Counted from the first letter of the stretch, positions 1 to 64,000 are shown. The stretch is DNA of 64,000 nt from an uncultured Helicobacter sp. (GCA_949299115.1 CASFZH010000002.1:1-64000), one strand, 5' to 3'. Translations and numbers: made by a program. Notes: a model not told the origin generated them from the sequence alone.

Positions 1-138
1 ATCTTGCATTGTGGCATGTAGAGTGTTTGCATGTATAGCATGTCTATTTGATACATTTGTATGCTTAATAATGCTTGTTATCAATACAGCAGTGTATTTT
101 ATATAATTTTCATCGGCACTTAATACGATGTGAAACAT
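1..138 (-). CDS. Glycosyltransferase family 8 protein, N-terminal fragment (runs off the window)
   Basis: The reverse strand reads from an ATG at 138 through 46 codons to the window edge with no stop. It begins MFHIVLSADENYIKYTAVLI, the typical start of GT8 LPS glucosyl/galactosyltransferases, in which the opening strand and the ADENY segment belong to the nucleotide-sugar binding fold. An AAAGG ribosome binding site lies about 7 bases upstream. Such enzymes add hexoses to the lipopolysaccharide core in the cytoplasm. Only the first 46 residues are visible, so the sugar specificity and the intactness of the gene cannot be judged. Confidence 0.75.
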   Translation of the reverse strand, partial: MFHIVLSADENYIKYTAVLITSIIKHTNVSNRHAIHANTLHATMQD

Positions 139-777
139 ATAATACCTTTATTTATAAGAATTTTGAAAGTTATTATAGCATAAATTTACAATGCAAGAGG
201 ATCGATGATTTTAGAAATTCTATCCAATAAAATTATATTTATTTTAAAAAATGATTGTAGGCAATTGTGAGAGTGTTTTGCAATATATAATTCGTAATTA
301 AGAATTGGAATCTAAGAACATCAAATAGATTCTTTGTGTATAACTTCTTACAAGGGTGATTCTAGGTTAGGCGTTGTGGATATTAATAAGGCTTTAGAAT
401 AGGGATGGATATTGAGTGTTTAGATTGAGAGATAACGGGGATTGCCACATCAAGAGAGTGGGTGATAAGGCTGTGATTACATCAATCTGTTTGACTTTGT
501 GGTATCTTGATTATTATATAATAATGAATTCTCAAATCTTTTCTTTGTAAGCAAAGATAGAACAATGAAGGTCTGTTATCAACATCTTGTGTATCTGTGT
601 ATATAAAATCCGTAGATTCTATAAATAATAGCAATTTTGCATACTATTATGATTTCAAGCTATTTTCTACGTCATCGTAAAAGAAACTTTTTCACTAAAC
701 ATATCAAATATTGTATGTTATATGATACGTTTAGTGTTTATGCATCTAACTACATAAAGATACTTGAATGAATATCT
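139..777. other. Intergenic region, no gene recognised
   Basis: This is 640 AT-rich bases between the start of the GT8 gene and the end of murG, both on the minus strand. No open frame with a ribosome binding site, no tRNA-like TPsiC arm and no hairpin followed by a T-run was found. It must hold the promoter of the GT8 gene. One copy of the TAGATTCT word occurs near 612. Confidence 0.5.
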
Positions 778-1965
778 TTATGTTGATATATTAAGTTGTA
801 TTGTGTCAATAATCGTTTTTGCACCATCTTTTCCTATTTCATGTATAAGAGATTGTGATATTTCTGGGAGATTAAGAGAAAAAATATGTTGCATAATATC
901 TTCATTGTTATCATAGTTACGCCTTTCTTCCATAATAGATTCTAAGTTTTTATTGTAGGATTGCAATGCCATATTTTTAGTTGCTATTTTGTGTAAATTT
1001 TTAATGTAGTTATTGCATACATTTTGTGTATAGAGCAACGCATATCCTTTATCACTCAATATTTTGGCATTAAAATATTGATGATTTTTGGCTGCATATG
1101 GATAGGGTATAAAAAGTGCGGGTAAGCCATTAGCTGCGAGTTCCCATAAACTTGAAGCACCAGAACGGCTAATAGCGAAATCTGCCATTTGCATAATGAT
1201 TGGAATCTGATCGCTAAAATCAAAAATAAATACCATATTTGTATTATTGTGGTGTTTGCAAAATTCCTTAAGGCATGAAGTGATTTGAAATCCATTCTTT
1301 TTATATTGAGATTTTACAGCATCAAAGTCAATCTTACCTGTTTGGTGTAAGATTCGTATATTTCTTTGAGATAAAAAAGGAGCAATTTCTAGGGCAAATT
1401 CATTAATTGCTTTAGCACCCTGTGAACCACCCAAAAATAATATATGTTTTAATTCTTTTCGTATCCTTTGTTTCTCAAAAAATATATTATTGACTGGATA
1501 AGGAGTAATTATGGCATTTTGAAATGGAAAGCTTGAAAAGAAAATTTTTGCAAACGGTTTGAGTAGCCTGTTTAATGATCCCATACACGCATTTTGCTCG
1601 TGAATAAAGAAAGGAATGCGACCAAAAATAGCTGCAAAACTACCCGTAGCAGCACTAAAACCACCAACACTAACGCATGCCTGTATGTTGTATTTTTTCA
1701 TTATAGTTAGTGCTTTGAAAGATTCTGTAATATTTTGCCACAATGCTTTAATTTTATATATATGTTTTTGATTAACTACGGGGGTAGATTCTAAAAAAAA
1801 TGCCATATCAAAACATTCTGCATCTTTTTCAAACCATTGTCTATCTTGTCCTTTTGTGCCACCTATGTAAAGAGTGTAGAATCCTCGTTTTTTGCATTCT
1901 TTAGCCAATGCTTTTGCGATAGATAGATGACCGCCTGTTCCACCACCTGTAATTACAATACGCAT
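778..1965 (-). CDS. murG: UDP-GlcNAc:lipid I N-acetylglucosaminyltransferase MurG
   Basis: MurG transfers GlcNAc from UDP-GlcNAc to lipid I to form lipid II on the cytoplasmic face of the inner membrane, the last intracellular step of peptidoglycan precursor synthesis. The 395-residue product starts MRIVITGGGTGGHLSIAKAL, with the glycine-rich GGTGGH loop. A second glycine-rich segment (LFLGGSQGAKAINEF) and the C-domain donor site (ISRSGASSLWELAANGLP) are present. It is somewhat longer than usual because of a C-terminal extension. The ribosome binding site AAAGGA lies 5-6 bases before the ATG, and an extended -10 box sits at 1990-1998. It is monocistronic as far as can be seen. Confidence 0.93.
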   Translation of the reverse strand: MRIVITGGGTGGHLSIAKALAKECKKRGFYTLYIGGTKGQDRQWFEKDAECFDMAFFLESTPVVNQKHIYKIKALWQNITESFKALTIMKKYNIQACVSVGGFSAATGSFAAIFGRIPFFIHEQNACMGSLNRLLKPFAKIFFSSFPFQNAIITPYPVNNIFFEKQRIRKELKHILFLGGSQGAKAINEFALEIAPFLSQRNIRILHQTGKIDFDAVKSQYKKNGFQITSCLKEFCKHHNNTNMVFIFDFSDQIPIIMQMADFAISRSGASSLWELAANGLPALFIPYPYAAKNHQYFNAKILSDKGYALLYTQNVCNNYIKNLHKIATKNMALQSYNKNLESIMEERRNYDNNEDIMQHIFSLNLPEISQSLIHEIGKDGAKTIIDTIQLNIST

Positions 1966-1989
1966 AAACGTCCTTTAAGTTTTCGTGGC

Positions 1990-1998
1990 ATTATAGCA
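1990..1998 (-). promoter_or_regulatory. Extended -10 promoter of murG
   Basis: On the minus strand this reads TGCTATAAT, a perfect TATAAT with the TGn extension that epsilonproteobacterial sigma-70 promoters favour. It lies 25 bases before the murG start codon, leaving a short leader that holds the ribosome binding site. Confidence 0.6.
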
Positions 1999-2049
1999 AA
2001 AACTTTATATCATATAGATTGTGATTTAGATACTGTTGTTACTATGTAT

Positions 2050-2063
2050 TGTCATATATGACA
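2050..2063. promoter_or_regulatory. Perfect 14-bp palindrome, possible operator
   Basis: TGTCATATATGACA is a perfect inverted repeat between murG and the RND pump gene. It lies upstream of the murG promoter and about 375 bases before the pump promoter. Its form suits a dimeric regulator. No regulator gene survives intact nearby, and the assignment is inference. Confidence 0.3.
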
Positions 2064-2201
2064 TGGTAAAATTTGCACAAAATACTGTTGCTACTTTTTG
2101 ATTGTATGAATCGAAAAAAAATGTACTATCACATATTCATATATTTGCTTATCATGTCGATTTAGCATGATTCTGAAATATGATTAAAGATAAATAGCCA
2201 A

Positions 2202-2350
2202 CTATGTAACTTTCAATATATTATCTTCATGATTTTTTAATTTTATTTCTAAAAAATCTATAAAATCTTTTATTTTTCTTGACTTAGAGTAACTCTCATC
2301 TTTTATAATATATCGTATTGGAATCTGACTTGAAAGTATATTGTTATTAC
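2202..2350 (-). pseudogene. Remnant of a LysR-type regulator C-terminus
   Basis: On the minus strand about 48 codons stay open up to a TAG at 2202-2204. The translation contains IPIRYIIKDESYSKSRKIKD followed by FIDFLEIKLK. This resembles the end of LysR-family effector domains, where a strand of the type LPIYVVYP is followed by SPKVRAFIDFL. An in-frame TGA lies directly upstream and there is no start codon or ribosome binding site, so this is a decayed gene end. It lies between murG and the RND pump, where a pump regulator might be expected. The similarity is by eye and moderate. Confidence 0.45.
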
Positions 2351-2436
2351 CTCAATATATGACAATGATATGTTAGAATTTTTTTTATTTTTATCTGTCC
2401 TATTTATTGTTACTTGGTATTTGAGGAGTGCAGTTT

Positions 2437-2442
2437 TATAAT
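2437..2442 (+). promoter_or_regulatory. -10 box of the RND pump gene
   Basis: A TATAAT lies 53 bases before the ATG at 2496, within AT-rich DNA, and an AAAGGA ribosome binding site follows before the start. There is no obvious -35 box, as is common in this group. Confidence 0.5.
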
Positions 2443-2495
2443 TTCCAATAAACCTTAACAATTAATATCTTATTAAATCTAAGAAAGGATACTAA

Positions 2496-5400
2496 ATGAT
2501 TTCAAAGTTTTTTATCAATCGTCCAGCATTTTCTGGTGTGATTTCTATCGTCATTGTAATTGCCGGGCTTTTGTGTATGTTTAATCTTCCTATTGAGCAG
2601 TATCCCAAACTTGTACCTACTCAAGTAGTTGTGCGTGCTGATTATCCCGGAGCAAACGCTCAGACAATTTCTACCAGTGTGGCAAGTATTTTGGAAAATA
2701 GCATTAATGGTGTAGAGGGTATGCTCTACATTCAGACGGCAACTACATCAAGCGGGACAATGATGCTCAATGTCTTTTTTGATAACGAAACTGACCCTGA
2801 TATGGCAGTCGTTAATGTCAATAATCGTGTGCAAGCTGTATTAAATCAGCTGCCTAGCGAGGTGCAACGTCTTGGGGTAACTGTAAGGAAAAATTCTACT
2901 GCTGTGCTAGGACTCTATCAATTCTATTCAGATAATCCAGCACATACACAGCTCTATATTGCTAACTATATTGTGCTCAATATTATTGATGAGGTAAAAC
3001 GCATTAAGGGTGTGGGTGATGTGGAACTTTGGAGTTTGATGAATTATGCTATGCGTCTATGGCTTAAGCCCGACATGCTTGCTGCACATAATCTCACGCC
3101 ACTAGAAGTTATTGAGCGCGTACAAGAGCAGAATTCACAGTTTGCACCTGGAAGGCTTGGGCAAGAGCCAATCGATGGCAGTCAATTTGCCTATACGCTT
3201 ACAACTAAAGGGTTGCTTTCTAGTAAGGAAGAATTTGAAAATATTATTATTCGTGCCAATTCTGATGGTTCAACTTTGCGTCTTAGGGACATTGCTAGTG
3301 TTGAGCTAGGAGCACAAGATTATTTGGAGCGTAGCACCTATAATGGCGTACGTTCTGTGCCAATACGCGTTACTCTCTTGCCCGGAGCCAATATGGTCGA
3401 GGTCGCTGATAAGGTCAATGCCACGATTGCACGCCTATCTCAAAAATTCCCAGAGGGTATGAAATATGCTAATCCTTTTCGTCCAACTGAATTTATCCAC
3501 GCTTCGATGAAAGAAGTGTTAAAAACTTTTTTTGAAGCTATTGTGTTAGTTGTGCTTGTGATTTATCTCTTTTTACAGAATCTAAGGGCTACAATTATTC
3601 CTGTTATTGCTATTCCTGTGTCCATTATTGGGACTTTTGCGGGATTGTATGCGTTTGGATTCTCAATCAATCTTTTGACACTCTTTGGATTAATTCTCGC
3701 CATTGGTATTGTGGTTGATGATGCGATTATTGTCATTGAAAACGTTGAGCGGATAATGCACACCGAACACTTAAACACTAAAGAAGCTACAATAAAATCA
3801 ATGCGTGAAATCACAGGTCCCGTGATAGCTATTGTGTTGGTGCTCAGTGCTGTATTTATTCCGGTGGCATTTATGGGTGGTTTTAGTGGTGAAATTTACA
3901 AGCAATTTGCAATTACTATTGTGATTTCAGTTGTAATTTCTGGTTGTGTCGCACTTTCACTTACTCCTGCACTCTGTGCAATTTTTTTAAAACCTACGCA
4001 TACACAGCCAATTTATCCAGTGCGGAAATTCAATGAATTTTTTGACAAAATGACACTTCGATTTAGTCGTGAGGTAGCACGCGTATTAAAACGGGGAATG
4101 ATTTCTTTGGTGATTTTTGCGTGTTGCATTGGGCTGACCTATCAGCTTTTTCAAAAAGTCCCAACAGGACTCGTGCCAAATGAGGATATGGGGACTATTT
4201 TGGTGCATACGGTTTTGCCTGAGGGGGCTTCACTTTCACGTACTGCACAAGTGCAAAAAGATTTGTTTGAAATGGTAAATAGCACTCCAGAAGTGGCAGA
4301 ATCTAGCATTATAGCAGGATTTAGTTTCTTAGCTAATGGCTTTAAATCAAGTGGAGGAATTAGTTTTATTCGGCTTAAAGATTGGAGTGAACGTAAGGGG
4401 GCGGATCAAAGTGATGTGGCTCTTATTGCTAAATTTAAAAAGCAAGGTGATAGCTACCCCAATGCACGTTTTATTTTTGCCCAAGCTCCCACAATTATCG
4501 GGCTTGATGCGAGTGGAGTCAATATTTTTGTACAAAGCAAGGAAAGTAGCAATATGAATGAGCTTAAATACTACACGGACTTAGTTGTACAAAAGGCTTT
4601 GGAACGTCCAGAGATTAGTAATGCTTTTACGAGTCTTGCGGTAGATACTCCGCAATATGAGGTGTATCTCAATCGCGAAAAAGCAAGTGCAATGAATGTC
4701 CCGATTAATGACGTGTTTCGCACGATGCAAGTAACCTTTGGGAGTTATTATATCAACAATTTTGAACTTTTCTCACGTACCTTTCGAGTCATCGCTCAAA
4801 GTGAACAGGGTTTTCGTACAAGTCCAGAAGATTCTAAAAATATCTTTGTGCGTAGCACAGATGGAAACCTTGTGCCACTTTCTTCACTTTTAGAGTTTAA
4901 ACGTATTATTGGTGCAGAGATTATTAACAGATTCAATCTTTTTCAAGCAGCTCAAATTATTGGTTATACGAATCCGGGATATTCCAGTGGTGATGCTATT
5001 AGAGCGATAGAGGAGGTTGCTATGGAGGTGTTACCACCGGGTTATGACATTGGTTATGCTGGAGCGACTTATCAAGAAAAAGCAAGCTCTGGAAGCGGAA
5101 GCATAGCTTTTGTATTTGGACTTATTTTTGTATTTTTAATCCTTGTAGCACAGTATGAGCGTTGGATTCTGCCTTTAGCCGTGCTTTCTGCTGTGCCTTT
5201 CGCAGTATTTGGGGCAATTTTAGCAACCTATCTTAGAGGATTAGAGAATGATATTTATTTTCAAGTGGGGTTACTTGTGCTTATTGCATTAGCAGCGAAA
5301 AATGCTATTCTCATTGTGGAGTTTGCAACACAGTTAAGGGAGCATGAGAATCTAAGTATAGTAGATTCTGCTATTATGGCGACAAAAATGCGTTTCCGTC

Positions 5401-5624
5401 CTATTGTGATGACATCACTTTGTTTTACCTTGGGTGTATTGCCTTTAGCATTATCTAGTGGTGCTGGGGCATTAAGCAGACATTCTATTGCCACAGGGGT
5501 GATTGGTGGAATGCTTGCAGCAACTTTTTTAGCAGTTTTTTTTGTACCATTATTTTATGTATATCTTATGTATTTTAGTGAATGGATAGCAAAAAAGAGA
5601 GGTGTTCGAGGTAATCGCAGATAA
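2496..5624 (+). CDS. RND-family (HAE1) multidrug efflux transporter, inner-membrane subunit
   Basis: This proton-driven inner-membrane pump subunit of the AcrB/CmeB type normally works with a periplasmic adaptor and a TolC-like channel. The 1042 residues have the family layout: one N-terminal TM helix ([14 protein letters not shown]), a large periplasmic domain, a central TM block, a second periplasmic domain and a final TM block. The proton-relay aspartates are in [17 protein letters not shown] (TM4) and the partner lysine is in [16 protein letters not shown] (TM10), so the pump looks functional. No adaptor or outer-membrane channel gene is next to it, so it is an orphan that must borrow partners. 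I cannot assign it to CmeB, HefC or another named pump. Confidence 0.9.
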
Positions 5625-5737
5625 GGAATGTTGGAGAATGTTGTGATTTTGGAGACGATAAATGTGTAAAAATAAAATTATTGATTATTTGTGATTTATA
5701 TTTTAAAAAATTATGATTGATTTCAGTTTTTTTAAGT

Positions 5738-5743
5738 TATAAT
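5738..5743 (+). promoter_or_regulatory. -10 box of the TRAP transporter operon
   Basis: TATAAT lies 45 bases before the dctP start codon and is preceded by a T-rich stretch. A strong GGGAGG ribosome binding site follows. It is the best promoter candidate for the dctP-dctQ-tautomerase-dctM set. Confidence 0.55.
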
Positions 5744-5787
5744 GAAATCGTTACTCTACATTATGATAAATTACTAGGGAGGTATTA

Positions 5788-6831
5788 ATGAATAGATTGT
5801 TAAAATGTGTCGGTGCTTTTTTGATAGGGGGATTTTTCGTCGCTTGTGGTGATTCTAAGAGTGATTCCAAAATGGAATCTAGTGCAGAAAATGCAAACAA
5901 AGTTTATACAATAAAATTCGCCCATGTGGTGAGTGCGGGCAGCCCTAAGGGGAAAGCGGCGGATTTGTTTGCCAAGAGGGCAGGGGAGCTTAGTAATGGT
6001 CGCTTGAAAGTCGAGGTTTTCCCCTCTGCGCAGCTTGTCGATGACGATAAGGTCTTCCAAGAATTAAAGCGCAATAATATCCAAATGGCGGCGCCAAGCT
6101 TTTCGAAATTCACACCTATTGTCAAGGAGTTTAACCTCTGGGATGTGCCTTTTATCTTCCGCGATAACGAGCATTTGCATAAGGTAATGGATGGTGAAGT
6201 AGGGCAGATTCTTAAAGATAAAATTGCACAAAAGGGCTTTATCGCACTAGATTATTGGGACTCTGGTTTTAAGCAATTTAGCACCAATAAAAATCCTATC
6301 GTGTTGCCAAGTGATGCTAAGGGGCAGAAAATCCGCATTATGAGCTCTAAGGTGCTAGAGGAGCAAATGAAGGCTATTGGTGCAAACCCACAAAATATTA
6401 ACTTTGGTGAGGTGTATTCGGCACTCCAAACCGGTGTGGTCGATGGTGCGGAGAATCCGCTCTCAAACCTTTATAATTCAAGATTCTATGAAGTACAAAA
6501 ATCTATCACGATGACAAATCATGGATATTTGGGCTATCTTGTGGTAGCAAGTGAGAAGTTTTGGAATGAATTACCCGAGGATTTAAAGGGCATACTCAAG
6601 CAAGCACTTGATGAGGCTACAAGGTTTGAGCGTGAGGAGAGTGAGCGCGATGAGGCAGTGCTACTAGCCAACCTTGAAAAATACGCTAAGGACAATGAGG
6701 GCAAACTCACTATCTATACACTCGATGAGGCACAAAAGGCAAAGTGGCAGGAAGTGATGGTGGCGATTTATCCAAAGTTTTATGATTTAATCGGACAGGA
6801 TCTGATCCAAAAAACGCTTGATACAGAGTAA
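5788..6831 (+). CDS. dctP: TRAP transporter substrate-binding lipoprotein, DctP family
   Basis: This extracytoplasmic binding protein delivers an organic acid to the DctQM permease, which is sodium-coupled in this family. The 347-residue product has a lipoprotein-like signal ending FFVAC, so Cys20 is the likely lipid attachment site. The mature part begins with YTIKFAHVVSAGSPKGKAAD, the usual first strand of DctP proteins. The conserved carboxylate-binding arginine is probably in GQKIRIMSSKV, and the ENPLSNLYNSRFYEV segment is also typical. The ribosome binding site GGGAGG is strong. Lipid anchoring is less common than free secretion for Gram-negative DctP. Base composition is richer in G+C than the murG side. 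The substrate is unknown. Confidence 0.9.
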   Translation: MNRLLKCVGAFLIGGFFVACGDSKSDSKMESSAENANKVYTIKFAHVVSAGSPKGKAADLFAKRAGELSNGRLKVEVFPSAQLVDDDKVFQELKRNNIQMAAPSFSKFTPIVKEFNLWDVPFIFRDNEHLHKVMDGEVGQILKDKIAQKGFIALDYWDSGFKQFSTNKNPIVLPSDAKGQKIRIMSSKVLEEQMKAIGANPQNINFGEVYSALQTGVVDGAENPLSNLYNSRFYEVQKSITMTNHGYLGYLVVASEKFWNELPEDLKGILKQALDEATRFEREESERDEAVLLANLEKYAKDNEGKLTIYTLDEAQKAKWQEVMVAIYPKFYDLIGQDLIQKTLDTE

Positions 6832-6838
6832 GGCTGAT

Positions 6839-6857
6839 TAGCAATCTAGCATTGCTA
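6839..6857 (+). other. Intercistronic stem-loop after dctP
   Basis: TAGCAAT and ATTGCTA form a 7-bp perfect stem with a 5-base loop, just after the dctP stop. No T-run follows, so it is not a standard terminator. A stem here could stabilise the upstream message so that the binding protein is made in excess of the permease, but this is inference. Confidence 0.35.
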
Positions 6858-7013
6858 GTGTCATGCAGAATCTAATATCTAATGAGATGAGGTAGCTAGA
6901 TTTGGTGTGTGATGCGTGTATTTGGAGGACGGAGCAACCCTAGGATCTGCTCCTTGTATAATATATGTAGTGTGGAATACATTGCAATAAATTTAAACAA
7001 AGAAAGGTTGGTT

Positions 7014-7634
7014 TTGAGGTCGGTTTTGTTATTGCTACAAAAACCCTTTAAATGGGTGCATTTAAGCCCGGGAGTCCATCGCTTTTTTAGAATCTTAGAT
7101 GTGATTATCGCGGGTATTAATAAAAATATCGCGGTGCTTGGGCTCGTGGCGGGTGTGCTTATCGTGAGTGTGAATGTCTTTACGCGCTTTTTGGCGAAGT
7201 TCTACCCCGAGATTCACAGCCTTACTTGGGGTGAGGAGGTCTCGACATATTGCTTTATCTGGAGTGCACTCTTTGGGGCGGCGTATGGATTCAGAAAAGG
7301 GGTGCATATCTCGGTGATGATTGTAGTAGAGCGATTTCCCCCAGCAGTGGCAAAGGCGTGCGTGCTTATCTCGTATATTTTGAGTGCGTGCTTTTTGGCG
7401 TTTATGGCGTATGGGGGGTATTTGGTCTGTGAGCTTAATTATGAGTTAGGGCGGTATTCGGAGGCACTGCATAATGTGCCTTTGTGGATTTTCTTGGTGT
7501 GTTTGCCTGCGGCGTTTTTGGGCGCGACTTATCGGGTGATTGAGAAAATCTATGAAATCTCGTGGATGGAGGCTAAAGATGTCGTCAAAACCACGCAAGA
7601 TGAGATTATCCACGATGTGGCGATAAAGGAGTAG
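7014..7634 (+). CDS. dctQ: TRAP transporter small permease subunit, DctQ family
   Basis: DctQ is the four-helix membrane subunit that pairs with DctM. Helices are visible around NIAVLGLVAGVLIVSVNVFT, the TYCFIWSALFGAAYGFRKGV segment, VLISYILSACFLAFMAYGGY and VPLWIFLVCLPAAFLGATYR. The motif LTWGEEVSTYCFIW and the following FRKGVHISV are family hallmarks. The frame is open from a GTG at 6909, but I chose the TTG at 7014 because GAAAGG lies 6 bases before it and the extra upstream residues look non-coding. This gives 206 residues, normal for the family. The next gene starts two bases after the stop, which suggests translational coupling. Confidence 0.85.
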   Translation: MRSVLLLLQKPFKWVHLSPGVHRFFRILDVIIAGINKNIAVLGLVAGVLIVSVNVFTRFLAKFYPEIHSLTWGEEVSTYCFIWSALFGAAYGFRKGVHISVMIVVERFPPAVAKACVLISYILSACFLAFMAYGGYLVCELNYELGRYSEALHNVPLWIFLVCLPAAFLGATYRVIEKIYEISWMEAKDVVKTTQDEIIHDVAIKE

Positions 7635-7636
7635 CG

Positions 7637-7849
7637 ATGCCCTATGTCAATATCAAGATAACGCGTGAGCATGGCGTGCCAACCCAAGCACAAAAAGAGC
7701 AGCTCATAGAGGGTGCGACTAGGCTTGTCTCGGAGGTGCTGGGGAAAAACCCAGCGACTACTTTTGTGATTATCGAGGAGCTAGAGACGGATAATTGGGG
7801 GATTGGCGGCAGGAGCGTTACGCACATACGCCAAGAAAATACAAAATAA
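7637..7849 (+). CDS. 4-oxalocrotonate tautomerase family enzyme inside the TRAP operon
   Basis: This 70-residue protein starts MPYVNIKITREHGVPTQAQK. After Met removal, Pro1 would be the catalytic base, as in the tautomerase superfamily. The C-terminal NWGIGGRSVTHIR resembles the conserved NWGIGG segment of small tautomerases. These enzymes shift enol/keto protons of 2-oxo acids and oligomerise as hexamers. The ribosome binding site AAAGGAG overlaps the end of dctQ, so translation is probably coupled. A tautomerase gene between the Q and M permease genes is unusual and suggests that the imported compound, or a product of it, is an unsaturated or enolisable keto acid. That link is inference. 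Confidence 0.85.
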   Translation: MPYVNIKITREHGVPTQAQKEQLIEGATRLVSEVLGKNPATTFVIIEELETDNWGIGGRSVTHIRQENTK

Positions 7850-7968
7850 AGGGTGGCGGTGCGTTTAGATTCTGTAAAAATCTATTTCAGAGATTTTTAG
7901 GGTTCTAGATTCTGTATTTTTGGATTCTTCATTTGCTAGGCAAATGCGCTAAGGGCAAGAATCTAAAT

Positions 7969-7990
7969 TTATAGAATCTAGATTCTATAA
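7969..7990. repeat. 22-bp perfect palindrome built from the AGAATCTA word
   Basis: Two copies of TTATAGAATCT meet head to head and give a perfect 22-bp inverted repeat in the tautomerase-dctM spacer. The same spacer holds further TAGATTCT or AGAATCTA copies near 7866, 7903 and 7959. It could form a cruciform, or a hairpin in the message. Confidence 0.6.
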
Positions 7991-8018
7991 TAAAATCTAA
8001 GCTCTTAAGGTGCGTTAT

Positions 8019-8040
8019 AGAATCTAGCCGCCTAGATTCT
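8019..8040 (+). other. Hairpin upstream of dctM
   Basis: AGAATCTAG and CTAGATTCT form a 9-bp perfect stem around a CCGC loop, ending 31 bases before the dctM start codon. No T-run follows it. It may fold in the leader of dctM and affect translation or message decay. Its sequence is again the AGAATCTA word, so it may also be just an expression of that repeat. Confidence 0.45.
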
Positions 8041-8071
8041 CACCATAAACCATAAAAAAGGGATTACATAG

Positions 8072-9370
8072 ATGAGTGTTGCAGTATTGTTTATCGTGCT
8101 TTTTGCGTTGATTTTAATCGGTGTGCCTATCGCGGTGGCTTTGGGCATTAGCTCGCTTGTGTGTATGGTGCTTTTTACTTCGCACGACATTACGGGGATT
8201 CCAGAGACTTTTATTTCAGCTTTTAAGCCCACGCTGATGGCGATACCGATGTTTATTTTAGCGGGTTCGCTTTTAAGTAAGGGCAGTGCGGCACAGCGAA
8301 TCGTGGATTTTGCGAAGTCTATGGTGGGGCATTTGCCCGGTGGCTTGCCTATGAGTGCGATTTTGGCTTGTATTATCTTTGCGGCGGTGAGTGGGAGCTC
8401 GCCGGCGACTGTGGTGGCGATTGGCTCGGTGATGTTTTTGGCTATCAAGCAGGCGGGCTATCCGCAAGCCTATGCGGTGGGGGCGATTACGAGTGCTGGC
8501 AGTCTTGGAATCTTAATCCCACCATCAGTGGTGATGATTGTCTATGGGGTTACGGCTAGTGGGCTTAGCGGGCTAGATGGCAAGGAGATTGTCGTCTCTA
8601 TCGAGGCGCTTTTTAAGGCAGGGATTATCCCGGGGCTTATGATAGGGCTTATGATGATGGCTTACACATATTTTGGGGCAAAGCGGCTAGGCTATAAGGC
8701 ACAAAAACCAGAGCCCTTTGCCGTGCGCTTTAAGCAGTTTATGCGTGCGTTTTGGGCGTTGCTTATTATTGTGGTGGTCATTGGCGGGATTTATGGTGGG
8801 CTTTTTACCGCCACAGAGGCAGCGGGTATCGCGGTTGTGTATGCGTTTATCGTCTCGGTGTTTGTGTATAGGGATTTGAAACTCAAAGATTTGTATAGCG
8901 TGTGCTTGGATGCGGCTATCACAACGGCGATGATATTTTTTATTATCGGTTCAGCAGTGGTGTTTGCACATTTCCTCACGAGTGAGCGCATACCTCATCA
9001 TATCGCCGAGTTTCTTATTGCTCAAAATATGAGTTGGTGGGTGTTTTTAATCGCAGTTAATATCTTGCTTTTTATTATGGGGCAGTTTATGGAGCCTAGC
9101 TCGGTGGTGATGATTATGACGCCCCTGCTGCTGCCTATCGCGGTATCTTTGGGGATTGACCCTGTGCATTTTGGGATTATTATGGTGGTGAATATGGAGA
9201 TAGGTATGATAACGCCGCCTGTGGGGCTTAACCTCTTTGTAGCAAGTTCCCTCACGGGTATGGATCTCAAAAATGTAGTCGTCTCTATTCTCCCATGGCT
9301 TGGGGTTATGGTTTTTGGATTGGCACTAATTACTTATATTCCTCAAATCTCACTATTTCTTGTTGGTTGA
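8072..9370 (+). CDS. dctM: TRAP transporter large permease subunit, DctM family
   Basis: This is the transport channel of the TRAP system, 432 residues with about 12 hydrophobic segments, normal for DctM. It starts MSVAVLFIVLFALILIGVPI. Family features are the VSGSSPATVVAIGSVM helical hairpin, the SAGSLGILIPPSVVMIVYG segment and the later NMEIGMITPPVGLNLFV. The gene is separated from the tautomerase by 222 bases containing palindromes, but it is on the same strand with no obvious promoter, so it probably belongs to the same operon. The region is clearly richer in G+C than murG or the DNA after 9370. Confidence 0.92.
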   Translation: MSVAVLFIVLFALILIGVPIAVALGISSLVCMVLFTSHDITGIPETFISAFKPTLMAIPMFILAGSLLSKGSAAQRIVDFAKSMVGHLPGGLPMSAILACIIFAAVSGSSPATVVAIGSVMFLAIKQAGYPQAYAVGAITSAGSLGILIPPSVVMIVYGVTASGLSGLDGKEIVVSIEALFKAGIIPGLMIGLMMMAYTYFGAKRLGYKAQKPEPFAVRFKQFMRAFWALLIIVVVIGGIYGGLFTATEAAGIAVVYAFIVSVFVYRDLKLKDLYSVCLDAAITTAMIFFIIGSAVVFAHFLTSERIPHHIAEFLIAQNMSWWVFLIAVNILLFIMGQFMEPSSVVMIMTPLLLPIAVSLGIDPVHFGIIMVVNMEIGMITPPVGLNLFVASSLTGMDLKNVVVSILPWLGVMVFGLALITYIPQISLFLVG

Positions 9371-9851
9371 TTTTTTTATTCTTGTTTGTGTCTACTCATT
9401 TTTGAGAGACATTATATCTTGTTTGCTAAATATCAAAATTAACAGTGTTTTTGCCAGTTTTTTATAAAATACAATATAATAGATAGAGATATTATTAAAA
9501 ACGATAAAAAGATATATAAAACAGATATATATGCTTTAGAGAATATCTGCGTTGGTAAGCTGTCTATAAAGAGTTCTTTCGGCACTCAGAATATATAAGT
9601 CATTAAGTAAAATATTATGGCTATATTCCAAAAATTTATGGTAGTAATTATGTTATTAAAAATTAAAAAAGTTTGTAAAAAAGTGCATCAAGATAAAAGA
9701 AATTTTTAAAATTATGTGAATCAATATGTTGTAGAAAAATCTAAAAAAGATTTGCTCATTCTCAACAGAGTGCAGACATAATCAAATATAGCGAAAAAAT
9801 ATTGTTTATTTATGAATTGAGGCATCGTTTTTTAATAAGATAGTGTGTATA
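9371..9851. other. Intergenic region between convergent genes, nothing recognised
   Basis: About 480 very AT-rich bases separate the end of dctM from the end of the first radical SAM gene. Short open stretches occur (for example near 9620-9710) but none has a ribosome binding site or recognisable similarity. I saw no clear terminator. The sharp fall in G+C after dctM marks the edge of the GC-richer block. Confidence 0.5.
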
Positions 9852-10895
9852 TTAGAGTGCATAGGGTTGCCACATATATTCAGTATTCATGTTGCAATAT
9901 TGACAAGCTCCGTGTTTTAAACTGTCATTTGTCAATATTTTTCGCATATTAATAAATTTATCATTCATAAATAATTCAAATAAATCATTGTCTCTCATAT
10001 CCCCCATGATATAATTTTTATGTGATTCTATGTCGCTTCGGACATTGCAGCATGGCATGACCAATCCATCATAGCTTATATCTATATTTGCCAATGGTGC
10101 ATAACAGCCATAATCTCTCTCCGCCTGTTTAATTTTATTATCCGTTATTGCCCCGCCTCTATTTATTCCGACAGTTTCTGGATTCCACGAGCCACATATT
10201 ATATCTATACCGTCATATATGAATTTTACACGATAGGCATATATGGAATCTTGTGCTATTTCATATTGTAATCGTAGTTTATCTGCCATTTTATCTATTG
10301 CTGGTCTTATGAGTTTATCAACATCAAACTTTTGATTTTTATCAAAATAAAAAGACATATTAATATAAGAAAGTCCTGCATCTTTTAATTCATCTAAATA
10401 TTCTCTATTAATATAGTCTCCATTTGTATTGATTTCTATTTTTACATTTGGTAGAGATTGTCTTGCCTGTCTTATTCTTTTTAGAATCAAGTTTTTATTA
10501 GCAAGCGGTTCGTTGTATCGGATAAGGCAGAGTCTACCCGAATAGTCTATTTCTTGTAAATTTGATATTATTTTTATGTATATATCTTCTGGTAAATCTA
10601 TAGCTTTTGATTTTCTATCTATATACGAATTTGGACAAAACCAACATTTTCTATTGCAAAAAGATGATATTTCGATTGATATCTGATAGAGATTATCTTT
10701 TAATATCTTTCTTTGTAGAGATTTGTCATTTGTGGGAGTTATCAAAGCTATATATTTATTGAGAGTGTTTATTGAGCTTTGCTTTTTTTCCTTATCTATT
10801 AATTTGTATGTTGATTCTCTAAATTCTCGTCTATAACGTCTAATTGGCACCCATAATGAAAATTTTTTAATTTTATCTCTTTCCTGTTTATTCAC
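9852..10895 (-). CDS. Radical SAM protein with SPASM-like C-terminal cysteines
   Basis: The 347-residue product binds a [4Fe-4S] cluster and S-adenosylmethionine through C80, C84 and C87 in the segment SSFCNRKCWFCPNS. The C-terminal part carries further cysteines (CYAPL, MPCCN, GACQYCNM), as in SPASM or twitch domains that hold auxiliary clusters. Proteins of this kind modify peptides or act on sugars, and I cannot name the substrate. The start is a GTG at 10895 with AAGGA six bases upstream. The gene is preceded by a promoter whose spacer is a T13 tract (10932-10959), which suggests variable expression. Its neighbours, flgR and a second radical SAM gene, do not reveal its role. Confidence 0.8.
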   Translation of the reverse strand: MNKQERDKIKKFSLWVPIRRYRREFRESTYKLIDKEKKQSSINTLNKYIALITPTNDKSLQRKILKDNLYQISIEISSFCNRKCWFCPNSYIDRKSKAIDLPEDIYIKIISNLQEIDYSGRLCLIRYNEPLANKNLILKRIRQARQSLPNVKIEINTNGDYINREYLDELKDAGLSYINMSFYFDKNQKFDVDKLIRPAIDKMADKLRLQYEIAQDSIYAYRVKFIYDGIDIICGSWNPETVGINRGGAITDNKIKQAERDYGCYAPLANIDISYDGLVMPCCNVRSDIESHKNYIMGDMRDNDLFELFMNDKFINMRKILTNDSLKHGACQYCNMNTEYMWQPYAL

Positions 10896-10931
10896 TCGTT
10901 ATCCTTGTAGTTAAAATATAGGTAAAGCTGA

Positions 10932-10959
10932 ATTTTACAAAAAAAAAAAAACAAGTCAA
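10932..10959 (-). promoter_or_regulatory. Promoter with a homopolymeric T13 spacer upstream of the radical SAM gene
   Basis: On the minus strand TTGACT (10954-10959) is followed by a 16-base spacer of TG, thirteen T and G, then TAAAAT (10932-10937). The two hexamers each match the sigma-70 consensus at five of six positions. The T13 run at 10939-10951 fills nearly the whole spacer, so slippage of one or two bases would change the spacing of the two boxes. Confidence 0.55.
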
Positions 10960-11104
10960 GTTGTGGTTCAAATGCTGATTCTGAATACGATGAAGTTTAA
11001 TACACTCTATAATTCTAGTATTAATTGTTGTATGTGTGGTGCAAAGTATGGAGTTTAAGGTGTTATTAAAATTTGTAGATAATATTGTAGCATAACAATG
11101 TTTT

Positions 11105-12280
11105 TTAGTTAAATAAACCTTTTTCACGTTCATCAAGATATAAATCTTGTGCCTTAATAATATTGCCCTCACTAAGAATACATGACCTTTCTACGACGCT
11201 TAGAAGCTCTCTAATATTACCAGGCCATGTATAAGTCAGCATTTTTTCTTTCGCTTCATCACTCAAAGTTTTTTTCTCAAAACCATAGTTTGCACATATT
11301 TCTTCGATATGTGCTTGTGCCAATGGTAAAATTTCTTCTGTCCTTTCTTTAAGTGGAGGAATTTTAATTGGGACTGTTTGTAATCTAAAAAATAAATCTT
11401 CTCGAAATTCTTGATTAGCGATTTTTTCTTGAATATTAGCATTTGTTGCAGATATAAAACGCACATCGATTTTGATGGGTTTAGCACCACCTAAGCGCAC
11501 AATTTCTTTTTCTTGCAAAGCACGCAAAAGTTTGGCTTGCAAAGCAATAGGCATCTCTCCAATCTCATCTAAAAAAACACTACCACCTTGAGCAGTTTCC
11601 AATAATCCAGGTTTTGGAGAAGTGGCATCGGTAAATGCCCCTTTTTCATAACCAAATAATTCTGATTCTAAGAGATGTTCGGGAATAGCAGCCATATTAA
11701 GTGCTACAAACGGGGCATCAGAACGCTTAGAGTTTTTGTGTATAAAACGCGCAAACACTTCTTTACCTACACCGCTTGCCCCTAGCAAAAGCACACTTGC
11801 ATCAGTTGGTGCTACCTTGCTGGCCAGAGATTTTACTTCATCTAATTTTTTAGAGCTTGATTTAAAGATTTTGTCTTGGTTAAGAGTTTTTTTCCCAGTA
11901 TGTTGCGTATTATGATGAGTTTTATTAAAATCAACAATTTTTTTTGTGCGATAAATAGCTTCAAGTAAATCCTGTGGTTCAAAAGGTTTTTGAAAAAAAT
12001 CTTTGACGCCAAGACGTATTGATTCTATGGCTTTATTAAGTGTGGCATTGCCTGTTATAACAATGGCTTCATATTTACCATTGAGCTTTGTAAGGAACTC
12101 AAGCCCGTCCATTTGTGGCATATTAATATCTGTGATTATTAAGTCAAAGCTTTCATCGAGGGTTTTTAGAGCATCTTTTGGGTTTTTAAAACTAACAATA
12201 TTTAAATCTTTATAATCTGAAAAGAAAAATTCTAGGCTTTTTCTCATATTTATATCATCTTCGATAATTGCTATTTTCAC
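11105..12280 (-). CDS. flgR: Sigma-54-dependent flagellar response regulator FlgR
   Basis: FlgR activates RpoN-dependent middle flagellar genes when phosphorylated by FlgS. The 391 residues comprise a receiver domain (acidic pocket EDD at 7-9, phosphoacceptor D51 in ITDINMPQMDG) and an AAA+ domain with Walker A GASGVGKEVFAR and GAFTDA in place of the usual GAFTGA loop. The product ends soon after WPGNIREL and LYLDEREKG, with no Fis-type DNA-binding helix-turn-helix. That is the known feature of Helicobacter FlgR, which acts without enhancer binding. It probably shares a transcript with the exported protein encoded just upstream (12311-13147). Confidence 0.9.
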   Translation of the reverse strand: MKIAIIEDDINMRKSLEFFFSDYKDLNIVSFKNPKDALKTLDESFDLIITDINMPQMDGLEFLTKLNGKYEAIVITGNATLNKAIESIRLGVKDFFQKPFEPQDLLEAIYRTKKIVDFNKTHHNTQHTGKKTLNQDKIFKSSSKKLDEVKSLASKVAPTDASVLLLGASGVGKEVFARFIHKNSKRSDAPFVALNMAAIPEHLLESELFGYEKGAFTDATSPKPGLLETAQGGSVFLDEIGEMPIALQAKLLRALQEKEIVRLGGAKPIKIDVRFISATNANIQEKIANQEFREDLFFRLQTVPIKIPPLKERTEEILPLAQAHIEEICANYGFEKKTLSDEAKEKMLTYTWPGNIRELLSVVERSCILSEGNIIKAQDLYLDEREKGLFN

Positions 12281-12310
12281 AACTTTCTCCTTTTTTGTTA
12301 GTTCAGAGTA

Positions 12311-13147
12311 TTATTTTTTGCTGAAAATCTCTAATGTTAGAATGCCGCTATTAAAATTTACAAGAATATAAGAACGTACTTTTGTGATAGTATGTGTTCT
12401 TGATTCTAAATTAATTGTAGTATTTCTATCATCAAGATAGGTTTCTTGCAACATGAGACATTCTAAAACATCAGCTTTATATTGTTGCAACAAATTATAC
12501 AATAAATATTGTGTTTGTTTTCTGATACTTGCTTGCATTTCCATTTTTGTGTAATGTGGATAATATTTTATATGAATGAATTTTTCTTTTGTAGTAATTT
12601 CACATGTTTTTACATGTGTATAATGAGAATATAATTGTAACGGATTTAAGGGAGTAGAGATATTATATTTTTCCCCATAAGGCACATCATCTATAAGTTT
12701 TAATGTGTAGTTGATGATGAATTCATGGGAGTTAGTGTCACTAATTTCCTCTATTTCAGGTGTTGAATCTGGTTTGATTTTTAAAGTAGAATCTTTTTGA
12801 ATTTGTTTTTGATTTTCTCTCTGTTTATAATAGATGGTATCATATGGAGCAGGATTTGCTCGAAATTCTTTTTTTATTAAATCAATTTGATTTTGTTGCA
12901 TTTTCAAGAGAGAATCTTGCTGTGGTGGTACATCGTTTGGTAAGGGATCAAATATTTGTAAATCAGCTATATATAAAATGTTTGAATCGTTCTTGTAGGG
13001 GTAATCATGAATATGAGTATTTTGTGAAATAGGGATTTGATGTATTTTTATGGAATTTTGTCCATTTTTTGTTGTATTGAGGTATGCATATGTTGTATTA
13101 TATAATAATGCAATACATATAACCACAATAATAGGACATTTAAACAA
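12311..13147 (-). CDS. Exported protein of unknown function upstream of flgR
   Basis: I do not recognise this family. The frame is open from 13204, but AGGAGG at the right distance supports a TTG start at 13147, giving 278 residues beginning MFKCPIIVVICIALLYNTTY, a good signal peptide. The mature part is hydrophilic, with a proline/glutamine-rich stretch (DPLPNDVPPQQDSLLKMQQN) and a C-terminal half that looks like mixed alpha/beta. It lies 30 bases upstream of flgR on the same strand, so a periplasmic role linked to flagella is possible but unproven. Confidence 0.6.
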   Translation of the reverse strand: MFKCPIIVVICIALLYNTTYAYLNTTKNGQNSIKIHQIPISQNTHIHDYPYKNDSNILYIADLQIFDPLPNDVPPQQDSLLKMQQNQIDLIKKEFRANPAPYDTIYYKQRENQKQIQKDSTLKIKPDSTPEIEEISDTNSHEFIINYTLKLIDDVPYGEKYNISTPLNPLQLYSHYTHVKTCEITTKEKFIHIKYYPHYTKMEMQASIRKQTQYLLYNLLQQYKADVLECLMLQETYLDDRNTTINLESRTHTITKVRSYILVNFNSGILTLEIFSKK

Positions 13148-13335
13148 AAATACCCTCCTAATAGCTAATTGATTTGTCAAATTTTTGCTGTTCTTTAAAA
13201 CCAAAGAATGTATGGATTTTTACGTAATACCAAGTATGTATGGAACTAATATGATGTGGTTAATTATATCGAAAAATTTAATATGTTATATCATGTGTTG
13301 TTCTTATTATTACTTTAAATAATGCATGTTTTATA

Positions 13336-14367
13336 TTATTCTATAGGCGTGTCATTGAGTTCTAGGATTTTTGTGGTTTGTAAAGCTGGAGGAATTAGTA
13401 AAGGTTTTTCCCATTTATTATTGCAATAATCACAAACATGGAAGAAGTCTTTAGCATAGAAATTTAAAATATCATATTGTAATGATGTAGAGTTCAGATG
13501 CACAAAATCTTGATTAAATTCCCCAAAGCCTTTTAGTTGGCTAAGTGAACTTGCGATTGGACAAAGAAATAAGCCTCCTTTGAAATCTGGATACTGTTCT
13601 TTTATTGTATTATTTGGTGCTATAAGGCTAACACATGGCATAAGACATGAGCGAAAATTGCGAATAATATCTTGTTTTTCTCGATGTCTTTTATAGATTT
13701 TACCTGGATCAAACCATTGTGAATCTGATGTAGCAAAAGCAAATTCATAGGAAATATTGTATGATTTGAGAGATTCTAAGATTTCTTTATGGTGAAGTTT
13801 TTTTATAAGTGCTGGATTGGAACTATAATCAGATATTGTTACGCTAGCTTTGGGTGATTGTAGGGCATGTAATATGTCGTCTTTGAAAGTAATAGTCCCA
13901 TTTGAAACTATATTAACATGTTTAATCTTTTTTTGATTCAATAGATATGTGATGACTTGTGGCAATTCTTTGAAAAGTAGTGGTTCACCGCCAATTATTC
14001 TTATCCTACTTATTGATGAAATATGTCGCAGTAATATATCCATGCTTTCCTGTATGTCTTTGTATGTCGTTGTATATTGATTATGTGAAGAAAAGTATTG
14101 CATCAAATTATTGCATGCTTTACATCGTAAAGAACATTTTGTTGTTAAAACAAGCTCTATATAGGGAATATCTATTTTCCCACATGCAATTCTTGTGCGA
14201 AAATAGAGGCTATTATATTTATGGAGGAATTTTATAAATCTTTTTCTCATATGTGAATACGACGTGTTTTGTAGTGAATTGAGAGAATTTATGAGATGAT
14301 GTGTATTTAATGCGATATAGCGATGTTTGAATAAATCTTTTTTCAAAATAAATGATAAATTTTTCAT
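13336..14367 (-). CDS. Radical SAM protein
   Basis: This 343-residue enzyme carries C78, C82 and C85 in LTTKCSLRCKACNN, the CxxxCxxC signature for the SAM-bound [4Fe-4S] cluster, followed by the conserved IRIIGGEPLLF strand. The C-terminal part has HVCDYCNNKWEKP, a CxxC that may hold another metal. It is of the kind found in LPS or capsule loci and in peptide maturation, and its substrate is unknown. I start it at the ATG at 14367 because AAGGA lies 5 bases upstream. The longer frame begins in poly-T DNA and would add a run of phenylalanines. It is only distantly similar to the radical SAM protein at 9852-10895. Confidence 0.75.
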   Translation of the reverse strand: MKNLSFILKKDLFKHRYIALNTHHLINSLNSLQNTSYSHMRKRFIKFLHKYNSLYFRTRIACGKIDIPYIELVLTTKCSLRCKACNNLMQYFSSHNQYTTTYKDIQESMDILLRHISSISRIRIIGGEPLLFKELPQVITYLLNQKKIKHVNIVSNGTITFKDDILHALQSPKASVTISDYSSNPALIKKLHHKEILESLKSYNISYEFAFATSDSQWFDPGKIYKRHREKQDIIRNFRSCLMPCVSLIAPNNTIKEQYPDFKGGLFLCPIASSLSQLKGFGEFNQDFVHLNSTSLQYDILNFYAKDFFHVCDYCNNKWEKPLLIPPALQTTKILELNDTPIE

Positions 14368-14406
14368 TAAAATCCTTAAATTCATAGGTATTATGAAAAA
14401 TCTATC

Positions 14407-14419
14407 AAAAAAAAAAAAA
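14407..14419. repeat. T13 homopolymer tract upstream of the second radical SAM gene
   Basis: Thirteen A on the plus strand (T on the coding strand) lie 40 bases before the start codon at 14367. A TTGACT at about 14449-14454 and TATA-like hexamers lie on the far side, and CATAAT lies between the tract and the start. The tract is therefore in either the promoter or the leader. Confidence 0.6.
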
Positions 14420-14649
14420 CAAATAGTTAATATAATATATATAAATTTAATAGTCAAAAATTGGTAATATTTGCTATTTTATTATGTTGTATGGATTAAT
14501 GTGGGAATCAAATAGATTCTGTAATAATGTGGTAAATTTTTGTTGGGAGTAAATTAAGAAAATACTGCATTAAAAATCAATATGCAAATATTATGCAGTT
14601 ATCTTATTATTTTTTATAAAATAATAAGGTTTATTTCTATCAAAAAAAG

Positions 14650-15309
14650 TTATTTTACGTCGATAAAGGAGAATAAATGTGTTTGCGATTCGATTTCTTT
14701 TCTGTCTTTTTGATCGGCAAATTCTGTAAGATTAATGAGACATGAAAACTCTATACATTTTGCTTCTAGCTTTTTAATTAGCTTTAATGCAGCATTAGCT
14801 GTTCCGCCTGTGGCAACCAGGTCGTCTACTAGAATAACATTGACTCCCTTTATTCCTACAAACGCATCATCTTTGATTTCTATGGAATCCGTGCCGTATT
14901 CTAAAGTATAATTTTGCGAAAGAATATTGCCCGGTAATTTTCCTTTTTTACGAATAGGGACAAATCCGGCGTTTAATGCAAAAGCTAAGGCAGAACCGAT
15001 TATAAAACCACGAGATTCAATGCCTACTACATATTCAATTTTGTAGGCTTGATAACGGTGTGCTAACATTTCAATATACTCAGCAAAAAGTTTGCCATTG
15101 TGCAGAAAAGTTGTAATGTCTCTAAAAATAATCCCTTTTTTTGGAAAATCTGGAATATCTGTAATAGCAGATTGAATTTCTTCACGTAAACTAGGTTTGT
15201 GCTTTGTCATTTTAACTTCTATTTCATTTTCTTCATCAATAATTAAATCATCTATGTTAAAACCATTTATTGGTTTCTCTGATTCCTTATGTTTATTTTT
15301 TTTATTCAT
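14650..15309 (-). CDS. apt: Adenine phosphoribosyltransferase
   Basis: Apt converts adenine and PRPP to AMP in purine salvage. The core from LREEIQSAITDIPDFPKKGI onward is standard, with the PRPP-binding loop VILVDDLVATGGTA and the hood segment VVGIESRGFIIGSALA. The longest frame starts at 15390, but GGAG eight bases before the ATG at 15309 supports that start. It gives 219 residues with a hydrophilic acidic N-terminal extension of about 35 residues before the family core. The last alternative, an ATG at 15210, has a weak ribosome binding site. The next genes upstream on this strand are the coiled-coil protein and rpiB. Confidence 0.9.
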   Translation of the reverse strand: MNKKNKHKESEKPINGFNIDDLIIDEENEIEVKMTKHKPSLREEIQSAITDIPDFPKKGIIFRDITTFLHNGKLFAEYIEMLAHRYQAYKIEYVVGIESRGFIIGSALAFALNAGFVPIRKKGKLPGNILSQNYTLEYGTDSIEIKDDAFVGIKGVNVILVDDLVATGGTANAALKLIKKLEAKCIEFSCLINLTEFADQKDRKEIESQTHLFSFIDVK

Positions 15310-15411
15310 GCCATTTCTCCGAAAAAAATTCATTCTAAAATACATATCATTCCTTATCTTTCCAAGCTTTATAGAAATATCCAAAATCACATTGAATTAT
15401 TGTTGTGATGT

Positions 15412-15750
15412 CTACAAGAGTGCCTCTATCTTTTGCTCCAAATCTTTGATACGACTTTTATAATTATCTGTTTCTATGCGATATTGAGAGTTGCGTTGTT
15501 TTAACGTTTTTACTTCACTTTTTAGGGAGTTTAATTCTTTTGTCAGAATATCAATATTTCCTAATGCTCGTTGTAAAGATAGTTGGTGTTTTTGTATAAG
15601 AACTTCGGTTTCAACAAGGGTATATCTCATGTGAGCAGATTCTTTTCGTTCTTTTTGGGCTACACTTTTATAATAAAATGCACTAACAATCATAAATAAA
15701 ACAAATAAAATAAAAATAGTTAAAGCAAACCATGTTACTAAATCACTCAT
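15412..15750 (-). CDS. Small membrane-anchored coiled-coil protein
   Basis: I do not recognise a named family. AAGGAG before the ATG at 15750 sets the start and gives 112 residues: one N-terminal TM helix (WFALTIFILFVLFMIVSAFY) and then a long helical coiled coil with heptads through LTKELNSLKSEVKTLKQRNS and LEQKIEALL. The start overlaps the rpiB end by 8 bases, so the two are co-translated. The topology suggests a scaffold or division-type helper at the inner membrane, which is a guess. Confidence 0.6.
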   Translation of the reverse strand: MSDLVTWFALTIFILFVLFMIVSAFYYKSVAQKERKESAHMRYTLVETEVLIQKHQLSLQRALGNIDILTKELNSLKSEVKTLKQRNSQYRIETDNYKSRIKDLEQKIEALL

Positions 15751-16189
15751 TATTGCTCCTTTGATTTGTGAGTTTTTGGATTCTTGTATGATGACGTCCA
15801 CCATCAAAACTCTCATGCAAAAAAGTCATAACAATTGTTTCTGCGACGCCTATTCCTATAACCCTTGCACCCAAACATAATACATTGGCATCGTTATGTT
15901 TGCGAGCAACGCTAGCCATATAGGGGTCCGTACATAATGCTGCACGAATATTATAATAGCGATTAGCAGCAATGCTCATTCCAATTCCACTGCCACAAAT
16001 TAAAATTCCACGATTACTCTCGTAATTTTTTGCAATTTTGTTGCATAATGTATCTGCTATATCTGGGTAGTCTACATTATTTTTTGTATGTACTCCTAAG
16101 TCTTCAAAATGTATTTGTTGATTTGTGAGATATTGAGTAAGTAATTGTTTGAGTTCTACGCCTGCATGGTCACTTGCAATGAAAAGCAT
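15743..16189 (-). CDS. rpiB: Ribose 5-phosphate isomerase B
   Basis: RpiB interconverts ribose 5-phosphate and ribulose 5-phosphate in the pentose phosphate pathway. The 148-residue protein has the family N-terminus LFIASDHAG, the catalytic C65 in ILICGSGIGMSIAANR, and H98 in ARKHNDANVLCLGARV. Length and motifs are normal. It is the RpiB type rather than RpiA, as in other Helicobacter. Rpe, the partner enzyme, is encoded further along at 26896-27693. Confidence 0.93.
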   Translation of the reverse strand: MLFIASDHAGVELKQLLTQYLTNQQIHFEDLGVHTKNNVDYPDIADTLCNKIAKNYESNRGILICGSGIGMSIAANRYYNIRAALCTDPYMASVARKHNDANVLCLGARVIGIGVAETIVMTFLHESFDGGRHHTRIQKLTNQRSNNE

Positions 16190-16212
16190 TACAATCCTTA
16201 TTCTTGATATGT

Positions 16213-16872
16213 TTATAGTTTCAAAAATAATATAATAACTAGTTCTATTATTCTTAGTATGCTATCTCTTGTTGGAGGAAATAGTACAATGAAAATAATT
16301 AGAATAATACCATATTTTTCAAAATTATTATACCATCTCACAAAGATTGTAGAATGGAATAGTAAACCTAAATATCCAAGTATCTTTGCACCATCAAGTG
16401 GTGGTATAGGTATAAGATTAAAGATAGCTATAGTAATATTAATAGAAATTATGATAAGTAAAAATTGCAGGAATAAACCTTTTTCTTGTATCAAGTGATA
16501 TTGTAAGCCAAGTTTCAAAGTTGCTACAATGGTGAAAGCAACAAGTATATTAAAAAAAGTCCCTGCTAGTGCAACATAAAGGCAGCCTTTTAAACCAGTT
16601 TTTTCCTGAATGTTAAGGAAATTTATGGGCATTGGTTTGGCATATCCAAACATAAAAGTTGCCCCCATAAATATAAGTGTTAAAGGGATGATGATGGTGC
16701 CAAAAATATCAATATGTTTAAGTGGATTTAATGTAATTCGCTGAACTATACGTGGTGTCTCATCACCGTAACGTAATGCCATTAAACCAAAAAATATCTC
16801 ACGACCAATAGTGGCAAACGATACGGCGATCATATAAAATGTAATAAAAATAATAATTTCTAATAAACTCAT
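16213..16872 (-). CDS. Site-2 protease (M50) family membrane protein lacking the HExxH histidines
   Basis: The overall sequence matches the small epsilonproteobacterial M50 family: several TM helices, RITLNPLKHIDIFGTIIIPL, and the C-terminal metal-ligand motif in NLIPIPPLDGAKILGY. Active members have an IGHEIxHG-like helix near the N-terminus. Here the same place reads ATIGREIFFGLMALRYGDE, with the first histidine replaced by Arg and the second by Phe. Both zinc-binding histidines are therefore missing although the rest is intact and open. I start it at the ATG at 16872 (219 residues), because the earlier ATG at 16914 has no ribosome binding site. It may be a pseudoprotease. Confidence 0.75.
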   Translation of the reverse strand: MSLLEIIIFITFYMIAVSFATIGREIFFGLMALRYGDETPRIVQRITLNPLKHIDIFGTIIIPLTLIFMGATFMFGYAKPMPINFLNIQEKTGLKGCLYVALAGTFFNILVAFTIVATLKLGLQYHLIQEKGLFLQFLLIIISINITIAIFNLIPIPPLDGAKILGYLGLLFHSTIFVRWYNNFEKYGIILIIFIVLFPPTRDSILRIIELVIILFLKL

Positions 16873-17047
16873 ATTAAAAAAACCTAATATCTTAACACAT
16901 AATATTGCATTCAATATTTATAATAAATATAATGATTATATCATTAAAATTATCTATTTTATAACTGTAATATATAGTTTTGATATACTACTCTTAAAAT
17001 ATATCTTAGAATTTAATAATACAATTAAAAATTATTTTGCATAAAAA

Positions 17048-17971
17048 CTATTGACAAGGTGTGTTGCTATAATAGCGACATTCACCTTCAAAAATTTTTG
17101 CATTATTTTGCAAACTTGTTATACTTTTGAATACTCTATCCCAACGTACTTTGTAGCGGTTTTTTTCTTCTGTAGCATCAGATTCAACGCTTTCTGTTAA
17201 AGTAATGCTAAAGTAAGTAAACCATGGCATACCAACAATACGACTATAATCAACAACACCCCAAAACCTAGAATCTTCACTATTATCCCTATTATCACCG
17301 ACCATAAAAAAAGAATCTTCTTCAATTTCTTTATAAAAAATTATTTGATTGTTAAAGAATCTTGGTTGCATAGCTATCCCGCCTCCATTTGGATTCATGT
17401 TATTTGTGCTAATTTGGGCTCTATGAAACATTGCAAAATAGCTACGTAAGGGTTGCACCTTATTATCTTTTTCCCCATAATGAATACCCATAAACTCGCG
17501 CGAATATGGTTCTTTAACATATTTTTCACCAAAAAACTCATAAACATCATAATCTTTAAAATGTGTTTGAATATAAGAATCTCCTTCAAACGGACGCAAA
17601 TACATACCATCTGGAGCAAAAATTACCTTATCTCCACCAATTGCAAAATTACGTTTAATATAATATATTTTATCTTCATTTGGTGGATTGAATACCACTA
17701 AATCACCCCTTTGAGGTCTTTTTCCTTCAATAAGGTGTCGATTACCAAAAAGATCAGGCAAAAGTGGAATTTCAAGCCACGGTATTTTAGGAATTGTTAT
17801 TCCATAAGAATATTTTTTAACGAACATCATATCGCCTTCATATAGTGTACCGACCATAGAGCGACTAGGAATTACAAAACCTTGTGCTACAAAAAATATA
17901 AAACATAATACGATAATAATTGCACCATTCCAGCTTGACATAAAGTCAAGAATTGCTTTAAAAATTTTCAT
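17048..17971 (-). CDS. lepB: Signal peptidase I
   Basis: LepB removes signal peptides from exported proteins at the outer face of the inner membrane. The 307-residue protein has an N-terminal TM helix (IIIVLCFIFFVAQGF), the catalytic serine S38 in VIPSRSMVGTLYEGD, the general-base lysine K106 in YYIKRNFAIGGDKV, and the later FFMVGDNRDNSEDSRFWG box. Length is close to that known for Helicobacter LepB. The gene is divergent from engB across a region with a 20-bp inverted repeat. Confidence 0.92.
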   Translation of the reverse strand: MKIFKAILDFMSSWNGAIIIVLCFIFFVAQGFVIPSRSMVGTLYEGDMMFVKKYSYGITIPKIPWLEIPLLPDLFGNRHLIEGKRPQRGDLVVFNPPNEDKIYYIKRNFAIGGDKVIFAPDGMYLRPFEGDSYIQTHFKDYDVYEFFGEKYVKEPYSREFMGIHYGEKDNKVQPLRSYFAMFHRAQISTNNMNPNGGGIAMQPRFFNNQIIFYKEIEEDSFFMVGDNRDNSEDSRFWGVVDYSRIVGMPWFTYFSITLTESVESDATEEKNRYKVRWDRVFKSITSLQNNAKIFEGECRYYSNTPCQ

Positions 17972-18024
17972 TGTTGCTTATACCTTAAGATAATATTATA
18001 CAAGGATAAAAATACAGAATATAT

Positions 18025-18082
18025 TTTACTATATAAAATTTTAAAATATTATAATAACATTATTAAAATTTTATATAGTAAA
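18025..18082. repeat. Perfect 20-bp inverted repeat between lepB and engB
   Basis: The arm at 18025-18044 and the arm at 18063-18082 are exact reverse complements, separated by 18 bases. The arms are AT-rich but contain an ACTATA/TATAGT feature that makes a chance origin less likely. It lies in a divergent promoter region, so it may be an operator, a cruciform-forming element or the relic of an insertion. Confidence 0.65.
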
Positions 18083-18165
18083 CACTATATATGTGGAATT
18101 GAAGGGAGTATTAGTGTATACAGACATTTAAAGTATACTAGACTAAAAGCGACATGAGGAACGTT

Positions 18166-18972
18166 ATGCAAAATTCTAAATATCCAAAAGACATGCAGCC
18201 TTATATAAAAGTGCTGCATTCCCACTTCATTAAATCGGCAACTAATATTGCAGAATCTATACCCATACAGCATACTGAAATAGCTATTTTAGGTCGTAGT
18301 AATGTAGGTAAGAGCTCATTGATTAATCTGCTTCTTAACCACAAATTAGCAAAAAGCTCAAGCACACCAGGAAAAACAAGATTAATTAATTTTTTCGCAA
18401 CAACATGGAAAGTTTCGTATTGTGGAATGATAAAAAACAGTGGTACTATGCCTTTAGATTCTGTATCTATTTTACAAAATACAAATACACAACATACTTT
18501 ATATCCATCATCTACCTCTAAAAATGTAAACGATATACCTACATCTGATATATGCCATGCAAATACGATAATTCCATTAGTATTTATTGATTTACCTGGT
18601 TTTGGTTTCGCTAAGGTAGATAAAAAAACCAAAAAAATGTGGAATCAAAATTTAAGTGATTTTATTCAGAGACGCAAAAGCATTAAACTCTTTTGTCATT
18701 TAATCGATTCTCGCCACATAAAACTTAATATTGATTTGGAAATTTGTGACTTTTTAAAGTCATTATTGCAATTCCGAGATGATTGTGAATTTTTACAAAT
18801 TTACACAAAAGATGACAAATTAACGCAGAATGAACGACGCATGTTGCAATTGCAAGGTAAAATTACTATTTCAACACACAAGAAAGATAAAAGTTCTTTG
18901 CAAAAGCTTTACTATGCCATATTGACAAAAAGTTTCGGTATGGAAAATTGTTGCAGCTTGTTAAGAAACTAA
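18166..18972 (+). CDS. engB: Ribosome-biogenesis GTPase EngB (YsxC) with a large insertion
   Basis: EngB is an essential GTPase for large-subunit assembly. It shows G1 GRSNVGKSSLINLL, a G2 region SSSTPGKTRLINFF, G3 IDLPGFGFAKV and G4 TKDD in place of the usual TKxD. Between G2 and G3 there is an insertion of about 60 residues (roughly 80-143, rich in Ser, Thr and Asn) that the usual ~200-residue EngB lacks, which explains the 268-residue length. GAGGA before the ATG at 18166 fits better than the ATG at 18154. It is divergent from lepB and followed by ilvA. Confidence 0.88.
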   Translation: MQNSKYPKDMQPYIKVLHSHFIKSATNIAESIPIQHTEIAILGRSNVGKSSLINLLLNHKLAKSSSTPGKTRLINFFATTWKVSYCGMIKNSGTMPLDSVSILQNTNTQHTLYPSSTSKNVNDIPTSDICHANTIIPLVFIDLPGFGFAKVDKKTKKMWNQNLSDFIQRRKSIKLFCHLIDSRHIKLNIDLEICDFLKSLLQFRDDCEFLQIYTKDDKLTQNERRMLQLQGKITISTHKKDKSSLQKLYYAILTKSFGMENCCSLLRN

Positions 18973-18973
18973 A

Positions 18974-18990
18974 ATGTGATACAATCACAT
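18974..18990 (+). promoter_or_regulatory. Extended -10 of ilvA embedded in a 17-bp palindrome
   Basis: ATGTGAT-ACA-ATCACAT is a perfect palindrome starting two bases after the engB stop. It contains TGATACAAT, an extended -10 box, 38 bases before the ilvA ATG. A dimeric protein bound here would occlude the promoter. It looks like a CRP half-site pair, but the spacing is one base too short. Confidence 0.45.
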
Positions 18991-19023
18991 ATTGAATTTT
19001 GATTATGAAAAGGCAATAAACTT

Positions 19024-20259
19024 ATGAATCTTATCGACATCACTCAAATCCAAAAAGCAAGACAACGTTTAAGAGAAGTGATAGCATACCATCCGCTTGC
19101 TTTTGCTCCACGTATTAGTAAAGCTGCAAAGACACAAGTGTTTTTAAAAAAAGAAAATCTTCAGCTTACAGGGGCTTTTAAGATTCGCGGAGCGTATAAT
19201 AAACTTGCCTCACTCAAAGAACAAGATGAAAAAAATGACACAAGTCTCCTTTCTTCTGGTGTGATTTGTGCAAGTGCTGGGAATCATGCACAAGGCGTAG
19301 CATATAGTGCACAATGTTTTAACACAAAAGCTGTTATTGTTATGCCTGAGAATACGCCATTGCTTAAGGTGAGTGGCACAAGATCTATGGGGGCAGAAGT
19401 CGTGCTAGTGGGAAATAATTATGATGAAGCTTACGCCCACGCTCTCAAACTTGCCAAAGATAGAAATCTCACTTTTATCCACCCTTTTGCTGATGCAGAA
19501 GTCATAGCAGGGCAGGGGAGTATCGCACTAGAAATGATAGAAGAACAAAATCTTGATATGGTAATTGTTCCTGCTGGAGGCGGTGGACTAATTAGTGGCA
19601 TAGCAAGTGCATATAAAGTATTAAGCCCCAAAACTAGGATTATCGGTGTGAATGCTAGGGGTGCAGATGCCCTTATGCGAAGCTTTCATGCAAGGGAAAT
19701 TCTAAACTCACAATCGGTGCGGACTATTGCCGATGGTATTGCGGTGCGAGATGTCAATGAAAAAGTATTTAAGTGTATTTTAGAGGGTGTAGATGATATT
19801 GTGGAGGTTGATGAAGAGGAGATAGCAAGTGCAATTTTGTTTTTATTAGAATCACAAAAGCTTGTTGTAGAAGGGGCTGGAGCGGTAAGCGTAGCAGCCT
19901 TGCTGCATAAAAAAATCAATGTTAATCCCGCCTTAAAAGTTGGAGCGATTTTAAGCGGTGGGAACATCGATGTAACAATGCTTAATATGATCATCGAACG
20001 AGGATTGTTTAAATCTGATAGAAAAATGAAGTTAGAGGTCGTACTCATTGACAAACCCGGAAGTTTACAGAATCTCACAAATATCCTTACAAAGGTGGGG
20101 GCAAATATTGTGCAGATTAACTATGACAGAACGCCAACAAGCTTAGAATATGGTGATGTTTTAATCACAATGGCTTTAGAAATAAAAGGCAGTGAACATA
20201 AAGAATCTGTACTAAAAAGCCTCTTGGAGTATGGATATAAATTTAATGAAGTGTTTTGA
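19024..20259 (+). CDS. ilvA: Threonine ammonia-lyase (threonine dehydratase)
   Basis: This PLP enzyme converts threonine to 2-oxobutanoate, feeding isoleucine synthesis or threonine breakdown. The 411 residues contain the PLP-binding lysine in LTGAFKIRGAYNKLAS, the phosphate-binding glycine loop VIVPAGGGGLISGIAS, and a C-terminal ACT-like regulatory domain (LEVVLIDKPGSLQNLTNILT onward). One regulatory domain and about 400 residues fit the shorter TdcB/IlvA type. An AAAAGG ribosome binding site precedes the ATG. G+C is higher than in the flanks. Confidence 0.92.
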   Translation: MNLIDITQIQKARQRLREVIAYHPLAFAPRISKAAKTQVFLKKENLQLTGAFKIRGAYNKLASLKEQDEKNDTSLLSSGVICASAGNHAQGVAYSAQCFNTKAVIVMPENTPLLKVSGTRSMGAEVVLVGNNYDEAYAHALKLAKDRNLTFIHPFADAEVIAGQGSIALEMIEEQNLDMVIVPAGGGGLISGIASAYKVLSPKTRIIGVNARGADALMRSFHAREILNSQSVRTIADGIAVRDVNEKVFKCILEGVDDIVEVDEEEIASAILFLLESQKLVVEGAGAVSVAALLHKKINVNPALKVGAILSGGNIDVTMLNMIIERGLFKSDRKMKLEVVLIDKPGSLQNLTNILTKVGANIVQINYDRTPTSLEYGDVLITMALEIKGSEHKESVLKSLLEYGYKFNEVF

Positions 20260-20805
20260 TGATCTAGTTTTATATAATTATTTTGCTAGAAAATATTCAT
20301 TGTTTTTATATTGAGCTTAGTAATTAATGGTTTTTACATTGTGTCATACCGTTTATGCTTAAATAGTATGCAAAATTTAGATAGTGCGATGGTATTTTTT
20401 CGATACAAGATAATAATGATTGTAGTCTAAAATACCTAGATGAATGTCTATTGTTATAGTAAAAATATGAAGTAAAAAGTAATACGTGTAAAATTGTACA
20501 ACAAAGGTGAAAAATCGAATATTATGATTCTGTATTAGAGTTTTAAAGATCCCTTTATATAAGATTTATGCGTTAAATAGCAGCGAGTGGAAATGAAACA
20601 GGGTGTTATTTGTAATGGGTTTAATCTATATTTTACATGAATAGTTGGTACTAGTTACACATCTTTATATTGGGTTATCATTGCTCTCTTGCTCTTTTAT
20701 AAAGTTAATTTAGAGTTTTATATCAAGTAACCGTATTAACAGTATTATGATACAATTTCATCTTTTTTAAACACAACATCGAATCAATGAGAATAAAGCC
20801 GTAAC
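20260..20805. other. Intergenic region before the glycan cassette
   Basis: These 546 AT-rich bases lie between ilvA and the phase-variable glycosyltransferase. I see no gene, repeat or strong terminator. The promoter of the cassette lies at its end (20748-20756). Confidence 0.5.
20748..20756 (+). promoter_or_regulatory. Extended -10 promoter of the glycan cassette
   Basis: TGATACAAT, the same extended -10 as at ilvA and the outer-membrane protein gene, lies 49 bases before the ATG at 20806. It would transcribe the glycosyltransferase and, by close spacing, the first membrane protein gene. Confidence 0.5.
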
Positions 20806-21947
20806 ATGAGAAGTGATGTAAGACAAAAATCATATATTATTAATTTTGATAAATCTCTTGCTGTTATCATTCCCTGTTTTAATGAAGAAAATACAATTTT
20901 ACAAGTCATACACGAGGTACATACTATACTCCCACAAGCCACTATTTATGTGTTTGATAATAATTCCACGGATAATTCTAAAGCATTGGTAGAATCTATT
21001 ATTCAAGAAAATGCAACGGGGGGGGGGGGGGCTCATCTCCTAACCATTCTCTCTCCACTGCAAATTTTAGCACAAATTTTATTTCAGATTTATCTGCAGA
21101 TTCTCACACGCATTCTTATTCTTGTGCTTCATGGGATCCAAGCTATTCTGCACAATCTAGCATTCCTACTATACAAAAGCTATATCTTAAACTTTATAGT
21201 GTTACCATACAAGGCAAAGGGGCAGTAATGCGACAGGCTTTTAGCCTCATAGATTCTGATATATATATTATGATAGATGCGGATACACAGTATGATACTA
21301 GCTGTTTGCCTAGAGCCATAGCACATTTTATGCAGCATTCCCTAGATATGCTAAATATTGCACGTATTCCTATCACTAAAGACACACATCGTAAATATCA
21401 CAGTTTTGGGAATAAGTTCCTTACTTTGATTGTTTCTTTACTTTTTGGCAAAAAGTTTGATGATATGTTAAGCGGCTACAGAATATTCTCAAAAGCTTTT
21501 GTGAAATCTTTTCCTGCACATTCTCAAGGGTTTGAGATAGAAAGTGAACTTACTATTTTTGCTTTACAGCAAAAAATGCGTATCGATGAAATAGGTGCAG
21601 AATATAAGGCTAGACCGCATAATAGCTTCTCAAAACTCTCGACTTTTAGAGACGGCTTCAAGATTCTGTTTATGATTATGCAGCTTACTTGCACAGAACG
21701 CCCACTACTTATTTTTGGAATCTTAAGTTTTCTTTGTTTTATATTTGGAGTTACCTTGGGTATGCCTATCCTTATAGAGTATATGCAGACTTCACAAGTA
21801 GCAAAATTTCCGACACTCTTTGTGTGCGTTGGGCTAGGGATTGTAAGCATTATATTTGCACTCTTTGGCTTTTTAGCACATTTGGTAGTAAAAAATACCA
21901 AAGAACAGCGACACTTTACATATCTTTTATATAGAGAGGAAGTTTAA
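20806..21947 (+). CDS. Phase-variable GtrB/DPM-like family 2 glycosyltransferase, OFF by a G14 tract
   Basis: Two frames together encode one enzyme. The first (20806-21228) starts the GT2 fold with LAVIIPCFNEENTILQVIHE and FDNNSTDN, runs into fourteen G (21018-21031), then reads an alien tail to a stop at 21228. The second, open continuously from the tract, carries GKGAVMRQAF, the DxD-type IMIDADTQYD, MLSGYRIFSKAF, and two C-terminal TM helices as in GtrB-like enzymes that load sugars onto polyprenyl phosphate. Loss of two G or gain of one would join them (379 or 380 residues). The region just after the tract is a Ser/Thr-rich loop that tolerates length change. The assembled state is OFF, unless the tract was miscounted. 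Confidence 0.85.
21018..21031 (+). repeat. G14 homopolymer contingency tract
   Basis: Fourteen consecutive G lie in an otherwise AT-rich gene and code for glycines after NAT. It is the longest G run in the window and sits exactly where the glycosyltransferase frame breaks. G12 or G15 gives the full-length frame. Confidence 0.9.
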
Positions 21948-23869
21948 TGAATTTAAGAGAATTTTTTAAATTTACAAAAAGTTTTAAGATTTTTTTTATT
22001 TTATGGAGTCTTTTATTAGTAGGTTTCATAATAGCGTTTATAATTTTCAGTAATCTAGCAGACAAAAGAATCCTAGAGGCCGCAGTAACACTGCGTAGTT
22101 TTCCTCCTATTCAGTCTTCTGATATATATCGTTATGAAACTAAGATACATTTTCCAAGCAATATTTTTCGTTTCCAAAGAAATATTTCAAATATTGAAAT
22201 TCTCACATACATGTGGGATATAGATTCCCATTCTTTTAATCCTATCTATGAAAATGGTAAGCTCTATCTTGAAACAAAAGAGACTATGCAAAATGCCAAT
22301 CAAATAATAGGAAAAATTACCTATAAGACAGATTTTATACCAAGTTTTATACTTGATCTATGTTTGTATTATATTCTGGGTTTATTATTATGGTTTCCTT
22401 GTAGATTTTCCTGTATAACATTGTTGCAATATATATCAAGCCTACCTTCACGTTCCTATCCAACTGATAGCTATCTTATTTTAACATATAAAGACAATCT
22501 TTTTTTAAGTACAGTTATTATACTTTGTATTGGGCTTTTTGCTTTTCAATTTTGGCTGGGATTTCCTGGTCAAATCACTTGGGATACTTATGTTATGATT
22601 AGTCTTGATAAAACCAATTGGTTTCCTGTCCTTATTTCATATTTTTTAGAATTTCTCTATATATTATTTGGCAAACATAGTTATTATCTTTTTCTGTGCA
22701 ATCTTATTCCCTTTTATATTGGACTTGCTTTTCTCGTTTGTGGTTTTTATATTCGTTTTAGGACTTCTCTAGCACTTATTTTTATTTTTCCACTTTTTAT
22801 AGGAAATTTTTATTTTCAAAATTTTATGCAACACAATAGTTTTTCTCTTCCAATGATGTTATTTTGTCTCTATGCTATGATGATTTTTTATTTATTGACT
22901 AAGCCCGTGTTACGGTATACAAAGCCTATATTTACAGTATTTTGGGTATGTTTCTTTATTTTAATGTTTTGCACATTGTTATGGCGACATAATGCTATTT
23001 TTAGTGTCTTTCCTTTATGGTTTATACTTATCTATCTTTTTTTAAGTAATAGGAATCTAGACACAAAGGCTTTTAAAACGTATTACCGTAATTTTATGCT
23101 ATTTAGTGCATTAATAACACTTGCCATTGTTATTCTTGTGCCTAAGATTCTTACCAAAAATTATTCTTATCCAGCCAATCATATATTTTTACACCAAATA
23201 GCTGGGGCTTGTGTACCATCTAATGATAGCGGTTGTTTTCCACAAGAATGGTTTCCTCCAAATACCACTTTTGATGATGTTAAAGAACTTTATATAAAAT
23301 ATCCCCTTTACGCCGACGCATTCCATAGTTTAAAACTGCATGCTCCAAATCTTACAAAGCAATGGAGAGAAAGCATCATGAGACATCCTATCAACTTTCT
23401 ACAACATGAATGGCGATTTATGCAAGATATGTGGCTTCAGAAACCCGATTTGCCTGACGTCAAAGACTTGCAAGTCAAACCATCACATTCTTGGATGATT
23501 GAAATTATTAATGGCTTTCCGGATAATGAACATTTCATATCTCTCACGCCATGTAAGGAGAAAATCTATATGTTTTTATATCAACATAAAATTATTTTTA
23601 ATCACATTGTGGGTGTTGTTATGGCTTGGATTGTGCTCCTTATTAGTGGCTTTTTACTTTATCGAAAAAAATATGTTAATGCTCTGTTAATCTTCGCCTT
23701 TAGCTCTGCTTTTGCAGCTATAGGTAGTGCATTGATGATTGTGTTATTCTCTCCTGTAACAGCAGCACGTTATATGTCGCCCGTGTTACCGGTTAGTCTT
23801 ATGGCACTTATTGGGTTTATTGCATTTTTTTGGGATAAAAATAAAAAAAATATAAATGACACCAATTAA
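21947..23869 (+). CDS. Large polytopic membrane protein, GT-C-like, copy 1
   Basis: The 640-residue protein has an N-terminal TM helix, a periplasmic segment with FPSNIFRFQRN, and about ten further TM helices. The segment FWLGFPGQITWDTYVMISLD, after an early TM helix, is the kind of acidic loop seen in GT-C enzymes that use polyprenyl-linked sugars. It ends with the shared LFSPVTAARYMSPVLPVSLM helix pair. The ATG overlaps the stop of the glycosyltransferase (TAATG), so the genes are translationally coupled. It is paralogous to 24153-26099 over its whole length. Transfer of a sugar to a surface glycan is the likely role, by context and topology rather than a named family. Confidence 0.65.
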   Translation: MNLREFFKFTKSFKIFFILWSLLLVGFIIAFIIFSNLADKRILEAAVTLRSFPPIQSSDIYRYETKIHFPSNIFRFQRNISNIEILTYMWDIDSHSFNPIYENGKLYLETKETMQNANQIIGKITYKTDFIPSFILDLCLYYILGLLLWFPCRFSCITLLQYISSLPSRSYPTDSYLILTYKDNLFLSTVIILCIGLFAFQFWLGFPGQITWDTYVMISLDKTNWFPVLISYFLEFLYILFGKHSYYLFLCNLIPFYIGLAFLVCGFYIRFRTSLALIFIFPLFIGNFYFQNFMQHNSFSLPMMLFCLYAMMIFYLLTKPVLRYTKPIFTVFWVCFFILMFCTLLWRHNAIFSVFPLWFILIYLFLSNRNLDTKAFKTYYRNFMLFSALITLAIVILVPKILTKNYSYPANHIFLHQIAGACVPSNDSGCFPQEWFPPNTTFDDVKELYIKYPLYADAFHSLKLHAPNLTKQWRESIMRHPINFLQHEWRFMQDMWLQKPDLPDVKDLQVKPSHSWMIEIINGFPDNEHFISLTPCKEKIYMFLYQHKIIFNHIVGVVMAWIVLLISGFLLYRKKYVNALLIFAFSSAFAAIGSALMIVLFSPVTAARYMSPVLPVSLMALIGFIAFFWDKNKKNINDTN

Positions 23870-24152
23870 TTTAAATAAGCGAACAGTATATACGAAAGCA
23901 TATAGAGTTATACTTAGTGATTCAACGTTAAACAAATAATTTTATACTCCATCAACGCTTTCTGCTGCAATTAATACATGAAGTTTTTTATGTCTATCAG
24001 AATCTTTTTCTAAAATAAACTGATTTGTTAACTCTATTTACATCAGAGGAACATGGCTTTTAGTATTTACCAAAAGCACAGAAACATTTGTCAATATTTT
24101 AATTATAAAAAATACAAAAAATTACATGTGTTATGTAAACTTGAGGATAGGA
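23870..24152. other. Spacer between the two paralogous membrane protein genes
   Basis: There is no intact gene. On the minus strand about 31 codons (23942 to about 24034) stay open up to a TAA and read NQFILEKDSDRHKKLHVLIA. It lacks a start and a ribosome binding site, and could be a remnant that I cannot assign. Confidence 0.35.
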
Positions 24153-26099
24153 ATGAAATTATCACACAATTTAAAAAATATATGGTCTAAATTTTTCTTA
24201 ATTATATGGAATATTATCTTTTTTTGTATTGTTATTATATTTGTAGTGTTACATACAGCAGCAAAAGATAAAATTATAGAGGCTCCAATAATTCTACCAA
24301 AACAGTCTCCATCGCCAGTAAATTCTTTATACCATTATGAAGCAAGAATTCAGTTTCCAAGCAATATTTTTCGCTATCAAAATAATATTGCAACTATTGA
24401 AATTCTAAACTATAATTGGCGTATAGATTCTGATATAATCACAGATATTCAACATACGGGCAACGGTAATGGAAGGACTTTATTATTAACAACCACGCAG
24501 CCTTTAATAGATGTTGAGATTTTGGGGACAATTGATTATAAAACACATTTTTCTATTGCATTTCTTTATAATCTGTGTTTTTATTTTATCTGTGGCATAG
24601 TTGGTTGGTTTATATGTTTACCTATATTTCAATATACCCCCTCTTTTAAAAATCATCTTGTCCCTCTTACAACTAAAGATACTATATTTTTAGGTGGAGT
24701 TGTGATACTTTGTGTGGGAATAGGTGCTTTTACATTTTGGCTTGGATTTCCGGGTGTTGTGCAAATTGACGCATGGTATAATGTTGGACTCCATAAAGGC
24801 AATTGGCATCCTGTATTTATTAGTTACTTTTTGGAGCTTCTTTACATGCTTTTTGGCAAACATCTCTATTATCTCTTTTTGTGCAATCTTATTCCCTTTT
24901 ATGTGGGAATCTGTTTTATTATTTGTGGGTTTTATATTCGTTTTAGAACTCCCTTAGCTCTCATTTTTATATTTCCAACTTTTATAGGTAACATCTATTT
25001 TCATAATTTTGTGCAATATCATAGTTTTGCTCTACCTATGATGCTTTTTTGTCTCTATGCTATGTTATTGTTTTATATTCTTGCTTCTCCAGTATTACAA
25101 AATAAAAAAGTAGTTTTAGGATTTTTTTGGATAGCGTTTTTTATTCTAATGTTTTGTACACTTCTATGGAGACATAATGCTATCTTTGGTGTATTCCCAA
25201 TATGCTTTGTGCTTATTTTTCTTTTCCTGCAAAACAACAATTTTAATCTCTTACGTTATACGGTCTCTTTAGCATTTAGTGCTATTATTATGATTTCTAT
25301 TGTTGTTCTTGTGCCCAAAATTCTCACAAAAGATAAGGAATATCCTGCCAATCACATGATATTAATGCAAATAGCTGGAAGCTGTGCCCCTGCTAATGAT
25401 AGTAGCTGTTTTTTAGAAGAGTGGTATAATCCCAATAAAACATTTGAAGATGTAAAAAAAATATATAGAGATATGCCAACAAATTCCGATTATTTTGCTG
25501 CACCTTGGGTTGATAGTCCCGTTTTTAAAACTAATCAAGAACTCCCTTATCTTGCCCGTCAATGGATATATTCTATTCTCTCGCACCCCATAAATTTTAT
25601 ACATCATGAATTGCTTTTTATAAGAAATATGTGGTTTACGCACCCTGTATGGATATTGAGTCCAAAAGAGATACAAGAGCCATTTTTTAATCCACTATGG
25701 ATTACAGATATTAAATTTCCAGAAAATGAACAAAAAATTACATTTACACCAGTACAAGAAGCCATATATAGTTTTTTATATACGTATAGAATCACGTTTT
25801 TTATCCCACCTGTTTACGTGGCTATAGGGATCGTTTTGCTGATAATAAGTAGTCGATTACTTTACAAGAGATATGTGCGTGGGCATCAAACTAATGACAA
25901 TAATATACAGCATATTTTACTTGTTTTCGTATGGAGTACAAGTTTTGCTAGTTTTGGAACTGCTCTTATGGTTGCCCTCTTTTCGCCTGTAACTGCTGAG
26001 CGTTATATGTCTCCTGTATTACCTTTAAGTCTTATGGCACTTATTGGATTCATTGCATTTTTATGGAATCGACAACAAAAAAAATCCTTGCAATACTAG
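24153..26099 (+). CDS. Large polytopic membrane protein, GT-C-like, copy 2
   Basis: This is a paralogue of the preceding gene, with shared blocks such as FPSNIFRYQNNIATIEILNY, LGKHLYYLFLCNLIPFYVG-like helices, MFCTLLWRHNAIFGVFP and LFSPVTAERYMSPVLPLSLM. It keeps the acidic loop FWLGFPGVVQIDAWYNVGLH. AGGATAGGA before the ATG at 24153 gives a 648-residue start, better than the ATG at 24126. The 284-base gap to copy 1 may contain its own promoter. The pair looks like a tandem duplication followed by divergence, which would allow two acceptor or linkage specificities from one donor-loading enzyme. Confidence 0.65.
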   Translation: MKLSHNLKNIWSKFFLIIWNIIFFCIVIIFVVLHTAAKDKIIEAPIILPKQSPSPVNSLYHYEARIQFPSNIFRYQNNIATIEILNYNWRIDSDIITDIQHTGNGNGRTLLLTTTQPLIDVEILGTIDYKTHFSIAFLYNLCFYFICGIVGWFICLPIFQYTPSFKNHLVPLTTKDTIFLGGVVILCVGIGAFTFWLGFPGVVQIDAWYNVGLHKGNWHPVFISYFLELLYMLFGKHLYYLFLCNLIPFYVGICFIICGFYIRFRTPLALIFIFPTFIGNIYFHNFVQYHSFALPMMLFCLYAMLLFYILASPVLQNKKVVLGFFWIAFFILMFCTLLWRHNAIFGVFPICFVLIFLFLQNNNFNLLRYTVSLAFSAIIMISIVVLVPKILTKDKEYPANHMILMQIAGSCAPANDSSCFLEEWYNPNKTFEDVKKIYRDMPTNSDYFAAPWVDSPVFKTNQELPYLARQWIYSILSHPINFIHHELLFIRNMWFTHPVWILSPKEIQEPFFNPLWITDIKFPENEQKITFTPVQEAIYSFLYTYRITFFIPPVYVAIGIVLLIISSRLLYKRYVRGHQTNDNNIQHILLVFVWSTSFASFGTALMVALFSPVTAERYMSPVLPLSLMALIGFIAFLWNRQQKKSLQY

Positions 26100-26184
26100 A
26101 AAGACTGAAAGTCCTATATTATATTGAGTGAGTTTTTTTTGTAAAACTGAAATTATCATATCTGAGTCTAATAATATTACATTG

Positions 26185-26871
26185 TTATATGCTTTTATTC
26201 CAAGATTCTAAGAGCTCTTTTGCATTACGTTTTATGTGTGTATAGTTAGTTTGAGTTTGGGGTTGTGTATTTTTCCATAAACTAGAAATCACGGCTATCA
26301 TATCACAATTACGCAATAGCCTGGCATTGTGACGTGTAATTCCACCAATTGCACAAATAGGTATTGTCAGTTTTTGTTTTGCATAAGCCATAACTTCTAA
26401 GTTACATCGATTGGCATTCGGTTTTGTAGGTGATTGGAATATTGAACCAAAAGCTACATAATTTACACCAGCTCTTTCATATTGCAATGCCATATTAATA
26501 TCATTATAACAACTCACACCAATGATTCCTGAAAAAAAATCTCTAATATCCATAAATCTTTCTAATTCATCTTTACCCAAATGCAATCCACTTACACCCA
26601 TTTGTATTGCTAACTCATAACGATCATTTAATATAAACAAAATATCATTATACGAACAAAAATCTTGTAATTCTTGGACAAGACTACGTATCTCATTATC
26701 ATTAGATTTCTTATCTCGATATTGAAATATACGCAATCCGCCTCTTATTGCTTGTTGTAATTGAGTAAAAATAGAAGATTTTGGGGTAAGATTGCAATCA
26801 CTAATACCGTATAGTCCATGCAACAATATGGAATTTTTTGTATCTATTTGCAATTGCTGATTACCGTGCAT
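26185..26871 (-). CDS. thiE: Thiamine-phosphate synthase
   Basis: ThiE joins the thiazole and pyrimidine moieties to make thiamine phosphate. The 228-residue TIM-barrel protein has IFQYRDKKSN near its start, FILNDRYELAIQMGVSGLHL (the ND and GxHLG motifs), YVAFGSIFQSPTKPNA for phosphate binding, and PICAIGGITRHNA. The start codon has only a weak ribosome binding site. It is 24 bases downstream of rpe on the same strand, so the two are probably cotranscribed. Confidence 0.9.
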   Translation of the reverse strand: MHGNQQLQIDTKNSILLHGLYGISDCNLTPKSSIFTQLQQAIRGGLRIFQYRDKKSNDNEIRSLVQELQDFCSYNDILFILNDRYELAIQMGVSGLHLGKDELERFMDIRDFFSGIIGVSCYNDINMALQYERAGVNYVAFGSIFQSPTKPNANRCNLEVMAYAKQKLTIPICAIGGITRHNARLLRNCDMIAVISSLWKNTQPQTQTNYTHIKRNAKELLESWNKSI

Positions 26872-26895
26872 GACAATAAAATTATTGTTTAAGCT

Positions 26896-27693
26896 TTATA
26901 TTTTTAGCGATTGAATTGCTTGAACTCTATTTGCTTGTTTGAAAATGTAGTTTCCTGACACGACAATATCAACGCCGACATTCTTAAGTGTTGCAATATT
27001 AGAGTCATTTACGCCGCCATCAACCTCAATCAAACATTCCGCATTTCTCATAACTATTATTTCTTTTAAATCTGTAATTTTCTCTAATGAATGTTCGATA
27101 AATTTTTGTCCTCCAAAACCCGGATTAACACTCATAATAAGCACCATATCTATATCATCAAGAATGTATTTAATGCTTTCAAGATTTGTATGCGGATTAA
27201 GGGCTATTGCTGGAGATATATCATAAGATCGAATTTTTTGAATTATACGGTGCAAATGTCTTTCTTGTTCAATATGTACACTTATATATTTTGGTTTTAG
27301 TGGAGCGTATAAATCTATAAAAAAATTAGCATTTTCCACCATTAAATGAATGTCAAGCGGGACAGACGTAAGTAGTGGTATCTGTTCTAATACGCAAGGC
27401 CCAAGCGTCATATTTGGGACAAAGTGTCCATCCATAACATCAACATGCAATAAATCACAACCCGCATCAACAACACTTACAATTTCATCTTCTAATCGCA
27501 AAAAATTAGCTGATAAAAGACTAGGTGCGACTTGCATAACTTTTGGTTTTTCTTGGGTATTATTAGCAAAAGATTTCTCTTCTTGTGAATCTTCATCCAT
27601 ATTACGCATTGAAAGCTTTGCCAAACCTTCAATATCATGGGTTTCTCTGAGTGAGCTTAAAAGCTTTTCAAACTTTGGATTTAAGCCGAGCAT
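26896..27693 (-). CDS. rpe: Ribulose-phosphate 3-epimerase with an N-terminal extension
   Basis: Rpe interconverts ribulose and xylulose 5-phosphates. The family core begins at QVAPSLLSANFLRLEDEI and has VDVMDGHFVPNMTLGP, HLMVENAN, VLIMSVNPGFGGQKFI and IEVDGGVND. Before it lie about 52 residues that are acidic and low-complexity (MDEDSQEEKSFANNTQEK). AAGGA fits the ATG at 27693, whereas the ATG at 27537 just before the core has no ribosome binding site, so the extension is probably translated. The total of 265 residues compares with about 215-220 usually. Confidence 0.9.
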   Translation of the reverse strand: MLGLNPKFEKLLSSLRETHDIEGLAKLSMRNMDEDSQEEKSFANNTQEKPKVMQVAPSLLSANFLRLEDEIVSVVDAGCDLLHVDVMDGHFVPNMTLGPCVLEQIPLLTSVPLDIHLMVENANFFIDLYAPLKPKYISVHIEQERHLHRIIQKIRSYDISPAIALNPHTNLESIKYILDDIDMVLIMSVNPGFGGQKFIEHSLEKITDLKEIIVMRNAECLIEVDGGVNDSNIATLKNVGVDIVVSGNYIFKQANRVQAIQSLKI

Positions 27694-27852
27694 ATAATTT
27701 TCCTTGCGATTGAGTGACGGACATGATTCTATATAGAATGTTAAATGATATAAAATATTTGTTAACTTTCATATAACATCTAAAAAAATCTAAAAAATAC
27801 ATAAATGAGTGTTAGATTATTGAATTAAGAAATTACTTATATATTAGAGATT

Positions 27853-28770
27853 TTATTGTCCATTTTTTCTTAGTTTTCTCAAATCTTCTAATAATGCGGG
27901 CATTGCAATAAGAAGTCCAGAAAAAATAATCAAACCAATACCAACTATATTCATGAAATGTGGCAATTCATCACCCAGTATAATACCAATTAAAAGACTA
28001 AAAATAATGCGAGAATAATCAATTGGAGACACAATGCCTACAGGAGCAATAATATACGCTTTATTCAAAAAATGTTGTCCTATTGTTCCACTAATTCCCA
28101 TGCCAATGATCAACAAGCATTCCCAAGTATTTGGCATAACAAATCCACCAACACCATGAATAGGTATAAACATACCTAAAAGTCCAAGCAATGTTGTTCC
28201 AACACCAAATGCTAAAATTAAGAATAGATTATCAAAATAAGGTTTAAGGCTACGTAAGGTTACAAAAGCAACAGCCATACTGATACCGCTAAAAATACCA
28301 ATACATACATTAACAAATCTAATACCATTGAAATCTGGATTACTAATTAAGAGAATTCCGATAAAACCAATAATTGTTGCAATAATAATACCAATGCTTA
28401 ATCTTTCTTTTAAAAACAAAGCACCCATTAATACTGCATAAATAGGGACACTTTGTGCAAAAGCTATAGCTGTACCAAGTGGAATAGTTGCAATATTATA
28501 AAAAATTGAAAGCATTGCCAATCCCCCCATTACAACACGAATAAAGAGTTTCCCCCATCCACCTTTTTTATAATTTTTTTTTGGTTTATGTGTAGAATAG
28601 TTGTAGACATAAATTAATAAGACAATAAGCACCATGACAGATGAACGAAAAAAAACATTTTCCATAGCAGGAATACGTTCGGTTGATAATGCCTTCGCAA
28701 ATCCATTCATAAGTGCAAAACCAAAAGATGATGCAAGCATAAAAAATATGCCACTTGTAATATTATTCAT
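27853..28770 (-). CDS. EamA/DMT-superfamily membrane transporter
   Basis: This 305-residue protein has ten hydrophobic segments in two EamA-like repeats. It starts with GIFFMLASSFGFALMNGFAK and has the family segment AIAFAQSVPIYAVLMGALFL with KERLS after the fourth or fifth helix. The second repeat has VGIVSPIDYSRIIFSLLIGI and GDELP. Members export amino acids or other metabolites, and I cannot tell the substrate. It lies 9 bases after argS on the same strand. Confidence 0.85.
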   Translation of the reverse strand: MNNITSGIFFMLASSFGFALMNGFAKALSTERIPAMENVFFRSSVMVLIVLLIYVYNYSTHKPKKNYKKGGWGKLFIRVVMGGLAMLSIFYNIATIPLGTAIAFAQSVPIYAVLMGALFLKERLSIGIIIATIIGFIGILLISNPDFNGIRFVNVCIGIFSGISMAVAFVTLRSLKPYFDNLFLILAFGVGTTLLGLLGMFIPIHGVGGFVMPNTWECLLIIGMGISGTIGQHFLNKAYIIAPVGIVSPIDYSRIIFSLLIGIILGDELPHFMNIVGIGLIIFSGLLIAMPALLEDLRKLRKNGQ

Positions 28771-28779
28771 AATGCAATC

Positions 28780-30627
28780 TTACATTTTTATTTTAATGGT
28801 AATTCCTAGCATTTTAAATCCTATTTCAAGACTAAGCGAAACAAGCAAGAGTATTTTTAAAATAGCAATTTCATGCGAAGTATTCAAAATTTTATGGGTA
28901 TTATAGAAAGTATGTAGGAGTTTTGCAAGATTTCTCAAATATTCACAAAGTTTTTGAAGTTGTCTTTCATTATAGCTTTGGTATAAAACATGTAATAATC
29001 CTAAAGACTGTAATGCAAGTTCTAGGCAATCTGCTTTAATATCATTTTGCAGGTATCCACACTGTGTAAACACTTCATATAAAGAAATAGCTTGTATTTG
29101 TTCTATTGTAAATTGTGATTTTTCAATTAAAGTATGGATACGTGCATTAGCATAGTTAATATAAAAAACAGGATTCGAAGAATCTTCTTTATTTAGATCT
29201 TCCAAATCGAATTCTAAATGTGTATCAAGACTTTTGCTTAAAAAAACAAATTTCAAGCTATCTGCACCAATCTCATTAATAACATCTTGTAGAAGAATAA
29301 AATTCCCAGCCCTTTTACTCATTTTATAAGGTTGTCCACCCCTTAAAAGACTAACCATTTGAGCCAATAGGACTTCTAATCTATCAGAATCAAAACCCAA
29401 AAATTCAATACTTGCCTTTATTCTTGCAATATATCCATGATGATCTGCACCCCAAATATTAATGTAAGAATCATAATGTCTTTGGAATTTATATGCGTGA
29501 TATAGTATATCGCCTGCCATATAAGTTGGTTCACCATTATCTCGCACCAATACTCTATTTTTTTCATCACCTTTTTCTTGTGATTGTAGCCATATCGCCC
29601 CATCCTTATACACTAAGGCATTATGAGATTCTAGTTGCCTTAAAGTCTTGTCCCAATGTTTATACAAGGTCTTTTCACTAACAAACGAATCAAATTCGAT
29701 GTTGAGTGCCTTTAAGTTATGTTGAATTTCTTCAAGCATCAGATCTTTTGCATAAACACCAAGCTGTTGCAAAATGTCTGTCATCTTTTTTTCTTTAAAA
29801 AAACTAATACCAAAAAAATTTACGGCTTTTTGTGCAATATCGTCAATATATTCACCCTTGTATGTTTCACTTTCACTATATTCTAACCCATTTTTTAGTG
29901 CTATTTTATTATAGACTGATAAGGCTAACATATCAATTTGGCTACCAGCATCATTGATGTAGTATTCGCTTGTGATGCTATAACCCAAACGGATTCCAAT
30001 CGATTGTAAAACACTCCCAAAAATTGCTCCTCTTGCATGTCCAATATGTAATGGACCAGTAGGATTTGCACTGACATATTCAAGTAAAATTGCATGATCT
30101 TTCGGATTGCCTTTTGCAAAATATTCTGAATTTTGCAATACTATGTCTACTTGTTTTGCAAGAAATAGATCTGACAATGTTACATTCAAGTATCCGTTTA
30201 CTGCTTCAATTGTATCAAATATTTTAGACTCTAACGTTGTATTCATTTTCAATAAATGAGAATCCAAATTGTTATATATTGCATTTTTATTGCACCTTAT
30301 ATCTTCAATAGAATATGTATTATTGTGTTGCAAAAATATTGCAATATCTTGAGCAATATTTTTTGGATTTTTATGTAAAATTTTTGCTAATACGAATGCT
30401 ATTGGAGTGGCAAAATGTCCATGTGTTTTATCGCGTGGATATTCTAAAGGTATGTCAAGATATATTAAATCGGAATCTTGTTGTGATGTTTGCAAATTTT
30501 GAATAGAAGCATCGTTATCGTTTTTATACGCACATTTATCATCAACTAATATTATATTTTTACAATCTGTATTAGTGAGATATCGCTGTAATTTTGTAAC
30601 AAAAAATTTTTTTACTTCATAATACAT
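28780..30627 (-). CDS. argS: Arginyl-tRNA synthetase
   Basis: ArgS charges tRNA-Arg. The 615-residue class I enzyme has the HIGH motif in GPLHIGHARGAIFG, the KMSKS equivalent in YKMSKRAGNFILLQ, and a C-terminal DALR helical domain with NYANARIHTLIE. The ATG overlaps the tatA stop (TAATG), which suggests coupling. The order argS-tatA-gmk-acidic protein-nucT matches the H. pylori locus. Confidence 0.95.
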   Translation of the reverse strand: MYYEVKKFFVTKLQRYLTNTDCKNIILVDDKCAYKNDNDASIQNLQTSQQDSDLIYLDIPLEYPRDKTHGHFATPIAFVLAKILHKNPKNIAQDIAIFLQHNNTYSIEDIRCNKNAIYNNLDSHLLKMNTTLESKIFDTIEAVNGYLNVTLSDLFLAKQVDIVLQNSEYFAKGNPKDHAILLEYVSANPTGPLHIGHARGAIFGSVLQSIGIRLGYSITSEYYINDAGSQIDMLALSVYNKIALKNGLEYSESETYKGEYIDDIAQKAVNFFGISFFKEKKMTDILQQLGVYAKDLMLEEIQHNLKALNIEFDSFVSEKTLYKHWDKTLRQLESHNALVYKDGAIWLQSQEKGDEKNRVLVRDNGEPTYMAGDILYHAYKFQRHYDSYINIWGADHHGYIARIKASIEFLGFDSDRLEVLLAQMVSLLRGGQPYKMSKRAGNFILLQDVINEIGADSLKFVFLSKSLDTHLEFDLEDLNKEDSSNPVFYINYANARIHTLIEKSQFTIEQIQAISLYEVFTQCGYLQNDIKADCLELALQSLGLLHVLYQSYNERQLQKLCEYLRNLAKLLHTFYNTHKILNTSHEIAILKILLLVSLSLEIGFKMLGITIKIKM

Positions 30628-30896
30628 TAGACTTTCTCTGTTCTTGTTTGTTCATTCTTTGCTATAGATTCTATAACCTGTGCTTCAATCACTTCTGGCT
30701 TTTTTTCTGTCTTTCTTTGTGTTTGTGTATTGATTGGTGTATCATCTTTTTTTTCATCCTCATTTTCTAATTCTTTTTTAAAAGTGCGTATACCACTTCC
30801 TAAACCTTTTGCTAATTCTGGAATCTTTTTAGCTCCAAATAACAACACAATAACAAGTAAAACTACGAGCCAATGCCATATACTAAAACTTCCCAT
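30627..30896 (-). CDS. tatA: Sec-independent translocase protein TatA
   Basis: TatA forms the pore that moves folded proteins across the inner membrane. The 89-residue product has an N-terminal TM helix ([15 protein letters not shown]), the FGxxKxPEL hinge and the amphipathic helix [16 protein letters not shown]. The tail is long, acidic and low-complexity. No tatB or tatC is nearby. Confidence 0.92.
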
Positions 30897-30906
30897 ATAT
30901 ATCTCC

Positions 30907-31524
30907 TTAATTTTTATATTTTTGCAATAAAGATTCTAATCTTTGTGTGTGATTAAGATATAAAATACTTTTTGCAATATGTAATATTGTATCTTTTGAA
31001 TCTGCTATATTATCATTAATTAGCAAATAGTCAAAAGTATTTGCGTATTTTAATTCTTCCTGTGCATTTAAGAGTCTTTTTTGTATAATTTCTGGATTAT
31101 CTGTATTACGTTGTTGCAATCTTTGTTCTAAGGTTTGCAAGTCTTTGGTTGTGATGAATACAGATTTAGCAAAAGGATAATATTGCTTTAGATTATTGTG
31201 TCCTTTTACATCAACATCATATAGTATAAATTGATTATTGGCAATCGCATTAGCAATTTGTTTTTTACTTGTTCCATAAAAATTTCCATGAACTTCTTCA
31301 TATTCTAAGAAATCTCCTACCTGTATACCATGCAAAAAATCTTCACGAGATACAAAATAATATTCTCTACCATTTTGTTCCCCATATCTTTTGTTTCTTG
31401 TCGTAGTAGAGATAGAAAAATACAGATTCGGAATATATTGCTGCAAAAATTTTGTTAAAGTGCTTTTTCCAGAGCCAGATGGGCCGGATATAATAAGCAT
31501 ATTGTATATTTGGTTATTATCCAT
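30907..31524 (-). CDS. gmk: Guanylate kinase
   Basis: Gmk phosphorylates GMP to GDP. The 205-residue protein has the P-loop [16 protein letters not shown] and the GMP-binding segment [43 protein letters not shown] and the lid region around [13 protein letters not shown] are also typical. AAGGA lies five bases before the ATG. The gene is next to the acidic protein upstream and tatA downstream. Confidence 0.95.
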
Positions 31525-31532
31525 TGTATTCC

Positions 31533-32912
31533 TTATTTTGTATTTTTACCAAAGTGGATATTAAAGCTGATGTTTGCTCCTTCTAAAATTTCATGCAATT
31601 TGTCTTTTGGTGTATTTTTAAAAAAATCAATTAAACTATCAGCATCCATGTCTTTCACTGTTTGTAATGTTGGTGTGGAATCGGTATCATAAGGTTGCTC
31701 TTTGATTTCATTAGTAGGTGATACATCAATTTGTGTATTATCTGCTATATGTGTAGGTAATGATATATCATCATTTGACTGTTCATTATTTTTTTTATGT
31801 TGCGGTTGCGATGTATTATTTTCCTCATTATCTTGTGTTAATGCCATATTGCTGCTTTCTTCTTTTTTCGTGGAATTTTCATAACTTTCTCCTAAAGCTT
31901 CAGCAAGTTCAAATTCTGCAATACTCTCAATACTTGTTTCATCAGATGATATGGTGTCATGTAGATGAGATTGCAGTGATTCTAAGTTCTCAATATCATT
32001 AGATATTGAGAGTTCAAGATTTTCGGTATTATCTTTTATTTGACCATCACTTGCACTATTTTGCGTTATATCAATGTTGTTTTGCATGTCATTTTCTTGT
32101 TTGACATCGAATAAAGATTCTGTATCAAGAACATCTTGTGGCTTTAAAAAATCATCTTCTATGTTAGAATCACTGTCATCCAATATATCTATGTTTTTGG
32201 GTTTTTCATTCTCTTCATGCGTAATTTCTTGTTGCAACATGTTATTGTCGTACGGTAAAACATTTGCTATTACATCATGTGTTTCTAAATTATCTTTATG
32301 ATTTTGCATAGTATCTTGCATTTCATTTAGTAAAATATTGGCTTCTTCCATGGCTTCTTCATTGAGTAATTTTGGACTCTCGCTAATTTCATCGATTGCA
32401 ATTTGAGAATCTTTATCTTGTGTTTCATCAGCAAGTAATGTCTTGAAGGAATCTTCTAATGATATATCATCTTGACTTAATTCATTATCTTGACTTAATT
32501 CTAAATTATCCAAATCCACATCTTTATCTATGGAATCTAAATCGTGTGTGGTGCTGTCTTGAGCTGATACATGAGGCTTATTGGTTTCTATATCTCCTAT
32601 ATTAAAATCATCTACAATGCTATCTGATTTTTGCGTAGTGTTATCGTCTTGCAATGCTATATCATCGAATGCAGAGTTAAGGGCGGCTGATAAATCATCA
32701 AATGCGTCATCTAAATTAGAATTTTTTGTTTTATCGTCATCAGCAGATAATTCATGATTTTCTAATTCTGCTATATCAAGATTATCAAGATTCTCGGACT
32801 CTTCTCTATCATGTTCTTTATCTTTAGTAGAATCTTGAGTATCTTGCGTTATTACACTATCATCTTGACTTAATTCATTATCTTGACTTAATTCTAAATT
32901 ATCCAAATCCAC
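31533..32912 (-). pseudogene. Acidic (poly-E-rich-like) protein, C-terminal part split off by a frameshift
   Basis: This 459-codon frame continues the protein encoded at 32917-34359. It starts inside repeat copy B at MDLDNLELSQDNELSQDD and has no ribosome binding site. It is extremely rich in Asp, Glu, Asn and Ser, with a short ordered C-terminus (LIDFFKNTPKDKLHEILEGA). It sits where H. pylori has its poly-E-rich protein, between gmk and nucT. On its own it is unlikely to be translated. It rejoins the upstream frame if one copy of the 31-bp tandem duplication is removed. Confidence 0.75.
32465..32563 (-). repeat. 99-bp direct repeat, copy A, in the acidic protein gene
   Basis: This segment is identical over 99 bases to 32858-32956, at an offset of 393 bases. 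It encodes QDSTTHDLDSIDKDVDLDNL and then ELSQDNELSQDD. Because 393 is divisible by 3, recombination between the copies would delete or duplicate 131 codons without changing frame. Confidence 0.85.
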
Positions 32913-32956
32913 ATCTTTATCTATGGAATCTAAATCGTGTGTGGTGCTGTCTTGAG
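32858..32956 (-). repeat. 99-bp direct repeat, copy B, in the acidic protein gene
   Basis: This is the second copy of the 99-bp repeat described at 32465-32563. Its last 31 bases are duplicated again in tandem at 32957-32987, so this copy is also the site of the frameshift. Confidence 0.85.
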
Positions 32957-34359
32957 GAATCTAAATCGTGTGTGGTGCTGTCTTGAGAGCCCGCAAGATT
33001 GTCAGTAGAATCGCCATATTCTTCTATATCCTCCATGTTTATATCAGCAATATTATCCAAATTTTTATCAAAAAGAGTAGTCATGCTATCACTCTGCGAT
33101 TCTAATGTGGTATTGTTATTCGCTATTTCATGTGATACATTTAATTCGTCAATCTTATCTTCATCAAGATGGATATCTTCATTATGTTTATTTTGAATAT
33201 TATGTTGCGATTCTTGTTTTATATCTGTTTGACTTGATGTATGTGTGTGGTCACCTATATTTTGTGTATCCAATTCAGATATAGTAACTTCTTGATTTTC
33301 ATTTACAATATTTGATTGCAATGTATCGATGTCGGATGGTGCATCGATTGTTTTTTCATTATCCTCTGTTGTTATAGTAGCGTCGGGTGTATTTAATTCT
33401 TGATTGGGAGATTCGTCTATATCTTGCTCAGACGGTATTTGTGATAATCCAGATGCTTGTATACTGGGCTGCAATATCTCTTGTTCATTGTTACTAAGAA
33501 ATAGGTTATCATCCGAAAGATTATTGGCAACCTCTTGTGCTTCTTTGTCTATTTGAGTTGATGAACCTAAACTTGCAGCCTTTAATGCTGATGAATCGAC
33601 GATTGAATCTAAATCAAAATTAGCTAAATCAAGTGCATCTTGTGAACTTGGTTTTAAATCGCTTAAATCATTGTCGAAAATATCTCTTTTTGTTATATCA
33701 CTATTATCGGAATCACCATTTTTATATTCTATTTGGTCTGTAGAATCTGCATTTTGTGGTGTTTCCGCTCGAATATTCGTGTCTTGCTGTGTCATTACTT
33801 CTCCGGCTTCTTCAAGAGCTGAAAAATTTAATGATTCTGGATCAAAATCAAAATTATCCAGATTGTCATCATTTGTTTCTTGTTTATCTTTTTCATCATG
33901 TATATTTGATATATCTATACCATCAGGAAGTTCAATTTCAGCAGAACGTAAATCCATATCAATTTCATTTACTTTATCTATAGAATCATAATCAATATTT
34001 GTGTGTTCCGACTTGCTATTTTTATGTGCAGTATGATCATCATGAGGTATGCAATCATGGAGAATTTCCAAAATATCGGTTGGTAAAAAAGGCTTTTGAA
34101 TAGCAATATTAAATTCATGTTTTTTTATTTGAGTTTTACGGGAAAAAAGTAAACATACCTTTATATGGTCTTGCAATGCGGTCAGTCTTTCAAGATTTTT
34201 GCCAACATTTTCGTCATCTACAATAATACAAATGTAATTATCAGCTATAAAATCAGATGGAATACGTGCTATATTTTCAACCTCTAAATTTAATTTCTTA
34301 CTTGCTATACTAACAAGCTTTTTTATAACGGGATTTTGATTAATCAATAATACTTTCAT
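32917..34359 (-). pseudogene. Acidic (poly-E-rich-like) protein, N-terminal part with a receiver-like domain
   Basis: The start is set at the ATG at 34359 (AAGAGAG upstream) rather than the GTG at 34365. Residues 1 to about 105 resemble a receiver fold (MKVLLINQNPVIKKLVSIAS, then CIIVDDENVGKN, then VCLLFSRKTQ and IAIQKPFLPTDILEILHD) but with an altered acidic pocket. The rest is a long disordered stretch of Asp, Glu, Ser and Asn. The frame ends 12 codons into the second 31-bp copy. With one copy removed the whole protein would be about 931 residues. In H. pylori the poly-E-rich protein occupies the same place. Confidence 0.75.
32926..32987 (-). repeat. 31-bp perfect tandem duplication that breaks the reading frame
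   Basis: Positions 32926-32956 and 32957-32987 are identical. The unit is 31 bases, one more than a multiple of three. On the coding strand the N-terminal frame reads SQDSTTHDLDS, then SRQHHTRFRFHR and a stop, whereas a single copy would read on into IDKDVDLDNLELSQD. The duplication therefore fully explains the split of the gene. Confidence 0.9.
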
Positions 34360-34427
34360 ATACACTCTCTTAATCTTAATTCTGACATTCGTTAGCTAAA
34401 AATGTGTCAAAATGTAAAAAATAACAT

Positions 34428-34433
34428 TATAAT
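34428..34433 (+). promoter_or_regulatory. -10 box of nucT
   Basis: A TATAAT lies 38 bases before the nucT ATG in the divergent region shared with the acidic protein gene. The ribosome binding site TGGAG follows. Confidence 0.45.
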
Positions 34434-34470
34434 ACAAAAATGTTTTATTTTTTATTTTATGGAGAAGTAA

Positions 34471-35049
34471 ATGCAAAAAAAAACAATATTTTTTATAAAT
34501 TTTTCTCAAATAAATAGATTTTGGATATATATCTTATTGTTGTCTTTTTTATCATATTATGCTCATGCCCAAGAGCGACTTTATATAATGCCCTATGAAC
34601 AAGAACAAGCACTGAGAGATCTTATTGTTTCGATTGCAAAAGCACAAAAAACTATTAATATTGCTATTTATAGTTTTACCAACAGAGAGATAGCAAAAGC
34701 CTTACGTGACGCAAGTAGTAGGGGAATAAAAATCAATATAATCTATGATATGGGGCAAAAAAATATCGAAAATAGTACAATAGGTTATTTAGAAAAATTT
34801 CAAAATATTCATACCTGTCTTTTAGAGGGTAAACTCGCAAAAAATGGTAAACATAAAGGTATTATGCATCAAAAAATGATAATTATTGATGATGCTCTTA
34901 TCGGACTTGGTAGTGCAAATTGGAGTAAAAATGCTTTTGAAAATAGCTATGAAACATTGTATTTTACGGAATCAGAATCTATCATTCAAAAAGCCAATTT
35001 GTATTATAAGGATATGCTACAGTCTTGTAAACCTTTTATAAAATACTAA
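34471..35049 (+). CDS. nucT: Exported phospholipase D-family nuclease NucT
   Basis: The 192-residue protein has an N-terminal signal peptide (WIYILLLSFLSYYAHA, likely cut before QERL) and a single HKD motif, HQKMIIIDDALIGLGSANWS. It resembles the Nuc/NucT class of dimeric phosphodiesterases. In H. pylori NucT is a surface-associated nuclease acting in DNA uptake and nucleotide acquisition. The gene is divergent from the acidic protein gene, the same neighbourhood as in H. pylori. Confidence 0.87.
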   Translation: MQKKTIFFINFSQINRFWIYILLLSFLSYYAHAQERLYIMPYEQEQALRDLIVSIAKAQKTINIAIYSFTNREIAKALRDASSRGIKINIIYDMGQKNIENSTIGYLEKFQNIHTCLLEGKLAKNGKHKGIMHQKMIIIDDALIGLGSANWSKNAFENSYETLYFTESESIIQKANLYYKDMLQSCKPFIKY

Positions 35050-35657
35050 ATACGCTCATTCTTTTGTATCTACAAGATATATTATATATTGCTTTTGTAT
35101 AAATGTATGTATAATTCTTGTATCTTAAGGTAGAAATATTATTCAAAATTTTAAGGATTCTGTATCTGTATAAGATTCGTAGAATCTAGTGTAAAGTATA
35201 GAATCTAGAATAAAATCTTTACAACGATTCGAGAATTTTTATAGAATATATAGTAGGGTTTTTGGATTCTGCATTGTGGATATTTCGACCAATGTCTCAA
35301 TATAATCAGAATCTACAATTACATAAGAATCTTAAACACTTGAACAACAGCTATTGCTCAATATAAGAGGAAATCCGGTTTTTTGTCATGTTGGGCTTTT
35401 GGGTGAAATAATCTTAGGTGAAATCATTTTTATATTTTTCTCTTCACTCAAATCATGACGGATTGGTATTCATATCTTAATAGAGTTTGAGTGTTTTAGA
35501 ATCTAAAGTAGAATATCGTAATATTTTTTTGTAAATTAATGTATGTTTTATCTTATTGACACAAATAAAAGTAATTTATAGACAGCAATAAAGATATTAT
35601 GTTTATTGTATAGTTGTAATGATAAAGCATTGATTATTTACTTTATCGTAATGGAAT
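35050..35657. other. Intergenic region rich in the AGAATCTA word
   Basis: These 608 bases between nucT and the convergent monooxygenase operon contain several AGAATCT copies (near 35194, 35210 and 35504). An interrupted inverted pair, AATCCG...TCATG with CATGA...CGGATT, lies around 35370-35465. I see no gene or tRNA. Confidence 0.45.
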
Positions 35658-36677
35658 CTACACTAATGGAAACACGCTTTTAGCAATTTTCTCTAACTCC
35701 TCTTGCATATTTGCACATTGCACAATAAGGAGATCTAGTCCTGCTTCTTTGTAAGCACGGATTTTCTCTGCTACTTGTTTAGGTGTGCCTACTAGATTTG
35801 GGCGCAATCCTCGATTTGAGACACTATAATCTTGCTTTGAAACCTCCACATCAAGGTTTGAATTGCCCGTGAAATCCTTATAAGAATTCTCATAATCCGC
35901 ATAATTCTTGATAGTCGTGATTCTCTCTAGCTCCTCTTGTGCCTCGCACTCACTATCTCTCACGATAATATAGCAAGCCATACCAAAGCCCCCAAACGGC
36001 ACTAATCCCGCACGCTCTTTACGTGCTTTCATATCCTTAATCTTCTCACGCACTTCCTCTAGCGTGCCTCCGTGCATAAGGTATTTATCCGCAAACTGCG
36101 TGATAGCCTCTCGCCCACTCTCACTCTCACCCCCAGCATACACCAAAGGCATTTTGGGAGGCTTTGGCTCATTGTAAGAATCCACAAACTCAAAATATTT
36201 ACCTTTATAGCTAAAGGGACTTTCCTCCCAAAATCCTCGCAAAACCTCTGTGTATTCGCGTGTGAGTGTGTATCTATCATCATGTGCATCAAAGCTTATG
36301 CCATATTGCCTTGCTTCCTCTGCCCACCACGCTGAGACCATATTGATACTAAATCGCCCATTGCACATTTGTGAAATAGTGGCAATCTGTTTTGCGGTGA
36401 GGGCGACTTGGTGATATTGCGGACGCAGAGCAGCAAGAATTTCTATCTTTTGTGTAATTGCTGCCAATCCATTTGCCACCGCCCACGCATCGAGTGCAGG
36501 AGCTTTATGCCCTTTGATATCATTGAGATAGAGCTCTGGTACAAGTGTCAAAGTATAGCCTAGCGATTCTGCCTTGAGTGCTAAATCTCTACAATACTCC
36601 CAAGTGCCTTGTGTGCTATCATCATCGACATTGCGTAGCCAACTCCCAAAAACCGGTGTCCAATAGCCAAATTTCAT
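35658..36677 (-). CDS. LLM-class flavin-dependent monooxygenase (SsuD/SfnG-like)
   Basis: This 339-residue bacterial-luciferase-like protein starts MKFGYWTPVFGSWLRNVDDD and has LTLVPELYLNDI, FSINMVSAWWAEEARQYGI, HDDRYTLTREYTEVLRGFWE and MPLVYAGGESESGREA, as in FMNH2-dependent alkanesulfonate or dimethyl sulfone monooxygenases. Its ATG directly follows the stop of the ATP-grasp gene (TAAATG), so the genes are coupled. No flavin reductase is nearby. Base composition is much richer in G+C than the flanks, which suggests transfer. A sulfur-scavenging role is possible, and so is tailoring of a small molecule made with the ligase. Confidence 0.82.
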   Translation of the reverse strand: MKFGYWTPVFGSWLRNVDDDSTQGTWEYCRDLALKAESLGYTLTLVPELYLNDIKGHKAPALDAWAVANGLAAITQKIEILAALRPQYHQVALTAKQIATISQMCNGRFSINMVSAWWAEEARQYGISFDAHDDRYTLTREYTEVLRGFWEESPFSYKGKYFEFVDSYNEPKPPKMPLVYAGGESESGREAITQFADKYLMHGGTLEEVREKIKDMKARKERAGLVPFGGFGMACYIIVRDSECEAQEELERITTIKNYADYENSYKDFTGNSNLDVEVSKQDYSVSNRGLRPNLVGTPKQVAEKIRAYKEAGLDLLIVQCANMQEELEKIAKSVFPLV

Positions 36678-37676
36678 TTAACGCTCCTTTTGTGTATTGT
36701 GTAGTGCTTGGTGTAAAAACTCCACAATCCTATCAGCGGCAGCTTTCCTACCTTGCTTTCTTAGACTAGATTCTACATTGCCATTGTAATTTGTATTGGT
36801 ATTAATATCATACACGACAATTTCGCCATCAAAGCTTTCTATAAACTCCACTCCTGCCACCTCTATCCTGTGTGCCTGCAAAAACTGCTCTAATGTCTGC
36901 ACAAGCGGCGTGTCAGAATCTATATCTGTGCGAAGTGAAAATTTATCTGCCCTATCTATCTCACATGCCCCACCTGCTAACTCTGGCAAAGCTTTGCTCC
37001 GCTCTATATCACACGCATCCGCAGGGCATAGCTCAAAAGCCCCATTGCTCGTATCCACACGCACAGCGTAATAAAATTTTCCACCGATAAACTCAAGGCG
37101 TGTGATAAAAAACTCCTTTGCCCTAATGTATTCTTGCAAAAGTGTAATACCATCAATAGGCAGCTCAAACTCACTAGATTCTATGTATCCCCTAAACTCT
37201 GTGAGATTCTCAAATAATCGTACGCCCAGCCCCTTGCCACCTTGATTATGTTTAGTGATGAAGGGTGTCCCAACCTCTTTGGCATACTCTAACAGATTCT
37301 CTTTGCCAAATACCGCGATAGTCTTTGGAGTGCGAAACCCTGCTTTATTGAGTGCGAGGTATTGCCGCACCTTGCTAACTTCTAGCTCTAGCACATTGCT
37401 GCCATTTACCACACGCCTACCATAGGATTCTAACCACGTTAAAACCGCACGCCCATAATCTTTAGAATATATATTGCCTCTTGTGTGGCTTGAAGCAGAG
37501 AGTCTACTCCAAAACACACCTTGTGGTGGTGGGCTATCTAAATCAATACTCCCTTGGGTAAGCAAAATCTCATTAAAGGCTACCCCTGCTTTTTCAAATG
37601 CCTCTGCAAAAGGCACAATCCATTCTGGATTCTCATGGAGGATAAAAACCCCTTGTTCGTAGTTGTTATATAACAT
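36678..37676 (-). CDS. ATP-grasp ligase, RimK-like
   Basis: The frame overlaps the upstream monooxygenase gene by 11 bases, and AAGGA 8 bases before the ATG at 37676 supports a 332-residue protein starting MLYNNYEQGVFILHENPEWI. It has the ATP-grasp signature: TPFITKHNQGGKGLGVRLF (P-loop-like), LLQEYIRAKEFFITRLEFI, and the metal-binding IVVYDINTNTNYN near the C-terminus. Such enzymes form amide bonds between a carboxylate and an amine. The substrate is not evident. Placement between two flavin monooxygenases suggests a small biosynthetic or catabolic pathway rather than ribosomal S6 modification. Confidence 0.8.
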   Translation of the reverse strand: MLYNNYEQGVFILHENPEWIVPFAEAFEKAGVAFNEILLTQGSIDLDSPPPQGVFWSRLSASSHTRGNIYSKDYGRAVLTWLESYGRRVVNGSNVLELEVSKVRQYLALNKAGFRTPKTIAVFGKENLLEYAKEVGTPFITKHNQGGKGLGVRLFENLTEFRGYIESSEFELPIDGITLLQEYIRAKEFFITRLEFIGGKFYYAVRVDTSNGAFELCPADACDIERSKALPELAGGACEIDRADKFSLRTDIDSDTPLVQTLEQFLQAHRIEVAGVEFIESFDGEIVVYDINTNTNYNGNVESSLRKQGRKAAADRIVEFLHQALHNTQKER

Positions 37677-39108
37677 ATTCCATATCCTTTTTTGTAGGTT
37701 TGACTCTGCCTGTAGCAGCGTAGTCGTTAATCGTGGATTTCGCACCATTTACTCTATATCGTGCGGCGATATGCTCATGTCCTAGCCTATCGCCCTTACC
37801 AAAGAGCTTATGACGCAAGCTCCCCTCTGTGTAGTTTTGCTTATACACACCCCTTGCTTGGAGCTCTGGCACGATAAACTCCACCACATCAGCAAAGCTC
37901 CCCGGAGTCGTGGCATAGGCGAGATTGAATCCATCGGCATCACTGTATTCTATGAAATCTTGGAGCATATTTGCCACATTTGTCGGTGAGCCTACGAATT
38001 TTGGTCCTTGGCAGCCTATGCCTGTGAGTTTGATTAAATCACGCAAAGTCCATTCCTTGCCCTCATCGGTGGTGGAATTACGCAGGGCTTCGACCTGTGC
38101 GACAATCGCATTAGACTTGATATGGCTTAGTGGCTCATCGAGCTCATAGCGGCTTAAATCCACCCCAAGCCAACCCGAATTTATCACAAGTGCACCCTCT
38201 GTACTAGCGTAGGAAAGCAAATCTTTATATTTTGCCTGTGCAAGATTCTCATCAGAATCTGTGATAATAGTGGCTAAGACATAGATTTTCGCACTATATG
38301 GATCTCGTCCAGCAGCGATAAGCGCATCACGCACTTGCTTGACTGCGACTTTGGCGTATTCTTTGGTAGGGGGTGCGATGAATATAGCCTCGGCGTGTGT
38401 AGCGGCAAACTTACGCCCACGTGCGGAATTACCCGCTTGGAAAAGCACAGGGGTACGCTGGATACTTGGTTCACACAGATGGATTCCGGGCACATTGAAA
38501 TACCTCCCATTATGCCCGATGTGGTGAATCTTGCTCGGGTCTGCAAAATCCCCGCTCTTAGAATCTAAAATCACCGCATCATCTTCCCAACTCCCTTCTA
38601 GGAGCTTGTAGATGACTTCCATATACTCATCAGCTAACTCATATCGCTCATCATGCGGTAGCTCACTCCCACCCATATTTTTATTGGCACTTGGGAGATA
38701 GCCTGTTACGATATTCCAACCCACACGCCCTTTGGTGAGATGGTCGAGCGTACTAAGGCGTCGTGCAAAAGGAAAGGGATGCTCAAAAGGCACGCCAGCG
38801 GTTACCCCAAAGCCTAAGTGCTTGGTTACACCAGCACCGATTACAGCGAGTTGTATGGGGTCATTGACAGGCACTTGCAGGGCGGTTTTTAACGCTCCTA
38901 AGTCATTCCCCCTATACACATCATACACACCCAGCACATCAGCGATAAACACCGCATCAAAGAGTCCCTTTTCAGCGATTTGTGCGATTTCCTGCCAATA
39001 CTCTATATCTTTATATCGCAAGGCTTTGTCGTTTGGATAACGCCACAATCCCGGGCTTAAATGTGCCACGCAATTCATTTCAAAGGCGTTGAAATTTATA
39101 GTTTTCAT
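37666..39108 (-). CDS. LLM-class flavin-dependent monooxygenase (NtaA/SnaA/DszA type)
   Basis: This is the first gene of the operon, 480 residues from the ATG at 39108 (GGAG upstream). Segments such as FNAFEMNCVAHLSPGLWRYP, LSTLDHLTKGRVGWNIVTGY, HDERYELADEYMEVIYKLLE and RTPVLFQAGNSARGRKFAAT are typical of the nitrilotriacetate/dibenzothiophene sulfone monooxygenase family, which needs FMNH2 from a separate reductase. G+C is about that of the two following genes and well above the flanks. It overlaps the ATP-grasp gene. Confidence 0.88.
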   Translation of the reverse strand: MKTINFNAFEMNCVAHLSPGLWRYPNDKALRYKDIEYWQEIAQIAEKGLFDAVFIADVLGVYDVYRGNDLGALKTALQVPVNDPIQLAVIGAGVTKHLGFGVTAGVPFEHPFPFARRLSTLDHLTKGRVGWNIVTGYLPSANKNMGGSELPHDERYELADEYMEVIYKLLEGSWEDDAVILDSKSGDFADPSKIHHIGHNGRYFNVPGIHLCEPSIQRTPVLFQAGNSARGRKFAATHAEAIFIAPPTKEYAKVAVKQVRDALIAAGRDPYSAKIYVLATIITDSDENLAQAKYKDLLSYASTEGALVINSGWLGVDLSRYELDEPLSHIKSNAIVAQVEALRNSTTDEGKEWTLRDLIKLTGIGCQGPKFVGSPTNVANMLQDFIEYSDADGFNLAYATTPGSFADVVEFIVPELQARGVYKQNYTEGSLRHKLFGKGDRLGHEHIAARYRVNGAKSTINDYAATGRVKPTKKDMEYVI

Positions 39109-39120
39109 GCATTTCTCCAT

Positions 39121-39684
39121 TATTTAGATTTAATATAATATTTATTGATTATAAATAACCTATATATATTATAATATTATTTTTAATATATTAAAATATA
39201 ATTTTTATTATAATAAAAGTAATTAATTATAATATATTAATTTCAATATGAATAATTTATTGTATTTAAACTATTTAAATATGTCAAGATATATTATTTT
39301 TTATCATTACAATACAAAAAAAAGATTTGATAATGCTATGAAAGAGTTGAAAAGAGGGATGTATCAAAAAATTGCAAATAAATATTGCCAATATATAATT
39401 CTATCATGTAAAGATAATAAGGAGTATTGCAGTACACATTTTTAAAACCCTGCTTTTAATTACTTAAGCTGAATGAGAAACAAGAAAGTAAAATCTCACA
39501 CAGCATTGTGTTAGATAGGAGATAAATTCTATATAATCTTTCTTATAGGGATAGAAATAAAAAGAGAATTTACATAAAAGTCTTTATCTGTCAAATAAAT
39601 GAATTACTTTATATGGTCATCATAATAAAATAAACTATATTCTTATTCAAATCATGTATTTAGTTTATATAATAATTTAATAAC
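39121..39684. other. Extremely AT-rich intergenic region
   Basis: Between 39121 and about 39245 there is almost no G or C, with many short self-complementary stretches, and it lies directly upstream of the monooxygenase operon. The rest is AT-rich with no convincing gene. A 65-codon open frame at 39248-39445 has no ribosome binding site. Confidence 0.5.
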
Positions 39685-39876
39685 TTATTTACGTTTTTTC
39701 TTTAAAGTCCGTATAGTTGAAGCCGCTACCTTTATCTTTATTCGAGTACCGTCTTCATTGACTATGCGTATAGTATGAAGATTTGGAAAAGATTTTTTTT
39801 TAGTTTTATTATGAGCATGACTTACATTGTAGCCAACCATTACACTTTTTCCTGAAATTTCGCAAATACGTGCCAT
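39685..39876 (-). CDS. rpmB: 50S ribosomal protein L28
   Basis: The 63-residue basic protein starts MARICEISGKSVMVGYNVSH and has NKTKKKSFPNLHTIRI and the C-terminal KVAASTIRTLKKK, all typical of bacterial L28. AAGGA precedes the ATG. It stands alone, with def 65 bases upstream on the same strand. Confidence 0.95.
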   Translation of the reverse strand: MARICEISGKSVMVGYNVSHAHNKTKKKSFPNLHTIRIVNEDGTRIKIKVAASTIRTLKKKRK

Positions 39877-39941
39877 AATTATCCTTTTTTATAAAATAAA
39901 AAATAGTTTCTCAGTATACACTATGAACACTTATAAAACTC

Positions 39942-40463
39942 TTAAGTTGCAGATTTTAAACGTTTATTTTTCTTTAATTCTTTTTCAAACTGTTTTCGTT
40001 TTAAAATAGAAAGTTTATCAATAAATAATATTCCATTAAGATGATCCATTTCATGTTGAATTGCAACTGACATAAAGCCTCCAAATGTAGATTCTATAAA
40101 ATTTCCGTCTCTATCTTGATAACGCAATGTTATTGTTTCAAAACGACTCACATCTTCATAGAATCCCGGAACCGATAAACATCCCTCATTCCACACAATT
40201 TCTCCTTGTGTTTTCAGTATTGTAGGATTAATGACTTCTAGCAAGTCTTCCTTATATTGTGCACCATCTTCTCTTGGAATATTAACAAGTAAAATACGGA
40301 TTGGCTTTGCCACTTGTATGGCTGCTAAACCAACACCATTTTTTTGTATCATTGTTTCATACATGTCGTCAAGAAATGCATGTAAAGCTGCATCAAACTT
40401 GTTGACTTTATGTGATATTTGTCTCAATATTTTATTAGGATAGTGAATCACTTCTAAAACCAT
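39942..40463 (-). CDS. def: Peptide deformylase
   Basis: Def removes the N-formyl group from nascent proteins. The 173-residue metalloenzyme has the three motifs [13 protein letters not shown] and QHEMDH, which supply the metal ligands Cys, His and His. GGAG before the ATG at 40463 is preferred to the ATG at 40475. The 292-base gap upstream (to 40755) holds no gene. Confidence 0.95.
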
Positions 40464-40755
40464 CGTAAACTCCATAACACAATATAGTTCTATGTTAATA
40501 TCAAACTCAATAATCCCAATAATTTTATCTAAAAAAAGATAATTTTAGTTATATAATATTATTTCAATGAATTTTTTAATACTTTATTCTTACAATTAAG
40601 TTCTGTGTTTTGTATTAACCATATCTAGTAAAAAAATTAGAAAGTGAAAGAATGGCATAATTGGAATATAGAGTAATTAAATAGTTAGGAATTTGATTCA
40701 TGATTTTCTTAAATTGAATTTTTTATTAATACAGAAGCGAGTATAATATTATATG

Positions 40756-41409
40756 TTATAAACTTTTTAAAATATGCAATAACTCCATTTCCGCAATGGT
40801 CTGATTACGTAGATTTGTGATAAACATACTAAGTAATTCCTCAAGACTATACTTTTTTTGTTCAAAAGTTGCAAAAATTTTATTGCGACAAGGTGCATTA
40901 AAATTTTCCAAATTAAGACTAAAAATTCTGTTTTCAATTTGTATTTTAATGTGTGTTGTTTGAGATGTTTTAGCACAATTGGATGATGCAATGCAAGAAG
41001 TTGGTTGCAAAGAGGTATGACTATTGTGTGAATATAATGTATGCTGAAGTACAGAATCATGCTTATTAGAGAATATACTGTTATGGCGTGAATCTTGATC
41101 TTTTTTGATTCTTTGTTGTGGGGCATTTATGCTTGATTGATATGTATTAGGTATAGTATGAGGTGAATGAGATTGGGTATTTGTGTTGATTTTGGTAGCT
41201 GATGATATGGCATTAGAGTCTATATGACACGACACGTTTAAATTCTGTGCTGTTGGAGTTTTAATATTTTTGTTATATATGATTTTTCTTTGTCGTTTAA
41301 TGTTATTCTGCAATGGAATATTGCATTCATGCGAATATCGCATAGAATCTGTATTATTAAGCGGTGTTTTATTTTCTTCTGATATATCTGATATTTTGAG
41401 GTCTTGCAT
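40756..41409 (-). CDS. Uncharacterised protein with a conserved-looking C-terminus
   Basis: I do not recognise this gene. The 217-residue product is hydrophilic and low-complexity (Asn, Ser, Thr, His, Gln) for about 150 residues. It ends in a compact predicted domain from IKIQIENRIFSLNLENFNAP to the C-terminus, with a helix ELLSMFITNLRNQTIAEMEL. There is no signal peptide or TM helix. A GAGATA ribosome binding site precedes the ATG. It lies 21 bases downstream of the coiled-coil gene, so the two are probably one operon. Confidence 0.55.
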   Translation of the reverse strand: MQDLKISDISEENKTPLNNTDSMRYSHECNIPLQNNIKRQRKIIYNKNIKTPTAQNLNVSCHIDSNAISSATKINTNTQSHSPHTIPNTYQSSINAPQQRIKKDQDSRHNSIFSNKHDSVLQHTLYSHNSHTSLQPTSCIASSNCAKTSQTTHIKIQIENRIFSLNLENFNAPCRNKIFATFEQKKYSLEELLSMFITNLRNQTIAEMELLHILKSL

Positions 41410-41430
41410 GATACTATCTCTAATAATAAA

Positions 41431-41829
41431 TTACGAGTGATTCTCTAGTTTCTCTAAAAGTTGTGATAAAAGCTGTTTTCCTGTATTGATTTCTTCATGA
41501 AGTCGGTATAACTCCAAATCTTTTTCTTCATTTTGTGCTTTAAGTGTTGCAATTTCCACTTCCAATTCGGATAAAGCTTCTTCTTTTTCAAGGATTTTAT
41601 ATTCCAAATCTTCAATTTTTTTATTATGTAGAGAGTCAATGGAGTGCTTTAAATCGTTAATAAGAGATAGCAATCCTATTCCATTTAAGGTTTCATGTTT
41701 TTGGGTAAAATGATTGCCCATGTTATTATTGTTTGTAGCATAATCTGCGTCTAATCGTGTTGATGTGTGCTCACTATCTTGTTCATTATCTGTATGGTTT
41801 TGTTTATTTTCATACGCATTTTCTTGCAT
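41431..41829 (-). CDS. Coiled-coil protein of unknown function
   Basis: The 132-residue product has a disordered N-terminus and a strong coiled coil from [20 protein letters not shown] through LEKLENHS, with clear heptad leucines. GAAGGAG precedes the ATG. It is divergent from uvrB, with about 60 bases between the starts. No function is evident. The coiled coil suggests a structural or partner-binding role, perhaps with the protein encoded downstream. Confidence 0.6.
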
Positions 41830-41861
41830 ATATTCTCCTTCAATAATGATAAATTTTTGAG

Positions 41862-41867
41862 TATAAT
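41862..41867 (+). promoter_or_regulatory. -10 box of uvrB
   Basis: TATAAT preceded by TTTTTGAG lies 22 bases before the GTG start of uvrB. It would give a very short leader holding only the AAAAGG ribosome binding site. Confidence 0.5.
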
Positions 41868-41889
41868 TGTAGCTAAAAAAGGCTTAAAT

Positions 41890-43866
41890 GTGAAAAATAT
41901 TTTTAAATTGTGTTCAAATTATACACCAGCAGGAGATCAACCAGAAGCTATAGAATCTCTTTGTAATCAAATTCAAAATAACCAAAAATATAATACGCTC
42001 ATAGGTGTTACAGGAAGCGGTAAAACGTTTACTATGGCAAATGTGATAGCAAAACTCAATATGCCAACATTGATTATGAGCCACAACAAGACGTTATGTG
42101 CTCAACTTTATAGTGAATTTAAGAGCTTTTTTCCATACAATCATGTGGAATATTTTATCAGTCATTTTGACTACTATCAACCAGAGGCTTATATTCCTAG
42201 ACGTGATTTATTTATCGAAAAAGATAGCTCTATCAATGATGAATTAGAACGATTGAGACTTTCTGCAACAACTTCATTGCTCGCTTATGATGATGTGATT
42301 GTTATAGCTAGTGTGTCTGCTAATTATGGCTTGGGAAATCCAGAAGAATATCTTACTATGATAGAAAAACTAGAGGTGGGTTGTAATTATAACCAAAGAG
42401 ATGTTCTCACAAAGCTTGTAGAAATGGGCTATGTGCGTAATGAGGTTTCCTTTGGAAGAGGAAATTTTAGGGTAAAAGGTGAAATCATCGATATTTTTCC
42501 GGCTTATAATGAAATTGAATTTGTGCGTCTTGAATTTTTTGGCGATGAAATAGAAAAGATTGTGATTTTAGAATCTCTTGATAATACAGTTGTAAAATCT
42601 CTTGATTCCTATGTGCTTTATGCTGCAAATCAATTTATTGTTGGGCATAATCGCTTACAAAGTGCCATTGTAGCAATACAAAATGAATTAGAATGCCGTT
42701 TAAGATTCTATGAGGAACATAACAAATTAGTAGAATATGAGCGATTAAAAAGTAGAACCGAATTTGATTTAGAAATGATTAAAGAGAATGGTATTTGCAA
42801 AGGTATTGAAAATTATGCTCGACATTTAACAGGTAGGTTACCCGGTGAAACACCGTATTCTCTTATTGATTACTTTGAATGTAAGAATATTCCATATTTG
42901 CTAATAGTTGATGAAAGCCATGTAAGTTTACCACAATTTGGTGGTATGTATTCTGGAGATAGAAGTAGAAAGGAGGTGCTTGTAGAATATGGGTTTAGAT
43001 TACCAAGTGCACTGGACAATCGTCCATTAAAATTTGAAGAATTTATTCACAAAAAAGCAAATTTTTTGTTTGTATCTGCCACACCTGCTAAATTGGAGCT
43101 AGATTTGAGCAAAGATAATGTATGTGAACAAATTATTCGTCCAACAGGATTATTGGACCCAGAGGTCATTGTGAGAGATTCGGGTAATCAAGTAAAAGAT
43201 TTACTAGGAGAAATACAGCAGTGTATTGTCAAAAAACAACGTGTCCTAATTACTACTTTGACAAAGAAAATGAGTGAAGAATTGGCAAAATATTATGCTA
43301 AGGAGGGTATAAAGATTGAATATTTGCATAGCGAAATTGATGCCATTGAAAGAAATCATTTAATACGAAACCTTCGCTTAGGTGTATTTGATGTATTGGT
43401 GGGTATCAACCTTTTACGTGAAGGATTGGATTTACCAGAAGTAAGTCTTGTAGCTATTATGGATGCTGATAAAGAGGGATTTTTACGTAGCGAAACAAGT
43501 CTTATTCAAACAATGGGTAGAGCAGCTAGAAATATAGAGGGTAAAGTGATTTTATATGCTGAAAAAATTACAAAATCCATGCGCATTGCCATAGATACCA
43601 CCAATTATAGACGTAAAAGGCAGGAAGATTTTAATAAAAAGCATGGAATCATTCCGGTGTCAGTAAGTCGTCATGTAGAAGAAGAATTAAAGTTGGAAAA
43701 TAGTGCAAAATCACATCATAAAATCAAGATCAGTAAGATTCCAACAAAAGAAAAGGAGATTATTATCAAAGAATTAAAAAAGAAAATGTTGGAAGCGAGT
43801 AGGAATCTTGATTTTGAAGAAGCAATACGGTTCCGTGATGAAATCGCTAGATTAAGGATTATGTAG
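41890..43866 (+). CDS. uvrB: Excinuclease ABC subunit B
   Basis: UvrB is the damage-verifying helicase of nucleotide excision repair and loads UvrC. The frame is open from 41767, but AAAAGG before a GTG at 41890 gives 658 residues, and the upstream residues look non-coding. It has Walker [15 protein letters not shown], the beta-hairpin region [37 protein letters not shown], the helicase motif [20 protein letters not shown] and [14 protein letters not shown]-terminal UvrC-binding helix ([15 protein letters not shown]) closes it. Confidence 0.95.
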
Positions 43867-44395
43867 TTGAGAATAAGTCAACCTTTGATGAATTTATTAT
43901 TAAAACTCTAAACAAATTTTATTAATGTGCTGCAATTTAAAAGCACAAAGAATCTTTTTATTTATTATGATATTTATAGGATTTATTAAGATTTTATGTA
44001 TTTTTGCTTAATATTTAGATCATTTTATTCCTAAATATGAATCAACTTTAATTATTAATCTCTGCTCATAAGCTCAAGAATTTTAAGAATCAAGTTTTTA
44101 TATCCTCTTGCAACGGAAAGCACATGAATGTTTTGTTTATTTGTAGGATATGAGTTACTCGGTTTTTTTATAAATTTTTAATCCCACATGTTATAATATG
44201 TGTATTTAATATTTTAATAATAATTATTATAAAAAAGTATAAATATTATAATTCAATAATGAAATAAAATATATTTGCAGTACTCTATGATGCTGTGTTT
44301 TTGATAAAATTAATTCCTCTATTAATTCAATATGACAACATTACAAATATTTGTTATTTTTATGCAAACCACTATTCAGAATACAAATATATGTT
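43867..44395. other. Intergenic region between convergent uvrB and gltD
   Basis: There is no intact gene. A weak hairpin (GTGCT...AGCAC) followed by a T-rich stretch lies at about 43926-43960 and may end uvrB. On the minus strand about 40 codons ending at a TAA at 44055-44057 read NIHVLSVARGYKNLILKILE. It has no start and is closed upstream, so it may be a remnant that I cannot name. Confidence 0.35.
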
Positions 44396-45844
44396 TTACA
44401 CACTATATTGTCTTAAATCATTATGTACTGTCTTGGCACACTCTCTTCCTTCTTTAATAGCACTTACTACAAGACTTGCACCAATACGGCAATCACCGCA
44501 AGCATAAACATTCTGTCTTGTTGTAGCAAAATTTTTTTCCACAATTACTCCATTTGCAAGTGTTATGCCAAAGATTTCACTCACATTATCTTCACAACCG
44601 CTGAATCCCATAGCCTTTAAAACAATATCGGCTTCTAACTCTTTTGTGCTCTCTAATACTTCCGTACTTTTTTTCTTACCATTGATGGTATTCCATTCTA
44701 ATTTTGTTGTAATAACTTTACGTAATGCTCTATTTCCCTTTAAAATTTTTGGTGCTGTACTAAACTGTCGTGGATCATATTTATTGATAGCTATTACCTC
44801 TTCAATTCCATAATCTGTACGTAATATGATGGGAAATTCTGGCCATGGATTATCAGTCTTTCTTTTTAATGGTTTGCAAGGTGAACGTTCAAGTCTTGTA
44901 ATATTTTTCGCTCCTTGACGTAATGCTACAGCAACACAATCTGTACTAGTATCGCCGCTACCCACTACCACCACATTTTTTCCTTTAGCACTAAGAGGAT
45001 TAGGTTTGGAATCCAATAATGCCTTAGTGTGTGCACTTAAAAAATCAAGAGCATTGTATACTCCTTTCAAATCTTCTCCTTCAATATGTAGTTTTCTTGC
45101 TTTTCTAGCACCAAGTGCTAAGATAACTTTGTCATATTGTGAAAGAATGTCATTGAATTTTTGTTGTGTATCAATATTATAATTTGTATAGAATCTAATA
45201 CCATCTTCTTCCATAATTTTAATACGTCTTAACACAATATTTTTTTCTAATTTAACATCAGGAATCCCATACATAAGCAATCCACCGGCTCTATCATCTC
45301 TTTCATACACATCTATTTTGTAGCCCAACAAATTGAGTTCATTGGCACATGCTAAACCAGCCGGACCACTACCAATAATAGCAATTTTTTTACCATTACG
45401 TTTAATATTTCGAGGTTGAATAAGATTGTTAGAAAAAGCATATTCTGCAAGAGCCAATTCATTATCTTTGATAGTTACCGAATCCCCATTAGCATTACAT
45501 ACACATGAATTTTCGCATGGGGCTGGACAGATTCTACCTGTAATTTCTGGAAATGGCATAGTAAGAGATAGTCGATAGTAGGCTAAATCCCATAAACCAC
45601 GTGAAAGCAAATCATTCCATTCTGGAATCAAATTAAGGTTTGGACACCCTATGACTTGTCCTTTTATTTCAATGCCAGCTTGACAAAATGGAATACCGCA
45701 TTGCATACATCGTTTTGCCTGAATTTCTTGTTTTTTAGAATCTAAAAGTAAATGAAATTCATTATTATTACCTATTCTTTCTTGTGGTGGAATAGACAGC
45801 ATCTCTTCTCTTTTATAATCCATAAAACCAGTTGGGTTTGCCAT
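44396..45844 (-). CDS. gltD: Glutamate synthase small subunit / GltD-like NADPH oxidoreductase
   Basis: The 482-residue flavoprotein has an N-terminal cysteine-rich Fe-S region (AKRCMQCGIPFCQAG, GRICPAPCENSCVCN), the FAD site IAIIGSGPAGLACANELNLL and the NADPH site VVVVGSGDTSTDCVAVALRQ. A C-terminal FAD-binding ACGDCRIGASLVVSAIKEGR follows. In glutamate synthase it passes electrons from NADPH to the large subunit. No gltB is adjacent, so it either works with a distant large subunit or as a stand-alone electron-transfer module. Confidence 0.88.
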   Translation of the reverse strand: MANPTGFMDYKREEMLSIPPQERIGNNNEFHLLLDSKKQEIQAKRCMQCGIPFCQAGIEIKGQVIGCPNLNLIPEWNDLLSRGLWDLAYYRLSLTMPFPEITGRICPAPCENSCVCNANGDSVTIKDNELALAEYAFSNNLIQPRNIKRNGKKIAIIGSGPAGLACANELNLLGYKIDVYERDDRAGGLLMYGIPDVKLEKNIVLRRIKIMEEDGIRFYTNYNIDTQQKFNDILSQYDKVILALGARKARKLHIEGEDLKGVYNALDFLSAHTKALLDSKPNPLSAKGKNVVVVGSGDTSTDCVAVALRQGAKNITRLERSPCKPLKRKTDNPWPEFPIILRTDYGIEEVIAINKYDPRQFSTAPKILKGNRALRKVITTKLEWNTINGKKKSTEVLESTKELEADIVLKAMGFSGCEDNVSEIFGITLANGVIVEKNFATTRQNVYACGDCRIGASLVVSAIKEGRECAKTVHNDLRQYSV

Positions 45845-46047
45845 TATCTCTCCTTACATTCTTAGTTTTTAATCTCTCTAGCATGAATTTTGCAACAAAT
45901 AATTATTGAAAATTAGCATATTATATCTTAAAAAAATAGATAAATTATATTTAGCCTGTGAGATAAAATATAAATTTCATTACTCATAATATCGCTTTCT
46001 CTAGAATATTGTTTCGAAATAATGCTCTAAAGCATAAATGCCATTAT

Positions 46048-48276
46048 TTAATTTTGAAAATTAATATCTATTGTTCCAAGCACCTCAAAAGGTGCATTTG
46101 GATCGATCTCTGCATGACTAAGAACCACAATAGAATCAAGCTTAAATTGCTCCAATTTAATGCTTAATGGCATACGTAATTGAGGATCTACTACTAAAAT
46201 AACTGGAGTAATATTACGTTGCAGCATTTTTACACTTTCTTGTTCCACTGCATCTATGAGCTTTTGCATTTCATTGGTATTTAATAAAAGAAGTCTGTTT
46301 CCATGTTGGTCTTTTAGTTTACCAAGTAAAAAATGTTCAGAATCTTGCGACAAAGTTACAAGCTTAATGTTACCATCTTCAGACCTAAATGTGTTGGTAA
46401 TAACACGTGACAACTTTGCTCTTACCTGCTCTACGATAATTGGCACATCGTTTTGCACACTAGGAGCAATATCTGTAATTGTTTCTAAAATTGTAAGCAT
46501 ATCTTTAATTGGGATACCTTCATGTAATAAAGCCTGCAAAACACTTCTGATAACACTTGAAGGCACTTTTTTGGCTTCTTCTATAGCTGTTGGATATTCA
46601 TCTTCTAATCTATCCATAAGTTTTTTTACTTCATCTTTTGTAATGAACTCTTCTGCATATTTCTTGACTAATTCACTCATATGTGTTGCGATAACGGTTG
46701 ATGGGTCAATAACGGTATACCCTTGAATAATTGCATCTTCTTTAAGATTAGCATCAATCCATATGGCATCAAGCCCAAATGCTGGTTCTTTAGTTGGAAT
46801 CCCATCAATTTCTTTTGCAACCATTCCTGTATTCATAGCTAAAAATTTATCTGGCATTACTTCTCCACTACCAATTTCTATGCCTTTTAAGAAAAATTGG
46901 TATGTAGTTGGTCCAATGCCAGGGTCGTCCGTCATTCTAATTTGTGGCATAAGAAATCCATAGTCTCTTGCAATCTTCTTACGTATACCCCGCACTCTTT
47001 CCAATAAATCTCCACCTTGATCTACTGCTGCTAATTTAATTAAATGATAACCCAAATGCAATTCTAAGAATTCTACCTTTAAGACTTCATTGATCGCTTT
47101 TTCTTCTTCTTTTTTAATTTCTTCTTGTGTTTTTGGTGGTTTTTTTGGCAATGGATCATGGGTTTTTGTAGTTGTGGTATCTATTTTAGTTTGCGTAGTT
47201 TTTGTTTTTTTACCTTTAAAACCACCTATAAGCTGATTAAATTTTGTGAAAAAAGAGTTTTCATTTTCACGATTAATAAGCCATGCAGCAAACCAAAATG
47301 TAAATGCAACGAATATGAGTGGAGGTGTAGGAAAATTTGGGGCAAGTGAGAATATAAACATAATGAAACCAACTATTACAAGTGTTTTAGATTTATCTGT
47401 TAATTGCTTGACAAGGTTGGTAGCAAAATTTTCTTCTTCGCCACGGGTTGTTCTTGTGGCTACAATACCTGTAGCTGTTGCCACAATCAATGCAGGGATT
47501 TGACTAACTAGCCCATCGCCAATAGTTAGAATAGTAAAAGTTGCAGCAGCTTCAGTCATTGTCATATCATTTTGAAAGACACCAATTAAAAAGCCTCCAA
47601 CAATATTAATAATTGTAATGATAATGGCGGCTATAGCATCACCTTTTACAAATTTACTTGCACCATCCATGGCACCATAAAAATCAGCTTCTTGAGCCAA
47701 TGTCTCTCTACGTTGTTTCGCCTCTTTTTCATCAATTAATCCAGCATTCATATCTGCATCTATAGCCATTTGTTTACCTGGCATAGCATCAAGTGCAAAT
47801 CTTGCCCGCACTTCAGTTACACGTGTGGAGCCGTTTGTGATAACAAGTAAATTAACAATAATAAGTATAATAAAAATTATAATTCCTATCGTATAGCTAC
47901 CACTGGCCACAAACTCCCCGAATGCCTTTACAATATAACTTACATGCTCAGGACCATGGCTGCCTTCACTTAATATCATTCTTGTAGTGGCGACATTGAG
48001 AGCCAGACGATATGCCGTTACAAAAAGTAAAAGTGTTGGAAAAGTTGAAAAATCCATAGGCTTATTAATATATAGGGCAATAACAATAATAAGCATAGAA
48101 AGCGCAATGGAAATTGTTAGCAACAAGTCAAGCATTGTTGCAGGAAGTGGGAATACAATGAGAAAGATGATAGCAACTACAAAAATAACTACTCCCAAGT
48201 CTTTAGATTTTCCAACAAGCTTTAAGAAAGGGAAAGCTTTTTGCATAATGCTGGTATTTTGTTCTTTTGTTGCCAT
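46048..48276 (-). CDS. flhA: Flagellar type III export gate protein FlhA
   Basis: FlhA is the nonameric export-gate component of the flagellar secretion apparatus. I start it at the ATG at 48276 (742 residues), close to the known Helicobacter length. The longer frame from 48369 adds an unlikely hydrophobic leader. The N-terminal half has eight TM helices with the conserved loop [20 protein letters not shown] and [16 protein letters not shown], and the C-terminal half is the cytoplasmic ring domain. It is divergent from rpsO, as in H. pylori. The ribosome binding site for the chosen start is weak. Confidence 0.93.
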
Positions 48277-48385
48277 TTGTAATATTTGGTCCCTAAGTAA
48301 ATATGATAAATATAAACAAATATAAATATAGGTTAAGTTATTAAAAAAATAATTACAATATTTTACCAAAAATATTGTAAAGTTA

Positions 48386-48394
48386 TGCTAAAAT
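48386..48394 (+). promoter_or_regulatory. Extended -10 promoter of rpsO
   Basis: TGCTAAAAT, an extended -10 box, lies 37 bases before the rpsO ATG. A TGGAGG ribosome binding site follows. Confidence 0.55.
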
Positions 48395-48430
48395 TTCTTT
48401 TCTACAAAAAATACCTTATGGAGGTCTATT

Positions 48431-48706
48431 ATGGCTGCAATATTGGCGAATAAACAAGAGATAATATCTCAATTTGCAAGAGATTCTAAAGATACTGGAT
48501 CTAGCGAAGTGCAAATAGCACTTTTAACTTTTAGAATTGCAAATCTTACAGAACATTTAAAGAAAAACCCAAAAGATCATTCAAGTAGATTGGGTCTTCT
48601 TAAACTTGTTAGTCAAAGAAGAGGTTTATTGAAATATCTTAAAAGGGTAAAATATAGTGTATATATAGAGACAATAAGAAACCTAAATATTAAAGACAAG
48701 GCATAG
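48431..48706 (+). CDS. rpsO: 30S ribosomal protein S15
   Basis: The 91-residue protein has the conserved [40 protein letters not shown] and [11 protein letters not shown] segments of S15, which binds 16S rRNA early in small-subunit assembly. The strong ribosome binding site TGGAGG and the divergent pairing with flhA support the call. Confidence 0.96.
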
Positions 48707-48825
48707 TGCTACAATATTTTATACTGAAAATACTAGAAAAGCATATCTCTTTTCTCTTCAATATATTGAGCTATACAATAACGATATATAGTACCAGCTT
48801 AAGATTGAGAGGTAGGTTTTTACAG

Positions 48826-49524
48826 TCATTGTTTTGCTACGCAAGAATCTCCATCACCCAACTCACATCCCTTATTATAAAAATATTGTATCATGCGTGT
48901 TTGTTTATGAAAATCTATCCAATTTTCTGTGAAAGGTTGTTCATATATGCTCCCAACAAGATAGCAACTTGATCCAATATTAGATTCACATTCTTTCGTT
49001 AGAATTTGCAAAGCTTTGTCATTTTTTTCTTTAGCTTCTTCTAAGTTTTCATAAGAAAGAAAATCTTTTGCCAAACGATAGCATCCCCACCCATCATTTA
49101 AATCGCAACCCATAAGATAGAGCTCCTCTTCATTTAATGAAGCACCAGCTTTTCCTTGTGAAAGCATGATACCAAGATATGTGCAAGACTCACCACTAGA
49201 TATAGTAGTAGGTGTAGCAAAACAATCTTTGGTTAAAATGTTCTCTGCATGCTTCATATCCTCTACATCATTTGTTTGATAAGCATAATACCAACATGCA
49301 CGACCCAAATTTAAATCACAAGCTTCTTTTTTTAAACGTTGTGCTAATTGCTCATTATTGCTAATAAGTTCTGCATAACTGCTTTGAGAAAGTAGTCGTG
49401 TGGCTTTATTATAACTATCTTCTGAATTTGTGGTTTTATTTACATTACCAAACAATGCTGTGTTATTGTTATTATTAATGAGTAATGTGCTGCATAGCAA
49501 TAACCCCTTAAGTAAAGATGGCAT
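48826..49524 (-). CDS. Secreted Sel1/Hcp-like cysteine-rich repeat protein
   Basis: The 232-residue product has a signal-like N-terminus (LLKGLLLCSTLL) and repeats with paired cysteines, as in ACDLNLGRACWYYAY, GCDLNDGWGCYRLA and KGCELGDGDSCVAKQ. This is the pattern of Sel1-like repeats in Helicobacter cysteine-rich proteins, whose cysteines are seven or eight apart and disulfide-linked in the periplasm. Hcp proteins are secreted and some bind penicillin or trigger host immune responses. The specific function here is unknown. Confidence 0.7.
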   Translation of the reverse strand: MPSLLKGLLLCSTLLINNNNNTALFGNVNKTTNSEDSYNKATRLLSQSSYAELISNNEQLAQRLKKEACDLNLGRACWYYAYQTNDVEDMKHAENILTKDCFATPTTISSGESCTYLGIMLSQGKAGASLNEEELYLMGCDLNDGWGCYRLAKDFLSYENLEEAKEKNDKALQILTKECESNIGSSCYLVGSIYEQPFTENWIDFHKQTRMIQYFYNKGCELGDGDSCVAKQ

Positions 49525-49764
49525 TTTAAACTCCTAATCAACAAAACTTCAGGTACCGCATTATATCATAACTTTTATATTCTTTACTAGATGTTTTTTT
49601 TGTTTATGATGGTAGTGCTATTGATTTTAGAATTAACTGTAGCCCTAAAAACTCTTTTATATTTTTTTATTTCCATTAAATAATTTAAAACAATTAGCAT
49701 TAAATTGCATATTATTAGTGCCCAACAAAGTTGGGTCATGAAAATGTTAATATTAATATGAGTA

Positions 49765-49773
49765 TGTTACAAT
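49765..49773 (+). promoter_or_regulatory. Extended -10 promoter of eno
   Basis: TGTTACAAT lies 40 bases before the eno ATG. A small CCCAAC-AAA-GTTGGG hairpin lies just upstream (49721-49735), before the promoter rather than in the leader. Confidence 0.45.
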
Positions 49774-49812
49774 AATATGAGTGTAAATTTTATAGTTTAT
49801 GGAAGGATTTAT

Positions 49813-51087
49813 ATGGTAACAATTCAAGAACTTGATGCATTTGAGGTTTTAGATAGCAGAGGCAATCCAACTATTTGCACTAAAGTATTATTAAGCGATG
49901 GGAGTGTTGGTAGTGCAATAGTGCCAAGTGGGGCAAGTACTGGAAAAAAAGAGGCAATAGAATTGCGAGATAAAGATAAATTACGTTTTTTAGGAAAGGG
50001 TGTGTTAAAAGCTTGCACAAATGTAACAGAAATTATTTCACATGAACTTATCGGTATTGAAGCATATCAACAAATGAGTATTGATTATATGTTAAAAAGT
50101 GTAGACAATACTGAAAATTATTCTAAGATTGGAGCAAATGCAACACTTGGCGTTTCAATGGCAATTGCCAGAGCAAGTGCAAACTCACTCAATATGCCAT
50201 TATTTAGATATTTAGGTGGTATTAATGCAAGTATTTTACCAGCACCAATGCTAAACATTATTAATGGAGGTAGTCATGCAGATAATAGTGTAGATTTTCA
50301 AGAGTATATGATTATGCCTTTAGGCTTTGAATGTTTTAAACAGGCATTAAGAGCAAGTGTAGAAATTTATCATATTTTGAAACAGATTCTTAATGACAAT
50401 AATTTAAGTACAGGGGTAGGAGATGAAGGAGGTTTTGCACCAAATTTAAAAAATAATGAAGAGCCAATTGCATATATTTTACAAGCTATTGAGAAAGCTG
50501 GGTATAAGCCCGGTGAAGATATATGTATAGCTTTAGATATAGCAAGTAGTGAGTTTTATGAAGATGGACTGTACCATCTTAGAGGCGAAGATAGAAAACT
50601 TGATTCTAAAGAATTAGTAGCATATTATGAATATCTTGTTAATAAATATCCTATTGTATCTATTGAAGATGGTTTGAGTGAAGAGGATTGGGTAGGATGG
50701 AAATATTTGACAGAAAGATTGGGTGCTAAGATACAACTTGTTGGTGATGATTTATTCGTAACAAATACTAATATACTACAAGATGGGATTAATAAAAACA
50801 TAGCCAATGCAATTCTCATCAAACCGAATCAGATTGGCACAGTTACACAAACATTGGAGGCCATCAAATTAGCACAACAAAATAAATATAAAACAATTAT
50901 TAGTCATAGAAGCGGGGAGAGCGAGGATACTTTTATTGCGGATTTGAGTATCGCAACTAATGCAGGTGAAATTAAAACGGGTGCTCCAGCAAGAGGTGAA
51001 AGAAATGCTAAATATAATCGATTGTTGGAAATCCACCATACCGATAAATTGCTTACGTACAATGCAAAAAAACTGTTTTATAGATAA
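49813..51087 (+). CDS. eno: Enolase
   Basis: Enolase interconverts 2-phosphoglycerate and phosphoenolpyruvate. The 424-residue protein has [12 protein letters not shown], the [14 protein letters not shown] loop and [17 protein letters not shown]. It also has the metal ligands in [24 protein letters not shown] and [10 protein letters not shown], and the catalytic lysine in [18 protein letters not shown] before the ATG at 49813 is clearly better than the ATG at 49777. Confidence 0.96.
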
Positions 51088-51128
51088 TAATAGTATTAAA
51101 ATTGAAATCTGTTGTAAAAATACATTAC

Positions 51129-51165
51129 AACCTTGATTTAATAATCGAGGTTTAATATATTTTTG
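51129..51165. terminator. Terminator between convergent eno and the MetF-like gene
   Basis: AACCTTGATT and AATCGAGGTT form a 10-bp stem with one G-U pair and a TAAT loop (51129-51152), followed by a T-rich stretch. It is placed to end eno, and with A-rich sequence on the other side it could also act on the opposite strand. Confidence 0.55.
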
Positions 51166-51173
51166 TTTGGATA

Positions 51174-52055
51174 TCAAATCATTTTTTTAGTATATTGCAT
51201 GTAAAAATTTAAAAATTGTTGTATGTCTTTGAATTTAATATAACTCATACTTATATTGTAGTGTTGTAGTGCTTGAAATATCTTAAAATTTTGTTGTAGC
51301 GGATCGTGTTCTAAACCTATAAGATAATTAAAAGGTATTGATATTCCAAGTTTTTTATTAATAACATTTAGTGCTTGTTTTTTTGACATAAGAGGGAGAA
51401 AACCACAATAAAATGTTATGTTCTTAATATCAGTTTGCATATGTTGTTGATATTCTTCGATTTTGTGTTGATAGAAGCTCAAAAAATCACCATATGACAA
51501 TTTTTCTTTGGAATATTTGTATTCTTTACTATCGTAACAAGATATTGTAGATACTATATTATAAAACGGCTGTGTAATAAAATGTCTCACGCCATATTGA
51601 ATTTTTGTATGAAAAGATTGTATGGTTTGTGGTACAATATCAGAATTTATAGCACAAAAAATATCCATATCTGTAAAATATGCTTCACTAGTTTTTAATG
51701 TCTGTATAAGTTGAAGTGCAGTTTTTGTATCAATAGAACTCTTTTGTACCTTAGTATCACCGCTAATAATGGCTATTTTTTTAATATTAGTATATCGTAG
51801 CGATAAAAGACTGCTTTGTAGGGATTCTAACGTGTGCATACTTGTTTTGATTGTTGGGATAAAATCAATGTGGCAAAGTGATATTTCTTTCGCAAAAAGC
51901 ATTTTCAGATGATTTGAAACCACAATTGATTCTGGATGATGTGAGCAAACTGGATTTGAAGGTATAAGTATATGACTGATTGGCAATATGCTACATATTT
52001 TTTTTATTTGTTGTTTGTCATTCTGAGGATTCGTTGGAATATATTCAAAAATCAT
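51174..52055 (-). CDS. Divergent methylenetetrahydrofolate reductase (MetF)-like protein
   Basis: The 293-residue product follows the MetF barrel outline: FEYIPTNPQNDKQQIKKICS at the start, a strand IKKIAIISGDT in the place of the folate/flavin segment, YGVRHFITQPFY corresponding to the usual FIITQLFF, and TFYCGFLPLMSKKQALNVIN corresponding to the GIMP region. Overall similarity is weak and several usual motifs are altered, so catalytic activity is uncertain. The ribosome binding site is weak. It is convergent with eno. Confidence 0.6.
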   Translation of the reverse strand: MIFEYIPTNPQNDKQQIKKICSILPISHILIPSNPVCSHHPESIVVSNHLKMLFAKEISLCHIDFIPTIKTSMHTLESLQSSLLSLRYTNIKKIAIISGDTKVQKSSIDTKTALQLIQTLKTSEAYFTDMDIFCAINSDIVPQTIQSFHTKIQYGVRHFITQPFYNIVSTISCYDSKEYKYSKEKLSYGDFLSFYQHKIEEYQQHMQTDIKNITFYCGFLPLMSKKQALNVINKKLGISIPFNYLIGLEHDPLQQNFKIFQALQHYNISMSYIKFKDIQQFLNFYMQYTKKMI

Positions 52056-52100
52056 TCATTACCAAACTATAAGTACATTATAAATAAAAAGTATGTGTAT

Positions 52101-52796
52101 TTAAGACTTTTTTCCAAATGATGCAATAAGAGTTTCAATATCTGTTTCACTAGCAACTTCATCATGATTGTCTCCAGCAATATATGTCGCTGAGGCAACA
52201 CGTCTAGAATCGTCTCCCCTCCCTTCAAAGAGAGAATTCATATATTGACTCAAAGCTCTCATAACATTTATAACACGTTCAATCTTTTGCCTATGGATAT
52301 CTTGATATTGCATGATATCCATTGCTTGCATGCAAGCATCATTGCAATCCATAGCAGAATTTTTTATATTATCAATGATTATCTGTATATTCTGGGTTTG
52401 TTCTAATGATGAGGCAAAGGCTTTGATTTTTGGAAAATTGTCTACTAATGTAATTAACATTTCTTCTTGAGTTTTTAAATATTCTTTTATTTTTTTTGCA
52501 TTTTTCTCTATCTTAGTAACTTCTGCTCCAATTGCATCAATTTGATCGAAAACCTCAGTCATCTTAACTTCTGAATCTTTTGTCACGTCATCTAGCTGAT
52601 GCACTACTTTATGTTCTTCAGTTGGAGGTGGAGGAGGCCACTTTTTATCGGCTTCTGGTTTATAGCTATTTGGGTCAACAAATTCTGCTTTAATTGCCTC
52701 ATTTTCATTTTTTTCTGACGAATCTGTTGCATTTGAATCTAATGCTAAAGCATCAATATCTTGGGTCATAAGAGAATCTAATTCATCTTGCGTCAT
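52101..52796 (-). CDS. cheZ: Chemotaxis phosphatase CheZ (Helicobacter type)
   Basis: CheZ dephosphorylates CheY-P and ends the motor signal. The 231-residue helical protein has the catalytic segment IMQYQDIHRQKIERVINVMR with the Asp and Gln expected of CheZ. A C-terminal peptide (ETDIETLIASFGKKS) resembles the CheY-binding tail. A disordered proline-rich linker is in the middle. The N-terminus MTQDELDSLMTQDIDAL resembles the CheY-binding peptide of FliM (SQDEIDALL). AGGAGG fits the ATG at 52796. Confidence 0.82.
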   Translation of the reverse strand: MTQDELDSLMTQDIDALALDSNATDSSEKNENEAIKAEFVDPNSYKPEADKKWPPPPPTEEHKVVHQLDDVTKDSEVKMTEVFDQIDAIGAEVTKIEKNAKKIKEYLKTQEEMLITLVDNFPKIKAFASSLEQTQNIQIIIDNIKNSAMDCNDACMQAMDIMQYQDIHRQKIERVINVMRALSQYMNSLFEGRGDDSRRVASATYIAGDNHDEVASETDIETLIASFGKKS

Positions 52797-52909
52797 CAAG
52801 CCTCCTGGTTAAAATACTGTGTACAAGTATAACATATTTTTTGTTAAAAGCATGTTTTTTTGTTTACGTATATTTAATAAGATAGGTTTAAAAGTTTATC
52901 AATAGAAGG

Positions 52910-53134
52910 CTAACAACATCTTTTATTGCCATTACAACCATATTTTTTATTTTGTGAATCTAAAAAGAAACTTTTTCTACTTTTTGGTTTAGAATGGGGA
53001 TAAACGCGTTGATGGTATTCAAGGTATTTTTCATAACTAGGCAATCCAACTAATAAATGAGAAAAAATTTCAGAGTTACGATAGATATTGTACATACAAT
53101 CTTTGATTCTATTAAATGCTATTTTATTAATCAT
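52910..53134 (-). CDS. YbdD/YjiX-family small protein
   Basis: The 74-residue product has LLVGLPSYEKYLEYHQRVYP and ends KYGCNGNKRCC. This matches the YbdD/YjiX family, whose members end in a cysteine-containing tail of the type YGGxGxxRCC and are usually encoded next to the peptide/pyruvate carrier CstA. Here no cstA is adjacent. AGG lies about six bases before the ATG. The family role is as an accessory to CstA-type transporters, and direct action is unknown. Confidence 0.7.
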   Translation of the reverse strand: MINKIAFNRIKDCMYNIYRNSEIFSHLLVGLPSYEKYLEYHQRVYPHSKPKSRKSFFLDSQNKKYGCNGNKRCC

Positions 53135-53224
53135 ATTTAACCTATATTAATTATATAATTGATTGTGATATGACCTACAATCAGTAAAAAAGTAAGTTTT
53201 TTAAGAACTTTAGGTTCTAGTTTT

Positions 53225-53779
53225 TTAGATAAGACGATACGGTGCTTGCCCAGTCTCATAGAAATTATTGCCATGACAGTCAATAGCTACAATTGCTGGA
53301 AAATTTTCTATTGTTAGTCGTGCCACAGCTTCAGGTCCGAGTTCTGGATAAGCTAAAACTTCATATTTTTTGATACAATTTGATATAAGTGCTGCCGCTC
53401 CACCGACTGCTACCATATACACTACTCCATGTTTTATCATGGAATCTATAACCGCTTGATTACGGTAACCTTTTCCAATCATACCGCTAATACCTTGTTT
53501 AATAATTGTTGGAGTATATTTATCCATTCTCCCACTTGTTGTTGGTCCAGCTGAACCGATAGCATGTCCAGGTTTGGCTGGACTTGGTCCTAAATAATAA
53601 ATTGTTTCATTTGTTAAATCAATAGGTAGTTTTTCATTCCTTGCCAATGCTTCTGTTAAAGCCTTGTGTGCAGCATCTCTTGCTGCAATGATGGTGCCAC
53701 TAATTAAAACTGTATCACCAGCTTTTAATGTCCCGCCTATCTCTCGAGTGAAAGGTGCTTGCAACTGTATTTCTGACAT
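53225..53779 (-). CDS. fumB: Class I fumarate hydratase, beta (C-terminal domain) subunit
   Basis: This subunit completes the two-part iron-sulfur fumarase that hydrates fumarate to malate. The 184-residue swivelling domain has LKAGDTVLISGTIIAARDAA, YYLGPSPAKPGHAIGSAGPT, TSGRMDKYTP and IGKGYRNQAV, followed by VYMVAVGGAAAL. AAAGGAG precedes the ATG. The alpha subunit is encoded 1.6 kb upstream on the same strand, with hemerythrin genes between them. Confidence 0.9.
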   Translation of the reverse strand: MSEIQLQAPFTREIGGTLKAGDTVLISGTIIAARDAAHKALTEALARNEKLPIDLTNETIYYLGPSPAKPGHAIGSAGPTTSGRMDKYTPTIIKQGISGMIGKGYRNQAVIDSMIKHGVVYMVAVGGAAALISNCIKKYEVLAYPELGPEAVARLTIENFPAIVAIDCHGNNFYETGQAPYRLI

Positions 53780-53805
53780 ATTATCTCCTTTAAAATAAAT
53801 TATAA

Positions 53806-54480
53806 CTATACTTTCATATCATTGATATACGTAATATTCGTATTGCAGTGTTTACAGAATATTGGATGTCCACTTTGAATTTTTGTGTGAATACTTGGAG
53901 AAATATTATATACCTTTCCACACATACAACTATAAATATGCAAAACACTATTCTTTTTAACAGCTTTTGCTGTATTAATATTTGGATTGTTATCAGGTTG
54001 ACTTTGTGAAGAATATTCTGATTCTATGAAAGCATTTTCTAATATATTATCTTCAGCCATACTGAAATCATGTTGTTCTTTTCTTGTCTTTGCGAGTATC
54101 TCTTGTTGGAACTCGCCTATTTTCATATCTTCTTGTAAAATATGTCTTAGAAGCCATTGTTCCGTAATAATAGCAAGCTGTTGTTTAAAATCGTATTTCA
54201 TATTTTTAATTAAAAATGTCATTTCAGTTACAATTTCTCTATGATGTTCCCTATGAATACTCAAATATGGGAAATTAATAGATTGCATATATGCCTCTTC
54301 GTCATGAAAATGAGTTCGCATATATTCAAATAGGGCTACTAATATTTTCTTGATTTCTACCGGGTCAGTTTGTTTGCCAATCATATTATCAGCCATATTT
54401 GCTAATTCAAAAAGTTTTTTATGTTGTTCATCTATCATGAAATTATGAACACTGTACTCATTGCTCCATTTTGGTAACAT
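53806..54480 (-). CDS. Bacteriohemerythrin with a C-terminal zinc-ribbon-like tail, copy 1
   Basis: The 224-residue protein has all seven di-iron ligands of hemerythrin: IDEQHKKLF, then THFHDEEAYM, SIHREHHREI and LLRHILQEDM. Such proteins bind O2 reversibly through a di-iron centre. The C-terminal part, from about residue 180, has YSCMCGKVYNIS and FCKHCNTN, a CxC/CxxC set that looks like a zinc ribbon or rubredoxin-like site. GGGAGG precedes the ATG. It lies directly before the fumarase beta gene in the same direction. Confidence 0.88.
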   Translation of the reverse strand: MLPKWSNEYSVHNFMIDEQHKKLFELANMADNMIGKQTDPVEIKKILVALFEYMRTHFHDEEAYMQSINFPYLSIHREHHREIVTEMTFLIKNMKYDFKQQLAIITEQWLLRHILQEDMKIGEFQQEILAKTRKEQHDFSMAEDNILENAFIESEYSSQSQPDNNPNINTAKAVKKNSVLHIYSCMCGKVYNISPSIHTKIQSGHPIFCKHCNTNITYINDMKV

Positions 54481-54863
54481 AATGCCTCCCTATTTATGGT
54501 TAAATTACACTTCGATATCAGCAACAAATTTAATAAATGTTGTGCATTCTGGGCACTTAACACCATCACCTGCTTGAATTTTAGCGTGTATATCAGGAGA
54601 AATATTGTAAGTTTTTCCACACAAACATGTATACATATGCATTTTTCCTTTTTTAATCTCAACATTCTTTTTGGTTTCCATTACAGATTTCTGTAAAAGG
54701 GTATTATGTTCTTCGTTAGATTTAACATCAGTTGCTGACTTTTGCATACGCTTACGATTTGTTTCTTCAAGATATTTGGCATAACCCATATCTTCTTGTA
54801 AAATATGTCTTAGAAGCCATTGTTCCATAATAACAACAAGCTGTTGTTTAAAATCATATTTCA
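54125..54863 (-). repeat. Near-identical segments shared by the two hemerythrin genes
   Basis: Segments of about 80 bases starting at 54125 and 54788 (offset 663) differ by only a few bases, and the segments around 54330-54425 and 54993-55088 are similarly close. They encode the LLRHILQEDM and ELANMADNMIGKQTD regions. Recombination between them could remove or add one gene. Confidence 0.7.
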
Positions 54864-55143
54864 TATTTCGTACTAAGGTTGTCATTTCAGTTACAATCTG
54901 TTTGTGTTTCTCTTTATGTAATTCAAGGGAAGGATATTGAATATTCTCCATATACACTTCTTCATCATGAAAATGAGTTCGCATATATTCAAATAAGGCT
55001 GCCAATATTTTCTTGATTTCTGCTGGGTCAGTTTGTTTACCAATCATATTATCAGCCATATTTGCTAATTCAAAAAGTTTTTTATGCTGTTCATCTATAA
55101 GATAATTTTTTACACTATATTTATCGTCCCATTCTAATAACAT
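54505..55143 (-). CDS. Bacteriohemerythrin with a C-terminal zinc-ribbon-like tail, copy 2
   Basis: This 212-residue paralogue of copy 1 keeps the ligand set (IDEQHKKLF, THFHDEEVYM, ELHKEKHKQI, LLRHILQEDM) and the tail YTCLCGKTYNIS and VKCPECTTF. The DNA of the two copies is nearly identical over long stretches (for example around 54125-54200 and 54788-54863), which points to a recent duplication or gene conversion. It lies 24 bases upstream of copy 1 and is almost certainly cotranscribed with it and the fumarase genes. Confidence 0.88.
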   Translation of the reverse strand: MLLEWDDKYSVKNYLIDEQHKKLFELANMADNMIGKQTDPAEIKKILAALFEYMRTHFHDEEVYMENIQYPSLELHKEKHKQIVTEMTTLVRNMKYDFKQQLVVIMEQWLLRHILQEDMGYAKYLEETNRKRMQKSATDVKSNEEHNTLLQKSVMETKKNVEIKKGKMHMYTCLCGKTYNISPDIHAKIQAGDGVKCPECTTFIKFVADIEV

Positions 55144-55153
55144 GTCTATATCC

Positions 55154-55375
55154 TCACTTTGATTTATAATTTATTGACAATGATATTGGATTTATCATTT
55201 TAACCCTATGATACTTCTTACAAATATGTAAATACAAGAAATTAATAGATTGTTTGTATTCTCCTTGTTTATTAAGTATAGTATGCTTATGTTCACTAAA
55301 ATCAGAAAAACTTTCATGTTGTCCATTTATACGAATATTCTTAATTTTGTATTTATCATTCCGTCTCGTGAGCAT
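55154..55375 (-). pseudogene. Decayed third hemerythrin copy
   Basis: A short frame with a GGGAG ribosome binding site reads MLTRRNDKYKIKNIRINGQH, then a jump to YKQSINFLYLHICKKYHRVK. These match the start of copy 2 (MLLEWDDKYSVKNYLIDEQH) and an internal segment of copy 1 (YMQSINFPYLSIHREHHREI). The central helix between them is deleted, most iron ligands are gone and the end is frameshifted. It lies between fumA and hemerythrin copy 2, so the array once had three members. Confidence 0.7.
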
Positions 55376-55420
55376 TAATAATATTCTCCCAAGCTTACTA
55401 TATTCAATATATCGTGTATT

Positions 55421-56266
55421 TTATAATTCAACACTATAGTGCCTTGCTGCATGACAATTTACATTAATAGCTACAGGCATACCTGCTATATGTGTTGGAT
55501 ACCATTCCACATTAACTCCAAAGGCAGTAGTGTTCCCACCTAAACCTTGTGGTCCAACCCCTGTTTTATTGGCAAGTTCTAATAATTCCTGTTCCAATGC
55601 AGCATATTGAGGGTGAGGATTCTTGGAATCTATAGAACGGATAGCTGCCTTTTTTGCAAGAATAGCTGCTTTTTCCATTGTTCCACCTATACCAACACCT
55701 AAAACCATTGGAGGGCAAGCATTGGGACCAGCAAGTTTAACTGCTTCCAAAAATAAACTCTTTACTCCTTCTAAACCGTCTGCTGGAACAAGCATTTTAA
55801 GGAGACTTTTATTTTCACTACCAAATCCCTTTGGGGCCACTGTAATTTTTATTTTATCTCCTGAAACTATTTCTGTATGCAAAACAGCAGGTGCATTATC
55901 GGTTGTATTTTTTCTTTCAAATAAGGGTTCATTTACTACAGATTTACGTAAATAGCCATCTTTATATCCTCGCCTTACTCCCTCATTGACTGCATCACTA
56001 AATAATCCGCCGACAATGTGAATGTCCTGTCCAATTTCGGCAAATATTACAGTCATTCCAGTATCTTGACAAATAGGCATCATGTTATTTTGTGCAATCT
56101 CTCCATTTTTTATCAAAGTCCCTAATATGCTTTTTCCAATTGCAGATTGTTCAATTTCTTGAGCTTTTTTAAAGGCATTTTTAATGTCTGGTGTTTGCAC
56201 ACAGCATGCCTTAATACACAGCTGCTTTATGGTTTCTGATATTTCTTCACATTGAATTTCACGCAT
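55421..56266 (-). CDS. fumA: Class I fumarate hydratase, alpha (N-terminal domain) subunit
   Basis: This 281-residue subunit holds the oxygen-sensitive [4Fe-4S] cluster of the two-part fumarase. The three cluster cysteines are in MPICQDTG, GPNACPPMVLG and INVNCHAARH. KNPHPQYAALEQELLELANK and GVGPQGLGGNTTAFGV are also conserved. AAGGAG precedes the ATG. The upstream region, shared with the divergent SurA-like gene, contains a T13 tract. Between fumA and fumB lie two hemerythrin genes and a remnant. Confidence 0.92.
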   Translation of the reverse strand: MREIQCEEISETIKQLCIKACCVQTPDIKNAFKKAQEIEQSAIGKSILGTLIKNGEIAQNNMMPICQDTGMTVIFAEIGQDIHIVGGLFSDAVNEGVRRGYKDGYLRKSVVNEPLFERKNTTDNAPAVLHTEIVSGDKIKITVAPKGFGSENKSLLKMLVPADGLEGVKSLFLEAVKLAGPNACPPMVLGVGIGGTMEKAAILAKKAAIRSIDSKNPHPQYAALEQELLELANKTGVGPQGLGGNTTAFGVNVEWYPTHIAGMPVAINVNCHAARHYSVEL

Positions 56267-56375
56267 AGTTAAACTCCTTAATGACTAGGGTCATGTAATT
56301 TCAAGCATTGAATTCTTTATTGCACCTATTGTATCTTTTTTGAGTTTAAAAAAAGTTTAATCTTTGAGAAAATTG

Positions 56376-56388
56376 TTTTTTTTTTTTT
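56376..56388 (+). repeat. T13 homopolymer tract between fumA and the SurA-like gene
   Basis: Thirteen T lie 65 bases before the SurA-like start and 110 bases before the fumA start. It is in the divergent promoter region, so slippage could alter either promoter. The promoter boxes themselves are not clear. Confidence 0.6.
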
Positions 56389-56452
56389 GTAATTAATATC
56401 TTAATATGTTAAAATTATTTTATTAATTTTATTTTATTAGGAATGATTGAAA

Positions 56453-57352
56453 ATGAATCGCAAATTTTTTATCTCTATAAGTATGGTTATTTTTCTATTC
56501 ATACAATATTTGCAATCTTCAGAAGAACATTCAACACAATATGGCTCTTCACTACCACATACAAATAATACAAAAATTGTTGGTGGAATAGCACTTTTTG
56601 TAAATGGAGAACCTATTACAATATATGCCATTGAAAAGGCACAAAAGCTTTTGCATACGGATAAGTTGCGTGCTACTGATTTTCTTGTTATGGAAAAATT
56701 ACGAGAAAGTGAAATTAAAAGATTAAAAATTGAAGTATCAGATTCGCAAATTGATGCTCAAATTACTCAAATTGCACAACAAAATGGTATGAATATTGAG
56801 CAATTTTATGCGGCTATTATGAAAGAAGGTATGAGTTTGGTGGAATATCGGACAAAATTAAAAGAACAGATTTTGGTGCAAGAATTAATGAGAAAAATAC
56901 TCTTTTCAAGCAATGTGGGGCAAGAAGATGAATTAAGAAAATATTATAACGAACATCTACATGAATTTGTGATACCAAAAAAAATTGATATCATCAAATT
57001 TGTTAGCAATGACAAACAAAGCTTAGAAAATTTCATTAAACAAGGCATACAAAGTGTATTACCAAATAATATAGTGAAAGCAGAGGAGACTCTTGAAATT
57101 AGTTCATTGCCCAATCAAATTGCTGATGTGTTGTTGGTTACAGCGGAAAATAATTTCAGTCAAATTTTAGAAGCAGAAGATAATAATTATGTATCATTTT
57201 ACATTAAACACAAGCTTTTGACAGAACAAGTTTCCTTTGATAAGGCAAAAAACTATATTGCTCAAAAGATTATTGCCAATAATCAAGAAAAAATCCTTAA
57301 TGATTATTTTGAAAGAGTAAGGAGTCGCTCTAAAATAGTGTTTGTTCGTTAA
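56453..57352 (+). CDS. SurA-like periplasmic chaperone / peptidyl-prolyl isomerase-type protein
   Basis: The 299-residue exported protein (signal FISISMVIFLFIQYLQSS) has a SurA N-domain pattern: IALFVNGEPITIYAIEKAQK, then helices with AQITQIAQQNGMNIEQFYAA and GMSLVEYRTKLKEQILVQEL. The later part is in the place of a parvulin domain but lacks its usual motifs. SurA proteins guide outer-membrane proteins through the periplasm. The ATG at 56453 has AGGA about 10 bases upstream. Confidence 0.75.
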   Translation: MNRKFFISISMVIFLFIQYLQSSEEHSTQYGSSLPHTNNTKIVGGIALFVNGEPITIYAIEKAQKLLHTDKLRATDFLVMEKLRESEIKRLKIEVSDSQIDAQITQIAQQNGMNIEQFYAAIMKEGMSLVEYRTKLKEQILVQELMRKILFSSNVGQEDELRKYYNEHLHEFVIPKKIDIIKFVSNDKQSLENFIKQGIQSVLPNNIVKAEETLEISSLPNQIADVLLVTAENNFSQILEAEDNNYVSFYIKHKLLTEQVSFDKAKNYIAQKIIANNQEKILNDYFERVRSRSKIVFVR

Positions 57353-57420
57353 ATTTCCGGTTCGTGTTTTATTGGCTTGCAGAAAAAATGAAGAACAAAG
57401 AATGAGGATTAAAAATTTTT

Positions 57421-58497
57421 ATGCAGAATTTTATTGAAATTTATAGAAATCCTATTTTTGGGATTCTTGTTTTACTTGTTATTATTATAACTATTGTGAT
57501 TGCAGATTCCATTCGAGCAAAGCAAATGCGAAAAAAGAAACAAGATTCTCTTAATAATCTTAGTAAAAATTTTGAAAACACAACATTGAATCAAAATATT
57601 GGAGAAATTATTGCAAATATTAAAAATGCTACCCCAACCCTTATGCTGATTGCAGAGACATACTCAAAAATAGGTGATTATGAACAAGCTATAGCCATTT
57701 ATAAAACGTTAAATGAATATCAAAATAATACCATTGAAAAAATCAATATTCTTGAATCATTGGGTGAAAGTTATTATAAAGCAGGATTTCTTGAAAGAAG
57801 CAAAACAATCTTTACAGAAATCCTGCGTAGCTATCCGCATAGTTTCAAAATTCTTGAGTATTATATGAGAACTTGCGAGAATTTACGTCAATATGATGAG
57901 GCGTTAGAATCCCTTGAATGTATAGATGAACTATGTAGTAGTGATTTGCAAATATCATTTTATAATCGAAATAAAATCAATCGTAGTAGAAATTATCTCA
58001 AAGTTATGCAAATAAGCAATAATCATAAAATGCCGTTACTTGAACAACAAGAAAAATTATTAGAAATATACGAAAAAGATTCAAGCTTACAAGGATTAAT
58101 TTTGCGACATTTTAAACTGTGTAATACAGGTTTATTTTGGAAAAAAATCCTAGAAATCAAAGATATTTATCCCTATATTGATATTTTATGGTATTTTCAA
58201 AAGCATGAGATTCCCTTTGATTACATTGATTATCACTCACAAATACTTGATGTATATCGCGCAAGAGGTTTTGTGGCAGATTACCGTCCCATACAACATT
58301 TTGCACTTGAGGCATTACAGCTTTTGCATTTACATTCCGATATGCAAGGTGATTTAGAGTTTACCTATCATTGTTATGCTTGCAAAGGACAAAGCCCGTT
58401 TTATTCTTATCGTTGTGCGAGTTGTGCCGAAATTGGTGTGATTGAGCTTGTTGTAAAACCAGTGCAATCACATAAATACGAAGTTTCATTCTTATAG
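57421..58497 (+). CDS. LapB (YciM)-like TPR protein with a rubredoxin-like metal site
   Basis: The 358-residue protein has an N-terminal TM anchor (IFGILVLLVIIITIVIADSI), several TPR-like helical pairs (LIAETYSKIGDYEQAIAIYK, ESLGESYYKAGFLERSKTIF) and a C-terminal YHCYACKGQSPFYSYRCASC, two CxxC pairs in a rubredoxin-like fold. That order of parts is the layout of LapB, which controls LPS synthesis by steering LpxC turnover in enteric bacteria. It follows the SurA-like gene and precedes an outer-membrane protein gene, so the three form an envelope-related group. Confidence 0.72.
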   Translation: MQNFIEIYRNPIFGILVLLVIIITIVIADSIRAKQMRKKKQDSLNNLSKNFENTTLNQNIGEIIANIKNATPTLMLIAETYSKIGDYEQAIAIYKTLNEYQNNTIEKINILESLGESYYKAGFLERSKTIFTEILRSYPHSFKILEYYMRTCENLRQYDEALESLECIDELCSSDLQISFYNRNKINRSRNYLKVMQISNNHKMPLLEQQEKLLEIYEKDSSLQGLILRHFKLCNTGLFWKKILEIKDIYPYIDILWYFQKHEIPFDYIDYHSQILDVYRARGFVADYRPIQHFALEALQLLHLHSDMQGDLEFTYHCYACKGQSPFYSYRCASCAEIGVIELVVKPVQSHKYEVSFL

Positions 58498-58522
58498 TTT
58501 TTGATTCAAGAGCGGGATTTTA

Positions 58523-58531
58523 TGATACAAT
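58523..58531 (+). promoter_or_regulatory. Extended -10 promoter of the outer-membrane protein gene
   Basis: TGATACAAT lies 52 bases before the ATG at 58583, and GGGGAG follows as ribosome binding site. It is the same box as at 18977 and 20748. Confidence 0.5.
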
Positions 58532-58582
58532 ACTGCTCATATTATGTATAGTATGCTATATTGCTATTAGGGGAGTACAATT

Positions 58583-59890
58583 ATGAAGTCCATTATGTTT
58601 TTGTTTTGTATTTTCTCATTATTGTGTGGGAAAATGCTAATAGCAGAAGAAAGAAGTGATTTCGAAAAATCCTTATCTATTGAAAATGTAGATGGGGTAT
58701 TTTTAACGGGTGGAGTAGAGATTTTTAATAAAACAAGTTTTCATACCAAGCAAATTTTACCAAGCAATAGCTATGGTTATGTTTTAGGCGATTTAAATGT
58801 AGGATATAAATATAAATTTTTTGAGGTTATGTTAGGAGGAGTAGCGGCGGGGCTAACCTATGATTCTACAAGGGGGTTGGCTTACAATTATGTTGGATAT
58901 TATCCGGGCTGGAATCTTAATCAAGAACCAACACGTGATAATACTAGTAATATTTTTATACATAATGCGTTTATCAAATTTGACAACGATATGATAAATG
59001 TAAAATTGGGGAGATTTCAACAAGAAGATGATGATTGGTTTGATAGTTATGCTGAAGGGGCAAATATTGTTTTTAAGTTTGCTAAGTATTGGCATATTAA
59101 ATTATTTGGTTCTACAACAGTAGCACTTGTGGGGAATGGATGGCTTACTGATTTTAGTACAGTATATTCAACATATGGAATTGTTAATGCAGAGGCAGGA
59201 TTCAAAAATGATACTGCTAAGTTCGATATTTATGTGTATTACGGTTATAGAGAATATGTGGCTCCGGGCTTTAATTTGAATTTAAATTTTGGCACTAAAG
59301 ATTTTATTGCTTATAATACAAAGATAACAGCTATTTTTCCCATTCATCCAGCAAGCATTGTAGATATAGGAAATTACTATTTTAATGGATTCAAAGACCC
59401 TACAGGATTTACATCAAGCATTTTGGTGCGTCAAGATATTGATTTCTTTGATACATACAAAGTGGCATTAGCCATATATAAAAATATTGGCAATGCCAAT
59501 GCACGTATAGGGCTTTTTGGGAATCCAATTGGTATCGATATATGGGATAATAGTGTCTATACAACAGGTGCATCTTTAAATGCGTCCGTTGCTCCAGATG
59601 CCTTAAGTGTCTTGCTTTTTACAGAAGCTAGATGGGATAATTTAGCAAAATGGGTTAAGAGTTTGTCTGTTGGTATTGATGGTCGTTATACAACTGCTCC
59701 TAGTGCTGATGAATATTCCTTAAAATTGCTTGTAGATTGGGGTATCACTGATACTATAAAATTAGGTGTTATTATTAATTATTATACGCATTTTATGTAT
59801 AGTAGTGCATGGGATAATGAAGGGGTGGTAAGTGGGAATCATATTTTAGATAGAAGCTATTTAATGACGAATATTGCCTATAATTTTTAA
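58583..59890 (+). CDS. Outer-membrane beta-barrel protein (Helicobacter OMP family)
   Basis: The 435-residue precursor has a signal peptide (IMFLFCIFSLLCGKMLIAEE) and alternating amphipathic strands rich in Tyr, Gly and Asn. It ends in LMTNIAYNF, the terminal phenylalanine expected for BAM-dependent barrels. Size and pattern resemble the Hof-type outer-membrane proteins of Helicobacter, which may be porins or adhesins. I cannot assign a member. It lies downstream of the SurA-like and LapB-like genes but has its own promoter. Confidence 0.78.
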   Translation: MKSIMFLFCIFSLLCGKMLIAEERSDFEKSLSIENVDGVFLTGGVEIFNKTSFHTKQILPSNSYGYVLGDLNVGYKYKFFEVMLGGVAAGLTYDSTRGLAYNYVGYYPGWNLNQEPTRDNTSNIFIHNAFIKFDNDMINVKLGRFQQEDDDWFDSYAEGANIVFKFAKYWHIKLFGSTTVALVGNGWLTDFSTVYSTYGIVNAEAGFKNDTAKFDIYVYYGYREYVAPGFNLNLNFGTKDFIAYNTKITAIFPIHPASIVDIGNYYFNGFKDPTGFTSSILVRQDIDFFDTYKVALAIYKNIGNANARIGLFGNPIGIDIWDNSVYTTGASLNASVAPDALSVLLFTEARWDNLAKWVKSLSVGIDGRYTTAPSADEYSLKLLVDWGITDTIKLGVIINYYTHFMYSSAWDNEGVVSGNHILDRSYLMTNIAYNF

Positions 59891-60390
59891 TTTATGAAAG
59901 TAAATCATTGTTAATTGACTCCAAACAAAAAAAAAAAAAACACTTATTATTGTAGATAATAAATTATGCTTTAACTAAGAAATTATTTAGAAGTCATTGC
60001 CTATTCATTACAATATTCTATGTAAACGTACGCAACATGCTAGCTTTCATAAAATAAAAATACATATTGTCAACAAAGAAGATTAACCATATATTTTGTA
60101 TAAAATACTGACTGAATCTTAGTTTGAATCATTAAGACCACATTCATACCAAATTGTGCAATCGTCATATATATAATATTGGATTAATAACAAAAACATG
60201 ATTTTTATATTGTCTCTAAATCAAATTATCAAGTTTCCAGTTTATCCGTTTTCTAATTCACTTTAATATTTGGAATCTCTCTTGAAGTATTATTATCAGA
60301 TAGCATGAAGCAACATTTGAAGCATAAAAATATAATTAAGGTAAAATATGATTTTTTCATTAAAATAATGTATGCAAAATGGAAACAATA
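59891..60390. other. Intergenic region with an A14 tract
   Basis: These 500 AT-rich bases between convergent genes contain fourteen A at 59927-59940, which could be the T-run of a terminator for the minus strand or a slippage site without an obvious target. Short peptides in the reverse strand near 60230-60320 suggest nothing I can name. Confidence 0.4.
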
Positions 60391-61446
60391 TTACACAATT
60401 ATTCGTGTTATAAAGGGTGACAGACGTGTTAAGACTTCATACGGCACAGTATCAAACACCTCTGCCACATAACCAGCATCTTCCATTACACAAATTTCAT
60501 CTGTATCGCCATAACATGAAAAACAATCCATTGAGGTACGAGGTAAAATTTCTTCTCCATTTGGTAACAATAACTTTTTGTTGCCATTCAGACGATACAA
60601 TCCATCACCATAGCCTATGTCATAAGTGCTTACTACACGCTTATTTGTCATAATGGTTACACCACCATAGCCTATTCTTTCTCCAATATCAAGGAGTTTT
60701 GTGGAAATCCTATTAGCGTAAAGTTTTAAAATTGGTTTTAGTTTCTTTGCTGCTTCTATAGTAATCTCATTGGTTAAATATCCATATAACGCAATGCCAA
60801 TACGCACCAAATCGTCATCGCATTGCTGTGTTCGTAGTGTGCATGAGGAATTGAGACTATGGAATCTTGGTAGAGCAAAGCCCAATTCTTTAGAAAGTTT
60901 TTTAACTTGCTCTTTGACCTCTTGGAATTTATCAAATTCTTTGTGGAATTCATCTCCTATCTCATCTCCATAACCATTGTGCGATAAGATTCCGATTAGT
61001 CGCATATCATTTTTTAAAATGACTTCAATATGCTTACGTAAATCTTTCATTTCGATACCATTGCGATTCATACCAACATTAACTTTTAACTCAACACCTA
61101 ATCCACGCATATCCCCAAGTGCTTTTTCAATCTTAGCAAAATCATCAAAACCATGAATAGTAGAATAAATGTTGTTTGATTTTTCTGGAGCTATCCCATA
61201 AAAAAATGTTACAGAATCAAACTTGTGGGCGACTTTTAATGCTTCATTATAATTTTTTACAAATACCGACTTAATACCATTTTTCATAGCCAAATCACTC
61301 ATAATCTCTAATCCATGCCCATATGCATTGTCTTTTAGAACTGCTGCAACTTCTATATTTTTCTGTGGATTGATAGTTTTTAGATGTTGTCGGAATATAT
61401 CAAGATTGTGTTTAAAAAAATTGTGATTTATAGTAATGTAAGCCAT
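60391..61446 (-). CDS. alr: Alanine racemase
   Basis: Alr makes D-alanine for peptidoglycan. The 351-residue PLP enzyme has K38 in AAVLKDNAYGHGLEI, the catalytic tyrosine in GERIGYGGVTIMT, VNVGMNRNGIE, and the substrate segment PRTSMDCFSCYGD. Length is normal. It is divergent from nifS, with an inverted repeat in the shared upstream region. Confidence 0.93.
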   Translation of the reverse strand: MAYITINHNFFKHNLDIFRQHLKTINPQKNIEVAAVLKDNAYGHGLEIMSDLAMKNGIKSVFVKNYNEALKVAHKFDSVTFFYGIAPEKSNNIYSTIHGFDDFAKIEKALGDMRGLGVELKVNVGMNRNGIEMKDLRKHIEVILKNDMRLIGILSHNGYGDEIGDEFHKEFDKFQEVKEQVKKLSKELGFALPRFHSLNSSCTLRTQQCDDDLVRIGIALYGYLTNEITIEAAKKLKPILKLYANRISTKLLDIGERIGYGGVTIMTNKRVVSTYDIGYGDGLYRLNGNKKLLLPNGEEILPRTSMDCFSCYGDTDEICVMEDAGYVAEVFDTVPYEVLTRLSPFITRIIV

Positions 61447-61564
61447 AGGTTTCCTTTATTGAATATCAAATAAAAATTATACTCAATTTAGATATCTTTA
61501 AAGAAAGATAAATGTTGGAAAAATATATAATATATAAAAAATTTGTTCTCATTAACTTGTTATT

Positions 61565-61595
61565 TTTAAATGTGTAAAATAATTACACATTTAAA
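61565..61595. promoter_or_regulatory. 13-bp inverted repeat in the alr-nifS divergent region, possible operator
   Basis: TTTAAATGTGTAA and TTACACATTTAAA are exact reverse complements separated by AATAA. The site is about 53 bases upstream of the nifS -10 box. The AT-rich dyad resembles binding sites of Fur or NikR-type regulators in general form but does not match either consensus well. Confidence 0.45.
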
Positions 61596-61644
61596 TTTTC
61601 TTTCTTAAGAATTTGCCATTTTGCCATAAAAACAACAATTTTTT

Positions 61645-61653
61645 TGGTATATT
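61645..61653 (+). promoter_or_regulatory. Extended -10 promoter of nifS
   Basis: TGGTATATT lies 40 bases before the ATG at 61693, in T-rich DNA, and TAGGAG follows as ribosome binding site. Confidence 0.5.
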
Positions 61654-61686
61654 TTTTTTAAAGTTTTTAAAATAAATAGGAGATAA

Positions 61687-62868
<1,182 letters not shown>

Positions 62869-63045
62869 GGATACCCCGCAAAGTTCTCTAGCTAAAGATT
62901 CTATAAGCTTGTGGGCTTTGCGTAGGATTCTATAATCTCATGCAAATGCTTCTTTGAGGTAGAATCTTACCTTTGTCCAAAGTTATAGAATCTAAAGCAT
63001 AAATGGGGGATTGATACAATGAAGCACTATATAAGCAGAGGTGAA

Positions 63046-63095
63046 TTAGCATAATCTTAAGCGGGAGCGTAAAATCCTGCTTAATACTGTGCTAA
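63046..63095 (+). other. Structured intercistronic RNA element between nifS and nifU
   Basis: An outer stem (TTAGCA, 63046-63051, with TGCTAA, 63090-63095) encloses an inner 10-bp stem (TTAAGCGGGA, 63057-63066, with TCCTGCTTAA, 63075-63084, one G-U pair). The loop is GCGTAAAA. No T-run follows. It lies 54 bases before the nifU start. Confidence 0.55.
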
Positions 63096-63149
63096 TCATT
63101 AGTAATAATGGATAGACAAGTTTATGATAAACAAAGATAAGGAATGATA

Positions 63150-64000
63150 ATGGCAAAGAATGATTTACTTGGTGGTGCACTTTGGGACGCATATAGCAAA
63201 AAAGTCAGTGAGAGAATGGATAATCCTACACACCTAGGTGTTTTGACACAAAAAGATGCAGATGCAAGAGGTGCGAAACTCATCGTAGCAGACTATGGTG
63301 CAGAATCTTGTGGCGATGCAGTGCGGCTGTATTGGCTGGTAGATTCTAATGATGTGATTATTGATGCGAAGTTTAAGAGTTTTGGTTGTGGGACAGCGAT
63401 TGCAAGCTCGGATATGATGGTGGAGCTTTGCCTTGGCAAAAAGGTGCAAGATGCAGTAAAGATCACTAATCTTGATGTAGAGCGGGCATTGCGTGATGAT
63501 CCCGATACGCCCGCAGTCCCGGGGCAAAAAATGCATTGCTCGGTAATGGCGTATGATGTGATAAAAAAGGCAGCGGGTATGTATCTAGGCAAGAGTGAAG
63601 AGGACTTTGAAGATGAAATTATCGTGTGTGAATGCGCACGCGTGAGCCTCTCAACGATTAAAGAGGTGATTAAACTCAATGACCTAAAAAGCGTGGAGGA
63701 AATTACCAACTACACCAAGGCTGGGGCGTTTTGCAAAAGCTGTATCAAACCCGGTGGGCATGAGAAAAGAGAATATTATCTCGTGGATATTTTGGCTGAT
63801 GTGCGTGCTGAAATGGAAAGAGAGGCATTGAAAGAAAATGTCGCAAAAAGTGCAAGTGGTACGTTAGCGTTTAAAGATATGACCATGGTGCAAAAAGTTA
63901 AGGCGGTAGATTCTGTGATTGATACTCAAGTGCGTCCGATGCTTATGATGGATGGGGGGAATATGGAGATTTTGGATATTAAAGATTCTAGTGATGGGCA
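63150..64000 (+). CDS. nifU: Fe-S cluster scaffold protein NifU (cut by the window end)
   Basis: The ATG at 63150 with AAGGA upstream opens 283 codons with no stop before the edge. It starts MAKNDLLGGALWDAYSKKV. The IscU-like domain has FGCGTAIASSDMMVELC and PGQKMHCSVMA with the scaffold cysteines. A central [2Fe-2S] domain has VCECARVS and FCKSCIKPGG. The C-terminal NifU domain begins with VDTQVRPMLMMDGGN-like sequence near the edge. NifS builds clusters on this scaffold. It is separated from nifS by 281 bases with a structured element. Confidence 0.92.
   Translation, partial: MAKNDLLGGALWDAYSKKVSERMDNPTHLGVLTQKDADARGAKLIVADYGAESCGDAVRLYWLVDSNDVIIDAKFKSFGCGTAIASSDMMVELCLGKKVQDAVKITNLDVERALRDDPDTPAVPGQKMHCSVMAYDVIKKAAGMYLGKSEEDFEDEIIVCECARVSLSTIKEVIKLNDLKSVEEITNYTKAGAFCKSCIKPGGHEKREYYLVDILADVRAEMEREALKENVAKSASGTLAFKDMTMVQKVKAVDSVIDTQVRPMLMMDGGNMEILDIKDSSDG

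Follow-up and report, generated by a model that had tools for sequence, protein, structure and literature searches.

The closest described systems to the locus studied here are the salvage pathways of Bacillus subtilis for 2-succinocysteine (scm, or yxe) and for S-alkylcysteines (cmo, or ytm/ytn), in which LLM flavin monooxygenases of the NtaA/DmoA family cleave the carbon-sulfur bond. In both cases the amine is blocked before cleavage and transport is linked to the pathway: N-acetylation must precede the attack of the LLM enzyme on S-modified cysteines, and a deacetylase acts afterwards (PMC9706529, PMC12757645). The cmo system additionally employs two flavoenzymes, CmoO and CmoJ, that act in series (PMC10863075).

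The locus lies within a stretch of 64,000 nucleotides (the window) from an uncultured Helicobacter sp. (GCA_949299115.1, CASFZH010000002.1:1-64000), part of contig C2 in a genome of 2.62 Mb, and combines two LLM monooxygenases with an ATP-grasp ligase. Like scm and cmo it includes a member of the NtaA/DmoA family, but the ligase takes the place of the N-acetyltransferase and no deacetylase was seen; neither of these two enzyme types was found in the unit of the window or among the scanned neighbours, which are a part of all neighbours. The first-pass annotation of the sequence could name no pathway with such genes, and our search of the literature on ATP-grasp enzymes with luciferase-like or sulfonate monooxygenases and on related sulfur pathways likewise returned no described pathway that contains all three. 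The enzymes come from known superfamilies and the type of pathway is known; the ligase-coupled unit is undescribed in the literature searched.

All three genes are encoded on the minus strand. NTA (37666..39108) codes for an FMN-dependent LLM monooxygenase of the NtaA/DmoA family with 480 residues (PF00296, TIGR03860), GRASP (36678..37676) for an ATP-grasp ligase of 332 residues with a RimK/LysX/ArgX-like fold (PF08443, AlphaFold2/Foldseek), and SSU (35658..36677) for a further LLM flavin monooxygenase of 339 residues (PF00296) from a clade near SfnG and SsuD. No LLM monooxygenase other than NTA and SSU was found in this genome. The genes had been reported to overlap or abut, and the coordinates and both junctions were confirmed: NTA and GRASP share 11 bases (37666..37676, minus strand), an overlap that probably couples their translation, and the TAA of GRASP directly abuts the ATG of SSU (TAAATG). 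Both junctions have good ribosome sites, and that of SSU is a strong AAAGGAG motif inside the 3' end of GRASP. About 150 bases upstream of NTA, a candidate sigma-70-type promoter, TTGACA-17-TACAAT (39259..39287, minus strand), has the top score in the region with 11 of 12 consensus positions, a call that is a consensus match only, in an AT-rich region with many matches.

A gene-neighbourhood search for an NtaA-type, an ATP-grasp and an LLM gene had been put forward as a check on the locus. Among 80 GRASP loci that were fetched, 21 carry NTA, GRASP and SSU near one another in this order, a recurrence that puts the arrangement far beyond what chance would give; the same conservation of the gene set upholds the earlier view that they form one unit. 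SSU is found directly downstream of GRASP in 65 of the 80 loci, although all were retrieved through the ligase and a comparison of GRASP with NTA as the partner of SSU is consequently one-sided, and three of the 15 loci without SSU end less than 500 bases from GRASP at the end of a contig. In 44 of the 65 GRASP-SSU pairs no close homologue of NTA lies within the sequence fetched, so the logic of two monooxygenases is not universal. The register of the NTA/GRASP junction (-7) is common to 10 Helicobacter loci, and the pairwise distances of the three proteins, calculated for the 21 loci and the window, correlate with r 0.67-0.86. One GRASP gene, at 8283-9404 of locus L145, stands alone without adjoining NTA or SSU; its genome (G008) is among the few Helicobacter genomes with a sulfite reductase.

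Carriers, among them other gut bacteria and actinobacteria from soil, occur in Helicobacter and Campylobacter, in MAGs of Neisseriaceae and Rhodocyclaceae and in Actinomycetota, with open reading frames in the high-GC loci called using codon-position G+C. In a sample of 249 Campylobacterota genomes, GRASP is present in 16, representing 6 of 56 genera. Nothing similar at the DNA level was found in E. coli genomes, and a search of plasmids yielded only distant GRASP relatives in Pediococcus and Spirosoma, plus SSU homologues in Deinococcus. On the Pediococcus plasmid (L098, 7467-9962) GRASP comes straight after a dicarboxylate/amino-acid symporter whose annotation is split into two pieces by an IS30 transposase.

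This patchy spread and the contrast in GC3 suggest that the operon was horizontally transferred. Its three genes have a G+C content of 0.43-0.47 (GC3 0.39-0.46) versus 0.28-0.34 (GC3 0.18-0.25) for the flanking genes, so that the earlier description of a G+C far above the flanks is accurate for the genes on either side, but other genes in the window are rich as well: values of 0.40-0.49 also occur in the RND and TRAP genes (3-9 kb) and in the genes similar to nifS and nifU (62-64 kb). Composition alone therefore proves little, and as a proof of recent transfer the high G+C is weakened. The nifS/nifU-like genes (61693-63998, G+C 0.42-0.45) imply that high values mark some apparently core genes too. 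At the other end of the window, an RND-type efflux gene (2496-5624) precedes a block of TRAP-type transporter genes (5788-9370, read as DctP-, DctQ- and DctM-like, with a G+C of up to 0.49), possibly another transferred block. The PLD-type gene that flanks the operon is present in 12 of 14 genomes of the genus; in a search for the empty site, neither rpmB nor def was near this gene in the 11 other genomes fetched, and the insertion site is therefore not datable.

NTA matches PF00296 (E 4e-52) and reaches 511 bits with the NtaA/DmoA model TIGR03860 (cut-off 279.7, model positions 1-422), which makes it a member of that subfamily. At this level the designation NtaA-type is appropriate, but the closest solved relative is the dimethyl-sulfide monooxygenase DmoA (PDB 6ak1, 520 bits, aligned over nearly the whole length) rather than NtaA or EDTA monooxygenase. 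Other relatives are LadA (3b9n, 457 bits), riboflavin lyase (270), YtnJ/CmoJ (232) and DszA (230). We know of no requirement for a ligase in the case of DmoA.

SSU matches PF00296 (E 7e-37), belongs to the same LLM branch as SsuD, MsuD and SfnG, and aligns over its full length to SfnG as well as to PDB entries 8vw6 (416 bits) and 3rao (382 bits), with which it groups. Its best score among the NCBI families, 225 bits with the SfnG equivalog TIGR04021, falls below the cut-off of 383 and thus outside that family, and the SsuD equivalog TIGR03565 (cut-off 518) gives it 145 bits. Residues C54, R226 and H228 of SsuD, which we take to form its active site or pocket, align with Ala, Ala and Tyr in SSU. 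The score and the three replacements rule out SsuD itself, and the label SsuD-type given in the first-pass annotation has to be abandoned; SSU belongs to an uncharacterised LLM clade near SfnG and SsuD. Neither monooxygenase is close to those of the B. subtilis systems, as NTA scores 232 bits with YtnJ versus 520 with DmoA, and SSU only 19 bits with the MsnO8 model TIGR03558.

GRASP matches the RimK family PF08443 with 25 bits (cut-off 21). When its AlphaFold2 model (pLDDT 87, pTM 0.86) was submitted to Foldseek, the best folds were ArgX (3vpb, E 3e-18), RimK (7qyr, 9e-16) and LysX, in agreement with the previous reading as an amide-type, RimK-like ligase, and both the fold and the ATP-binding residues are those of the RimK-type ATP-grasp superfamily. 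With RimK, LysX and ArgX the protein shares the fold and the glycine and lysine elements of the ATP site, but sequence identity is about 18% and the acceptor loop of RimK, RSNLHRGG, is replaced by a family-specific ELCPADAC. It is not a RimK alpha-L-glutamate ligase (TIGR00768, 69.5 bits, cut-off 143). Invariant residues are K142, N144, G147, G149, G151, E277, D290 and N292 along with C217 and C222, and these two cysteines are unchanged even in the relatives from Pediococcus and Spirosoma. The near-invariant loop F-E-L-C-P-A-D-A-C is part of residues 213-241 (36954-37040, minus strand), exactly the stretch in which the model is uncertain; the invariance of its two cysteines points to a site for a substrate or a metal. 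LysX and ArgX protect an amino group by ligation, and no gene for a LysW carrier was seen in the NTA-GRASP-SSU unit.

The absence of a reductase or transporter nearby, stated in the first-pass annotation, is correct for the copy in the window, and elsewhere in its genome PF03358 gave only a partial match (26.6 bits, contig C57), but relatives of the operon do carry an FMN reductase or an MFS transporter. An FMN reductase (PF03358) is linked in L044 and has homologues in L032, L034 and L035, making four loci; in L044 a cystathionine gamma-synthase/lyase-type enzyme and CysK come after it, behind SSU. CysK-CGL is located before GRASP in L036 and divergently in L023, a Cys/Met PLP enzyme stands beside operon genes in L070 and L080, and O-acetylhomoserine sulfhydrylase is found 3' of SSU in many Curtobacterium. 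A metabolite:H+ symporter of the MFS type is inserted between NTA and GRASP in L023, L025 and six Campylobacterota regions, of which one is the L025 genome again and one (L131) is at a contig end. In L025, from Helicobacter labetoulli, a putative cyclase-family hydrolase (PF04199, 3738-4634) lies between NTA and the transporter gene. Further transporter genes that adjoin the operon encode cystine-type ABC systems (L128, L132), MetNIQ (L130) and the thiosulfate transporter TsuA (L139), and a Pantoea plasmid has NTA relatives together with ssuD and methionine ABC genes.

With an FMN reductase, genes of cysteine and methionine metabolism and transporters for sulfur compounds as neighbours, the most likely function of the unit is the acquisition or scavenging of organosulfur by FMNH2-dependent chemistry, and we are fairly confident in inferring such a role. 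Organosulfur scavenging by way of a conjugated intermediate had been suggested before; conservation and the neighbouring sulfur genes speak for the scavenging, and a conjugate would fit the presence of the ligase.

In the model that we propose, a horizontally mobile operon would provide masking by the ligase followed by FMNH2-dependent cleavage of a C-S bond, a counterpart to the N-acetyl route of B. subtilis; for the model in its entirety we put the chances slightly below even. It starts from the observed genes, their coupling and conservation, the enzyme families, the ligase fold and the sulfur-gene neighbours. GRASP would spend ATP on the ligation of a carboxylate and an amine on a small sulfur compound. 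Most likely, the group masked in this way would be the amino (or carboxyl) group of an S-substituted amino acid or of a similar molecule, and GRASP would thereby have a blocking role by ligation, as LysX and ArgX do when they protect an amine. NTA and SSU, supplied with reduced flavin, would oxidize the masked compound and cleave its carbon-sulfur bond, NTA attacking a thioether-like bond in the manner of DmoA, CmoJ and YxeK, and SSU acting on a neighbouring oxidation state. The sulfur freed in reduced form, as thiol or sulfide, would then enter cysteine or methionine synthesis. A general peptidase may take off the mask; masking would suggest a dedicated deacylase or peptidase, though no such enzyme was seen to be conserved within the unit. 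The sulfur role, the amide masking, the order of the steps, the substrate and the reduced product are the parts of this model that we infer.

The same enzymes might instead serve desulfonation, with GRASP masking an aminosulfonate such as taurine, homotaurine or a cysteate derivative, SSU freeing sulfite like SsuD or MsuD, and NTA widening the range, a scheme that we regard as rather unlikely. It would be in keeping with the placement of SSU on the SsuD/SfnG side of the LLM superfamily, with the occurrence in Spirosoma of an LLM similar to sulfonate monooxygenases close to GRASP, and with Deinococcus deserti, where an SSU homologue (49%) and an ATP-grasp ligase adjoin CuyA and CuyB. On plasmid 3 of this organism (L114, 5876-10023) the genes for CuyA, CuyB and the ligase, an ATP-grasp protein outside any Pfam family, form a row with overlapping ends and precede that for the SSU homologue, and the neighbours pass the NCBI models for the cysteate racemase CuyB and the D-cysteate sulfo-lyase CuyA. 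No homology to GRASP is detectable in the Deinococcus ligase, and D. peraridilitoris also has a pair of ligase and SSU; the partnership with another kind of ligase reinforces the link between ligase and SSU, yet points toward sulfonates and sulfite. The loss of C54, R226 and H228 from SSU argues against desulfonation, as does the distribution of the siroheme sulfite reductase family PF01077 (NIR_SIR), to which our survey was confined. The genome of the window lacks NIR_SIR, and so do all 14 Campylobacterota genomes with a complete operon in the 249-genome sample, as compared to 79 of the 235 others that have it (p 0.006, not corrected for ancestry). Sulfite would therefore not be assimilable via the known siroheme route in these organisms, an argument against sulfite being the useful product. 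Among carriers of any GRASP in the sample, 2 of 16 have NIR_SIR versus 77 of 233 others (p 0.10); one exception has an orphan GRASP, the other GRASP and a transporter at a contig end with no SSU downstream. In Microbacteriaceae, a two-domain sulfite reductase is present in 1 of 36 carriers versus 20 of 164 others (p 0.13). The association is confounded by ancestry and weak once this is considered, and as a proof of a reduced product the depletion is only suggestive; the evidence leans toward thiol or sulfide rather than sulfite.

The relationship of NTA to DmoA (520 bits) and the best NCBI family score of SSU, with SfnG (225 bits), would also agree with the use of methylated sulfur compounds similar to DMS or DMSO2 by two monooxygenases, the ligase being engaged in something unrelated or at a later stage, for instance in the disposal of an aldehyde or acid product. 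We consider this improbable, as it is the ligase that accompanies SSU in 65 of the 80 loci, found via the ligase and one-sided in that respect, while NTA is often absent; moreover, a ligase would be needless for neutral volatiles, and SSU remains below the SfnG cut-off. ATP-grasp enzymes and flavin oxygenases are commonly paired in tailoring, and the tailoring of a small amide had been listed among the possible roles. Biosynthesis or tailoring of an amide natural product nevertheless appears highly improbable to us, as no other recurring biosynthetic genes were seen and the neighbours are genes of sulfur assimilation and uptake.

Masking by ligation ahead of C-S cleavage may define a new class of organosulfur salvage, spread by transfer and with many carriers that lack a siroheme sulfite reductase, in which amide or peptide conjugation by an ATP-grasp enzyme is the obligate handle for the flavin-dependent step; we advance this wider proposal tentatively and with some doubt. 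If it is true, ligation would join acetylation and direct attack as a third means of opening S-modified small molecules to flavin monooxygenases, and a function would be assigned to an ATP-grasp family and to an LLM clade in which at least one crystal structure is an orphan (3rao, deposited as 'putative'). The proposal would also account for the way in which some enterohepatic Helicobacter, Campylobacter relatives and Microbacteriaceae that have no siroheme sulfite reductase could obtain sulfur from organic compounds.

Follow-up and report, generated by a model that had tools for sequence, protein, structure and literature searches.

Two bacteriohemerythrins of Campylobacter jejuni, HerA (Cj0241) and HerB (Cj1224), are the closest described relatives of the proteins analyzed here. 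In herA and herB mutants the activities of Por and Oor are lost in air, and the mutants regain Por activity at the wild-type rate, which points to protection rather than repair (PMC4257069). Recombinant HerB has a plain hemerythrin spectrum, herA adjoins the Fe-S assembly genes iscS-nifU, and the sensitive enzyme in these assays was not fumarase (PMC4257069). The authors doubted simple O2 sequestration because O2 diffuses in faster than binding could occur (PMC4257069). A second system is RIC/YtfE, an Fe-S repair protein tied to fumarase and aconitase (as summarized in PMC4257069). Few explanations of the oxygen limit of microaerophiles have been tested, and protection of Fe-S enzymes by hemerythrins is one of them. 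Among such enzymes, class I fumarase, which works in the citric acid cycle, has an O2-labile [4Fe-4S] cluster.

We analyzed a window of 64,000 nucleotides from an uncultured Helicobacter sp., in which two bacteriohemerythrin genes (Hr1 and Hr2) are found together with the genes of a class I fumarase. Hr1 and Hr2 have the ligand set of the bacteriohemerythrins HerA and HerB and, at the C terminus, the CXC/CXXC extension of HerB. Unlike HerA and HerB, for which we found no report of a fumarase-operon location and whose tested clients were Por and Oor, they are flanked by the genes for both subunits of an Fe-S dehydratase, whose promoter element they share. With RIC/YtfE they have in common the hemerythrin-like di-iron fold, but their Cys4 tail and the lack of a ScdA_N-type N-terminus set these bacteriohemerythrins apart. 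The fumarase resembles other two-subunit class I enzymes (TtdA/TtdB superfamily; NF004885 and NF005310) in having three cluster cysteines in the alpha subunit; it differs from the usual case in that its subunit genes are split by the two hemerythrin genes rather than adjacent.

Layout of the fumarase-hemerythrin locus

The features of the locus, in window coordinates, are as follows.

56447-57352, plus strand: SurA/PpiC-like gene, divergent; a constant neighbor and anchor of the locus, both in this genus and in the sister genus
56343-56360, minus strand: invariant operator-like element TTAAACTTTTTTTAAACT, a direct repeat of TTAAACT with an 11-bp period, 94 bp before the fumA start
56328-56333, minus strand: -10-like box TACAAT just 3' of the 18-nt element; TANAAT in all relatives
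55421-56266, minus strand: fumA, alpha subunit of a two-subunit class I [4Fe-4S] fumarase, 281 aa
55154-55375, minus strand: decayed third hemerythrin copy in the fumA-Hr1 spacer, a 73-codon ORF with an internal deletion and its ligands lost
54505-55143, minus strand: Hr1, HerB-type bacteriohemerythrin, 212 aa
54544-54633, minus strand: zinc-ribbon-like Cys4 tail (CxC...CxxC) of Hr1, aa 171-200, with C173, C175, C197 and C200
53806-54480, minus strand: Hr2, HerB-type bacteriohemerythrin and Hr1 paralogue, 224 aa
53845-53934, minus strand: zinc-ribbon-like Cys4 tail of Hr2, with C185, C187, C209 and C212
53225-53779, minus strand: fumB, beta subunit of class I fumarase, 184 aa

The gene order on the minus strand is thus fumA, Hr1, Hr2, fumB. 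An earlier sequence-only reading had proposed that fumA and fumB are separated by two bacteriohemerythrin genes in the same direction, and this was borne out, as all four ORFs were recovered at the coordinates above and the profiles agreed. Both fumarase subunits are full length and exceed curated cut-offs: fumA matched PF05681 (E 2.9e-114) and NF004885 (403 bits; cut-off, 276), and fumB matched PF05683 (E 2e-61) and NF005310 (258.8 bits; cut-off, 238). The FumA motifs ICQDTG, ACPPM, and NCHAAR start at residues 65, 183, and 270, and we take their three conserved cysteines to be the cluster ligands. The short spacers of the same reading were correct for Hr1-Hr2 (24 bp) and Hr2-fumB (26 bp) but not for fumA-Hr1, whose 277 bp hold the decayed hemerythrin. 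Across six divergent genomes the first two spacers measured 14-33 and 22-30 bp, and the fumA-Hr1 spacer ranges from 186 to 649 bp. A YbdD-type small protein (PF04328; 52910-53134, minus strand) is encoded directly 3' of fumB and falls below the 80-aa limit of the ORF list.

Hr1 and Hr2 are intact hemerythrins under purifying selection

Hr1 and Hr2 scored 101.3 and 86.2 bits with NF033749 (cut-off, 84), both exceeded the PF01814 cut-off, and no other protein in the 2.62-Mb genome matched PF01814. The seven di-iron ligands (H-H-E-H-H-H-D) are intact in both proteins, at H20, H57, E61, H76, H80, H113, and D118. An AlphaFold2 model of Hr1 (pLDDT 84.9) has the four-helix hemerythrin fold, with DcrH-Hr and bacteriohemerythrin as the best Foldseek matches (TMt up to 0.84). 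In two genome pairs, dN/dS was 0.024-0.036 for Hr1 and Hr2, close to the 0.013-0.042 of fumA and fumB; Hr1 and Hr2 are under strong purifying selection. An exception to these low values is Hr2 of G043 (L036:3419-4093), which has lost the last four of the seven ligands while keeping its frame and Cys tail, and whose dN/dS against G045 was 0.167, showing that a single hemerythrin copy can decay. The decayed third copy in the fumA-Hr1 spacer scored 32.7 bits, compared with a shuffle maximum of 25.8, and a remnant of similar kind was seen in G044. Remnants in this spacer (window 55154-55375, minus strand; L037:4658-5306) indicate that the tandem array grew and shrank.

An invariant element precedes fumA or Hr1

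The 18-nt element consists of two TTAAACT copies separated by TTTT and is followed after 8-9 bp by a TANAAT box. It was invariant in ten genomes, being located before fumA in nine of them and directly before Hr1 in G038, which is without fumA and fumB. Among seven representatives, only 12 of 92 flanking columns were invariant, compared with all 18 positions of the element, and synonymous sites between these species are near saturation, yet the element is unchanged. Local alignment of the G038 Hr1 upstream region with all six fumA upstream regions gave scores equalled by none of 200 shuffles, and the same region gave no match to fumA-Hr1 spacers. In genome searches the element occurred once each, at this locus, in G000, G038, G040, and G047 and was not found in six other genomes; a literature search for it returned no match. 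Its position before Hr1 in G038 implies that the element would be able to drive the hemerythrins, and because it stands before fumA and, in that species, before Hr1, it is likely a hemerythrin promoter in at least one species.

With regard to operon structure, the four genes lie on the same strand behind one shared element, with spacers of 24 and 26 bp but of 277 bp before Hr1. No terminator match was found on the coding strand between the genes from fumA to fumB. The fumA-Hr1 spacer could be the site of a separate promoter; a sigma-70 promoter scan was uninformative, as its 20 promoter-like sites, compared with 24 expected, were no better than shuffles. The shared element supports co-production and makes one transcript in this strain plausible. 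Of the proposal that an O2 buffer is co-produced with the enzyme it protects, the first half thus gained ground from the conserved spacers, the lack of a coding-strand terminator match, the invariant promoter element, and G038.

Taken together, these data suggest a reading that we regard as reasonably probable, namely that one operon makes general Fe-S guards together with a single oxygen-labile client. Under this reading, fumA-Hr1-Hr2-fumB would be one transcription unit with a single regulated promoter upstream of fumA, and would yield two HerB-type hemerythrins alongside both subunits of the [4Fe-4S] class I fumarase. Hr1 and Hr2 would use the canonical di-iron site to bind O2 or to react with oxidants derived from it, and would guard the oxygen-labile Fe-S enzymes of the cell in general, with fumarase as the client encoded beside them and Por and Oor as probable further clients. 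Co-transcription in this strain, O2 binding by Hr1 and Hr2, protection, and its targets are what we infer. A general guard function is favored because C. jejuni HerA and HerB protect rather than repair and because the RIC/YtfE profile TIGR03652 (FeS_repair_RIC) matched in none of the 14 genomes of the genus.

The 18-nt direct repeat has the look of a dedicated operator, and the locus points to a novel regulator. This operator-like appearance is also in keeping with a role of the hemerythrins in O2 delivery, O2 sensing, or iron storage, tied to a fum promoter that responds to O2 or the respiratory state, and roles of this kind occur among hemerythrins elsewhere. We nevertheless consider this highly improbable here, since Pfam profiles revealed no sensor domain fused to Hr1 or Hr2 and such experiments as there are on relatives indicate protection (PMC4257069).

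Linkage of hemerythrin and fumAB genes across the family

We surveyed 121 genomes of the family. The fumAB genes were present in 58 and class II FumC in 57, and none of the 121 had both; one genome, G046, has neither fumarase class and no hemerythrin. The survey of other genomes called for by the sequence-only reading showed that each of the nine members of the genus with fumAB has both hemerythrin genes nested in this way; the relatives include H. rappini. Elsewhere in the family the expected side-by-side arrangement of fumA and fumB prevailed, as it was found in 47 of 49 fumAB genomes, with the remaining two split by other sequence. This difference argues that the nesting is neither chance nor an assembly artifact. 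The two exceptions are G099, where CstA and YbdD genes form an unrelated insertion between fumA and fumB (L047:3984-8354), and G081, where 1.3 kb of repeat-like non-coding sequence with no ORF longer than 63 aa separates fumA from fumB (L046:4880-6200).

A second genus, which comprises Candidatus H. avicola, H. equorum, and others, has the order fumA-fumB-Hr in five of six genomes, with spacers of 21-114 bp, and this trio is kept across two neighborhoods that share no other gene in the compared stretches. The hemerythrin of the second genus forms a separate clade in the tree, so the fumAB-Hr linkage probably arose twice. In total, hemerythrin genes were linked to fumAB in 14 of 42 genomes having both and never to fumC in 20. 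The 14 linked genomes belong to only two clades, so that these counts are phylogenetically clustered and the Fisher p of 0.0026 does not come from an independent test. A crude model gives a probability of roughly 1e-4 to 5e-4 that two linkages of this kind would arise by chance among seven genus-level lineages. In lists at the level of the order, no further fumA-Hr adjacency was seen by eye among the matches listed.

Hemerythrins were equally common with either fumarase class once the H. pylori-type genus was set apart: 42 of 58 fumAB genomes had them, compared with 20 of the 23 remaining FumC genomes. The other 16 genomes with fumAB are without hemerythrin. These 16, and four species in which hemerythrins outlived fumAB, indicate that the two are dispensable to each other. 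A family-wide correlation of hemerythrin with class I fumarase, significant overall, was set aside as driven by the hemerythrin-less H. pylori-type genus.

These patterns bear on the possibility of neutral hitchhiking, whereby chance placed the two hemerythrin genes between fumA and fumB, where the fum promoter drives them in a cell-wide role unrelated to fumarase. It would accommodate the retention of hemerythrins where FumC replaced fumAB, the lack of linkage in 28 of the 42 fumAB genomes with a hemerythrin, and the existence of another unrelated fumA/fumB insertion (CstA-YbdD in G099). It accounts less well for a second, independent linkage that survives a change of neighborhood in another genus, with its low chance under the crude model, and for nesting that persists in every fumAB member of the genus though the genes beyond fumB differ. 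We consider hitchhiking unlikely, while giving it appreciable weight.

Evolutionary history of the locus

In the sister genus, g9, TPR-SurA-like is divergent from fumA-fumB, with no hemerythrin, and the rpoB and FumA+FumB trees agree on this relationship. The order in the genus of this locus is a SurA-like gene divergent from fumA-Hr1-Hr2-fumB, and the genes beyond fumB vary within the genus. A 665-aa gene beyond fumB in relatives, considered as CstA, proved to be transketolase. Four species of the genus with FumC in place of fumAB keep hemerythrins, three of them at the same place. In H. aurati, H. muridarum, and G038 the SurA-like gene is divergent from the hemerythrin genes and fumA and fumB are missing (the H. 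aurati contig stops within the second hemerythrin gene), and in H. saguini, also a FumC species, the two hemerythrin genes are apart.

The simplest account would be that the hemerythrins entered a pre-existing fumA-fumB pair in the genus ancestor, and that fumAB afterwards gave way to FumC in one or two events that spared the hemerythrins. The proposed direction of insertion is based on the hemerythrin-less fumA-fumB pair at the same neighbor in the sister genus, together with parsimony; insertion of fumAB around an older hemerythrin pair is less likely for the same reason. In the FumC tree, two rows with wrongly chosen frames were disregarded and the other rows used. An AU test (p 0.144) did not reject a single replacement event.

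The idea that the hemerythrins are tied to fumAB only was rejected, as the FumC species keep them, and their persistence beside FumC makes exclusive service to fumarase unlikely. The buffer as protector of this particular enzyme, the second half of the original proposal, is weakened by the same four species and by hemerythrins being equally common in FumC genomes other than those of the H. pylori-type genus. The locus can be regarded as a natural experiment, since species of one genus differ in the setting of the hemerythrins, which share an element with a labile fumarase, have that element to themselves, or occur alongside oxygen-stable FumC. The guard hypothesis is directly testable here, with evolution supplying the matched controls.

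The Cys4 tail and a possible role in repair

Both Hr1 and Hr2 have a C-terminal extension with CXC and CXXC motifs, as in HerB, joined to the hemerythrin domain by a linker. The tail cysteines were invariant in 31 aligned tails, including those of Campylobacter HerB-like proteins, and the isolated tail folds confidently (pLDDT 86.4). DPH3 was among the best matches in tail profile searches (E about 0.001), and hhalign of the tail with DPH3/Kti11, a single pair comparison, gave a probability of 91.7. The CSL zinc ribbon profile PF05207 scored 18.7 bits, below its Pfam gathering score of 29.2, with sub-threshold matches in 12 of 42 relatives. In Foldseek the best matches were sirtuin zinc ribbons, at a weak E of 0.11, and DPH3 was absent from the top 50. 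The tail thus resembles the CSL zinc ribbon of DPH3/Kti11 in its CxC...CxxC spacing and beta-beta-alpha-beta outline but differs in being fused to a hemerythrin, in falling below the Pfam cut-off, and in the preference of Foldseek for other zinc ribbons. We regard a possible kinship to the DPH3/Kti11 ribbon as a lead. Hemerythrins unlinked to fumAB carry the same tail, which is therefore not fumarase-specific.

The tail raises the alternative of a dedicated fumarase guard or repair system, in which the hemerythrins would act on FumA and FumB at assembly or return iron to an oxidized [3Fe-4S] cluster via the Cys4 tail. The position of the hemerythrin genes between the two subunit genes fits such a role, as do the absence of a RIC/YtfE repair protein from 14 of 14 genomes of the genus and the alignment of the tail with a DPH3/Kti11-type zinc ribbon, a type of protein reported, in titles cited in PMC10468694, to donate electrons or iron to a [4Fe-4S] enzyme. 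On the other hand, four species retain the hemerythrins without fumAB, the tail also occurs on unlinked and Campylobacter HerB-like hemerythrins, Por recovery in the C. jejuni mutants is wild-type and HerB has a plain hemerythrin spectrum (PMC4257069), and the CSL match is sub-threshold and not singled out by Foldseek. We judge a dedicated system improbable. More improbable still would be co-assembled cluster guardians that couple the hemerythrin to the zinc ribbon, combining local O2 removal, iron or electron return via a DPH3-like Cys4 center, and a dedicated regulator of the TTAAACT repeat; if true, this would be a built-in protect-and-repair module for microaerophiles without RIC/YtfE. We note that in G120 tartrate-dehydratase-like ttdA-ttdB genes are convergent to the gene of a hemerythrin without the Cys tail (L048:4242-6594).
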